41,759 nt of DNA from NCBI GenBank assembly GCA_947259075.1, contig CAMYKQ010000060.1, positions 1-41,759 on the forward strand. The letters are read 5' to 3'. The notes below the pieces were generated by a model. The model worked only from the letters and a program-made list of their open reading frames with translations, had not been told where the DNA came from and ran no database searches. Below are positions 1 through 41,759 of this stretch, in pieces. How positions within the stretch are numbered: the first letter of the stretch is position 1; each line of letters opens with the position of its first letter. Made by a program: the position numbers and the translations under genes. Origin of the DNA: an uncultured Gammaproteobacteria bacterium (lineage in GTDB: Bacteria > Pseudomonadota > Gammaproteobacteria > DRLM01).

Positions 1-1657
1 GGCGCGCGGCCGGGGCCGTGACCGCGACGGGCTCACTCGCGGCGCGCGGGACCGGCGCGGCCGCTGCGATCACCTGCTCGGCCTTCACAACTTGCTTTCG
101 CGGCACCGCTGGGGGCGGAGCAGATGGCGCGGGCGCCGCGCGGACCGTCTCACTGACGCTTGTTTTATTAGCGGTACGCGTGGGCGCCGCCGCGGCTTCA
201 TCGCTCACCACGGACGGCGGCGCCGGCTCGGGGGTTGGCGCGGCGGGTTTTGCTTGTGCGACGGGCGGTGCGGCTTCCGGCGCGGGGGACGCATTGACGG
301 CAACGATATCGACGGTGGCATCCGTCCGCGGCGGCACGGGATCCGTTTCCGCTGGCGCCGCGACTTCGCCGGGGGACTCATTCATCGCCGTTGCGGCCAC
401 CGGGTTTTCGCCGGGGATCACCGCCACGGGTGAAGGCGTCTGGGCGAGCCGCCGACTCTCACCCACCGGCCACAGCCACACCAGGCTGGCGGCCAAGGCC
501 AGCACCGCCGCCACTCCAAGCAGCGGCCGCGATACAAAAGACGCGGTGGCAAAACGCCGCGCCAGTGGCACACGCTTGTCCGGCAAAGGCGGCGATGAGA
601 GGGGTGGCGCCGGTTCGGCCTTGGGCGCTGGCGCAGCTGATGGGCGGACGCGGGGCGGCGCGGCGGCAGGGGGCGGCGTCAACGTTTCGCGCGGCGCAGA
701 CGGCAGCGGTGCAATCAGCGCGCCCTGCGGTGAAGACACCGCCTGCGGCCGCGGAGCGGCGGGCTGAACCGCCTCGGCCTGCTCCCGCTCAAGGGTGCCG
801 AGATGCAAGGCAGCCGCGTCCCACTCATCGGCGGCATTGGGGTCCATGCCGAGCTCTTCGGCCCATTCCGTGTACACCTGCGTCACCGCATCCTCGTCCA
901 AGGCATGCCGTTCTTCGAGACAGCCGAAGAGCAGCAAGCGATCGCACAGCGCGTTAATCCGCCGGGGAATGCCGCGGCTGAAACAATGCACCAGCCCGAG
1001 CGCCTCGCCGCTGAGGCTGGGATCACCATGCCAACCGGCCTGACGCAGGCGGTGGCCAATGTAACCGCGCGTCTCCTCCGGCGTGAGCGGATGCAGATGA
1101 TGGGCGGCGATCACCCGCTGCTGCAATTGCTCCATCGCGGACTGCGCCAGCAGATCGCGCAAAGGCGGCTGACCAAGCAAGATGCATTGCAGCATGGCGT
1201 GCGCGCCGTGCTGCAAATTAGAGAGCATGCGCAGCTCTTCGAAGGAACTGGGCGGCAGATTGTGCGCCTCGTCCACCACCAGCAGCACCCGCTGACCTTT
1301 TTGCGCACGGCCCAAGAAAAAACCGTGCAGGCGGGCGATCAAATCGGATTTGGCGCCGTGATGTTCGAGATGGAAGGCGCTGGCGATGGCGCGCAGCAAA
1401 TCGTCGGCCTGCAATTGCGTGGTGACCAGTTCGCCCACGACCATTTCGTGCTTGGACAACTCACCCAGCAGGATACGCACCAGCGTGCTCTTGCCGGTAC
1501 CCGCGCCGCCGGTGACGACGATGAAGCCTTCGCCTTGATATAAACCATAACGCAGATAGGCCAGCGCGCTTTTATGCGTCGCGCTGGTAAAAAAGAAACG
1601 GGGATCGGGACTGAGACAAAACGGCTTTGCCCGCAGCCCGTAAAACTTTTCATACAT
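1..1657 (-). CDS. ExeA/GspA-type AAA ATPase with membrane anchor (partial, 3' end outside window)
   Basis: The frame stays open from the ATG at 1657 to the left edge (552 codons), so the C-terminus is missing. The N-terminus opens MYEKFYGLRAKPF, as in the ExeA/GspA/PEP-CTERM-associated ATPases. Walker A is GGAGTGKST (about residues 50-58), Walker B is VLLVVDEA (about 124-131), and a PRRIN-LCDRLL segment follows near 231-243, typical of this AAA group. A Pro/Ala-rich linker leads to one hydrophobic segment (about 377-397), then a very Ala/Pro-rich, presumably periplasmic stretch. Family knowledge: such ATPases couple ATP hydrolysis to assembly of envelope machines by binding peptidoglycan through a C-terminal domain, and DamX-like relatives end in a SPOR domain. 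Which one applies here lies outside the window. An ATG at 1653 is in another frame and is a shadow. Confidence 0.85.
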   Translation of the reverse strand, partial: MYEKFYGLRAKPFCLSPDPRFFFTSATHKSALAYLRYGLYQGEGFIVVTGGAGTGKSTLVRILLGELSKHEMVVGELVTTQLQADDLLRAIASAFHLEHHGAKSDLIARLHGFFLGRAQKGQRVLLVVDEAHNLPPSSFEELRMLSNLQHGAHAMLQCILLGQPPLRDLLAQSAMEQLQQRVIAAHHLHPLTPEETRGYIGHRLRQAGWHGDPSLSGEALGLVHCFSRGIPRRINALCDRLLLFGCLEERHALDEDAVTQVYTEWAEELGMDPNAADEWDAAALHLGTLEREQAEAVQPAAPRPQAVSSPQGALIAPLPSAPRETLTPPPAAAPPRVRPSAAPAPKAEPAPPLSSPPLPDKRVPLARRFATASFVSRPLLGVAAVLALAASLVWLWPVGESRRLAQTPSPVAVIPGENPVAATAMNESPGEVAAPAETDPVPPRTDATVDIVAVNASPAPEAAPPVAQAKPAAPTPEPAPPSVVSDEAAAAPTRTANKTSVSETVRAAPAPSAPPPAVPRKQVVKAEQVIAAAAPVPRAASEPVAVTAPAAR

Positions 1658-1966
1658 GGGCGACCTCGCTAAAGCACAGTAAGGCCGGCTGATGTTTCGC
1701 CGTAAATTTAAAAAAATCTCGCGGGAAGAAGACCGGACGCTACGCGCTCATGGGACCGATAACCTCAGCGGGTTGCGCGCGCCTCGCAGGTTCAACCGCA
1801 CTCCCGCGACTGAAGACGGTAACAAAACCCGCGCGATTACGCCGTAGTATACGCACTATTGACCCAAGCTGCACCCAAGCCCCGGCGCGAAGCGGTGAAT
1901 GCAATCGCGTCTTCATCCCGTGCTGGTATACACTCGAAGCACCGGTTCCTACTTTTCTCAAGCAGC
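1658..1966. other. Intergenic region between divergent ATPase gene and hslR
   Basis: About 309 bases without a convincing gene. An in-frame extension of hslR back to 1859 exists, but its residues do not resemble the S4 family. The only signal I would name is the extended -10 listed separately at 1924-1932. Upstream of the ATPase gene there is AT-rich sequence around 1705-1725, but no clear paired -35/-10. Confidence 0.5.
1924..1932 (+). promoter_or_regulatory. Extended -10 promoter element for hslR
   Basis: TGgTATACA fits an extended -10 (TGnTATAAT) about 35 bases before the hslR start codon. No good -35 is visible and no clear sigma-32 pattern was recognised, so heat regulation is not shown by the sequence. 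Confidence 0.4.
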
Positions 1967-2359
1967 ATGACGGACGACGGCAAAATTCGCCTCGACAAAT
2001 GGCTTTGGGCGGCGCGCTTTTTCAAGACCCGCGCGCTCGCGGCCGAGGCCATCAATGGCGGTAAAATCCATCTCAACGCCGTGCGCGCCAAACCCGCGCA
2101 CGCCGTGAAACCCGGCGATGAACTGCGTATCCGCAAAGGCCCTTTTGAGTTCATGGTGTCCGTCACCGCCGTGGCGCGCATCCGCGGCCCCGCTAGCGCA
2201 GCGGCCATGCTCTACGAGGAAACGCCGCAAAGCATCGCGGCGCGAGAACGGCTCGCGGAACAGCACCGGCTGCTGGCGGCGGCGGGCCCGCAAAGCAGCG
2301 AACGCCCCACCAAACGTCAACGCCGGCAAATCACGCGGTTCACCGGGCGAGGAGGCTAA
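1967..2359 (+). CDS. hslR: Heat shock protein 15 (ribosome-associated S4-domain RNA-binding protein)
   Basis: The 130-residue product begins MTDDGKIRLDKWLWAARFFKTR, the signature of Hsp15; the E. coli protein is about 133 residues. The S4 RNA-binding fold covers roughly residues 7-70, including the GGKIHLNA and PGDELRI segments, and a basic tail ends KRQRRQITRF. Family role: it binds free 50S subunits carrying a stalled nascent chain with peptidyl-tRNA and moves the tRNA so the subunit can be rescued. The ATG at 1967 was chosen because homology begins exactly there; upstream residues in the open frame look random. No strong ribosome-binding site is seen. It converges on the regulator gene at 2375-2761, only 15 bases away. 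Confidence 0.9.
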   Translation: MTDDGKIRLDKWLWAARFFKTRALAAEAINGGKIHLNAVRAKPAHAVKPGDELRIRKGPFEFMVSVTAVARIRGPASAAAMLYEETPQSIAARERLAEQHRLLAAAGPQSSERPTKRQRRQITRFTGRGG

Positions 2360-2374
2360 GCGTCCCAGACAAAT

Positions 2375-2761
2375 TCATTTGCTTTTTTTAAGCTCGCCGC
2401 CCGCCACCGCGCCGTCCAACAGTTCAAGCACGGCCTTGCGCTTACGCGGAGTGAGGCCGCGATATATTTCCAATAGGCGTTTTTCATCGGAACTCAAACG
2501 CGCGCCGGCTTCGCCATACGCCGGCCGCTCCTCGCGCGCGCCGGGTAAATAACGCATCTCCCCGCGGCCGGTGGCGAGCCACTCGAAGCGCACATCCAGC
2601 ACCGCGGCGACGTGCGCGAGGTGCTCGACCTTGGGATGCGTGCCCCCTTCGGTCTCCCACTGAATACAGGCACTGGGGTGCACGCCCACCCGCCGCGCCA
2701 ATTCAGACTTGGTCATGGCCGCCGCCTCACGCGCCAATGTAATACGCTCTCCGATTTGCAT
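2375..2761 (-). CDS. XRE/cI-type helix-turn-helix transcriptional regulator
   Basis: A 128-residue protein with an N-terminal HTH_3/XRE domain at about residues 3-60: RITLAREAAAMTKSELARRVGV, an operator-reading helix around HPSACIQWE, then WLATGRGEMRY, a stretch typical of phage cI-like and small stress regulators. The C-terminal half (SSDEKRLLEIYRGLTPRKRKAVLELLDGA) is a helical segment often found in these short regulators; no protease or dimerisation domain of the LexA type is seen. The start is ATG 2761; an in-frame GTG at 2770 is possible. It is divergent from the RsmN-like gene, with a shared AT-rich promoter region holding an inverted repeat, so it may control itself and that neighbour. 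Its ligand or inducer is unknown. Confidence 0.8.
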   Translation of the reverse strand: MQIGERITLAREAAAMTKSELARRVGVHPSACIQWETEGGTHPKVEHLAHVAAVLDVRFEWLATGRGEMRYLPGAREERPAYGEAGARLSSDEKRLLEIYRGLTPRKRKAVLELLDGAVAGGELKKSK

Positions 2762-2789
2762 CCTATTCACCCGTAAAAATACGGCTCTG

Positions 2790-2817
2790 ATTATTCGTAG
2801 CGGCCACGCACTTGCAA
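2790..2817 (-). promoter_or_regulatory. Candidate sigma-70 promoter of the XRE regulator
   Basis: On the minus strand, TTGCAA (2812-2817) and AATAAT (2790-2795) are 16 bp apart, giving a predicted start near 2783, about 20 bases before the ATG at 2761. The -35 overlaps the inverted repeat at 2814-2829, which would suit autoregulation. Confidence 0.4.
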
Positions 2818-2829
2818 TATAAGTATTGC
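2814..2829. promoter_or_regulatory. Inverted repeat, candidate operator of the XRE regulator
   Basis: GCAATA-TAAG-TATTGC is a perfect 6-bp inverted repeat with a 4-bp spacer. It overlaps the -35 of the regulator gene and ends 4 bp before the -35 of the RsmN-like gene. Position and symmetry suit a dimeric HTH regulator; that the neighbouring XRE protein binds it is inference. Confidence 0.4.
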
Positions 2830-2833
2830 TGTG

Positions 2834-2861
2834 TTGACATTTATTTATCGTTTCTTATAAT
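2834..2861 (+). promoter_or_regulatory. Consensus sigma-70 promoter of the RsmN-like gene
   Basis: TTGACA (2834-2839), 16 bp, TATAAT (2856-2861): both hexamers match the consensus exactly. The predicted start near 2868 leaves a leader of about 65 bases before the ATG at 2933. This is the strongest promoter match I found in the window. Confidence 0.75.
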
Positions 2862-2932
2862 TAATGGCGGCGCATGCTATAGGCAGTCAACGGCAACGCC
2901 GGCAACCCGCACCGCATACAGAAAGGACTGAC

Positions 2933-3133
2933 ATGCGCATCATCACCTGCAAACCCGGCCATTCCGTCGAGATTAAACTGAAAGCGAACACGGCGCCGAA
3001 TCTAACCGCGCATCAGCTATTCATGCACGAGACCATCGAGATCTTCATCGGCCGGGTAAAAGAACAGGAGATAAAACTCGCGGTGATCGCGCCCCGTCAA
3101 TTCACGGTGCTGCATAACCAACATTGGTGCTGA
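2933..3133 (+). CDS. Small CsrA/RsmN-fold protein, divergent
   Basis: A 66-residue protein that I align by eye with the CsrA family. MRIITCKPGHSVEI matches CsrA beta strands 1-2, and IEIFIGRVKEQEIKLAVIAP then FTVLHN matches strands 3-5 (CsrA: [20 protein letters not shown]). Between strands 2 and 3 lie about 18 extra residues (LKANTAPNLTAHQLFMHE), the place and length of the helical insert in Pseudomonas RsmN/RsmF. Family role: post-transcriptional control by binding GGA motifs near ribosome-binding sites. Oddities: Arg6 of CsrA is Cys6, and the essential RNA-binding Arg (R44 of CsrA, R62 of RsmN) is Asn62, so RNA binding may be altered or lost. A good ribosome-binding site (AGAAAGGA) precedes ATG 2933; an upstream in-frame ATG at 2864 lies before the predicted transcription start. 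Confidence 0.6.
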   Translation: MRIITCKPGHSVEIKLKANTAPNLTAHQLFMHETIEIFIGRVKEQEIKLAVIAPRQFTVLHNQHWC

Positions 3134-3199
3134 ACGAAAACGAAAAACCGGATGGGAACGGCGGCACCCGAGAACCGCCGAAGCGAGGGAGGAAACTCA

Positions 3200-3230
3200 A
3201 TGCGCGGCCCAAAAGCCGCGCATTCTTTCA
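3200..3230 (+). terminator. Rho-independent terminator downstream of the RsmN-like gene
   Basis: Perfect 9-bp stem ATGCGCGGC / GCCGCGCAT around the loop CCAAAA (3200-3223), followed by TCTTTCA. It lies between the convergent RsmN-like and PilZ genes. Confidence 0.65.
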
Positions 3231-3276
3231 TAAAAACAGCAGCGCGGTGAAAAACCGCGGCATAAACCCGTAGGTC

Positions 3277-3663
3277 TTAGCCCTTCGCCTCCGTGCGAGA
3301 CTGCTGTAAACCGTCTTTCAAGGTAAGAAACAACATGGCGTTGGATTGGGCATTCTCAGGATTAAGCTGGATGCCGACGCGAAAATTTTGGTAGGTGCGC
3401 ATGCTGACGCCGACCCGGTCGGATCGCACGCACCACATCACCGTGCCATCCAAATCCGCGCGCCAGCCCTCCGCCGTGTAGCGCACTTTCACTTGCGCGC
3501 CGCGCTCCAGCGACGAGGGCACATCCAGACCAATGCCCGATACACACACATCGTTGGCGCGAATGTAATGATATTCGCGTTCGCCATCGACTAAATGAAA
3601 CGCGCCGCCAGTGAAATATTTTGGTATGGGTAAGCGCGCGTTTGAACGGCTGTCAGTGAACAT
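3277..3663 (-). CDS. PilZ-like domain protein with degenerate c-di-GMP motif
   Basis: A 128-residue single-domain protein resembling PilZ: a short basic N-terminus (SNARLPIPKYFTGG), a strand followed by NDVCVSGIGLDV at the place of the (D/N)xSxxG motif, a beta-barrel middle, and a closing RVGIQL segment. Family role: binding cyclic di-GMP to control motility, polysaccharide or virulence. Here the RxxxR motif has only the first Arg and the motif reads CVSGIG, with Cys in place of Asp/Asn, so ligand binding is doubtful. The ATG at 3663 was chosen because AAGGAGGG lies the correct distance before it; an ATG nine codons upstream (3690) lacks this. The gene stands alone, convergent with the RsmN-like gene. 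Confidence 0.65.
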   Translation of the reverse strand: MFTDSRSNARLPIPKYFTGGAFHLVDGEREYHYIRANDVCVSGIGLDVPSSLERGAQVKVRYTAEGWRADLDGTVMWCVRSDRVGVSMRTYQNFRVGIQLNPENAQSNAMLFLTLKDGLQQSRTEAKG

Positions 3664-3824
3664 GTCTACATCCCTCCTTGCGTCTAGCAAGCTCCATCAC
3701 TATAACTCATGTGCCAGAATGTTGGCGCATATTTAAAGGTACGGAGACAAATGCAAGGGCAGTGCCAGCACACTCGCGGCCCGCCATCAGCCCGCACGCA
3801 AACCGGGGCCGGCTCGCGTTTTCT

Positions 3825-4625
3825 TTACTTCTCCAGCCGTGAGGGCGGTGATCCGGGCGGCAGCAGGCTATCGCCGTATTTGGCGCGCCGCGCATGCTCG
3901 TAAAGCTTGGCGTATTTCAAAAACACATAAAAGGCGCTCGCCACCGCGGCGATGAATCCAGCCCAGCCATTGAGAAAATTACGCTTGAAGAAATAAATGC
4001 GCAAAAAAAACAGCGGCGGATAAAACACCATGACCCAAGGGTTGGCGCTGCGCCCTTGCGCCACTTTATCAGCCACCAAACCCGTGGAATAGGCGTTCAC
4101 CTTATCCACTTTCTCGTGCACGCTGACTTCACCGTAGTGATAAAACGGCGCGTGCAGCTGGCGCAGCGTGCCAATCACCTTGGGCGCGGCGTGAATCGGC
4201 ATATCACTCATGCGGCCCTTGGTTTTGTCGAAGAAGCGCAGAAAATAATTCATGCGGCTGCGGGCGTCGGCCATGCGCCAGAACATCTGTTCTTGACGCG
4301 GCAGTTCATAACCGTCCGCCTGCGGCCCCTCGCGCAACACTAACTGCACATGGCGTTGCAATTCGGGCGAGAGCGCCTCATCGGCATCCAATAGCAACAC
4401 CCAGCGGTGACTGGTCTTATCCAAGGCCATCTGTTTCTGCTTGCCGTAACCGAGAAAAGCGTGCTGAAAAATATGGCAGCCGTACTCGCGGGCGATATCC
4501 AGGCTGGCGTCGGTGCTGAACGAATCCAGCAACACGATCTCATCGGCCCATTTGACGCTTTCCAGACAGGCACGCAGGGTACGCGCATTATTAAAGGTGG
4601 TAATGAACACCGAAAGCTTTTCCAT
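3825..4625 (-). CDS. waaE: Family 2 glycosyltransferase, WaaE/KdtX-like (LPS core)
   Basis: A 266-residue GT-A fold enzyme. The N-terminus LSVFITTFNNARTLRACLESV and the WADEIVLLDSFSTD segment are typical of the WaaE/KdtX group, with the metal-binding DAD motif at about residues 80-82. The C-terminal third holds hydrophobic stretches (about 195-240: FYPPLFFLRIYFF and FIAAVASAFYVFLKY), consistent with membrane association. Family role: adding a glucose by beta-1,4 linkage to the inner LPS core from a nucleotide sugar. The acceptor and sugar here are not shown by the sequence. It lies just left of a divergent glycosyltransferase gene, in a run of LPS genes. The gene symbol is a family-level call. 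Confidence 0.8.
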   Translation of the reverse strand: MEKLSVFITTFNNARTLRACLESVKWADEIVLLDSFSTDASLDIAREYGCHIFQHAFLGYGKQKQMALDKTSHRWVLLLDADEALSPELQRHVQLVLREGPQADGYELPRQEQMFWRMADARSRMNYFLRFFDKTKGRMSDMPIHAAPKVIGTLRQLHAPFYHYGEVSVHEKVDKVNAYSTGLVADKVAQGRSANPWVMVFYPPLFFLRIYFFKRNFLNGWAGFIAAVASAFYVFLKYAKLYEHARRAKYGDSLLPPGSPPSRLEK

Positions 4626-4716
4626 GGCGGGACCGTAGCGTGTTTTGAAAGAAGGCGCCAGTTTAACATCGCTGGCGCGCGGCCGAGCGGACTTTACGCG
4701 CGGAGCTCAACAAGCT

Positions 4717-4725
4717 TGCTACAAT
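4717..4725 (+). promoter_or_regulatory. Extended -10 element placed immediately before a GTG start
   Basis: TGcTACAAT matches the extended -10 (TGnTATAAT) and ends 6 bases before the GTG at 4732, so the predicted transcription start falls at or next to the start codon. No clear -35 or ribosome-binding site is seen. Confidence 0.4.
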
Positions 4726-4731
4726 CCACGC

Positions 4732-5817
4732 GTGAATCACTCGAGCACACACACGCCGCGCGCCGCGCTTTGGTGGGGCCGCTTCGACCCCGACTATTCG
4801 CGCAACCGTATTCTGCGCCAATGCTTCACCGCGCTGGGCTGGCGGGTCGAGGATTTCCAACCACGCCTCTCGGCCCTCGCCGGTCTCGAGGCCCGCGCAC
4901 GCATCAACATCCGCCCCGCGCTGGTGTGGGTGCCGTGCTTCCGCCAGCGCGACATCAGCGCCGCCGCGCGCTGGGCGCGCCGCCACGGCGTGCCGCTAAT
5001 CTTCGATCCGCTGATCAGCGCCTACGATAAACAGGTTTTCGAGCGCGGCAAATTCACCGCGCACAGCGGCGCGGCGCGGCGCCTGCTCAAGGCGGAGCGG
5101 CGGCAGTTTGCCCTGGCCGATGCCTTGATCGCCGATACCGCCGCGCACGCAGCGTTTTTCCACGACACCCTGGGCGTGCCCGGCGAGAAAATTCACATCA
5201 TTCCGGTGGGCGCGGAAGAAGGTCTGTTCACTCCGCAACCCTGGCCCGCGGAAAACAAAGCGCTGGAGGTCTTGTTCTTCGGCAGCTTCATCGCCCTGCA
5301 AGGACCCGAGATCATCATTGAGGCGGCACGCCGCTATCAAGGCCCGCCGCTGCGCTGGTGCCTGTTAGGAAATGGCCCCTTGCGCGCCCAGTGCGAAGAG
5401 CGGGCGCGCGGACTCGCGCAGGTGCACTTCGAAGATTGGCTGCCGTATGAGGCGCTCCCGGCGCGCATCCAACAGGCCCAGCTCGTGCTCGGCATCTTCG
5501 GCGGCACGCCCAAGGCGCAACGGGTCATTCCCAATAAGGTCTATCAAGCCTTGGCTTGCGCGCGGCCGGTGGTCACCCTAAAAAGCGCGGCCTATCCGCC
5601 CGCCCTGCTGACGCAGACCGACAGCGGCCTGCATTGGGTGGCGGCCGCCGACGCCCAAGCCCTCGCCGATCAAGTAGCGGCACTGGCGCGGCGGCACACG
5701 GCGCTGGAAGAGAGCGGCAAGCAGGCGCGGCTCAGCTTTGAAAATAATTTTTCCCAAGCCGCCATCCGCGCCCGGCTCGCGGCGCTCATCGATACGCTCA
5801 CTCCGGCACGCGGATGA
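4732..5817 (+). CDS. Family 4-like glycosyltransferase
   Basis: A 361-residue GT-B enzyme counted from the GTG at 4732. The N-terminal domain opens AALWWGRFDPDYSRNRIL. The C-terminal nucleotide-sugar domain begins at VLFFGSFIALQGPEIIIEAA, with LLGNGPLRAQCEE and the IPNKVYQALACARPVV segment typical of GT4 (glycogen-synthase-like) enzymes. Likely role: transfer of a sugar in LPS or another envelope glycan at the cytoplasmic face; donor and acceptor are unknown. The open frame extends to an ATG at 4645, but those residues are low-complexity and precede the likely promoter, so I prefer the GTG. It is transcribed opposite to the other LPS genes, and its 3' end overlaps the convergent methyltransferase gene by 20 bases. 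Confidence 0.75.
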   Translation: MNHSSTHTPRAALWWGRFDPDYSRNRILRQCFTALGWRVEDFQPRLSALAGLEARARINIRPALVWVPCFRQRDISAAARWARRHGVPLIFDPLISAYDKQVFERGKFTAHSGAARRLLKAERRQFALADALIADTAAHAAFFHDTLGVPGEKIHIIPVGAEEGLFTPQPWPAENKALEVLFFGSFIALQGPEIIIEAARRYQGPPLRWCLLGNGPLRAQCEERARGLAQVHFEDWLPYEALPARIQQAQLVLGIFGGTPKAQRVIPNKVYQALACARPVVTLKSAAYPPALLTQTDSGLHWVAAADAQALADQVAALARRHTALEESGKQARLSFENNFSQAAIRARLAALIDTLTPARG

Positions 5818-6496
5818 TGCCGATACCGAAGCCGCATTGCTGGGGATTGGCGACGAATTCCTCGGTCACCGCCTCCTGCTTGATACGCTGCCAGAAGGGA
5901 TAGACCTGATTGGTCGGCAGCGGCTGTTTTTCGACGATATCGTGAAAGGCGATGATGCCGCCGGGCCGCACCAAGTGATGATAGTCGCGGTAATCCTTTT
6001 CCACGCCGGCCTCGGTGTGATCGCCGTCGATGAACAGCAAGTCCACCTGTTCGCCCGCCAGCTCCGCCTCCACCCGCCGGCGAAAAGCGGCGTCATGTGA
6101 ATTACCGGAAAGCAGGGTCACCTTGCACGAGGAATTCGGCGGCGGCAGGGCCTCCAGCAATGCGCGCTGATGACTCATGTCCTGCAGATCGCAGCTAATG
6201 ACCCGCTGCGAGGCGAGACTGGACCAGATCAGCAGCGTGCCGCCGCGCGCCGTGCCGATCTCCAAAATAGTACGCGGCTTGAGCGCCGCCGCGGCGCGGG
6301 CCAGCGCGGTGATCTCGGCGGGGACCTGCAAGGTTTTAATCAAATAATAACCGCCGCCGCCGAAGTTCATCGCCCAGTCCACGGTCTCTTCCAAACTGCG
6401 CGGCTGGGCGTGATATTCCTGCAGACGCCGCAAGGCCACGCCGCGGTTATAGGGCGCGCGCAGGGTGCGGCTGATTCTTTTCAATGTCGTTTGCAT
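5798..6496 (-). CDS. Class I SAM-dependent methyltransferase (Methyltransf_24 / CmcI-like)
   Basis: A 232-residue protein with a Rossmann methyltransferase core: motif I TILEIGTARGG (about 76-86), an acidic motif II region at VISCDLQD, and LLFIDGDHTEAGVEKDY (about 155-172) followed by GGIIAFHDI. The IDGDH and FHD motifs are characteristic of the cephalosporin-hydroxylase/Methyltransf_24 group often found in sugar and LPS loci. Likely function: O-methylation of a sugar or related small molecule; the substrate is not evident. It lies 105 bases downstream of the O-antigen ligase gene on the same strand and could be the last gene of that transcript, though a hairpin separates them. Confidence 0.75.
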   Translation of the reverse strand: MQTTLKRISRTLRAPYNRGVALRRLQEYHAQPRSLEETVDWAMNFGGGGYYLIKTLQVPAEITALARAAAALKPRTILEIGTARGGTLLIWSSLASQRVISCDLQDMSHQRALLEALPPPNSSCKVTLLSGNSHDAAFRRRVEAELAGEQVDLLFIDGDHTEAGVEKDYRDYHHLVRPGGIIAFHDIVEKQPLPTNQVYPFWQRIKQEAVTEEFVANPQQCGFGIGIIRVPE

Positions 6497-6599
6497 ACTG
6501 GATGCTTCCTCGCTGTATTCGGACCGGGATTAAACCGGTGTCAATTCTGTTGCCGCCCCGCCGCCAAAACGAAGGGAACGCGGCTTAGGCGCGGCGGCC

Positions 6600-6621
6600 G
6601 CTCAGCCACTCGTGGCTGAGC
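6600..6621. other. Perfect 10-bp hairpin across the ligase stop codon
   Basis: GCTCAGCCAC-TC-GTGGCTGAGC spans the stop codon of the ligase gene (6602-6604). No T-tract follows, so it is more likely a transcript-end stabiliser or a partial attenuator than a full terminator. Confidence 0.45.
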
Positions 6622-7945
6622 GCGCGTCACTCACCGCCGCCGCCCGCTGAACCGCGGCGGCACTCGCATCCGCCCGCCCGGGGCGGGCCGTGACGTCGGC
6701 GCAGGCGGCACAGTATAACGCGGCGGGCAGCCACAACAGCACCGCCATCAGCAACGAATAGGCCGGCACATGGGTATTCAAGGGAAACAGCAAGGCCAGC
6801 AAGACCAGCGCCCAAGGCAGGGCCATACGCCGCGCGGGCCACGGCGCCTGCCACCAGCGTAAAAGTAACAAGATCATCGCCACCGCCAAACCCGCCAGTC
6901 CCACGCTGCCGGTCTCGGCGGCCACCTCCAGCCATAGATGGTGTGAGTGCAGCGCGCCGGTGCCGTCGTTGATATGCACGAAGGGATCACCGGGCTGGGC
7001 GTACTCGGGATAGGCGTAACGGAAACCGTGCACCCCCACGCCGGTCACGGGATGATCGGCGTACATCGCCAGCGCCACTTGCCAGATGGGCAGACGCAGT
7101 GAGATGGCGGTATCAATGGACTCGGCATCACCTTTCAACACCAGCAAAGACGTGTCCATGCGCGCGGTGAAGGGCGGATACAAGACATAAGCCGCCAGCA
7201 CCACCGCCAGGCCGCCCGCCAGCCCGGCCCCGGCCCAGCGCCAAGCCTTGAGCGGCCGTTCGCGCACATAGAGCAGAAAATAGCCGCAGAAAACCACGAA
7301 CAACATAATCCACGCCGCGCGGCTGCCCGCGAGCAACACCGCCACCAGCACCGTCAGCGCGGCGGCGGCCTGCGCCCAGCGCGGCCAATGCAGCCGCGCG
7401 AACTCCAGCAATAGCGGCGAGAGCACCGCCAGCACATAACCGAAACGTTTACTGTCTTCACCGAACAGGGCATTCAAACGCCCGGGGAGATAGTCGTAAC
7501 CAAACAAATCGCGGTGAAAGAGCAACTGCACCAGCGCGTCGAACAGCCAAAACAGCAAAAGGGCGGCGCTGAGACGCAACAAGCGTTCGCGGGCGGGCGC
7601 CGCGGCCATCACCTGCAACACAAATAATCCGGCCAGATAAAAGCGCACATAACTCAAGACGCCCAGCAGAGTTTTATCCAGATGCACCGCCGCGGGAATG
7701 GACAGCAGCATCGGCAGCCACAGCAACACGAACAACAGGGTGAACACGCGCCCGCCGCCGGACCACGCGAGCGCCCGCCCCTGCTTGACCAAGGCCCGCG
7801 CGCCCAAGAGCGCCATGATTAAAATAGGCAGCTCGACGGAACGGGCGAAGGGCAAGGCCAATAGCGCCGACCAAATCAATAGCACCGGCCACCATTCACG
7901 CAGACCGCCGCCGGCGGCGGTTTGAAGCGGCGCCGCGCCTTTCAT
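6602..7945 (-). CDS. waaL: O-antigen ligase / Wzy-type polymerase family membrane protein
   Basis: A 447-residue polytopic membrane protein with about ten to twelve hydrophobic segments. The O-antigen ligase (Wzy_C) region includes a large periplasmic loop with PVTGVGVHGFRYAYPEY and LHSHHLWLEVAAETGSVGLAG; this GxGxxGF...H(S/N)xxL pattern is the family hallmark. Family role: moving O-polysaccharide from undecaprenyl diphosphate to the lipid A-core on the periplasmic face. Polymerases (Wzy) share the fold, but the core-biosynthesis neighbours favour a ligase. Its ATG overlaps the stop of the upstream glycosyltransferase gene by 4 bases (ATGA), showing translational coupling. Confidence 0.75.
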   Translation of the reverse strand: MKGAAPLQTAAGGGLREWWPVLLIWSALLALPFARSVELPILIMALLGARALVKQGRALAWSGGGRVFTLLFVLLWLPMLLSIPAAVHLDKTLLGVLSYVRFYLAGLFVLQVMAAAPARERLLRLSAALLLFWLFDALVQLLFHRDLFGYDYLPGRLNALFGEDSKRFGYVLAVLSPLLLEFARLHWPRWAQAAAALTVLVAVLLAGSRAAWIMLFVVFCGYFLLYVRERPLKAWRWAGAGLAGGLAVVLAAYVLYPPFTARMDTSLLVLKGDAESIDTAISLRLPIWQVALAMYADHPVTGVGVHGFRYAYPEYAQPGDPFVHINDGTGALHSHHLWLEVAAETGSVGLAGLAVAMILLLLRWWQAPWPARRMALPWALVLLALLFPLNTHVPAYSLLMAVLLWLPAALYCAACADVTARPGRADASAAAVQRAAAVSDARSATSG

Positions 7946-9087
7946 GCTTGCGTCACTCGCACATCCGCGCCAGCGGGCATCACCAGGGTTTCATACACCC
8001 GCAACGTCTCTTCCAACATGCGCTGCAGGGAAAAATCCGCGTGCTGCTCCACGAGCGGTTTCTGTTTGAGAAAGGCGGCAACCTTGGCGGCAAGCTCGTC
8101 CATCTGACCGAGGGGCACCCGCCCTTCAGGGAAGAGGTTAGTCAATATTTCACCGACGCCGCCGTGATCGTAGCCGGCGACCGGCACCCCCAGGCTGAGG
8201 GCCTCCAGCACCGTGCGCCCGAAAGACTCCGGCTGCGTCGACAGCGACAGCACCACATTTGACACCGCGAAGATCTCGCGCAGATCGGCGCGGTAGCCGG
8301 TGAAAATAATATTCTCCAAACCCGCCTGGCGCGCGCGCTCTTTGATCTCCTCGGCGTAGGCCTTGCGCCGCGGGTCTTCACCGCCCACCACCAAACCCCA
8401 CACCGGCAGCGGTTCATCGCGCAAGCGCTGCATCAAGCCGAGGAAATCTTCGTGGCCCTTGAGCCGGGTGAGGCGGCCGGGCAGGGTCACCACCACGGCA
8501 TCGATCAATTGCGGATACTGCGCGTACCATTTGCGCAGCCAGTCGGGATTGGGGCGGTAGGCGTAGGGATAATGACGGCGATCGACGCCACGGGGAATCA
8601 CCTCGATGCGCGCCGCCTCCACGCCGGGGTAATTTTTCAGCACATACTCCTTCACCGTGCGCGACACCGCGATGACGCGTTCGCCGCGGGTCATGATGGC
8701 GCTGTAACGGCCCACCGAATACAGGCCATGCACGGTGGTGACGAAGTGCGGCCGCGCGGCCGGCTTCATGCCGCGCCAGGCGAGATAAGCGATCCACGCC
8801 GGCAGGCGCGAGCGCGCGTGCAAGACGTCTACCTTGTGCTGGCGCAACAAGGCGCGCAGCTTGAAAATGTAACGCAAGCTCAGCGGCGACTTGGCGCCGA
8901 TGTTCCAAGTGATATGCTCGCTGCCGACCTTGGCGAGATGCGGCACCAGACGGCCGCCGGCGGAGATCACGATGGAACGATGACCGCGCGCCACCAAGGC
9001 CTTGGCCACCTCCAAGGTGCCACGCTCCACCCCGCCCTCGTTCACGGCGGGCAAGACCTGCACCACCGTTAATGCGCGCTGAACCAT
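7942..9087 (-). CDS. Family 4 glycosyltransferase
   Basis: A 381-residue GT-B enzyme. The N-terminal acceptor domain begins ALTVVQVLPAVNEGGVERGT, with the GGVERG loop typical of GT4 enzymes, and includes FVTTVHGLYSVGRYSAIM. The C-terminal donor domain has VTLPGRLTRLKGHEDFL, then FGRTVLEALSLGVPVAGYDHGGVGE, the canonical E-x7-E nucleotide-sugar site. Likely role: adding a sugar to the LPS core. The ATG at 9087 was chosen because homology starts there; an in-frame ATG eight codons upstream adds MRAMDGRA. It overlaps the 3' end of the ELM1-family gene by 19 bases and is coupled to the ligase gene downstream. Confidence 0.85.
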   Translation of the reverse strand: MVQRALTVVQVLPAVNEGGVERGTLEVAKALVARGHRSIVISAGGRLVPHLAKVGSEHITWNIGAKSPLSLRYIFKLRALLRQHKVDVLHARSRLPAWIAYLAWRGMKPAARPHFVTTVHGLYSVGRYSAIMTRGERVIAVSRTVKEYVLKNYPGVEAARIEVIPRGVDRRHYPYAYRPNPDWLRKWYAQYPQLIDAVVVTLPGRLTRLKGHEDFLGLMQRLRDEPLPVWGLVVGGEDPRRKAYAEEIKERARQAGLENIIFTGYRADLREIFAVSNVVLSLSTQPESFGRTVLEALSLGVPVAGYDHGGVGEILTNLFPEGRVPLGQMDELAAKVAAFLKQKPLVEQHADFSLQRMLEETLRVYETLVMPAGADVRVTQA

Positions 9088-10013
9088 CGCTCGACCATCC
9101 ATTGCGCGCAACGCGCCGCCTCGTCAAAAACCTGTTTGGGCGCACTCAAGGCCCGCCCCTGCCGCCATGCCGCGTAAGACGTGGCCAAGCCCTCGCGCAG
9201 CAAGTCCTCCACCCCGCGCGCCACCCGCCCCGCGCCGCGGCGCGGCACGTCGATGACCCCCAGCGCCGCGCCGGCGGTGAGGGCCTCGTAGATCATCGAG
9301 ACACTGTCCTCGGTGACCCACACCTGCTCGGCCGCCGCCAATTGCGCGGGCAGCCACTCGGGGCGGGTGTCACGATACAGCACGCAACGCAGATTGGGCA
9401 GCGCCAGTGTTTGCAGCCGCGCCTCGCTGGCGGGCGGGGTGCGCCGCGAACTGGCGACTTGCCACTGGCGCGCCGGGTCGTGCGCGGCGATAGCCTGAAT
9501 CCGTTCCACCAAGCCGGCCTCATCCCAGCCGTGATGCGCCGAGGGACCGCCCACTAAAATCAAACCGCTGCCCGCCTGTTTCACCGGCGCGGGCCGCACC
9601 GCGTTCAGCACGCCGCGGGTCAGCAACACCCGGGCGGAGGGCGGCACGCCATCGTGTTCGGGAATGATGCACAAATCGAAACAGCGGCGCGGCAGACTGG
9701 GCTTCATCAGCACTACGGCGCGGCCGCCGTGGGCACGGCGGGCGGCGAGCAGAGCAAGGTGGGTGCGATGCCCGGCGCCAAGGAGCAAGTCAGGCGCGGG
9801 TATGGCCGGCGCGCTTGCGCCGCGGAGCAAGAAACCGAGGAGCAGCTGTGAAGAGGTCATGAGCGCCACCGCATGACTCTCCAGCGGCAGGCGCTCGGCG
9901 AGGGCGGCGAGTAAACCGCGCACTTGATTGACATGCCCCGGCTTGCCGTCGCTGAAGTACCACGCCACCAGCGGCCGGCGCGGCGCCACCGCGCCCCGCA
10001 TATCCGCCGTCAC
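9069..10013 (-). CDS. ELM1/GtrOC1-family (DUF1022) protein, putative nucleotide-sugar-dependent enzyme
   Basis: A 314-residue protein matching the family named after mitochondrial fission protein ELM1 by similarity. It begins VAWYFSDGKPGHVNQVRGL, with the diagnostic DGKPGH motif, followed by GAGHRTH, LILVGGPSAHHGW, and a C-terminal VWVTEDSVSMIYEALTAGAALGVIDVPRR segment resembling the GT-B sugar-nucleotide site. Bacterial members lie in LPS loci and are presumed glycosyltransferase-like; no reaction is shown by the sequence. The start is a GTG at 10013 that overlaps the stop of the zinc-finger gene (GTGA), so the two are translationally coupled. Confidence 0.8.
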   Translation of the reverse strand: MTADMRGAVAPRRPLVAWYFSDGKPGHVNQVRGLLAALAERLPLESHAVALMTSSQLLLGFLLRGASAPAIPAPDLLLGAGHRTHLALLAARRAHGGRAVVLMKPSLPRRCFDLCIIPEHDGVPPSARVLLTRGVLNAVRPAPVKQAGSGLILVGGPSAHHGWDEAGLVERIQAIAAHDPARQWQVASSRRTPPASEARLQTLALPNLRCVLYRDTRPEWLPAQLAAAEQVWVTEDSVSMIYEALTAGAALGVIDVPRRGAGRVARGVEDLLREGLATSYAAWRQGRALSAPKQVFDEAARCAQWMVERWFSAH

Positions 10014-10252
10014 TTGGCCTGGTGGTCAACGAGCAGGTATTGGGTGCCGCAATAGGGGCAACTCGCCCGCCCGCTTTCTTCGATGGGCAAGTAGACGCGA
10101 GGGTGGGAGTTCCACAGGCTCATGCTGTCCAAGGGGCATTGCAAGGGTAAGTCGGCCCGCGTCACTTCGTAGCGGTTCTCGGCATTGGGCTGAATCGCTG
10201 CTTTAGCCGTGCCCGACGGCGCTTGACTCGTGCTCACATCCCTCTCCTTCAT
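10010..10252 (-). CDS. Small zf-CHCC zinc-finger domain protein
   Basis: An 80-residue protein with the CHCC zinc-finger pattern of the NDUFS6-like Pfam family: Cys in LQCPLD, His in NSHPRVYLPI, and the pair SCPYCGTQY. Bacterial members are small cytosolic proteins of unknown role that often lie between ilvE and LPS core genes, as here. The N-terminal 25 residues look disordered; GTG five codons in would be an alternative start. It is likely cotranscribed with ilvE upstream and the ELM1-family gene downstream. Confidence 0.8.
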   Translation of the reverse strand: MKERDVSTSQAPSGTAKAAIQPNAENRYEVTRADLPLQCPLDSMSLWNSHPRVYLPIEESGRASCPYCGTQYLLVDHQAK

Positions 10253-10319
10253 TTCCGGTCCCGCGTAGTTCGCGCTGGCGCCACGGCATCAGCGCTAATC
10301 TCTTCGGCGCGCTTACCGC

Positions 10320-11243
10320 TCACCCAACCAAGCTCAGCCATTCCGGATACACATCGCGCCGCCCGTGCACTTGATCGAAATAGGTGGTTTGCAGTTTTTC
10401 CGTGATCGCTCCGCGGCTGCCGGCGCCGATGGCGCGGCCGTCCACTTCGCGGATGGGCGTGACCTCGGCGGCGGTGCCGGTGAAGAAGGCCTCGTCGGCG
10501 ATATACACCTCGTCGCGGGTGATGCGTTTCTCGCGCACCTCAAGACCCATGTCCTGCGCCAATTGAATCAGGGTGGCGCGGGTGATGCCGTCCAGCGCCG
10601 AAGTGAGTTCGGGGGTGTAGATCACGCCGTCGCGGATGATGAAGATATTCTCGCCGCTGCCCTCGGCCACATATCCTTCCGCGTCCAGCAGCATCGCCTC
10701 GTCGCAACCGCAGGCCAGGGCCTCGTTGAGGGCGAGCATGGAGTTGAGGTAATTGGCGTTGGCCTTCGCCTTACACATGGTGACGTTGACATGATGGCGC
10801 GTGTAGGAGCTGGTACGCACTTTAATGCCGCGCTTGAGGTTCTCCTCGCCCATATAGGCGCCCCAAGGCCAGGCGGCGATCATCACATGGGTCTTGAGGT
10901 TGTCGGCGCGCAGGCCCATGCCTTCTGAACCGTAGAAACACATGGGGCGGATGTAACACGACTCGAGCTTGTTGTCGCGCACCACGGTCTGGGTGGCGGC
11001 GTTGATCGTGGCCTTGTCGTAGGGCATTTTCATGCCGAGGATATGCGCCGAACGGAACAAGCGGCTGGTATGTTCCTGCATGCGGAAGATGGCCGCGCCG
11101 CGCGCGGTTTTATAGGCGCGCACGCCCTCGAATACGCCCAAACCATAATGCAGGGTATGGGTGAGCACATGCACCTTGGCCTCGCGCCAGGGCACCAATT
11201 CACCGTCCAACCAGATGACGCCGTCGCGGTCAGCCATCGACAT
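10320..11243 (-). CDS. ilvE: Branched-chain amino acid aminotransferase
   Basis: A 307-residue class IV PLP-dependent aminotransferase. The N-terminus GVIWLDGELVPWREAKVHVLTHTLHYGLGVFEGVRAY is diagnostic of IlvE; KAKANYLNSMLALNEAL holds the likely PLP Lys region, followed by VAEGSGENIFII and the PELTSALDGITRATLI segment. It interconverts Leu, Ile and Val with their 2-oxo acids using glutamate, in the cytoplasm. The ATG at 11243 is preceded by AGGAGA at a usable distance. It lies downstream of glnE, separated by a hairpin that may terminate part of the glnE transcript. This gene order is common in gammaproteobacteria. Confidence 0.95.
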   Translation of the reverse strand: MSMADRDGVIWLDGELVPWREAKVHVLTHTLHYGLGVFEGVRAYKTARGAAIFRMQEHTSRLFRSAHILGMKMPYDKATINAATQTVVRDNKLESCYIRPMCFYGSEGMGLRADNLKTHVMIAAWPWGAYMGEENLKRGIKVRTSSYTRHHVNVTMCKAKANANYLNSMLALNEALACGCDEAMLLDAEGYVAEGSGENIFIIRDGVIYTPELTSALDGITRATLIQLAQDMGLEVREKRITRDEVYIADEAFFTGTAAEVTPIREVDGRAIGAGSRGAITEKLQTTYFDQVHGRRDVYPEWLSLVG

Positions 11244-11267
11244 GACTCAATCTCCTCAACACATATA

Positions 11268-11317
11268 AACAAAATTTAAGGGCACCGCCCCCGCGCTCGC
11301 GCGCCGGCGCCGTGCCC
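11268..11317 (-). terminator. Candidate terminator between glnE and ilvE
   Basis: On the minus strand, GGGCAC (11317-11312) can pair with GTGCCC (11285-11280) around a GC-rich inner segment, and TTAAATTTTGTTT follows. The inner loop is long and GC-rich, so folding is uncertain. Confidence 0.4.
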
Positions 11318-11318
11318 G

Positions 11319-14228
11319 CTATTCAGATTCCTCAGGCATCTCCATCAGGGTCCGCCACACGCGCAACACCTCTGCGCGCACATCGCCAAACGCATCGGCG
11401 GCGACCACGGCGGATTCATCCTGCAGGGTAAGCTGATGCACCCGGGCCCGGTAGGCGCGGTAGGCGTCGCTCAAGATCCGCGCGTCCGCCGCCGCCATCA
11501 AGCCCGCCCCGGCAAAGCCTTCCAACAAACGAATATTATCGGTGTAGCGAAGGAGTTCGGGGTGATCACAGGCCCAGGCCAGAGCGCCATATTGAACCAT
11601 AAATTCAATATCGGCGATACCGCCCGCATCCTGTTTGAGGTCAAAAACCGCCGCGTCGCGTTGACCCAATTCATCGCGCATGCGCTGGCGCATCTCGCGC
11701 ACCTCGCGGCGCAAAACGGCCGGCTCGCGGCGGCGCGACAAGACCTCGCGGCGCAGTGACTCGAACTCCGCCCCCACTTCGGTATCCCCCGCCACCACCC
11801 GCGCCCGCACCAGGGCCTGATGCTCCCAAGTCCAGGCGTCCTTGCGTTGATAGGCGGCGAAGGCCGTCATACTGCTCACCAGCATGCCGGACGCGCCACT
11901 GGGCCGCAGCCGCATATCAATGTCGTACAGCACGCCCGAGGGGGTGTGCGCCGTGGCCATGTGAATGACGCGCTGCCCCAGGCGCGCGAAGTAGACCGCG
12001 TTATCCAGCGGTTTCGCGCCCTGCGTGCCGGCGTCCTCGCCCGTGCTGCCGTGAAGAAAAACCAGGTCCAAATCCGAACCGTAACCCAATTCGATGCCGC
12101 CCAGTTTGCCGTAGCCGATGACCGCAAAGCCCGGTTCAAATGTCCGTTCCTCGACCCGGCACTGCGGCGCGCCGTGCCGCGCCGTCATATGCGCGCGCGC
12201 CAGGCGCACCAGCTTCGCCAGCGTCACCTCGGCGATTTCGGTGAGGTGATCGCTCACCACCATCAGCGGATAAACGCCCGCGACGTCCGCCGCGGCTACC
12301 CGCAGCACATTGGCCTGCTTGAAGTGGCGCAACACCTCCATTTGCTGCTCCAAGTCACCTTCGGCCACGCCCGCCAGCTCGGCGGCGAGCTCACCCTGCA
12401 GGGCGGCGCGCGCTAGCGGCGCGTAGAGCGCGCGCGGGTCCAGCAGCTCGTCGAGCAATAAGGGGTGGCGCGCCAATTGCGCGGCGATCCACGGGCTGGC
12501 GGCGCACAGGCGCACCAGCTGCGACAAGGCGACCGTGTTCTCCGCCAGCAAGGCGAGGTAGGCGGTGCGGCGCGCGATTTTTTCCAGCAGACTCATCACC
12601 CGCGCCAAGGTAACGCTTGGCCGCTCGGCCTGCGCCACCGCCGCCAGCAATAAAGGCATGAAGTAATCCAGCCGCTCGCGGCCTTGCGCCGTCAACTGGC
12701 GGAAGGCGGCGGATTCGCGCAGCCGCGTAATCTGCTGCAGCGCCTCGGCGGCAGCGGTGTAACCCGCCGCCGTCAACAGCGCGTGGACCTCGGCGGCGGC
12801 CAGCCCGCCACGCCACACCCGCGCCAAAGGCGACGGCGCCTCGGCGGCCACACCCTCTTCCGGCGCGGCGAACAAGTAGGCGAAGTGCCCATGCACCCGG
12901 CGGCGATGCAAACGCAGCACCTCCGCGAAGCTATCCCAACCGGCATAACCCATGGCCCAGGCCAGGCGCAAACAGCCGTCGGCATCACGCGGCAGACGAT
13001 GGGTTTGCTGGTCGGCGTATTCTTGCAGGCGGTTTTCCGCGCGGCGGAAAAAGTGATAGGCGCGGGTCAGCTCGGCCACGACTTGGGCGGGCAGATAGCC
13101 GCGCGCGCCCAAGTGTTCCAGCACGGTGAGAATGGGCCGCGCTTGCAGCTCAATCTCGCGTCCGCCGCGGATGAGCTGAAAGGCTTGGCCGATGAATTCG
13201 ATCTCGCGTATGCCCCCGGCACCGAGCTTGATATTGTCCTCCAGCCCTTTGCGCTTGACCTGCTCCGCGATCAGCGCCTTCATCTCGCGCAAGGAACGGT
13301 AGGCGCTAAAATCGAGATAACGGCGGAACACGAAGGGCCGCAGGGACCGCATCAATTGTTCACCCGCAACGGTATCACCCGCCACGACCGCGGCCTTGAT
13401 CCAGGCGTAACGTTCCCACTCGCGGCCGTGGGTTTGGTAGTACGCCTCCATGGCATCGAAGCTCATCACCAGCGGACCGCTGTCGCCGAAGGGGCGCAGG
13501 CGCATATCGACGCGAAACACGAAGCCATCGGCGGTGGGGGCGTTCAAGGCCTGAATGAGTCCTTGGGCCAAGCGGCGGAAATACTCCGCGTTGCTCACGC
13601 TGCGCGCGCCGCCCGTGGTGTCACCGTCCTCGGGGTAGGCGAAGATTAAATCGATGTCGGAGGAAAAATTGAGTTCGCCGGCGCCGAGCTTGCCCATGCC
13701 GATCACCACCAAACCTTGGCGCTCGCCGCGGCCGCCGGCGGGCACGCCCAGCCCGGCGCTTTGCCAGCGATCCAAACAGCTCAGCGCGCCGTCGATACAG
13801 GCGCCGGCCAGCGCCGACAGATCGCGCAGGGTTTCGTCCAAACCGGCCCAGTCGGCCAGATCGCGCCAGGCGATGCGGACCATCTCGCGGCGGCGGAATT
13901 GCCGCAGACACTGCGCCAGCGCCGCCTCGCCGGTCACCGCCGCCAGCGCCTGCTCCAAGCGTTCGGCGTAGCGCCGCGCGGGATACAGCGCCTGCAAGTC
14001 GCCGCTCGCCGCCAGCTCCGCCAGCATGCCCGGCGCGCGGACGCAGTGCTGCGCCACGAAGTCACTGGCCGCCCACACCCGCGGCAGACTCTCGATCACC
14101 GCGGCCGCGGGCCAGGCCAGGCCTTGCTCGCGCGCCGCCGCGGCAAACTGCGCCCACTGCCGCGCCGCGCCCTCGCGCAAGGCCGCGGGCAGACTTGAAA
14201 ATACCGGCTCGCCTGACTCCCCGCTCAC
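11319..14228 (-). CDS. glnE: Bifunctional glutamine synthetase adenylyltransferase / deadenylase
   Basis: A 969-residue protein (E. coli GlnE is 946) with two nucleotidyltransferase-fold halves. The N-terminal adenylyl-removing half has GMGKLGAGELNFSSDIDLIF at about 177-196. The C-terminal adenylyltransferase half has GYGKLGGIELGYGSDLDLVF at about 690-720. Both keep the paired acidic residues (DxD) that bind metal. Role: adds AMP to and removes it from glutamine synthetase in response to PII and glutamine, tuning nitrogen assimilation. The start is GTG 14228, and no good alternative lies nearby. It is divergent from pilU and heads the run glnE-ilvE-zinc finger-LPS genes. Confidence 0.97.
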   Translation of the reverse strand: MSGESGEPVFSSLPAALREGAARQWAQFAAAAREQGLAWPAAAVIESLPRVWAASDFVAQHCVRAPGMLAELAASGDLQALYPARRYAERLEQALAAVTGEAALAQCLRQFRRREMVRIAWRDLADWAGLDETLRDLSALAGACIDGALSCLDRWQSAGLGVPAGGRGERQGLVVIGMGKLGAGELNFSSDIDLIFAYPEDGDTTGGARSVSNAEYFRRLAQGLIQALNAPTADGFVFRVDMRLRPFGDSGPLVMSFDAMEAYYQTHGREWERYAWIKAAVVAGDTVAGEQLMRSLRPFVFRRYLDFSAYRSLREMKALIAEQVKRKGLEDNIKLGAGGIREIEFIGQAFQLIRGGREIELQARPILTVLEHLGARGYLPAQVVAELTRAYHFFRRAENRLQEYADQQTHRLPRDADGCLRLAWAMGYAGWDSFAEVLRLHRRRVHGHFAYLFAAPEEGVAAEAPSPLARVWRGGLAAAEVHALLTAAGYTAAAEALQQITRLRESAAFRQLTAQGRERLDYFMPLLLAAVAQAERPSVTLARVMSLLEKIARRTAYLALLAENTVALSQLVRLCAASPWIAAQLARHPLLLDELLDPRALYAPLARAALQGELAAELAGVAEGDLEQQMEVLRHFKQANVLRVAAADVAGVYPLMVVSDHLTEIAEVTLAKLVRLARAHMTARHGAPQCRVEERTFEPGFAVIGYGKLGGIELGYGSDLDLVFLHGSTGEDAGTQGAKPLDNAVYFARLGQRVIHMATAHTPSGVLYDIDMRLRPSGASGMLVSSMTAFAAYQRKDAWTWEHQALVRARVVAGDTEVGAEFESLRREVLSRRREPAVLRREVREMRQRMRDELGQRDAAVFDLKQDAGGIADIEFMVQYGALAWACDHPELLRYTDNIRLLEGFAGAGLMAAADARILSDAYRAYRARVHQLTLQDESAVVAADAFGDVRAEVLRVWRTLMEMPEESE

Positions 14229-14359
14229 TCGAAACCCTCGAATTTAATTCGTGAAATTGCGCCCAGAAACCGGATCATATCATTCAAGTTGCCCCCCTCC
14301 ACGCCGATACGCCTCTAGGGTTGATTATTCAAGACGATGCAAACTCAGCGGGAGGCGCA

Positions 14360-15565
14360 ATGGAATTTCGTGAGTACCTGAAATTTATGGTGGTGAAGGA
14401 TGCATCCGATCTCTACCTGACTACCGGCGCCCCGCCCACGGCGAAAATCCAAGGCGTAATGACGCCGCTTGAGCCCGCGCCGATGACGCCCGACCGCCTC
14501 CGGGAGATCGCGCACAATCTCATGGATGAGGATAAACGCGCCGCCTTTCAGCAGAACCCCGAGATGAATCTCGCGATTTCCGAGGCCGGCGTGGGGCGTT
14601 TCCGCGTCAACATCTTTCAACAGCGCAATCAACTGGGCATGGTGATCCGCGCCATCAAGACCGAGATCCCGTCCTGGGAATCCTTGGGACTCTTGCCCAT
14701 CCTCACTAAATTAGTGATGCAAAAACGCGGCTTGGTGCTCTTCGTCGGCGGCACCGGTTCCGGCAAGTCCACCTCGCTGGCCTCGCTCATCGACTACCGC
14801 AACAGCAGCAGCGCCGGCCACATCATCACCATCGAAGACCCGGTGGAGTTCATGCACCGCCACAAAAAATCCATCGTCAACCAACGCGAGGTGGGCATCG
14901 ACACCGTGAGTTATGAAGAGGCGCTGAAGAACACCTTGCGCCAAGCGCCCGATGTAATTCTGATCGGTGAGATCCGCGACCGCGAAACCATGGAGCACGC
15001 CATCGCCTTCGCCGAGACCGGGCATTTGTGCCTATCCACCCTGCACGCCAACAACGCCAATCAGGCGCTGGACCGCGTTATCAACTTTTTCCCCGAAGAG
15101 CGGCGCAAACAACTGCTGATGGATTTGTCGCTCAATGTGCGCGGCATCGTCTCGCAACGATTGATCCCCACCAAGGACGGCAAGCGCACCGTGGCGGTGG
15201 AAGTGCTGCTGGGCACGCCGATGATCTGCGACCTCATTCTCAAGGGCGAGGTGCATAAAATTAAAGAGATCATGGATAAATCGGAAAACATCGGCATGCA
15301 GACCTTCGACGGCGCGCTCTACCGGCTCTACAAAGCGGGCAAGATCACCTTGGAAGAAGCGCTGCGCAATGCCGATTCGCAGAATAATCTGCGTCTTCGC
15401 ATCAGCTTGGAAGAACGCAATAATGGCAACGAGCCCATCCCCGCGGCCGAGAAAGCCGCGCCCGCCGCGGCCCCGGCGGGGAAACCAGCCGCCCCCGCCC
15501 CAAGCCTTGGAATGGGCCTGAGCCTGGTAGAAGATGATGATGACAACACCAGCATGATGCGCTAG
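14360..15565 (+). CDS. pilU: Type IV pilus retraction ATPase PilU
   Basis: A 401-residue PilT/PilU-type ATPase. It begins MEFREYLKFMVVKDASDLYL, matching PilU rather than PilT. Walker A is GGTGSGKST (about 130-138), the Asp box and Walker B region include DVILIGEIRDRETME, and the His box is HLCLSTLHANNA. The C-terminal 50 residues are an Ala/Pro-rich tail ending in an acidic stretch (EDDDD), longer than in PilT. Role: works with PilT at the inner membrane to depolymerise pilin during retraction. GGGAGG before the ATG at 14360 fixes the start; 13 further codons upstream are open but lack this signal. No pilT neighbour is present in this window. Confidence 0.92.
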   Translation: MEFREYLKFMVVKDASDLYLTTGAPPTAKIQGVMTPLEPAPMTPDRLREIAHNLMDEDKRAAFQQNPEMNLAISEAGVGRFRVNIFQQRNQLGMVIRAIKTEIPSWESLGLLPILTKLVMQKRGLVLFVGGTGSGKSTSLASLIDYRNSSSAGHIITIEDPVEFMHRHKKSIVNQREVGIDTVSYEEALKNTLRQAPDVILIGEIRDRETMEHAIAFAETGHLCLSTLHANNANQALDRVINFFPEERRKQLLMDLSLNVRGIVSQRLIPTKDGKRTVAVEVLLGTPMICDLILKGEVHKIKEIMDKSENIGMQTFDGALYRLYKAGKITLEEALRNADSQNNLRLRISLEERNNGNEPIPAAEKAAPAAAPAGKPAAPAPSLGMGLSLVEDDDDNTSMMR

Positions 15566-15607
15566 GCGCTTGCCGCCCCCGTTCACCGCCGATCCGTAAT
15601 GCCGGTA

Positions 15608-15636
15608 AAAAAACCGCCCCATGGGGCGGTTTTTTA
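15608..15636. terminator. Terminator downstream of pilU
   Basis: Stem CCGCCCC / GGGGCGG (15614-15629) with a 2-base loop, flanked by an A-run on the left and TTTTTT on the right. Strong rho-independent terminator on the plus strand, possibly bidirectional. Confidence 0.85.
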
Positions 15637-15833
15637 TTCTCTCGCGCTCCGCGAATATTCAATCTCCCGATTGAATTTGCCGCCTGTTTTGCTAAAAATT
15701 GAAAGGCGGGTTATGCATCATGACCAGGCGTCCTTCCCCTGGCCTCATGCCATCACCCGCAACGGCGGGACATGCCCCCCGCATGCATTGGGCATCCTCA
15801 TAGCAGTAACAACATATTGAAAGAGAGGTGCGT

Positions 15834-15944
15834 ATGGATACTACCATCAAAATCATAGCCGCCCTTGCTCTGGTGGGCTATGCCATCATTCACTTAGCAA
15901 TATGGCGGATGCAGGAACGTGATCAGCAAAAGCTCGATCGCTGA
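15834..15944 (+). CDS. 36-residue single-pass membrane peptide, unknown function
   Basis: ATG at 15834 with AGAGAGGTG just upstream gives a 36-residue peptide: about four polar residues, a hydrophobic stretch rich in I, A and L (about 5-24), then a charged tail (RMQERDQQKLDR). This is the layout of a small inner-membrane protein. I do not recognise a family. It sits between the pilU terminator and the terminator of the convergent groEL, in a stretch without other genes. The ribosome-binding site, the membrane-like composition and the clean stop support it; no homology was checked. Confidence 0.45.
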   Translation: MDTTIKIIAALALVGYAIIHLAIWRMQERDQQKLDR

Positions 15945-15992
15945 CGGCTGATAGCTGATTGTTCATTACCGAACAAGGATAAAGTCAGCAAC

Positions 15993-16028
15993 AAAAAAAG
16001 GCCCTGCCGCTTTAACGGCAGGGCCTTT
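15993..16028. terminator. Terminator of groES-groEL (bidirectional)
   Basis: Stem AAAGGCCCTGCCG / CGGCAGGGCCTTT (15997-16028) with loop CTTTAA. On the minus strand it is followed by a T-run (complement of 15993-15999), as expected for the end of groEL; the other side is also T-rich. Confidence 0.9.
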
Positions 16029-16062
16029 ATTTTGAGGCATTAACTCAGGCGTAAGAACGGCT

Positions 16063-17739
<1,677 letters not shown>

Positions 17740-17771
17740 TCAAATTCTTTACGTGTGTTTTTGGGGAGCGC

Positions 17772-18062
17772 TCAGGCTTCCAAAATCGCCATGATGTCGT
17801 CTTCACGCATCACCAGCAGCTCCTGGCCATCGACCTTCACTTCGGTGCCCGAGTACTTGCCGTACAACACCGTGTCACCCACTTTCACATCCATGGCGCG
17901 CACATCACCGTTATCAAGGATCTTGCCCTTGCCCACGGCGATGACTTCACCGCGAACCGGCTTTTCGGCGGCGCTGTCAGGGATCACGATACCCCCAGCC
18001 GTTTTGCGCTCTTCATCCAAGCGGCGGACGATAACACGATCATGTAAAGGACGGACTTTCAT
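17772..18062 (-). CDS. groES: Co-chaperonin GroES
   Basis: A 96-residue Cpn10: [21 protein letters not shown], the mobile loop around [16 protein letters not shown], and the closing [26 protein letters not shown]. Full length for the family. Caps the GroEL ring. AGGGAGA precedes the ATG. First gene of groES-groEL, with promoter and CIRCE operator immediately upstream. Confidence 0.99.
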
Positions 18063-18132
18063 TCGTAATCTCCCTTAAAAAAATATGGAACAATGGCTTA
18101 GCCATCACTCAGGCGACATGGGCTTGGCATTG

Positions 18133-18159
18133 TTAGCACTCGGCCCACGCGAGTGCCAA
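18133..18159. promoter_or_regulatory. CIRCE element (HrcA operator) of groES-groEL
   Basis: TTAGCACTC, 9 bases, GAGTGCCAA: one mismatch from the CIRCE consensus TTAGCACTC-N9-GAGTGCTAA. It lies immediately downstream of the -10, about 70 bases before the groES start, where HrcA binding would block transcription. An hrcA gene is not in the window. Confidence 0.92.
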
Positions 18160-18161
18160 TA

Positions 18162-18189
18162 ATAATAGTGGCGAAAATTCGAGAGTCAA
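18162..18189 (-). promoter_or_regulatory. groES-groEL promoter
   Basis: On the minus strand, TTGACT (18189-18184), 16 bp, TATTAT (18167-18162). The -10 directly abuts the CIRCE element. The region CTTGACT...GCCACTAT is only a weak match to a sigma-32 promoter, so HrcA repression is the better supported control. Confidence 0.7.
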
Positions 18190-18210
18190 GGCGGGGCGTG
18201 AAAATAAACT

Positions 18211-18672
18211 TCAGCGCCGCGGCCGGCGCTCTTCCTCGCGGCTGAAGTCACCTTCGATGGTGCGGGGCCCCTCGCCGCGCGGGGGCGGACGGGGACCCAT
18301 ATTGACCGGAGTGATGATCGCGTGACGCAACAGCCACTGCACGGCGTAGCGCCGCACCGCCGGAATCAAGCAGAGAAAACCGGCCACATCGGTGGCGAAA
18401 CCCGGGACCAGCAGTAACACGCCACCCAGCAGTAGGAACATCCCCTCCATCAATTCCAGGGCGGGAAGCTGGCCGCGCAGCAACGCGTCATGCACCCGCC
18501 GCCAAGCGGCAAAACCCTGCATGCGCATCAACACGGCGCCCAGCAACGCGGTGAACACCACTAAAAACACCGTCGGCCAAGCACCGATGAGGCCACCCAC
18601 CTTAATCAGCAGGTAGATCTCCAGCAAGGGCACGGCGATGAACAGCAGCAGTAACCAGTGAAATCCTTTCAT
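18211..18672 (-). CDS. fxsA: FxsA family membrane protein
   Basis: A 153-residue integral membrane protein with hydrophobic segments at about 5-25, 28-50 and 78-102. It has the FxsA hallmarks (FIAVPLLEIYLLIKVGGLIG and LVPGFATDVAGFLCLIPAVR). The C-terminal tail is Pro/Arg-rich and charged. E. coli FxsA (suppressor of F exclusion of phage T7) affects membrane processes by an unknown mechanism. It lies upstream of groES on the same strand, as in many gammaproteobacteria, but has no clear cotranscription signal given the groES promoter between them. Confidence 0.9.
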   Translation of the reverse strand: MKGFHWLLLLFIAVPLLEIYLLIKVGGLIGAWPTVFLVVFTALLGAVLMRMQGFAAWRRVHDALLRGQLPALELMEGMFLLLGGVLLLVPGFATDVAGFLCLIPAVRRYAVQWLLRHAIITPVNMGPRPPPRGEGPRTIEGDFSREEERRPRR

Positions 18673-18748
18673 AGCCGCGAAAGGTACAGCGGCGGGCGAA
18701 GAAGCTCAAGACTCAGGATGCAGGCCGCACTGCCAAGATGGGGCGATC

Positions 18749-18757
18749 TGCTAAGAT
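18749..18757 (+). promoter_or_regulatory. Extended -10 element just before cutA
   Basis: TGcTAAGAT fits an extended -10 and ends 8 bases before the cutA ATG, so the transcript would have a leader of only a few bases. No good -35 is seen. Confidence 0.4.
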
Positions 18758-18765
18758 AACCCGCC

Positions 18766-19092
18766 ATGAATCAGAGCCACTATGTCGTCTTCACCACCTG
18801 CCCCGACGCCGCCTGCGCCAGCGCCATCGCCGCGGCCGTGGTCGAACAAGGTCACGCCGCCTGCGTCAATATCCTCGGCGGCCTGCGCTCGGTGTATCTG
18901 TGGAAAGGCGCGCGGGAAAGCGCGGAGGAGCATCTGCTCATCATCAAAACCACCCGCGCCGCCTATCCAGCGCTGGAACAAGCGATTGCGGCCTTGCATC
19001 CCTACGAACTTCCTGAAATCATCGCGGTCCCACTGGCGGCGGGCCTGCCCGGCTATTTGGACTGGATCACCACCGCCTGCGCGCGGCCGTAA
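18766..19092 (+). CDS. cutA: Divalent-cation tolerance protein CutA
   Basis: A 108-residue CutA1 protein: VVFTTCPDAACASAIAAAVVEQGHAACVNILGGLRSVYLWKG and the closing HPYELPEIIAVPL segment are diagnostic. It forms a very stable PII-like trimer; its name comes from copper tolerance, though its molecular role is not settled. It is followed 5 bases later by dsbD, as in E. coli, where mutations mapped to the cutA locus also affect dsbD. Confidence 0.95.
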   Translation: MNQSHYVVFTTCPDAACASAIAAAVVEQGHAACVNILGGLRSVYLWKGARESAEEHLLIIKTTRAAYPALEQAIAALHPYELPEIIAVPLAAGLPGYLDWITTACARP

Positions 19093-19097
19093 ACTAT

Positions 19098-21491
19098 ATG
19101 ACATGCCGCCGCACTTCCGGCGCCACTATTTTTGGGCACACGAATCACACTAACCGGGATGCATACATCAAGGTGAGCGCAACCCTGCCAGGCTATCGGC
19201 CACTTCCCTCTCGCACCGGACAACACGTCGGCTGGCGCGCCGTGCTCGCGCTCTTGGCGCTGTGCTTGCTGGCCAGCAGCGGCGCCCATGCCGTCAAGGC
19301 CGAAGATCTGCTGCCCCCGGAGCAAGCCTACGCCTTCTCCGCGCGCAGCCTCGCCGCCGACATGGTGCGGGCGGAATGGCGTATCGCCGATGGCTATTAC
19401 CTCTACCGCGACAAGCTGCGTTTTGAAACCGCGCCCGGCGGCATTGGCCTCGGCGACACCCTGCTACCCCCGCCCACGGAAACCAAGACCGACGAATTCT
19501 TCGGCGAGATGGCGATCTACCGCGGCACGCTTACGGTGGACATCCCTTTGCTGCGCGGCCGCGACGACCCAGCTAAGCAACTCACGCTGCTCGCCCACTC
19601 CCAAGGCTGCGCCGACGCCGGGGTGTGTTTTCCGCCGCAGACCCAAACCGCCACCTTGCAGCTCATCAGCGCCCCACCCGCCGCCGAGGGCGCGAACGGC
19701 AGCGGTCTGCGCGGCCTGCTGAGCTCGTTCACCAGCAAACTGGGGCTAGGCGCGAAACCAAACGAATTCCTCGACCCCGAGCAAGCCTTCGTGCTCACGC
19801 TGGATGCCGAGGCCGACCGCGCCGTGGCCCGCTGGCGCATCGCCGAGGGCTATTATCTCTACCGCAAGCAATTCGCCTTCGCCCTGCGCGACGCGGATGG
19901 CGTCAGCCTCGGCGAAGCCCGCTTCCCGCCCGGCGTGGATAAAGTGGACGAGAGCTTCGGCCACAGCGAAGTCTATTACGATGAGGCCGCCATCGAGCTG
20001 CCCCTCAGCCGCAGCGGCGGCGGCGCCGCGCAAGCGGTCACCCTCGAAGTCCGTTATCAAGGCTGCGCCGACGCCGGGCTGTGTTATCCGCCCATCACTA
20101 AAAATCTGCCGCTGAGCCTGCCCGCGGCCGGCGGCGCCGTGGCGGCGGCCGCGCCCGGCAATAACGCCGGCGGCTTTGTCTCCGAACAAGACCGCTACGC
20201 CCTGTCCTTGCAGGACGGCAACCGCTTCCTCACCCTGCTGAGCTTCTTCGGCGTAGGTATCTTGCTGGCCTTCACCCCCTGCGTCTTTCCGATGCTGCCC
20301 ATCCTCTCGACCCTGATCGTGGGTCAAGGCGCGGCCGTCACCACCCGCAAGGCATTCAGCCTGTCGCTGGCCTATGTGCTGGCCATGGCCGTCACCTACA
20401 CCGCCGCCGGGGTGCTCGCCGGTCTATTCGGCGCCAATCTGCAAGCGGCCTTCCAAAACCCGTGGATCATCGGCAGCTTCAGCGCCCTGTTCGTGGTCTT
20501 GGCCCTGAGCATGTTCGGCTTTTATAACCTGCAACTCCCGGCCAGCCTACAAACCAAACTCAGCGAACTGAGCAATCAGCAAAAGGGCGGCACCCTCATC
20601 GGCGCCGCGGTGATGGGCCTGCTGTCCGCGCTCATCGTCGGCCCTTGCGTGGCCGCGCCGCTGGCGGGCGCCCTGATCTATATCGGCCAGACCGGCGACG
20701 CGGTGCTGGGCGGCCTGGCCCTGTTCGCCATGAGCATGGGCATGGGCGCGCCGCTGCTGGCGGTGGGCACCTCGGCCGGCAAATGGCTGCCCAAGATCAG
20801 CGGCTGGATGAACACCATCAAGGCCGTCTTCGGGGTGATGCTGCTGGCCCTCGCCATCTGGATGCTGGAACGCATTCTCCCCGGGCCGCTCAGCCTGGTG
20901 TTGTGGGGCGTGTTATTCATCGTCTCCGCGGTGTATATGGGCGCCTTCGACCGGCTGCTGCCCGATGCCACCGGCTGGCGCAAATTATGGAAGGGCTCGG
21001 GCCTGGTGTTCATGTTGTACGGTGCGCTGCTGCTGGTGGGCGCCGCCGGCGGCGGCAGCGATATGCTGCAGCCCTTGCGCGGCGCGAGCTTCGCTGCGTC
21101 GTCCGCCGGGGCAGGCCAATCACACGGCTTGCGCTTCACCCGCGTCAAGGGCCTCGACGGCCTGCAACAAGCCCTGCGCAGCGCCGAGGGCAAGACCGTG
21201 ATGCTGGATTTCTACGCCGACTGGTGCGTCAGCTGCAAAGAGATGGAGCGCGACACCTTCTCCGACGCCAAGGTGCAAGCGGCCTTGAGCGGCACCGTGC
21301 TGCTGCAGGCCGACGTCACCGCCAACGACGCCGCCGACCAGACCCTGCTCAAACACTTCGGTCTCTTCGGCCCGCCCTCCATCATTTTCTTTGACGGCAA
21401 CGGCGCGGAACGGCGGCCCTACCGCCTGGTCGGGTATTTGGCGCCGGACGCCTTCGCCCAGCACGTTCAACTGGCCCTCAACGGCCGCTAA
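19098..21491 (+). CDS. dsbD: Thiol:disulfide interchange protein DsbD with two N-terminal alpha domains
   Basis: A 797-residue protein (usual DsbD about 565-600). After a hydrophobic signal segment (about 46-64) come two tandem nDsbD domains: about 70-190, with the redox pair in GCADAGVC (C171, C177), and about 225-340, with GCADAGLC (C323, C329). The membrane part (about 378-640) keeps both transport cysteines (FTPCVFP and VGPCVAAP). The C-terminal thioredoxin domain has DWCVSCKEME (C710, C713). Role: carries electrons from cytoplasmic thioredoxin across the inner membrane to periplasmic DsbC, CcmG and similar partners. The ATG at 19098 gives a long N-terminus before the signal; GTG at 19173 is an alternative start. 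A TlpA-like thioredoxin follows, and cytochromes c elsewhere in the window could need this reductant. Confidence 0.93.
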   Translation: MTCRRTSGATIFGHTNHTNRDAYIKVSATLPGYRPLPSRTGQHVGWRAVLALLALCLLASSGAHAVKAEDLLPPEQAYAFSARSLAADMVRAEWRIADGYYLYRDKLRFETAPGGIGLGDTLLPPPTETKTDEFFGEMAIYRGTLTVDIPLLRGRDDPAKQLTLLAHSQGCADAGVCFPPQTQTATLQLISAPPAAEGANGSGLRGLLSSFTSKLGLGAKPNEFLDPEQAFVLTLDAEADRAVARWRIAEGYYLYRKQFAFALRDADGVSLGEARFPPGVDKVDESFGHSEVYYDEAAIELPLSRSGGGAAQAVTLEVRYQGCADAGLCYPPITKNLPLSLPAAGGAVAAAAPGNNAGGFVSEQDRYALSLQDGNRFLTLLSFFGVGILLAFTPCVFPMLPILSTLIVGQGAAVTTRKAFSLSLAYVLAMAVTYTAAGVLAGLFGANLQAAFQNPWIIGSFSALFVVLALSMFGFYNLQLPASLQTKLSELSNQQKGGTLIGAAVMGLLSALIVGPCVAAPLAGALIYIGQTGDAVLGGLALFAMSMGMGAPLLAVGTSAGKWLPKISGWMNTIKAVFGVMLLALAIWMLERILPGPLSLVLWGVLFIVSAVYMGAFDRLLPDATGWRKLWKGSGLVFMLYGALLLVGAAGGGSDMLQPLRGASFAASSAGAGQSHGLRFTRVKGLDGLQQALRSAEGKTVMLDFYADWCVSCKEMERDTFSDAKVQAALSGTVLLQADVTANDAADQTLLKHFGLFGPPSIIFFDGNGAERRPYRLVGYLAPDAFAQHVQLALNGR

Positions 21492-21511
21492 CCGGGAATT
21501 ATCGCAACAGC

Positions 21512-22084
21512 ATGACCGCACCCAACGCACTCAAACGCCCCGGCGTCGTCATCGGCATCATCATGATGCTGGGCGCGCTCTTCGGCGCCGCCGGCATCTG
21601 GAGCGAAATGGCGCAGCGCAAGCAAGCGGACTCGGACGGCGAGCCGGTGGAGCAAGCGGGCATCGTCGGCCAAGCACGCCCCGACTTCATCCTGCCCGAC
21701 CTGCTCGGCACGGCCCGCGCCGCGAAGGAATGGGACGGCAAGGTGGTCGCGCTGAATTTCTGGGCCACTTGGTGCCCGCCCTGCAAACGCGAAATCCCCA
21801 GCTTCAACGCCCTGCAAAAAGAACTGGGCGCGGCGGGCCTGCAATTCGTCGGCATCGCCATCGACGAATCCAAAGCCGTGACGGACTACACCCAGGAAAC
21901 CGCCATCGACTACCCAGTGCTGGTCAGCGAAGACGAGGGCATGCGCACCGCCCAGCGCTACGGCAACATGGCGGGCATCCTGCCCTACACCGTCATCATT
22001 GACCGCCAAGGCCGCATCGCCTTCGCCCGCTACGGCGAACTCAGCGAAAAAATGGCGCGCGAAGTCATCAAATCCCTGCTTTAG
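21512..22084 (+). CDS. Membrane-anchored TlpA/ResA-like thiol-disulfide oxidoreductase
   Basis: A 190-residue protein with an N-terminal signal-anchor (about 11-30) and a thioredoxin-like domain of the AhpC-TSA/Redoxin type: PDFILPDLLG, then VALNFWATWCPPCKREIPSF (active site WCPPC, 87-91), and the cis-Pro region GILPYTVIIDRQG. This is the TlpA/ResA/CcmG layout. Likely role: reducing cysteines of periplasmic proteins, for example apocytochrome c, with electrons from DsbD. The gene begins 20 bases after dsbD, so they probably form one operon, and DsbD is its likely reductant. Exact substrate unknown. Confidence 0.85.
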   Translation: MTAPNALKRPGVVIGIIMMLGALFGAAGIWSEMAQRKQADSDGEPVEQAGIVGQARPDFILPDLLGTARAAKEWDGKVVALNFWATWCPPCKREIPSFNALQKELGAAGLQFVGIAIDESKAVTDYTQETAIDYPVLVSEDEGMRTAQRYGNMAGILPYTVIIDRQGRIAFARYGELSEKMAREVIKSLL

Positions 22085-22192
22085 GCTTAAGCCACTCACA
22101 AGCAAAAGAGACAAAGTCGCGGCGATCTGCCGCGAATGAGCGGAAAACATTTGGCGATATGGACAAACCCGGCCTCGCCATGCAAAATGGCG

Positions 22193-22266
22193 GCGTGCTG
22201 CGGTGAACCCGTTTGCTCAGCACGCTAAAGGGGGGTGTAAAGCCGTCCTCACGGCTAGAATCACCC
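22193..22266 (+). other. Structured region upstream of aroQ
   Basis: Two hairpins lie in the 209-base gap before aroQ. One is GCGTGCTG (22193-22200) with CAGCACGC (22218-22225). The other is AGCCGT-CCTC-ACGGCT (22241-22256), enclosed by GGGTG (22233-22237) and CACCC (22262-22266). No known riboswitch class was recognised and no T-tract follows. It could be a leader element or simple GC-rich sequence. Confidence 0.3.
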
Positions 22267-22293
22267 ACCTGATGGAGAGTTGAAGGATCACGC

Positions 22294-22737
22294 ATGGCTA
22301 CATTGCTTGTGTTGCACGGACCCAATCTGAATTTGCTCGGCAGCCGCGAGCCGTCCCACTACGGCCACGCCAGCCTCGACAGCATCAACCAGGGCCTGGA
22401 GGCTACCGCCGCCGCGGGCGGGCACCGGCTGCTGTGTTTCCAAAGCAATGCGGAACACGCCCTGATTGAACGCATCCACGCCGCCGCGCAAGAAGGCGTG
22501 GCCTTTATCATTTTCAATCCGGCGGCCTTCACCCACACCAGCGTGGCGCTGCGCGACGCGCTCCTGGCGGTGAAGATCCCTTTCATCGAAGTGCATTTAT
22601 CGAACATCCACGCCCGCGAGTCCTTTCGCCGCCGCTCCTATTTCTCCGACGTGGCGGCCGGCGTCATCAGCGGCCTCGGGGCGCAAGTGTATCAATTGGC
22701 CTTACAGGCGGCCCTGCAAGGCCTCACGGACAATTAA
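22294..22737 (+). CDS. aroQ: 3-dehydroquinate dehydratase, type II
   Basis: A 147-residue type II dehydroquinase: [25 protein letters not shown] holds the catalytic Arg/Tyr loop, [17 protein letters not shown] the substrate-binding Asn, and [14 protein letters not shown] the catalytic His. It turns 3-dehydroquinate into 3-dehydroshikimate in the shikimate pathway as a cytosolic dodecamer. GAAGGATCACGC gives a ribosome-binding site. It leads the common aroQ-accB-accC cluster, with accB starting 22 bases after its stop. Confidence 0.97.
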
Positions 22738-22759
22738 TTTCTAGGTAGCGAAACACGTC

Positions 22760-23206
22760 ATGGATATACGCAAAGTTAAAAAACTCATCGAGCTGCTCGA
22801 AGAATCCGGCATCGCCGAGATCGAGATCCGCGAAGGCGAGGAATCGGTGCGCATCAGCCGTCACTCCCCCGCGCCGGCCATGATGCCCTCAATGATGTAT
22901 GCGCCGCCCGCCGCGCCGCTCGCGCCCGCCACCGCCGCCATCATTGAGAGCCCCAAGGCGGAGATCCCCAGCGGTCACAGCGTCATCAGCCCCATGGTCG
23001 GCACCTTTTACCGCTCCTCGGCGCCGGGCAATAAGTCCTTCGTCGAGGTAGGCCAGCACGTCAAGGCTGGCGACACCTTGTGCATCATCGAGGCGATGAA
23101 GATGTTCAATCAAATCGAAGCGGATAAAGCGGGGACAGTGAAGGCCATCCTGGTCGAAAACGGCCAGCCGGTCGAATATGGCCAACCGCTCTTCATTATC
23201 GAATAA
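22760..23206 (+). CDS. accB: Biotin carboxyl carrier protein of acetyl-CoA carboxylase
   Basis: A 148-residue BCCP: N-terminal [23 protein letters not shown], an Ala/Pro-rich flexible linker (about 40-70), and a C-terminal biotinyl domain with [13 protein letters not shown] and the biotinylation motif [12 protein letters not shown] (the central Lys carries biotin). The position after AMKM is Phe where many homologues have Met. Carries carboxybiotin between AccC and the carboxyltransferase in fatty acid synthesis. Cotranscribed with accC, 38 bases downstream. Confidence 0.98.
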
Positions 23207-23244
23207 CGCATAATCCGGGCCTCAGCTCACGGTGAATACATCTC

Positions 23245-24594
23245 ATGTTGGATAAAGTCGTCATCGCCAATCGCGGCGAAATCGCCCTGCGCATCTGGCG
23301 CGCCTGCAAGGAATTGGGCATTAAAACCGTCGCCGTGCACTCCACCGCCGACCGCGATCTCAAACACGTGCGCCTCGCCGATGAATCGGTGTGCATCGGC
23401 CCGCCCGCGGCGGCCAAGAGTTATTTGAACATCCCCGCCGTCATCAGCGCCGCCGAGGTCACCGACGCCGTGGCCATCCATCCCGGTTACGGCTTCCTCT
23501 CGGAAAACGCCGACTTCGCCGAGGCGGTGGACCGCAGCGGCTTCATCTTCATCGGCCCGCGGCCGGAGACCATCCGCCTCATGGGCGACAAGATCTCCGC
23601 CAAGGCCGCGATGAAAAAGGCCGGCATCCCCTGCGTGCCCGGCTCCGACGGCCCCACCCCGGACAATCCCGATGAGATTATGGCCATGGCCAAGGACATC
23701 GGTTATCCCGTCATCATCAAGGCGGCGGGCGGCGGCGGCGGACGCGGCATGCGCGTGGTCCACGGCGAGGCCACCTTGCTTGAGGCCCTCTCGCTCACCA
23801 AGAGCGAGGCGGCCTCGGCCTTCGGCAATGACACGGTGTACATGGAGAAATTCCTCGAGAATCCGCGCCACATCGAATTCCAAGTGCTGGCCGACGGCCA
23901 GGGCAACGCCATTCATTTGGGCGAGCGCGACTGCTCGGTGCAGCGCCGCCACCAAAAGGTCATCGAGGAGGCGCCCGCGCCCGGCCTCCCGGAAAAACTG
24001 CGCAACAAAATCGGCGAACGCTGCGCCGAGGCCTGCCGCAAGATCGGCTACCGCGGCGCCGGCACCTTCGAGTTTTTGTACGAAAACGAGGAGTTTTATT
24101 TCATTGAGATGAATACCCGCCTGCAAGTCGAGCATCCGGTCACGGAGATGATTACCGGCGTGGACATCGTCAAGGAACAGCTGCGCATCGCCGCGGGGGA
24201 ACCGCTATCGTACAAACAAAAAGACATCCATTTCCGCGGCCACGCCATCGAATGCCGCATCAACGCTGAAGACCCCAAGAACTTCACCCCCTCTCCCGGC
24301 ACCATCAGCCTGTATCATCCGCCCGGCGGGCCGGGCATCCGCGTCGACTCCCATCTCTATTCCGGCTATACCGTGCCGCCGCACTATGATTCGATGATAG
24401 GCAAGATCATCGCCTACGGTGATGACCGCGAGAAGGCCTTGGCGCGCATGCGCACCGCGCTCACAGAGATGGTGGTGGAAGGGATCAAGACCAATATTCT
24501 GCTGCACCGCGACATCCTCAACGACGGCGCCTTCCAAGCCGGCGGCACTAATATTCACTTTCTGGAAAAGAAGCTCAAATTCGCGGCGAAATAA
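23245..24594 (+). CDS. accC: Biotin carboxylase of acetyl-CoA carboxylase
   Basis: A 449-residue ATP-grasp enzyme of standard length: [39 protein letters not shown], the glycine-rich ATP loop [46 protein letters not shown], and a C-terminal domain with AHAIEC-like residues ([13 protein letters not shown]). It carboxylates biotin on AccB using ATP and bicarbonate, the first step of malonyl-CoA synthesis. Confidence 0.99.
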
Positions 24595-24630
24595 CCGCGG
24601 GCGGGCCACGCCCCGCGCGACTGGAACCCC

Positions 24631-25527
24631 ATGCCCTGGCTGCAAATCACCGTTGAAACCAAAGAAACCGAGTCCGAGCGCATCGCCGCGGCGCTGCACG
24701 AGGCTGGCGCGGCCGCGGTGACGCTGCAAGACGCCGCCGACCAGCCCCTGTTTCAACTGCAGCCCGGCGAAACCCCGCTGTGGGCCGAGACCCATGTCAT
24801 CGGTTTATTTGAAGAGGGCGCGGACGCCGAGGCTATCTTGGCGCAATTGCAAGACCCTGACGCCGGCAGCGCGCCCTTACGCAGCCGCGTCACCACCCTG
24901 CCCGATCAAGATTGGGAGCGCGCGTGGATGGATCAATTCCACCCCATGCGTTTCGGCGAACGGCTGTGGGTGGTGCCGCACTGGCACACGCCGCCCGACC
25001 CGGACGCGGTCAACATCATGCTCGATCCGGGCCTCGCCTTCGGCACCGGCACCCATCCCACCACCGCGCTGTGTCTCGAGTGGCTGGACGGTGAAGCGTT
25101 GCGCGAAAAAACCGTGATCGACTTCGGCTGCGGCTCGGGCATCCTCGCCATCGCCGCCGCCAAACTCGGCGCCGCGCGGGTGTGGGCGGTGGATCACGAC
25201 CCGCAAGCCCTGCAGGCCACCCGCGACAACGCCCGCGCCAACGGCGTCGCGGACATTATCAGCACCTGCACCGCGGAGGACCTGCCGGCGCCGCAGGCCG
25301 ACGTGCTGCTCGCCAATATTCTCGCCGCGCCCATCATCAGCCTGGCGCCGCATTTCGCCGCCTTGCTACATCCCGGCGGGCGCGTGCTGCTCTCCGGCAT
25401 CCTCGCCGCCCAAGCCGACGAGGTACTGGAAAAATACCGCACTTGGTTTACCATGGCTCCGGTTGCGGTGCGCGAAGAGTGGATCCGCGCCCACGGACGG
25501 CGCAACAACACCGCCGCGCCTAGTTAA
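24631..25527 (+). CDS. prmA: Ribosomal protein L11 methyltransferase
   Basis: A 298-residue PrmA. The N-terminal substrate-binding domain has MPWLQITVETKETESERIAAALHEAGAAAVT. The SAM-binding domain has LDPGLAFGTGTHPTTALCLEWL, VIDFGCGSGILAIAAAKLGA and the post-I VDHDPQALQATRDNA, then LLANILAAPI. It trimethylates several amino groups of L11; loss is usually tolerated. Located 36 bases after accC, as in many gammaproteobacteria. Confidence 0.97.
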   Translation: MPWLQITVETKETESERIAAALHEAGAAAVTLQDAADQPLFQLQPGETPLWAETHVIGLFEEGADAEAILAQLQDPDAGSAPLRSRVTTLPDQDWERAWMDQFHPMRFGERLWVVPHWHTPPDPDAVNIMLDPGLAFGTGTHPTTALCLEWLDGEALREKTVIDFGCGSGILAIAAAKLGAARVWAVDHDPQALQATRDNARANGVADIISTCTAEDLPAPQADVLLANILAAPIISLAPHFAALLHPGGRVLLSGILAAQADEVLEKYRTWFTMAPVAVREEWIRAHGRRNNTAAPS

Positions 25528-25550
25528 ACGACAGGGAAGTAAGCACCAGC

Positions 25551-26735
25551 ATGTACACCCAGTGTCCCCAGTGCGCGACTGTCTTCCGCATCAACGTCGG
25601 CCAACTCACTCAAGCCCGCGGGCGCGTGCGCTGCGGCGTGTGTCAGCACGACTTCAATGCCCTGGAATTACTCAGCGAACGGCTCGACGCGTTTAGCAAA
25701 ACCGGCGGCGACGTGGCTGCGGCGGCCCGCCACCCCGGCGACATCAGCGATCACGCCGCGCCCGACACCGCTGAAAGCGGCGCCGCGACTCACGCGCAGC
25801 GACAAGAAGACACCCTGGCGGAATCCGCGGCCGCGTCCGACTCGCGCGCCGAGCAACAAACCACCGCTGAAAATCACGGCGAGGTCGAGGCCGCGGTCCC
25901 GCAACAGGCACCGGAAAATCCCCTCGCGCCGGCCAGCGCAGCCCCCTTCCTCGCCAGCTTGACTGAGGGCGAACCGGCACACGATGAACACACCGGCGCC
26001 TCCGCAAGCACCGGGTTCACCTCCGTCGATCCCGCGCCCGCCCACACCCTGCGCGAGATCAAACCCTTCAGCGCTACGGAGCACGAGCGCCTCGGCGCCG
26101 CGCCCTGGGTGAACACGGGCTTAGCCGCGGCAAATGCGCCCCGGCGCGAACCCACGGTCAGCTCGGTGACGGAGTCCCTGCCAGGCGATGAGACCGCGGG
26201 CATATCCCCCATCCAGCCCGAGGCCCGGCACGACATCGAAACCCAGGCGGCGGGGGGCGGCGGCTGGTTTAAAACCCTCAGCTGGGCGCTGGCCAATCTG
26301 GCGCTCATCGCCGTGCTGCTCGGGCAATATGCCTATTTCAACCGCGAGGAAATGGCGCAATACCCGGAGCTGCGCCCCTGGCTCAGCGGCCTGTGCGGAC
26401 TCATCGCCTGTGATGTGCCTTTGCGCAAGGATGCCAGCCGCATCGCCCTGACCAACCGCGTGGTGCAATCCCACCCCAGCCACGAACACGCCCTGCTCAT
26501 CGATGCCACCTTGGTCAACGAGGCGGCCTTCACCCAACCCTATCCCGTGGTGGAGTTACGCTTCTCCGATCTCAATAATAATTCGGTAGCGGGCCGCCGC
26601 TTCCGCCCCTATGAATATCTGCCGCAGGGCATCAACATCAAACAAGGCATGGCGCCCAAAGAGCCCTTGCGCTTCTCGCTGGAGATCGCCGACCCCGGTA
26701 AAGAGGCGGTCAGCTTTCAATTCAACTTGTTATAA
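25551..26735 (+). CDS. Zinc-ribbon and DUF3426 domain membrane protein
   Basis: A 394-residue protein. The N-terminal MJ0042-type zinc ribbon has CPQCATVFRIN and RCGVCQHDF (about 4-35). A long acidic, Ala/Pro/Glu-rich low-complexity linker (about 45-235) follows, then one membrane segment (about 246-263, LSWALANLALIAVLLGQY) and a C-terminal DUF3426 domain (about 270-394) that ends EAVSFQFNLL. Function is unknown; family members lie between prmA and dusB or near type IV pilus and peptidoglycan genes. The zinc ribbon should face the cytoplasm and DUF3426 the periplasm. Confidence 0.85.
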   Translation: MYTQCPQCATVFRINVGQLTQARGRVRCGVCQHDFNALELLSERLDAFSKTGGDVAAAARHPGDISDHAAPDTAESGAATHAQRQEDTLAESAAASDSRAEQQTTAENHGEVEAAVPQQAPENPLAPASAAPFLASLTEGEPAHDEHTGASASTGFTSVDPAPAHTLREIKPFSATEHERLGAAPWVNTGLAAANAPRREPTVSSVTESLPGDETAGISPIQPEARHDIETQAAGGGGWFKTLSWALANLALIAVLLGQYAYFNREEMAQYPELRPWLSGLCGLIACDVPLRKDASRIALTNRVVQSHPSHEHALLIDATLVNEAAFTQPYPVVELRFSDLNNNSVAGRRFRPYEYLPQGINIKQGMAPKEPLRFSLEIADPGKEAVSFQFNLL

Positions 26736-26789
26736 AAACATCATGGCGGACGGGGGCAAGCCTGGCGTTAAACAGCACGGCTTAGGCCC

Positions 26790-26818
26790 TTTATCCCCCC
26801 GGCGCTTGGGAGTATGAT
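26790..26818 (+). promoter_or_regulatory. Candidate promoter of dusB-fis
   Basis: TTTATC, 17 bp, TATGAT, followed by a GC-rich segment (GCCGCCC). A GC-rich discriminator would fit the stringent control known for fis operons, but the -35 match is poor. Confidence 0.35.
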
Positions 26819-26853
26819 GCCGCCCTTTCCCCGGGAAATTTTGATCCACCGCC

Positions 26854-27840
26854 ATGCGTATTGGTCCCTACAGCTTGGCCAGCAATGTCATCCTCGCCCC
26901 CATGGCGGGCGTCACCGATCGCCCCTTCCGCCAGTTGTGCAAGGAGCTGGGCGCGGGCATGGCGGTCTCGGAAATGGTCTCCGCCAATTCGCTGCTGTGG
27001 GGCAGCCGCAAGACCCAGCGCCGCATCAATCACACCGGTGAAATGGAACCGCGCTCGGTGCAGATCGCCGGCGCCGATCCCCAAATGATGGCCGCGGCCG
27101 CGCGCTTCAACGCCGACAACGGCGCGCAGATCATCGACATCAATATGGGTTGCCCGGCGAAGAAGGTGTGCAACGCCATGGCCGGCTCCGCCTTGCTGCA
27201 AGATGAATCGCTGGTGGCGCGCATCCTCGAGGCGGTAGTGCGGGCGGTGGACCTGCCGGTGACCTTAAAAATCCGCACCGGCTGGGACCCGGATCACCGC
27301 AACGGCCTCGCCATCGCCCGCATCGCCGAACAAAGCGGCATACAAGCCCTCGCGGTGCATGGCCGCACCCGCGCCTGCGCCTACCGCGGCGAGGCGGAAT
27401 ACGACACCATCGCCGCGATCAAGGCCAGTATCAAAATTCCGGTGATCGCCAACGGCGACATCGACTCGCCGCAAAAGGCCAAATACGTACTGCAACACAC
27501 CGGCGCCGACGCGGTAATGATAGGCCGCGCCGCGCAAGGCGCGCCGTGGATCTTCCGTGCCATCACCCACTACCTCACTCACGGCGAGCTGCTGCCCGAA
27601 CCGCCGCTGAGCGAGATCCGCCGCCTGCTCAGCGAACATCTGCATCGCCTCTACGATTTTTACGGCGAACACACCGGCGTGCTGGTGGCGCGTAAACACA
27701 TCGCCTGGTACAGCAAAGGGCAAACGGGGGGCGCCAGTTTTCGCCAAATCATCAACCAGGCCGCCAGCGCCGACGCGCAACTCCAGCACATCGAAGCCTT
27801 CTTCGACGCGCTGGCGCAACGCCCCGCCATCGCCGCTTGA
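26854..27840 (+). CDS. dusB: tRNA-dihydrouridine synthase B
   Basis: A 328-residue TIM-barrel flavoenzyme: MRIGPYSLASNVILAPMAGVTDRPFR, the catalytic-Cys region INMGCPAKKVCNAMAGSALL, VTLKIRTGWD, VHGRTRACAYRGEAEYD, VIANGDIDSP and MIGRAAQGAPWIF. It reduces uridines in the tRNA D-loop with FMN and NADPH. Ten bases upstream of fis in the conserved dusB-fis operon. Confidence 0.97.
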   Translation: MRIGPYSLASNVILAPMAGVTDRPFRQLCKELGAGMAVSEMVSANSLLWGSRKTQRRINHTGEMEPRSVQIAGADPQMMAAAARFNADNGAQIIDINMGCPAKKVCNAMAGSALLQDESLVARILEAVVRAVDLPVTLKIRTGWDPDHRNGLAIARIAEQSGIQALAVHGRTRACAYRGEAEYDTIAAIKASIKIPVIANGDIDSPQKAKYVLQHTGADAVMIGRAAQGAPWIFRAITHYLTHGELLPEPPLSEIRRLLSEHLHRLYDFYGEHTGVLVARKHIAWYSKGQTGGASFRQIINQAASADAQLQHIEAFFDALAQRPAIAA

Positions 27841-27850
27841 AGAAGAAACC

Positions 27851-28144
27851 ATGTCGAGCACCGCCGAACAAAACAAACTCCGCACCCCTGAAAGCCACGC
27901 CATGCAAGAGCGGCGCAAGCAACCCTTGGGCAGCGCGGTGGAAACCGCCTTGCGCCATTATTTTCGCGATATGGACGACCACCCACCGGAAGACGTTTAC
28001 GCGCTGGTCATCAGCGAAGTGGAACGCCCCTTGTTCGAAGCGGTGATGCGGCATACGCGCGGCAATCAAAGCAAGGCCGCCAAGCTGCTCGGCATCAATC
28101 GCAGCACCTTGCGCAAAAAACTCGAACACTACGGCCTGAGCTGA
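27851..28144 (+). CDS. fis: Nucleoid protein and transcription regulator Fis
   Basis: A 97-residue Fis (98 in E. coli): the N-terminal region contains AVETALRHYFRDMDDHPPEDVYALVISEVERPLFEAVM (dimer core), and the C-terminal HTH is NQSKAAKLLGINRSTLRKKLEHYGL. Bends DNA and controls rRNA promoters and recombination in fast growth. The N-terminus is slightly different from enteric Fis. Expression probably follows the dusB promoter. Confidence 0.95.
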   Translation: MSSTAEQNKLRTPESHAMQERRKQPLGSAVETALRHYFRDMDDHPPEDVYALVISEVERPLFEAVMRHTRGNQSKAAKLLGINRSTLRKKLEHYGLS

Positions 28145-28167
28145 CACGCGCACGCCCCCCATTCCGC

Positions 28168-28190
28168 CCCGCCGGGCAGCACCGGCGGCG
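28168..28190 (+). other. GC-rich hairpin between fis and purH
   Basis: CCGCCGG and CCGGCGG can pair around a 6-base loop (GCAGCA) in the fis-purH gap. No T-tract follows, so terminator strength is doubtful; it may stabilise the fis transcript end. Confidence 0.35.
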
Positions 28191-28225
28191 CCCTGTATTA
28201 TTAATAGAAGTGGAGAACACAGCGC

Positions 28226-29794
<1,569 letters not shown>

Positions 29795-29812
29795 GAAAAA
29801 AGAAGAGCGGAT

Positions 29813-29928
29813 AAACCGCGGAGGGCACGGAGATTTAATTTATGCGCGGGGGCGGCGGCGCGGTGCGCGAATATCATCGCCGCGCATCACCGACTCTTCC
29901 TCCGTGTTCTCCGTGCCCTCCGTGGTTT
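29813..29928. repeat. Inverted repeat with 20-bp arms downstream of purH
   Basis: The left arm 29813-29832 (contains CGGAGGGCACGGAG) and right arm 29909-29928 (contains CTCCGTGCCCTCCG) pair over 19 of 20 positions; the only mismatch can be G·T in RNA. The inner ~76 bases contain two GC-rich palindromic patches. Similar CACGGAG-type repeats are widespread in proteobacterial intergenic DNA. It lies at the junction of the housekeeping and accessory regions. Confidence 0.7.
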
Positions 29929-29942
29929 TTAATCCAACGCCA

Positions 29943-29974
29943 AAAAAACCGGGGGTGCAGCACTGCACCCCCGG
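29943..29974 (-). terminator. Terminator of the large lipoprotein gene
   Basis: Perfect 11-bp stem CCGGGGGTGCA / TGCACCCCCGG with a 4-base loop (29949-29974); on the minus strand it is followed by TTTTTTT. Confidence 0.9.
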
Positions 29975-29981
29975 CGGCTGG

Positions 29982-30007
29982 GAGCGGCCTATGCAGGCCG
30001 CTCTTTT
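29982..30007 (+). terminator. Terminator of the purH transcript
   Basis: Stem GAGCGGCC / GGCCGCTC with loop TATGCA (29982-30003) followed by TTTT on the plus strand. Confidence 0.75.
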
Positions 30008-30020
30008 CACTTAGCGGCGC

Positions 30021-32804
30021 TTATTCCACCGCTTTACCTTCCGAGTACTTCACCTCCGTGTTTGCGGGAAGCGCGCCCATATTGTGCTCCACGAAGACCG
30101 GCATGCCCGTGCTCAAATCCACCGAGTCCGCCTGTGAAATATCGGGAACGCTGCCGCTGGCATTAGTGATATCCGTCGGCGTCACCACGTTGAGGAACAC
30201 GCTGACCTCCAGCGGCTTCACGTAGTAGTGAACACCGTTGCCATCCGTCACATCGGCGCCCTCGGGGATGTTAATCACCTTGCTGGCGATATCAGGCGTC
30301 ATCTCCCAGTTGTTCTTCGACATCTCTTGATAGAGATCCGGCAGACCGTGCATCCAGCCGTCGAACTGCAACGACAGCACTTTGTTAACCGCCGTTCCGC
30401 TGGCATTCACGGCGCTGCCCGAGGGCACGGTGATCTGCAAGGGATCAGACAAGATCACATAGTTGCTGCTGGCATCCACCAAGAACTGCTGCGTGCCCCA
30501 GCCGCCGTCAGCCGAGTATTCCCAGTTGAATTCCACCGGGCGTTGATCGGCCGGCAGCGTGAAGGGATCCGCCGTCACCTGCACCCCGTCCGCCCGCAGG
30601 GGATAATCATCCGAAAAATCACTCGGCGTGCCATTGTCGCTATAGGCGCGCAGACCCCACTCGCCGCTGGTCACCGCATCCCCCGCGCTAAACATCGGCG
30701 GTGTTTGCACATCGGTATTGGCATACACCAGCTTGAGGAAATTGGCATTGCCTACGGTGGTGTTCAAGGTGTAACGCGCCTCCGGCCGCCACGGCGTACG
30801 TAAATAATTCGTGCCCGCGGGAAGGATGGAGGCATGATTGACCGGGTTGGCCGCGCTCTGCAGTTCGATCCACACCTCGTAGTCGCTGGTGTCGGTGCCG
30901 GTGCTCGCCACTTTTCTCACCACGAAATTAGCGCCATTACTGTTGATGTAATAATCACGGCCTAATTCCGGCATAAAGGTGGTGTCGGCGCCATTGACGA
31001 ATTTCGGTGTCCACGTTTGCTGGTCGAAGCTCTCCAGCTTTTTCTGCACCCAACCCGCATTGGTGTATTGAATGTAAATGGAACCGCCGATATCGACGAA
31101 GATGCTATCGCCAGTCGTGGGTGTAAAAGCGACGGCGGGGGTATTAGGCGTCAAACGGCCCATATTATCCCGCATTGCCTCATAGAAACCGGCGCCCGTG
31201 AAACTAAAGCCGTTTATGCCCGGGTCCGACTCCAAGCGCACATACTCTTTCTGCGCGCCAGCGCCGCTGTTGGCCGTGGGATCCCAACGGCCGATGTTGA
31301 CATGCTTGCGATCATTTTCGCTGGTCACCAAACTGCCGAAATCAGTGAACGGGGTGAAGGCGCCGGTGCTGCCATCGACATTACGGCACACCGGACTGGA
31401 CGGTCCGCCGCTCCAATCGACGAAGCCGTTGCACGACTGCCATTGGCTACCGTCATACACCAGGTCGAAATGTTTATTAACGAAGGTCTCTACCGCGATA
31501 TTAAGCACATCGCTTAAATCACCCGCCACCAGGGTACGCTTGGTGAGCGTGCCGGCGAAGGGCGCGGAAACCGTGTAGGTCTCGGCGGTTTGACCCGGGC
31601 CGCGATCTTCGCGCGTCAACACGGCGTCCGCTGGCACGCCGCCACCACCAGGGCCGCCGCCCCATAGTTGATGACGGCCTTGCCACGCGCCGTAATAAGC
31701 ATGACGGCTCACGCCGTTGCTATCGGTGTAACGCAAGGGGAAACCGAAACCTTTGTGTTTCTGCAAATTGTCGCCCGCGGCGATGGCCTTACCATTACCG
31801 TCGGTGCCCGCGGCCGCATAGAACAAACCGTAACGGTGAGTGAAGTCGGTCTTGCCATTGCGGTCTTTATAAATCGCCGGATCCGCGCCTTCCTGCAAAC
31901 CGAGATACGCGGCGTTATAGGCGTACTTCGCGCCTTTCGTCACTTGGGCGCAGCCATTCATATCGCAATTCATGTCGTTGTATTCGACCTTGCCGTACCC
32001 TTCGGTGCCGGAGCGGTACATCACCGCCTTGGTGGCCCAGGTCATGGGCTGGCCTTGTTCCTCGCGCTGCTGACTCTCGTTGATCTTCAACACGGTCTGA
32101 CCATTGACGATGCGCGCGTTGGCGGCGAAGAAATCACTGCCGGCATCATTGAATTTGACGTTGAGATCCCATTCACCGTAATCGGCGTAGGAACCATCGG
32201 GATTCTGCGTGGCGGTTTTCAAGATCTTGAATTCCGCCTTAATCAACTTGCTCTGACCGGGGTTATCTTCGTCAGGCTCTTCAATCCAAGCCAGCAGACG
32301 ATTCACGTCTTGACCGTCAACCACGATCATGCGCGATTCCACCACCCAAGGCTGCAGCTGTTTGATGGAGACGCCATTTTGCTCTTCATCCCACGCGATC
32401 ATCGCCTTGTACGGGCCAGCGTTAATATTTTCCTGATCGGCGTAATTGGTTTGCGCGAGCGCGCTCATCACCTGCTCGATGATGTCGAATTGTTCCAGCG
32501 CGCGCTCTTCAATGTACTTGCGCGTAGCGGCTTTATTGTAGTCCGAGGTGGCGGGTAAATCGGTCGTGGCGCGGGCCAGCGCGTGCAGCCGCGAACTCAA
32601 CCCGCGCGCGAGATAGGCCGCGCCATTGGTGTTGTCCGCGGGCACGGCGGAAATTTCCGTGGGCAGACTATAACCCGTGGTCAACGCCGACAACACTTCA
32701 CCGTCCGTGTTGGTATTGGTGCCGGTGCTCACCGAGCCGCCGCCCCCGCCACACGCCGTTAAACCCATTGCCGCGGCAATCAAGACTACAAGTTCACGTT
32801 TCAT
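30021..32804 (-). CDS. 927-residue secreted lipoprotein of unknown function
   Basis: Begins MKRELVVLIAAAMGLTACGGGGG: a lipoprotein signal with lipobox LTAC (lipidated Cys18) and a Gly-rich linker, so the mature protein sits in the outer membrane or on the surface. The rest is rich in Tyr, Trp, Asn, Asp and Gly, with beta-like segments and no heme (CxxCH) motif; four Cys occur in the middle (two near NCDMNGC, two around CNGFVDWSGGPSSPVC). I recognise no domain. Repeated themes are not obvious. It has a good ribosome-binding site (GAGGAG), its own strong terminator, and faces away from the nitrite-reductase operon across a 644-base gap. Coupling to that operon is inference from position. Confidence 0.85.
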   Translation of the reverse strand: MKRELVVLIAAAMGLTACGGGGGSVSTGTNTNTDGEVLSALTTGYSLPTEISAVPADNTNGAAYLARGLSSRLHALARATTDLPATSDYNKAATRKYIEERALEQFDIIEQVMSALAQTNYADQENINAGPYKAMIAWDEEQNGVSIKQLQPWVVESRMIVVDGQDVNRLLAWIEEPDEDNPGQSKLIKAEFKILKTATQNPDGSYADYGEWDLNVKFNDAGSDFFAANARIVNGQTVLKINESQQREEQGQPMTWATKAVMYRSGTEGYGKVEYNDMNCDMNGCAQVTKGAKYAYNAAYLGLQEGADPAIYKDRNGKTDFTHRYGLFYAAAGTDGNGKAIAAGDNLQKHKGFGFPLRYTDSNGVSRHAYYGAWQGRHQLWGGGPGGGGVPADAVLTREDRGPGQTAETYTVSAPFAGTLTKRTLVAGDLSDVLNIAVETFVNKHFDLVYDGSQWQSCNGFVDWSGGPSSPVCRNVDGSTGAFTPFTDFGSLVTSENDRKHVNIGRWDPTANSGAGAQKEYVRLESDPGINGFSFTGAGFYEAMRDNMGRLTPNTPAVAFTPTTGDSIFVDIGGSIYIQYTNAGWVQKKLESFDQQTWTPKFVNGADTTFMPELGRDYYINSNGANFVVRKVASTGTDTSDYEVWIELQSAANPVNHASILPAGTNYLRTPWRPEARYTLNTTVGNANFLKLVYANTDVQTPPMFSAGDAVTSGEWGLRAYSDNGTPSDFSDDYPLRADGVQVTADPFTLPADQRPVEFNWEYSADGGWGTQQFLVDASSNYVILSDPLQITVPSGSAVNASGTAVNKVLSLQFDGWMHGLPDLYQEMSKNNWEMTPDIASKVINIPEGADVTDGNGVHYYVKPLEVSVFLNVVTPTDITNASGSVPDISQADSVDLSTGMPVFVEHNMGALPANTEVKYSEGKAVE

Positions 32805-33007
32805 AGATTTCTGTTCTCCTCAAGTTAATCACGACACCGGATCAGTAGCGCGCTGGGGCTCACGTGATCCGACAATTCTTGTTTGGTGGCCAGCCGGTGA
32901 CATTGTGAAGACGTCTGGCAAACTAGGAGGGCTATCGGCTAGCGCTAGAATTATTTAATGGGGGATTATTCCAGTGAATGAACGCGAGACTGGGTTAATG
33001 ATGACTC

Positions 33008-33023
33008 TGTGACCGCCATCACA
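33008..33023. promoter_or_regulatory. CRP/Vfr-type binding site
   Basis: TGTGA-CCGCCA-TCACA matches the CRP core TGTGA-N6-TCACA exactly. It lies about 200 bases before the lipoprotein start and about 280 bases upstream of the operon -35; activation at such distances would be atypical, so the target is unclear. Confidence 0.5.
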
Positions 33024-33305
33024 TATTAGTAACGGCACGCAGCAAACGGCGAAAGGGCGGGGGCGGGGCCGCGGCTATCGGCGTCTTGACTAGCGGGCGC
33101 CGCCGCCAAAACCATCCGTGCCGCCACACCTCAGTGATGCCTTGGCATGAAACCACACCCTACTTAAGCCCCTGCCGTCACGAGCATTTACATCTTTACG
33201 TCCGGCTGACACGCCATTCATTATCGAACATCACCATCCGCGGCACGGTGGCAGTCAGGGCGAGACGGCGAGCTCCTTCGCGAAGACACAGCGCCCGCAT
33301 CGCAC

Positions 33306-33334
33306 TTGACAGCCCGCATTAGCTCAACTATCTA
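33306..33334 (+). promoter_or_regulatory. Sigma-70 promoter of the multicopper oxidase-nirK operon
   Basis: TTGACA (33306-33311), 17 bp, TATCTA (33329-33334). The predicted start near 33341 coincides with the left end of the NsrR-like palindrome, giving an untranslated leader of about 108 bases. Confidence 0.6.
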
Positions 33335-33340
33335 TTTAAA

Positions 33341-33373
33341 CCATTAAGATGTATTTAATATGAACCTTAATGG
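33341..33373. promoter_or_regulatory. NsrR-like operator (NO-responsive) overlapping the transcription start
   Basis: The 23-base core at 33346-33368 starts AAGATGTATTT and ends CCTT; by eye it agrees with the NsrR consensus AAGATGYATTT-N-AAATRCATCTT at 20 of 23 positions, with the left half perfect. The symmetry extends outward: CCATTAAG (33341-33348) and CTTAATGG (33366-33373) are exact complements. Location at the predicted +1 suits repression relieved by nitric oxide, as known for nirK clusters in Nitrosomonas and aniA in Neisseria. Confidence 0.7.
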
Positions 33374-33448
33374 TTGATTCAAAGCGTAGGCTATTAGCGC
33401 GTGCGATTCGGGCCTATCACTTTTTCCACTGAGTTTAAGGAGCAGCCT

Positions 33449-34525
33449 ATGTGGCAAGCGGATGGCAGATGCTTGATCTTGATAATGGCGCTGGCGGTGG
33501 CGCTGCCGGCGTGGGCCGAGCAGCGCGAGCTTGATATCTCCATCGATGAGATGACCATTCAGGTGGCGCCGGACCTCAAATACCAGGTCTTCGCCTTCAA
33601 CGGCCAGGTGCCCGGCCCCTTGATCCATGTCAAGCAAGGCGATGACATCATCGCCCATGTCACCAATAACACCACGCTGCCCCACACCATCCACTGGCAC
33701 GGACAATACCAAAGCAATAACTGGCAAATGGACGGCGTGCCCGGCGTGACGCAAAAGGCCATCGAACCCGGTGACACCTTCACCTATAAATTCAAGGCCG
33801 AGAAGACCGGCAGCACCTGGTATCACTGCCATGTCAATGTAAGCGAACACGTCGGCATACGCGGCATGTGGGGGGCGTTGATCGTCGATCCGCTCAAGCC
33901 GTCGCTGCTCGAACAGCGCGTGACCAAGGATGTGGTGATGATGCTGAGTTCATGGGACTCGCAATACGCCGAAAAACTCGGCTCCGGCGGCGGCCCGCTC
34001 GACCGCCCCAATTATTTTTCCATCAATGCGCGTTCTTTTCCCTTGACCCAGCCCATCAATGTAAAGAAGGGTGACGTGGTGCGTCTGCGTCTCTTCGATG
34101 CGGGCGCGGACATACACGCGATCCACACCCACGGCCATGACATGCTGATTACGCACAAGGATGGCCTGCCCTTACCCGCGCCTTATTATGCCGACACCGT
34201 CTTGATCGGCCCGGGCGAACGTTACGACGCCATCATTGAAATGAATAATCCAGGCCTGTGGATGGTGCATGATCATATCGATCCGCATGTGACCAATAAT
34301 GGCCTGCACGGCGGCGGCGCCATGACCCTCATCGCCTACGAAGGCATCAAGTCACCCGTCCCCGACGACGCCCACAACGCGCTACCCAACGACGATCCCG
34401 ATTTCTATTTCAGCGCATCGATGAAGAAGCCTTATGGCTTGCACGACAACGCGCGCTTCAAGGGCACGCCCATCCAATCAGAGGGCCGCCGCGAGCGCAG
34501 GGGCGGAAGCCATGATACGCATTAA
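33449..34525 (+). CDS. ncgA: Two-domain multicopper oxidase, NcgA-like
   Basis: A 358-residue protein with a signal peptide (cleavage near PAWAEQ) and two cupredoxin domains. Domain 1 has HTIHWHG (79-85), WYHCH (124-128), H134 and M140, so it has a type 1 copper site (Cys127). Domain 2 has HAIHTHGHD (223-231) and HDH (274-276), where the Cys position is Asp275, so it has no type 1 copper. This is the pattern of type C two-domain laccase-like oxidases. In Nitrosomonas, the equivalent NcgA precedes two cytochromes and nirK; roles in nitrite/NO tolerance are reported, the substrate is not settled. The ATG at 33449 follows TAAGGAG; the stop overlaps the next start by 14 bases. The C-terminus is a basic, low-complexity tail. 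Confidence 0.85.
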   Translation: MWQADGRCLILIMALAVALPAWAEQRELDISIDEMTIQVAPDLKYQVFAFNGQVPGPLIHVKQGDDIIAHVTNNTTLPHTIHWHGQYQSNNWQMDGVPGVTQKAIEPGDTFTYKFKAEKTGSTWYHCHVNVSEHVGIRGMWGALIVDPLKPSLLEQRVTKDVVMMLSSWDSQYAEKLGSGGGPLDRPNYFSINARSFPLTQPINVKKGDVVRLRLFDAGADIHAIHTHGHDMLITHKDGLPLPAPYYADTVLIGPGERYDAIIEMNNPGLWMVHDHIDPHVTNNGLHGGGAMTLIAYEGIKSPVPDDAHNALPNDDPDFYFSASMKKPYGLHDNARFKGTPIQSEGRRERRGGSHDTH

Positions 34526-35204
34526 GAGAGCATTCGCGATTGCGCTGCTGAGCCTCAGCGCGAGCGCAAGCTGGGCGGCCGATGGCGAGGCCATGCTCAG
34601 TTCGCAATGCGCGAGTTGCCACAATCTCACCGGTCCCGCACCCGCAACCTTGCAGGCCCTGCGGGAACGCAAGGGACCGGACCTCTTTTACGCCGGCAAC
34701 AAATACAAGGCGCAATGGATGGTGCAGTGGCTGCAAAAACCCCAGCGCATCCGGCCGGCCGGGATGTTTTATGTCAACCACGTCAAGGACGGCGCAGAGG
34801 GTGACGCGATCGATGACGGCGGTCTCACGGCCCATCCCGCGCTAGCGGCCGCCGCTGCCCAGGCCGTCACCGACGCGCTGATGCAGCGCAAGGCGCGCGA
34901 TGATTTGATCCGCGCCGGCGCATACACCCCCGGCACGCTCTCGAAGAGCATGGGCGAAATGCTGTTCGATAAATTCCGTGGCTGCCTCGCCTGTCATGAG
35001 ATCGAACCCGGCTACGGCGGCCTATCCGGACCCGAAGTCTACACCGCCGCCGCGCGTTTGCAGGAAGACTACATCGTGAGTTACCTGCGCGATCCGCAGG
35101 CCTGGGACCCAAAGATCTTCATGCCCAACCGCCACCTCAGCGACAGCGACTTGCAAAAGTTCGTGCATTACTTTCGCGCGCTGGGCCAAGAGGTGAAGCC
35201 ATGA
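34512..35204 (+). CDS. ncgB: Diheme cytochrome c, NcgB-like
   Basis: A 230-residue periplasmic protein from the ATG at 34512, with signal peptide (RIKRAFAIALLSLSASASWAA) and two heme c sites: CASCH (33-37) and CLACH (158-162). Candidate axial Met residues follow in each half (RPAGMFYVNH and KIFMPNRHL). Likely carries electrons between the multicopper oxidase, a respiratory donor and NirK. The upstream in-frame ATG (34434) lies inside ncgA and was rejected in favour of the signal-peptide start. Its stop overlaps the next ATG (ATGA). Confidence 0.88.
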   Translation: MIRIKRAFAIALLSLSASASWAADGEAMLSSQCASCHNLTGPAPATLQALRERKGPDLFYAGNKYKAQWMVQWLQKPQRIRPAGMFYVNHVKDGAEGDAIDDGGLTAHPALAAAAAQAVTDALMQRKARDDLIRAGAYTPGTLSKSMGEMLFDKFRGCLACHEIEPGYGGLSGPEVYTAAARLQEDYIVSYLRDPQAWDPKIFMPNRHLSDSDLQKFVHYFRALGQEVKP

Positions 35205-35560
35205 ATCACGAAATCATCATCGCGTTATTGGCGGCGGCGGCCATCCTCGCGGCGCCGGCCTCCGGCAAAGAGAGCGCCGAGGACAATTACACGGCCTATT
35301 GCACTCAGTGTCATGGCATCCATGGCGATGGCAAGGGCATTAACGCCCGCGACATGTCGGTGCAACCGCGCGACCACACCGACGCCACGGCCATGTCGGC
35401 GCGGTCGGACGCGGATATTTTCAAGGCGATCAAGGAAGGGGGCGTCCCCATCAATAAATCCGTGTTAATGCCCCCCTGGGGCGATGTGCTCACTGATGAG
35501 GAGATTCATGATCTCGTGCGCTATCTACGCAAGTTGTGCCAATGCGATCACGGCAATTGA
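35201..35560 (+). CDS. ncgC: Monoheme cytochrome c, NcgC-like
   Basis: A 119-residue cytochrome c with a signal peptide (about 1-22) and one heme site CTQCHGIHGDGKG (Cys34, Cys37, His38), with axial Met in VLMPPWG (about 89). This is the class I layout; the C-terminus is short and unusual (LRKLCQCDHGN), with two extra Cys. It is the third gene of the operon and a likely electron donor to NirK. Translation is coupled to ncgB through ATGA. Confidence 0.88.
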   Translation: MNHEIIIALLAAAAILAAPASGKESAEDNYTAYCTQCHGIHGDGKGINARDMSVQPRDHTDATAMSARSDADIFKAIKEGGVPINKSVLMPPWGDVLTDEEIHDLVRYLRKLCQCDHGN

Positions 35561-35578
35561 TTTCGCAATCGTGATCGC
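35544..35578 (+). other. Intercistronic hairpin between ncgC and nirK
   Basis: GCGATCACG (35544-35552) pairs with CGTGATCGC (35570-35578), and inner ATTG/CAAT adds to the stem. It covers the ncgC stop codon. No T-tract follows, so it may be a processing or stability element that gives nirK a different level from ncgABC. Confidence 0.5.
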
Positions 35579-35641
35579 TGCTACCGCTGAAATAAGTACC
35601 CGCGTTTTTTGTTCAATGTGAGAAACAGAGGAGAGACTTAT

Positions 35642-36586
35642 ATGCGCATTAAAAATCTCGCCGCCGTCGTGGCGGCTGCCGCAATGATGTGTGCCGCGGG
35701 CGCGGCCTGGGCCAAGACCGTCAAGGTCACCATGCACGCCCACGAGGGGCCGGTGGAGATTGACAATAAAGGCACGCAATACGCGGCGTGGACCTTCGAC
35801 GGCACCATCCCGGGACCAGTGGTGCGGGTGACCGAAGGTGACACCGTGGAATTCACCTTAATCAACGACAAGGAAAATAAAAATTCCCATGCCATGGATT
35901 TTCACGCCGCCATAGTGGATGTGCTCGACGAGTTCGCCCCGGTGAAACCGGGCGAGACCAAGAAATTTAATTTCGTCGCGAAGTATCCCGGCGTCTTCAT
36001 GTACCACTGCGGCGCCATGCCGATGCAGCAACATATTGCCCGCGGCATGTTCGGCGTCATCATCGTCGACCCCAAGGAAGGCTACAGCAAGGACTATCCG
36101 CAGCCGGATCGCGAATACGTGCTGGTGCAGAGCCAATTCTTCCCCGATGCTGACAACGACAAGGCGATGCTAGTCAACGAGGGCTGGAGCAATTCGCTCA
36201 TCAACGGCAAGATCTTCCACTATGATCCGGTCCACGATCCCAACGCCAGCCTGGCGCTGGTGGCCAAGCCCGGCGAGCGCGTGCGCATCTTCTTCGTCAA
36301 CGCCAATATCAATATGCCGGTGGCGCTGCACCCCATCGCCGGCATCTGGGATCGCGTCTATCTCAATGGCAACCCGAAGAACGTGATTTACGGCATGCAG
36401 ACCTACAACGTGGCGGTGGCGGAGGCCACGACCTTTGACATCGTTTCACCGTCAGACCGCGCCACCAACAACGCCATCGTCGATCACACCATGAGCGCGG
36501 CCTTGCGTGGTGCCATCACGGTGCTGATGAACAGCCCGGATGCCGACCCCGCACTGGGCAAGGGAGACAAGATCATCCTGCGCTAA
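35642..36586 (+). CDS. nirK: Copper-containing nitrite reductase, Nitrosomonas-type short form
   Basis: A 314-residue periplasmic enzyme with signal peptide (cleavage near AAWAK) and two cupredoxin domains. Copper ligands are all visible: type 1 H83, C123, H131, M136; type 2 H88, H122, H282; catalytic Asp86 and His230. The motifs are HAMDFHAA (83-90), YHCGAMPMQQH (121-131) and ALHPIAG. The Cys-to-His loop is one residue shorter than in Alcaligenes-type NirK. The protein is short, like the Nitrosomonas enzyme. It reduces nitrite to NO. GGAGAG precedes the ATG at 35642; an upstream ATG at 35609 lacks a signal-peptide fit. Last gene of the operon with the NsrR-like operator. Confidence 0.9.
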   Translation: MRIKNLAAVVAAAAMMCAAGAAWAKTVKVTMHAHEGPVEIDNKGTQYAAWTFDGTIPGPVVRVTEGDTVEFTLINDKENKNSHAMDFHAAIVDVLDEFAPVKPGETKKFNFVAKYPGVFMYHCGAMPMQQHIARGMFGVIIVDPKEGYSKDYPQPDREYVLVQSQFFPDADNDKAMLVNEGWSNSLINGKIFHYDPVHDPNASLALVAKPGERVRIFFVNANINMPVALHPIAGIWDRVYLNGNPKNVIYGMQTYNVAVAEATTFDIVSPSDRATNNAIVDHTMSAALRGAITVLMNSPDADPALGKGDKIILR

Positions 36587-36608
36587 AGGGATTCAGCGCG
36601 GCGATATC

Positions 36609-36632
36609 AGGGGGCCCGATCGGGCCCCCTTT
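36609..36632 (+). terminator. Terminator of the ncgABC-nirK operon
   Basis: Perfect palindrome formed by AGGGGGCCCGA and TCGGGCCCCCT (36609-36630) followed by TT and a weakly T-rich tail. It can also serve the convergent SBBP gene. The 100 bases after it hold nothing I recognise. Confidence 0.7.
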
Positions 36633-36748
36633 CATTTGGCTCATCGCCAACAAGCTGAGAAATAAAACAGATGATTTAGCGTCATCGCGGCCGCAACGGC
36701 GTTCGCGGCATCAGACGCGGCGCCCGCGAAGCGGACGGCGATGCGGAC

Positions 36749-39322
36749 TCAGCGCCGCCTCAACGGCACACCGCGGCGGCGCCAGGCCGCCAAGGCCGCC
36801 AGCAACACCAGCGCCGGACTCGCGCCGCCGCCCTCGCCCACGGTGATGATGGTTTCCGCACTCGCGCTATTATTGCTGGCATCCGGGTCGGGCTGACGGG
36901 TGCGGATGATATCGACGCTGACTGTCTGCGTGCCGCCAGTGCGGGCGCGCAGCGCCAGCGCCAGTTGCGTGCTGCCGCCGGCGATGATCTCGCCGACCTC
37001 ACACAATACGATCGCGCCTTCGACGCTGCACGTCCCCTGCACCGGCGTAACGGCAACCACGATGAAGGCATCGGGTATCACGCTGCGCAGAGTGAGGCCG
37101 CTGGCGGTGCTGGGACCGTTGTTGCCCACGGTGATGTCGTAGTTCACGGTGCTGCCCTCGGGCGCGGGGTCTTCGCGATCCGTCACGCTCAGCCACACAT
37201 CCGCCGTTTGCGCCCCGTCGTTCAAGCCCGCCAGAAACACATCGCCGCCGCCGGCCGCGCTGGCCTGCGCCGCGTTCAAGGCGGGAAAATCCGTGGAGGC
37301 GGTGAGCCCGGTCACGTAAAACGCGCCCGCGCCACTCAAGGCCACGCCCGCGCCGGCATCATCGCCGCCGCCACCCAAATACGTGGACCAATCCAGCGCG
37401 GTGCCCGTGGCGTTGAGTTTGCTGACGAAGGCGTCTTGGTTGCCGAAGCGCGCGAATTGCAGCGGCAGCGCCAAGGGAAAATTCGCCGAGGCGGTATCGC
37501 CCGTCAGCAGCACGCCGCCGTCCGCCGCCAAGGCGAGGCCTAATGCCTCATCGAAATCATCGCCGCCCAAATAGGTGGCGTAAATGATGCTGCTGCCCGC
37601 GGCGTTGATCTTGGCGGCGAAGGCATCGCCGCGCCCGCCGCCATAGCCGCTTTGCAGCGCGCCCGGCGTCACCGGCAGATTACCGGAGACCGTCACCCCG
37701 GCGATGTAAATATTGTCGGCGCCGTCCACGGCCAAGGCATAGGCGCGATCCCAGCTGTCGCCGCCGAAATAAGTGGAATACAGCACGCTGGTGCCACCGG
37801 CGCTGAGGCGGCTGATGAAGGCATCTTCGGGGAAGCCTTGCAAAATATCGTACAAATTCGTGGCCGTGATCGGGAAGATTTGGGAGGCGGTGCCGCCCGC
37901 CACCACCACCTCGCCCGCGCTGGTGAGCGCGATGGCGGAAATGGAATCCACGTCGTTGCCGCCCCAATAGGTGGAGAACACCGCGCTGGCGCCGTCGGCG
38001 CTGAGTTGGGTGACAAAACCGTCGGCCTTATAAATACCATTCGCATCGGCATCACCGCGGATGCTGCCTTGCGCCACCCCCGCCGTCACCGGAAAATTCG
38101 CCGAGGTGGTGCCGCCCGCCACATAGGCCTGGCCCGCGCCGTTGACTACCACGGCGCGCGCGGTCTCCGTGACGCTGCCGCCGAGATAGGTGCTGTACAC
38201 CAGCGTGGCGCCGTCGGCGCTGAGCTTGGCGGCGAAGGCATCGGTGCTGCCAAGCCTAGCGGCCTGTTTAGGATTTTGCGTGGGGAAATCGCTGGAAGCC
38301 GTGTCACCCGCCACATAGGCCGCGCCGCTGGCGTCCACCGCCACGGCGAAACCGCGATCCGTGCCCGCGCCACCGAGATAGCTCACATACACCAGCGCGC
38401 CGCTGCTATCGAGCTTGGCGACGAAGGCGTCCGTGCCGCCGCCGTGCGCCGCTTGCAGCGCGCCGTTCACGGGAAAATCGCTGGAGGCCGTCTGCCCGGT
38501 GAGATAGACATTGCCGCTGCCGTCCACCGCCACGCCGCCCGCCTGCTCGGCGCCGCTGCCGCCGAGATAACTGCCGTAGACCAGCACCGGGTCGATGATG
38601 AGCGGCCGGCTTGTATCGTACTCGCCCAGCCATAAGCTCACTTGATCGCCGCCGCGCAGGACATAACCGCCGTCCACCGCGCGGCGGCCGCCGGGACCTG
38701 TTTGATAGATCACCGGCTTGTTGAGCACCAAGGTGTCATCACCGCTGTGTAACTGCAGCGTGCCGTTCTCGGTCACGGCGAGGTGTCGCGCGCCCTCGAC
38801 CTGCAACCGTATCCGCCCCGGATCCGCACCTGGCGCCACTACCCAGTCGAATTCCAAACGGCCGTCACGGCCGTAATAAAACATGTCGATGCCGGGATAG
38901 ACCGCCTGATATTCAACGCGGCCGTAGACCTGGATATCCCGCCGCCACCGCGCCGCGTCGGCACCGAGGAAATAATGACGCGCGCCCGGCAGCGCGCCGT
39001 GCGCCGTGCCCGTGGCGGCAGGGTCGGCGCCCAGCCAATGCAAGCGCAGCGCCGCGGCGCCGCGGGTGAAATTCACCGCCACCTCAGCGGGATTCAACAA
39101 TACGCTGTAGCCCGGCGCGCGGGCCAGGAATTGCGCGCCCGCCGCGGCTTGGGCGGCACGGGGCTCAAAAGAAAGAGGCAAGCTGGCAAAGGCCGCGGCC
39201 GGCGGCTGCGCGATGAGCGGCGCTGCGGGACGCAGCGTCCCCGGCGGCAACATCATCACCATCAACAGCGCGATACCGCTTGCGCCCGCCAGCCACCCCG
39301 CCGTCCCGGTTTTTAGCCGCAT
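36749..39322 (-). CDS. SBBP beta-propeller repeat surface protein with GlyGly-CTERM-like tail
   Basis: An 857-residue secreted protein. N-terminal hydrophobic signal segment (about 8-28), then a non-repeat domain (about 45-245). From about residue 245 to 680 there are roughly eight SBBP repeats, each with a YLGG-type turn, GVAVDGSGNVY, and TASSDFP-type phrases. A DUF11-like domain follows (about 690-825: TVNYDITVGNNGPSTASGL). The end is GGGASPALVLLAALAAWRRRG plus further Arg: a Gly stretch, a hydrophobic helix and an Arg cluster, the layout of GlyGly-CTERM sorting signals cut by rhombosortase. Likely displayed on the cell surface or released; the ligand is unknown. Transcribed toward nirK, divergent from purD. 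Confidence 0.88.
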   Translation of the reverse strand: MRLKTGTAGWLAGASGIALLMVMMLPPGTLRPAAPLIAQPPAAAFASLPLSFEPRAAQAAAGAQFLARAPGYSVLLNPAEVAVNFTRGAAALRLHWLGADPAATGTAHGALPGARHYFLGADAARWRRDIQVYGRVEYQAVYPGIDMFYYGRDGRLEFDWVVAPGADPGRIRLQVEGARHLAVTENGTLQLHSGDDTLVLNKPVIYQTGPGGRRAVDGGYVLRGGDQVSLWLGEYDTSRPLIIDPVLVYGSYLGGSGAEQAGGVAVDGSGNVYLTGQTASSDFPVNGALQAAHGGGTDAFVAKLDSSGALVYVSYLGGAGTDRGFAVAVDASGAAYVAGDTASSDFPTQNPKQAARLGSTDAFAAKLSADGATLVYSTYLGGSVTETARAVVVNGAGQAYVAGGTTSANFPVTAGVAQGSIRGDADANGIYKADGFVTQLSADGASAVFSTYWGGNDVDSISAIALTSAGEVVVAGGTASQIFPITATNLYDILQGFPEDAFISRLSAGGTSVLYSTYFGGDSWDRAYALAVDGADNIYIAGVTVSGNLPVTPGALQSGYGGGRGDAFAAKINAAGSSIIYATYLGGDDFDEALGLALAADGGVLLTGDTASANFPLALPLQFARFGNQDAFVSKLNATGTALDWSTYLGGGGDDAGAGVALSGAGAFYVTGLTASTDFPALNAAQASAAGGGDVFLAGLNDGAQTADVWLSVTDREDPAPEGSTVNYDITVGNNGPSTASGLTLRSVIPDAFIVVAVTPVQGTCSVEGAIVLCEVGEIIAGGSTQLALALRARTGGTQTVSVDIIRTRQPDPDASNNSASAETIITVGEGGGASPALVLLAALAAWRRRGVPLRRR

Positions 39323-39456
39323 ATTTCAACTCATTGTGTTGCCGCGATTGTCTGGGATTCTAGCACGGCCTTCACATGCCAGCGCCTGGTCGAGACAGGG
39401 CCGCGGGCATGCGGTATTCTTTGCCACCCAGACCCTCCACTTACACTGAGGCAAAC

Positions 39457-40743
39457 ATGAAGGTGTTGATTATCGGCGGCGGCGGGCGCGAGCACGCCCT
39501 GGCCTGGAAATGCGCGCAGTCGCCGCGCGTGGACAAAGTCTATGTCGCCCCCGGCAACGCCGGCACCGCACGCGAAAATAAAGTGGAAAACCTCGCCATC
39601 GCCGCCGAGGCCATCCCGCAACTGGTGGCCTTCGCCCGCGACAACGGCATCGCGCTCACCATCGTCGGCCCCGAGGCGCCGCTGGTCGCCGGGGTGGTGG
39701 ACGCGTTTCAAGCGGCGGGCCTGCGCTGCTTCGGTCCCAGCCAAGCGGCGGCGCAGCTGGAAGGCTCCAAGGCCTTCGCCAAGGATTTTCTCGCGCGCCA
39801 TCGCATCCCCACCGCCGATTATCAAAACTTCACCGACATCGAAGCCGCCATCGCCTATATAAAAGAAATGGGCGCGCCCCTGGTGGTCAAGGCCGATGGC
39901 CTGGCCGCGGGCAAGGGGGTCATCCTCGCGCAGACGGAGGACGAGGCCATCGCCGCGGTGCGCGATATGCTCGCGGGCAATGCCTTCGGCAGCGCGGGTC
40001 ATCGCGTGGTCGTCGAAGAATTCCTGCGCGGCGAAGAGGCCAGCTTCATCGTCATGGTGGACGGCGAACATGTGCTGCCGATGGCCACCTCGCAGGATCA
40101 CAAGGCCCGCGACGACGGCGACCGCGGCCCCAACACCGGCGGCATGGGCGCCTATTCGCCCGCGCCGGTGGTCACGCCCGAGATTCACCAACGCATCATG
40201 AAGGAAGTGATCGAACCCACGGTGCGCGGCATGGCCGAGGACGGCACACCCTACACCGGCTTTCTCTACGCGGGGGTGATGATAGACGAGCGCGGCACGC
40301 CGCGGGTGCTGGAATTCAACTGCCGCTTCGGCGATCCCGAGACCCAGCCCATCATGCTGCGGCTGCGCTCGGACCTCACCGAACTCTGCGAGGCCGCGCT
40401 GAATAAACGCTTGGATAAAGTACAAGCCGAGTGGGACCCGCGTCCCGCCCTGGGCGTGGTGCTGGCGGCGGGCGGTTATCCCGGCGACTATCGCAAGGGC
40501 GATGTCATCCGCGGCCTGTCCGAAAGCGAGAACGCCGACAGCAAAATCTTTCACGCGGGCACGGCGGAAAAAAACGGCGAGGTCGTCACCAGCGGCGGCC
40601 GTGTCTTATGCGCCTGCGCCTTGGGCGACACGGTCTCGCAAGCGCAAGCGCGCGCCTACGCAGCGGCCAAGGTCATACACTGGGACGGCGTGTTCTACCG
40701 CCACGACATCGGCTACCGCGCCATCGCCCGCGAACAGGCTTAA
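39457..40743 (+). CDS. purD: Phosphoribosylamine-glycine ligase
   Basis: A 428-residue GARS of usual length: MKVLIIGGGGREHALAWK, YVAPGNAGT, VGPEAPLVAGVVDAF, ATP-grasp residues KADGLAAGKGVILA, FLRGEEASFIVMVDGE, TGGMGAYSPAPVV, and EFNCRFGDPETQPIM. It makes glycinamide ribonucleotide in purine synthesis. The ATG at 39457 matches the family start; earlier in-frame ATGs (39376, 39409) add unrelated residues. It is separated from purH by the accessory region. Confidence 0.98.
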   Translation: MKVLIIGGGGREHALAWKCAQSPRVDKVYVAPGNAGTARENKVENLAIAAEAIPQLVAFARDNGIALTIVGPEAPLVAGVVDAFQAAGLRCFGPSQAAAQLEGSKAFAKDFLARHRIPTADYQNFTDIEAAIAYIKEMGAPLVVKADGLAAGKGVILAQTEDEAIAAVRDMLAGNAFGSAGHRVVVEEFLRGEEASFIVMVDGEHVLPMATSQDHKARDDGDRGPNTGGMGAYSPAPVVTPEIHQRIMKEVIEPTVRGMAEDGTPYTGFLYAGVMIDERGTPRVLEFNCRFGDPETQPIMLRLRSDLTELCEAALNKRLDKVQAEWDPRPALGVVLAAGGYPGDYRKGDVIRGLSESENADSKIFHAGTAEKNGEVVTSGGRVLCACALGDTVSQAQARAYAAAKVIHWDGVFYRHDIGYRAIAREQA

Positions 40744-40748
40744 CGCGC

Positions 40749-41306
40749 TTGACCACCCCTTGGCAGATCCGCCGCGCCGCCGCGCATCTGCGCGGCGGGG
40801 GTGTTATCGCCTACCCCACCGAAACGGTATACGGCCTCGGCTGCAATCCGTTGGATGAACACGCCGTTCAACGCCTGCTCGAACTCAAACAGCGTCCGCG
40901 TGAAAAAGGTTTGATCCTCATCGGCGCCACGCTCGAACAGCTGCTGCCCTACATTAATGTGCACGATAAAACATTACTGAAAAAACTCGCGGCTCCCACG
41001 GAGCGCCCCACCACCTGGCTCTGCCCGCCGCGCGCCGCCACGCCGCACTGGCTCAGCGGCCGCCACGATTCCATTGCAGTCCGCATCACCACCAGCCCCA
41101 TAGCCCGCCAACTCTGCGAGCGCTACGGCGGCGCCATTGTCTCCACCAGCGCCAACCCCGCCGGACTCGCACCGGCGCGCGGCGCATTAAAAGTGCGCCG
41201 CTACTTCGGCGCGCAACTCGACGATATTCTCGGCGGAGACTGTGACGCGCAAACCAAACCCAGCCGGATTGTCGATCTCATTAGCGGCGCGGTAATCCGC
41301 GAATAG
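40749..41306 (+). CDS. tsaC: Threonylcarbamoyl-AMP synthase (TsaC/YrdC)
   Basis: A 185-residue YrdC-domain protein from a TTG at 40749. Visible motifs: GGGVIAYPTETVYGLGCNPLD, the substrate-binding KQRPREKGLILI, and STSANPAGLAP near the end of the domain. Makes the threonylcarbamoyl-adenylate used for t6A37 of tRNAs. E. coli TsaC is about 190 residues. The open frame extends upstream inside purD, but homology starts right after the purD stop (5 bases), so TTG is the likely start; there is no ATG close by. Probably cotranscribed with purD. Confidence 0.88.
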   Translation: MTTPWQIRRAAAHLRGGGVIAYPTETVYGLGCNPLDEHAVQRLLELKQRPREKGLILIGATLEQLLPYINVHDKTLLKKLAAPTERPTTWLCPPRAATPHWLSGRHDSIAVRITTSPIARQLCERYGGAIVSTSANPAGLAPARGALKVRRYFGAQLDDILGGDCDAQTKPSRIVDLISGAVIRE

Positions 41307-41441
41307 CGTGAAGCCGGGCGCCGCATATGCGCGCTCGAGCGAAGCAAGCGGCATTGCAGCACGGTCGACGCGGCATCGAAAAGATCGGCGCCATTCATGA
41401 GCACAGGCTTGCCCAAACTATCACCCGAGATACACTTGCTC

Positions 41442-41469
41442 AGTCATACGGCGGAACCCCTGTCGGATT
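41442..41469. repeat. Short palindromic intergenic repeat
   Basis: GGCGGAA and TTCCGCC flank 13 bases (CCCCTGTCGGA region), similar to the common GGCGGAAT-type palindromic repeats seen near mobile elements. Followed closely by the 23-bp tandem repeat. Confidence 0.5.
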
Positions 41470-41476
41470 CCGCCCT

Positions 41477-41522
41477 ACGTCATCCGCCTTACGCGCGTTA
41501 CGTCATCCGCCTTACGCGCGTT
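41477..41522. repeat. Perfect tandem duplication of 23 bp
   Basis: Two identical copies (41477-41499 and 41500-41522), each starting ACGTCATCCGCC and ending GCGCGTT. The length is not a multiple of three, so any frame across it is shifted. It lies directly before the transposase-like sequence. Confidence 0.9.
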
Positions 41523-41523
41523 G

Positions 41524-41759
41524 GAGAACGGTGAGTTCATCCGCCGCTTCCTGCAACACGTCCTACCCGACGGCTTCATGCGCATCCGCCACTACGGCTT
41601 TCTCGCCAACCGCTGCCGGCGGCAACGGCTGGAAAGTATCAGGGCATCATTGAACGAAGAAAAAATCAGTGAGACTGCGGTACCTGTCGGCCACAGCGAC
41701 GCAGTACCGGCACGTGATGCATCACCTGCATCCCCATGCTTATGCCCGAAATGCAAACA
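41524..41759 (+). pseudogene. C-terminal part of an IS91-family (Y2) transposase, partial and running off the window
   Basis: The frame from 41524 reads ENGEFIRRFLQHVLPDGF, then MRIRHYGFLANRCRRQRL, strongly like the end of IS91/IS801-type transposases, where EEFIRRFLLHVLPxGFxRIRHxGxLANR is conserved. The N-terminal catalytic part is absent: upstream sequence is repeat-rich and unlike a transposase. The frame is still open at the edge, with CxxC-like residues (CLCPKC) near the end. I call it a truncated remnant; the rest of the element may lie to the right. Confidence 0.65.

Follow-up and report, generated by a model that had tools for sequence, protein, structure and literature searches.

In Nitrosomonas europaea, ncgABC and nirK form a cluster regulated by NsrR, according to the passages that cite Beaumont 2002, 2004 and 2005 in three later papers (PMC5080386, PMC6967387 and PMC1274295). 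In the same passages, nirK together with ncgABC is described as conferring nitrite tolerance, and nirK without ncgABC as harmful. The same cluster is known from Zetaproteobacteria, which are not ammonia oxidisers (PMC3603346). As for Nitrobacter winogradskyi, likened here by description only, it has the same gene set, tied to NOx fluxes, and no known nor gene has been reported in it; this organism differs in being an alphaproteobacterial nitrite oxidiser, and its cluster genes are under quorum-sensing influence (PMC5080386). Published accounts of the layout exist for Nitrosomonas, Nitrobacter and Zetaproteobacteria, and NsrR has been described as a regulator in Nitrosomonas. New aspects may be how widely NsrR control extends and the separate gain of the cluster.

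We analysed a window of 41,759 nucleotides from an uncultured gammaproteobacterium, a host in line with the likely gammaproteobacterial origin proposed by an earlier, sequence-only reading. Most likely, the window carries an NsrR-repressed operon of the Nitrosomonas ncgABC-nirK type, acquired horizontally by a probably autotrophic bacterium. The locus shares with the N. europaea cluster its gene set and order, a two-domain multicopper oxidase, a diheme and a monoheme cytochrome, a short NirK and NsrR-type control, although the proteins are well diverged.

Genes of the operon

The genes ncgA, ncgB, ncgC and nirK lie on the plus strand at 33449-36586, as assigned by open reading frames, Pfam and motifs. 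By gene set, strand and order, the locus is a member of the Nitrosomonas-type cluster, and the layout named by the sequence-only reading (two-domain multicopper oxidase, diheme cytochrome c, monoheme cytochrome c, short NirK) holds. The overlaps it gave are also seen, with 14 bases between ncgA and ncgB (34512-34525) and 4 bases between ncgB and ncgC (35201-35204).

The first gene, ncgA (33449-34525, plus strand), encodes a two-domain multicopper oxidase of 358 residues, with Pfam Cu-oxidase_3 and Cu-oxidase_2 domains and a signal-peptide-like N-terminus. Its best solved relatives in the PDB are 2ZWN (481.6 bits) and, second, 3G5W of N. europaea (416.9 bits). Both are two-domain laccases whose alignment spans nearly the entire mature NcgA, and both are crystal structures of proteins from organisms other than the host. 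Next, ncgB (34512-35204, plus strand; 230 residues) encodes a diheme cytochrome c with CxxCH motifs at residues 33 and 158, and most relatives have its orthologue in the same place, flanked by ncgA and ncgC. The third gene, ncgC (35201-35560, plus strand; 119 residues), encodes a monoheme cytochrome c with a single CxxCH at residue 34 and a Pfam match to Cytochrome_CBB3 (3.6e-12).

Finally, nirK (35642-36586, plus strand; 314 residues) encodes a short NirK of the N. europaea type. The best PDB match is the N. europaea enzyme 4KNS with 385.5 bits, and the next NirK reaches 172 bits. Motif positions and the 4KNS alignment show that the type 1 copper ligands (H83, C123, H131 and M136), the type 2 copper ligands (H88, H122 and H282) and the catalytic residues D86 and H230 are kept, so that the full set of copper ligands claimed earlier is confirmed. 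Against NCBIfam TIGR02376, the protein scores 173.1 bits over residues 24-302, below the curated cut-off of 296.3 bits; NirK was assigned by similarity to NeNIR and not via this model. Judged by its active-site residues and its similarity to 4KNS, NirK is a copper nitrite reductase. Downstream, an intrinsic terminator (36609-36630, plus strand) combines a 9-bp stem with 8 G-C pairs, a 4-nt loop and a short T tail, with a fold of -21.3 kcal/mol.

Operator and promoter

De novo motif discovery in 41 ncgA upstream regions, with no consensus given, returned AAGATGTATTtaaaATaCATc, which is the NsrR motif, with an LLR of 230 against 80-86 in shuffles. In the window, the operator AAGATGTATTTAATATGAACCTT (33346-33368, plus strand) is part of this motif set, matches the NsrR consensus at 19 of 22 positions and agrees with the core GATGYAT-N5-ATRCATC at 12 of 14. 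None of 300 shuffles reached its score, and many relatives carry comparable sites. Given the shuffles and the consensus-free discovery, the site is beyond chance, which bears out the NsrR-type operator of the sequence-only reading.

In terms of method, a pattern derived from the window operator itself was circular, and was replaced by de novo discovery and the literature consensus, the published palindrome gATGyAT-N5-ATrCATc (PMC1274295). A reversed-pattern control for the literature-consensus scan is an unfair null in a GC-rich genome. The NsrR core is matched with at most 2 mismatches at 23 places in the genome, and the 19 inside open reading frames were left out of the operator count. The ncgA operator is the top-scoring site in the stretches of its own genome that were scanned, with a PWM whose training included this operator.

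An exact 10-bp inverted repeat, AACCATTAAG/CTTAATGGTT (33339-33375, no strand assigned), overlaps the operator ends. Shuffling the upstream region 1000 times gave such a repeat 7 times, and the outer part of the repeat is not generally conserved among relatives.

As for the promoter, the candidate at 33306-33334 (plus strand) has a perfect -35-like TTGACA at 33306-33311 and, 17 nt downstream, a weak -10-like TATCTA. A promoter scan gave none above threshold. This guessed promoter would place the operator at about +5 to +27. The earlier claim of an operator at the predicted +1 is plausible, but goes no further because the -10 is poor and the scan was empty.

Predicted control and function

The sequence-only reading had proposed searching the genome for nsrR, and a candidate was found at C37. 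It encodes an Rrf2 protein with three cysteines and, in a further difference from N. europaea, stands on another contig and not beside the ncg cluster. Its best NCBIfam match is NF008240 NsrR, at 141.6 bits below the cut-off of 182, and it is probably an NsrR orthologue. The operator match and this candidate gene together place the operon in a predicted NsrR regulon, and we infer NsrR control and induction by NO.

We modelled the mechanism on N. europaea genetics, in which nirK and ncgABC give nitrite tolerance. NsrR with an intact FeS cluster would occupy the operator near the promoter and block transcription. NO, encountered directly or produced from nitrite, would damage the FeS cluster and release NsrR. 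NcgA, NcgB, NcgC and NirK would then be exported, and NirK would reduce nitrite to NO with electrons passing through NcgB and NcgC. NcgA, as an O2-using multicopper oxidase, would cooperate with them to prevent harm by NO. A truncated globin, encoded by a gene with a second NsrR-like site 36 bp upstream in the host genome, could be a second NO sink.

The outcome would be nitrite and NO tolerance and not denitrification, since no heme-copper NO reductase was found in the host, in another difference from the N. europaea system. Three COX1-family matches are present, one CcoN-like and two short partial proteins, none of them a full-length NorB; this negative concerns NO reductases of the heme-copper type. 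The operon might instead serve respiratory or partial denitrification. NirK would then be the terminal reductase of an anaerobic iron- or sulfur-oxidising metabolism, and NcgABC the chain that brings it electrons. The complete catalytic residues of NirK suit such a role, as does the host, which has three RuBisCO genes and is probably autotrophic. Furthermore, the cluster is common in Zetaproteobacteria, for which nitrite-coupled Fe(II) oxidation has been raised (PMC3603346), and occurs in Leptospirillum. We nevertheless regard denitrification as fairly unlikely: besides the missing heme-copper NO reductase, NarG is absent among the three molybdopterin enzymes found in the host, the operator is of the NsrR type, as in NO defence, and a two-domain laccase-type oxidase suggests O2-using conditions.

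A more specific form of the tolerance reading would make the cluster and its operator a mobile, self-contained unit among autotrophs without NO reductase. NcgABC would act as an O2-using NO oxidase that returns the NO of NirK to nitrite in a protective futile cycle, with the truncated globin as a second sink under NsrR control. In this full form the proposal is speculative, and we think it unlikely.

Control by NsrR could also be mistaken if another Rrf2 protein, SufR-like or IscR-like, bound the operator, and the response would then be to iron or redox and not to NO. In addition to the NsrR candidate, the host does encode three further Rrf2 regulators, two IscR-like and one SufR-like, and many cluster carriers belong, by their labels, to Fe(II)-oxidising lineages. 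This is very improbable, however, as the de novo motif fits the published NsrR palindrome and the second site precedes the globin gene. Moreover, in nine relatives the retrieved flank of the cluster contains an nsrR homologue; all nine have the motif upstream of ncgA, and these homologues match the C37 candidate at 44-65%. In the literature that was searched, no paper tied nirK and NsrR to iron oxidisers.

Distribution, phylogeny and genomic site

Most of the 71 loci compared keep the gene order. Uncultured gammaproteobacteria and Nitrospirae commonly carry the cluster, as do Zetaproteobacteria. The zetaproteobacterial copies have often undergone rearrangement or duplication (L052, L056 and L061) and fall in other clades of the NirK and NcgA trees than the window proteins. 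The phylogeny suggested by the sequence-only reading was carried out for these two proteins. Membership of the same families as in N. europaea stands; the closest kin of the window proteins, on the other hand, are from uncultured gammaproteobacteria, and N. europaea sits on a very long branch, far from them, in both trees.

That the host is a nitrifier in which the cluster deals with NO and nitrite is hardly credible: the four genes and their order are as in N. europaea, whose NirK and NcgA rank among the best PDB matches, but its proteins are distant in both trees, and AMO/pMMO, which the sequence-only reading had proposed looking for, gave no match in the host, in five order-mates or in the L001 and L016 genomes. 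The positive control, a methanotroph-like genome (L038; control genome G023), did give a match. HAO likewise gave no match in the host, in a search where no positive control responded. A module shared with ammonia oxidisers, as claimed earlier, holds for the layout and not for the host, and the nitrifier link of the cluster is weak.

The cluster looks like a general chemolithotroph module, not specific to nitrifiers. It has so far been discussed mainly as a nitrifier trait; here, many chemolithotroph lineages without an ammonia-oxidiser label carry it together with an NsrR switch. Seen in this light, ncgABC-nirK would be a defence unit against nitrite and NO that can be transferred between hosts, and non-nitrifier carriers would allow ncgABC function to be studied free of ammonia oxidation.

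In the NcgA tree, the window groups with L016 (support 100/93). The NirK data reject a group of the window, L016 and L001 (p 9e-8) and permit a wider six-row group (p 0.41). A single simple history for ncgA and nirK is ruled out by this disagreement.

The cluster lies between purH (28226-29794, plus strand) and purD (39454-40743, plus strand), two anchors identified by Pfam, purD by its GARS domains, and we compared this interval with relatives. It also holds, on the minus strand, an open reading frame of 927 residues without Pfam match (30021-32804), found beside purD in G005 and G004, and, as right neighbour of the operon, an SBBP/DUF11 surface-type protein of 857 residues (36749-39322). In G003, a genome of the same family with a purD 80-81% identical, the site contains purH, only a C-terminal remnant of the 927-residue frame, an SBBP homologue adjoining purD, and purD, without ncg genes. 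G003 has a different ncgABC-nirK elsewhere, at C139 (L020), and AU tests reject its grouping with the window (p 6.9e-60 for NcgA, 1.7e-7 for NirK). Because G003 lacks the cluster at purH-purD yet carries a different version elsewhere, the comparison points to horizontal transfer into the host.

In two congeners, G001 and G002, nirK was not found. We set this absence aside as evidence of gain, as G001 also lacks purD and the G002 contig ends just beyond it. One small family holds cluster copies that are differently placed and phylogenetically distinct, as the window and G003 show.

Operon genes and their products

The four genes lie on the forward strand as ncgA, an ORF at 33449-34525, ncgB (34512-35204, two CxxCH motifs), ncgC (35201-35560, one CxxCH motif) and nirK (35642-36586), with a strong hairpin and short T tail 3' of nirK (36609-36630). 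The ORF coordinates give overlaps of exactly 14 and 4 bases, as the sequence-only reading had claimed. Judged by eye, all four products carry a signal-peptide-like segment at the N-terminus.

Motifs and an alignment with the structure 4KNS, N. europaea NirK, bear out the claim that all copper ligands of NirK are kept. The type 1 ligands (H83, C123, H131 and M136), the type 2 ligands (H88, H122 and H282) and the catalytic D86 and H230 are all present. Among solved structures, 4KNS is also the best match to NirK (385.5 bits, against 171.7 for the runner-up). The general model TIGR02376 gives 173 bits, under its curated cut-off of 296 bits, and NirK was therefore filed as NeNIR-type. For NcgA the matches are 2ZWN, at 481.6 bits, and the N. 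europaea structure 3G5W, at 416.9 bits.

NsrR-type operator and candidate regulator

Of the 22 informative positions in the 23-mer NsrR consensus, the candidate operator at 33346-33368 matches 19; when the upstream region was shuffled 300 times, no shuffle scored as well. In a consensus scan of 47 relatives, 33 have an NsrR-type site at shuffle p <0.05; Nitrospirae, except for locus L047, have none at this threshold. Since such a scan assumes the NsrR consensus, a consensus-free motif search was also made. From 41 dereplicated upstream regions it recovered AAGATGTATTtaaaATaCATc, with 17 bits of information and an LLR of 230 versus 80-86 in four shuffled sets (120 random starts for the real set, 40 per shuffled set). 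The window site scores 22.4 on this motif, second to a relative's site (L008, 23.2). The discovered motif is the published NsrR palindrome gATGyAT-N5-ATrCATc (PMC1274295). The exact outer inverted repeat of the window, AACCATTAAG/CTTAATGGTT, is no general feature among the relatives.

Four proteins of the host genome belong clearly to the Rrf2 family; besides two that are IscR-like and one that is SufR-like, there is an NsrR candidate. The latter, on contig C37, has NsrR as its best NCBIfam match (141.6 bits, under the cut-off of 182) and three cysteines in the expected region. Nine relatives have a homologue of it within the flanking sequence analysed, and all nine have the motif; in five (L002, L005, L009, L027 and L065) the gene lies just upstream of ncgA on the opposite strand, and in the other four downstream of the cluster.

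NsrR core matches number 23 genome-wide, four of them intergenic with the window site counted. One intergenic match, AATGTGTGCACAATACATC at 1499-1521 of host stretch L087 (G000:C20, about 51301-51323), is separated by 36 bp from a downstream truncated-globin gene (Pfam PF01152) and is preceded by TTGACA and an AT-rich -10-like stretch. This gene is probably a second NO-regulated unit. Because the site fronts a globin gene, a small NO regulon is likely in the host, the globin link being a post hoc find of one site.

Distribution and genomic site

A single NirK scan of genome contigs gave 71 loci, which are not a census because seeding with query peptides favours near kin. They are mainly labelled uncultured gammaproteobacteria, Zetaproteobacteria/Mariprofundus and Nitrospirae including Leptospirillum; a few are from betaproteobacteria, alphaproteobacteria and relatives of methanotrophs. 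Where the flank is long enough, most loci have the order ncgA-ncgB-ncgC-nirK. Some Nitrospirae and Nitrospinota loci have nirK in first place, and several Zetaproteobacteria have rearranged or duplicated sets. In the variant layout of L010, L015 and L033 (Nitrospirae/Nitrospinota), nirK leads, distant ncgB and ncgC come after it, and ncgA has no match. The zetaproteobacterial L052, L056, L061 and L071 hold parts of the cluster in two copies, some on opposite strands, and some have second NirK paralogues.

Published work already describes the cluster for Nitrosomonas, Nitrobacter and Zetaproteobacteria, and its control by NsrR for Nitrosomonas. Among the papers searched, none joins nirK, NsrR and iron oxidisers, so the breadth of the operator across cluster carriers may be new.

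The window cluster sits in the purH-purD interval, flanked by a 927-aa ORF (30021-32804, reverse strand, no Pfam match) and, between nirK and purD, an 857-aa SBBP/DUF11 surface-type protein (36749-39322, reverse strand). In G003, a genome of the same family, this interval lacks the ncg genes: between purH and purD are the SBBP protein and what remains of the 927-aa ORF; in the relative G005 it holds purH, the 927-aa ORF and purD. Both carry ncgABC-nirK at another site. Across the family the 927-aa protein adjoins purD at 47-54% identity; G003, where the SBBP/DUF11 protein also adjoins purD, keeps a C-terminal remnant of it.

PurD, a species marker, is 81% identical between the window and G003. 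NcgA is 80% identical to that of L016 and just 62% to the G003 copy. AU tests reject a clade of the window and L020, the G003 locus (NcgA p 6.9e-60, NirK p 1.7e-7), under a somewhat strict constraint that excludes L025, sister of L020. The NcgA and NirK histories are not quite concordant, which suggests exchange inside the cluster. Cluster GC (0.59, versus 0.64-0.66 in purH and purD; window 0.63) agrees weakly with transfer.

Predicted role and host metabolism

For N. europaea, PMC5080386 and PMC6967387 ascribe nitrite tolerance to nirK and ncgABC, and report that nirK lowers fitness without ncgABC. By analogy, we infer that NO would take NsrR off the operator, that periplasmic NirK would reduce nitrite to NO with electrons from NcgB/NcgC, and that NcgA with O2 may help to keep NO harmless. 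NO oxidation is within reach of some multicopper oxidases; that NcgA oxidises NO is a conjecture.

A module shared with ammonia oxidisers had been proposed. The layout and the NeNIR-type NirK agree with this, but the host does not look like a nitrifier: AMO/pMMO had no match in any of the six genomes of the order (one family), while the methanotroph-like control G023 was positive. HAO had no match, in a search in which no control rang. The 3.1-Mb host genome has three separate RuBisCO large-subunit genes (G000:C55, C26 and C48). Its three molybdopterin enzymes are NuoG, a QrcB-like protein and a probable assimilatory nitrate reductase (best models formate dehydrogenase and NasC; BFD domain). 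A full-length NorB is absent from its COX1-family matches, which comprise a CcoN-like protein and two short partial ones (174-175 aa); the PF00115 profile would be expected to detect NorB. This gene content fits a chemolithoautotroph that is neither a nitrifier nor a full denitrifier. Nitrite/NO tolerance is likelier than denitrification because no NO reductase of the heme-copper type was found.

The host stretch L123 (G000:C65:22001-42000) is an unusual oxidase region in which cytochrome genes are densely packed; a PdsA-like diheme protein is encoded there along with CcoO-like and CcoN-like proteins, the latter an oxidase subunit. The two 174-175 aa proteins, also encoded there, match the COX1 profile in its C-terminal part only.
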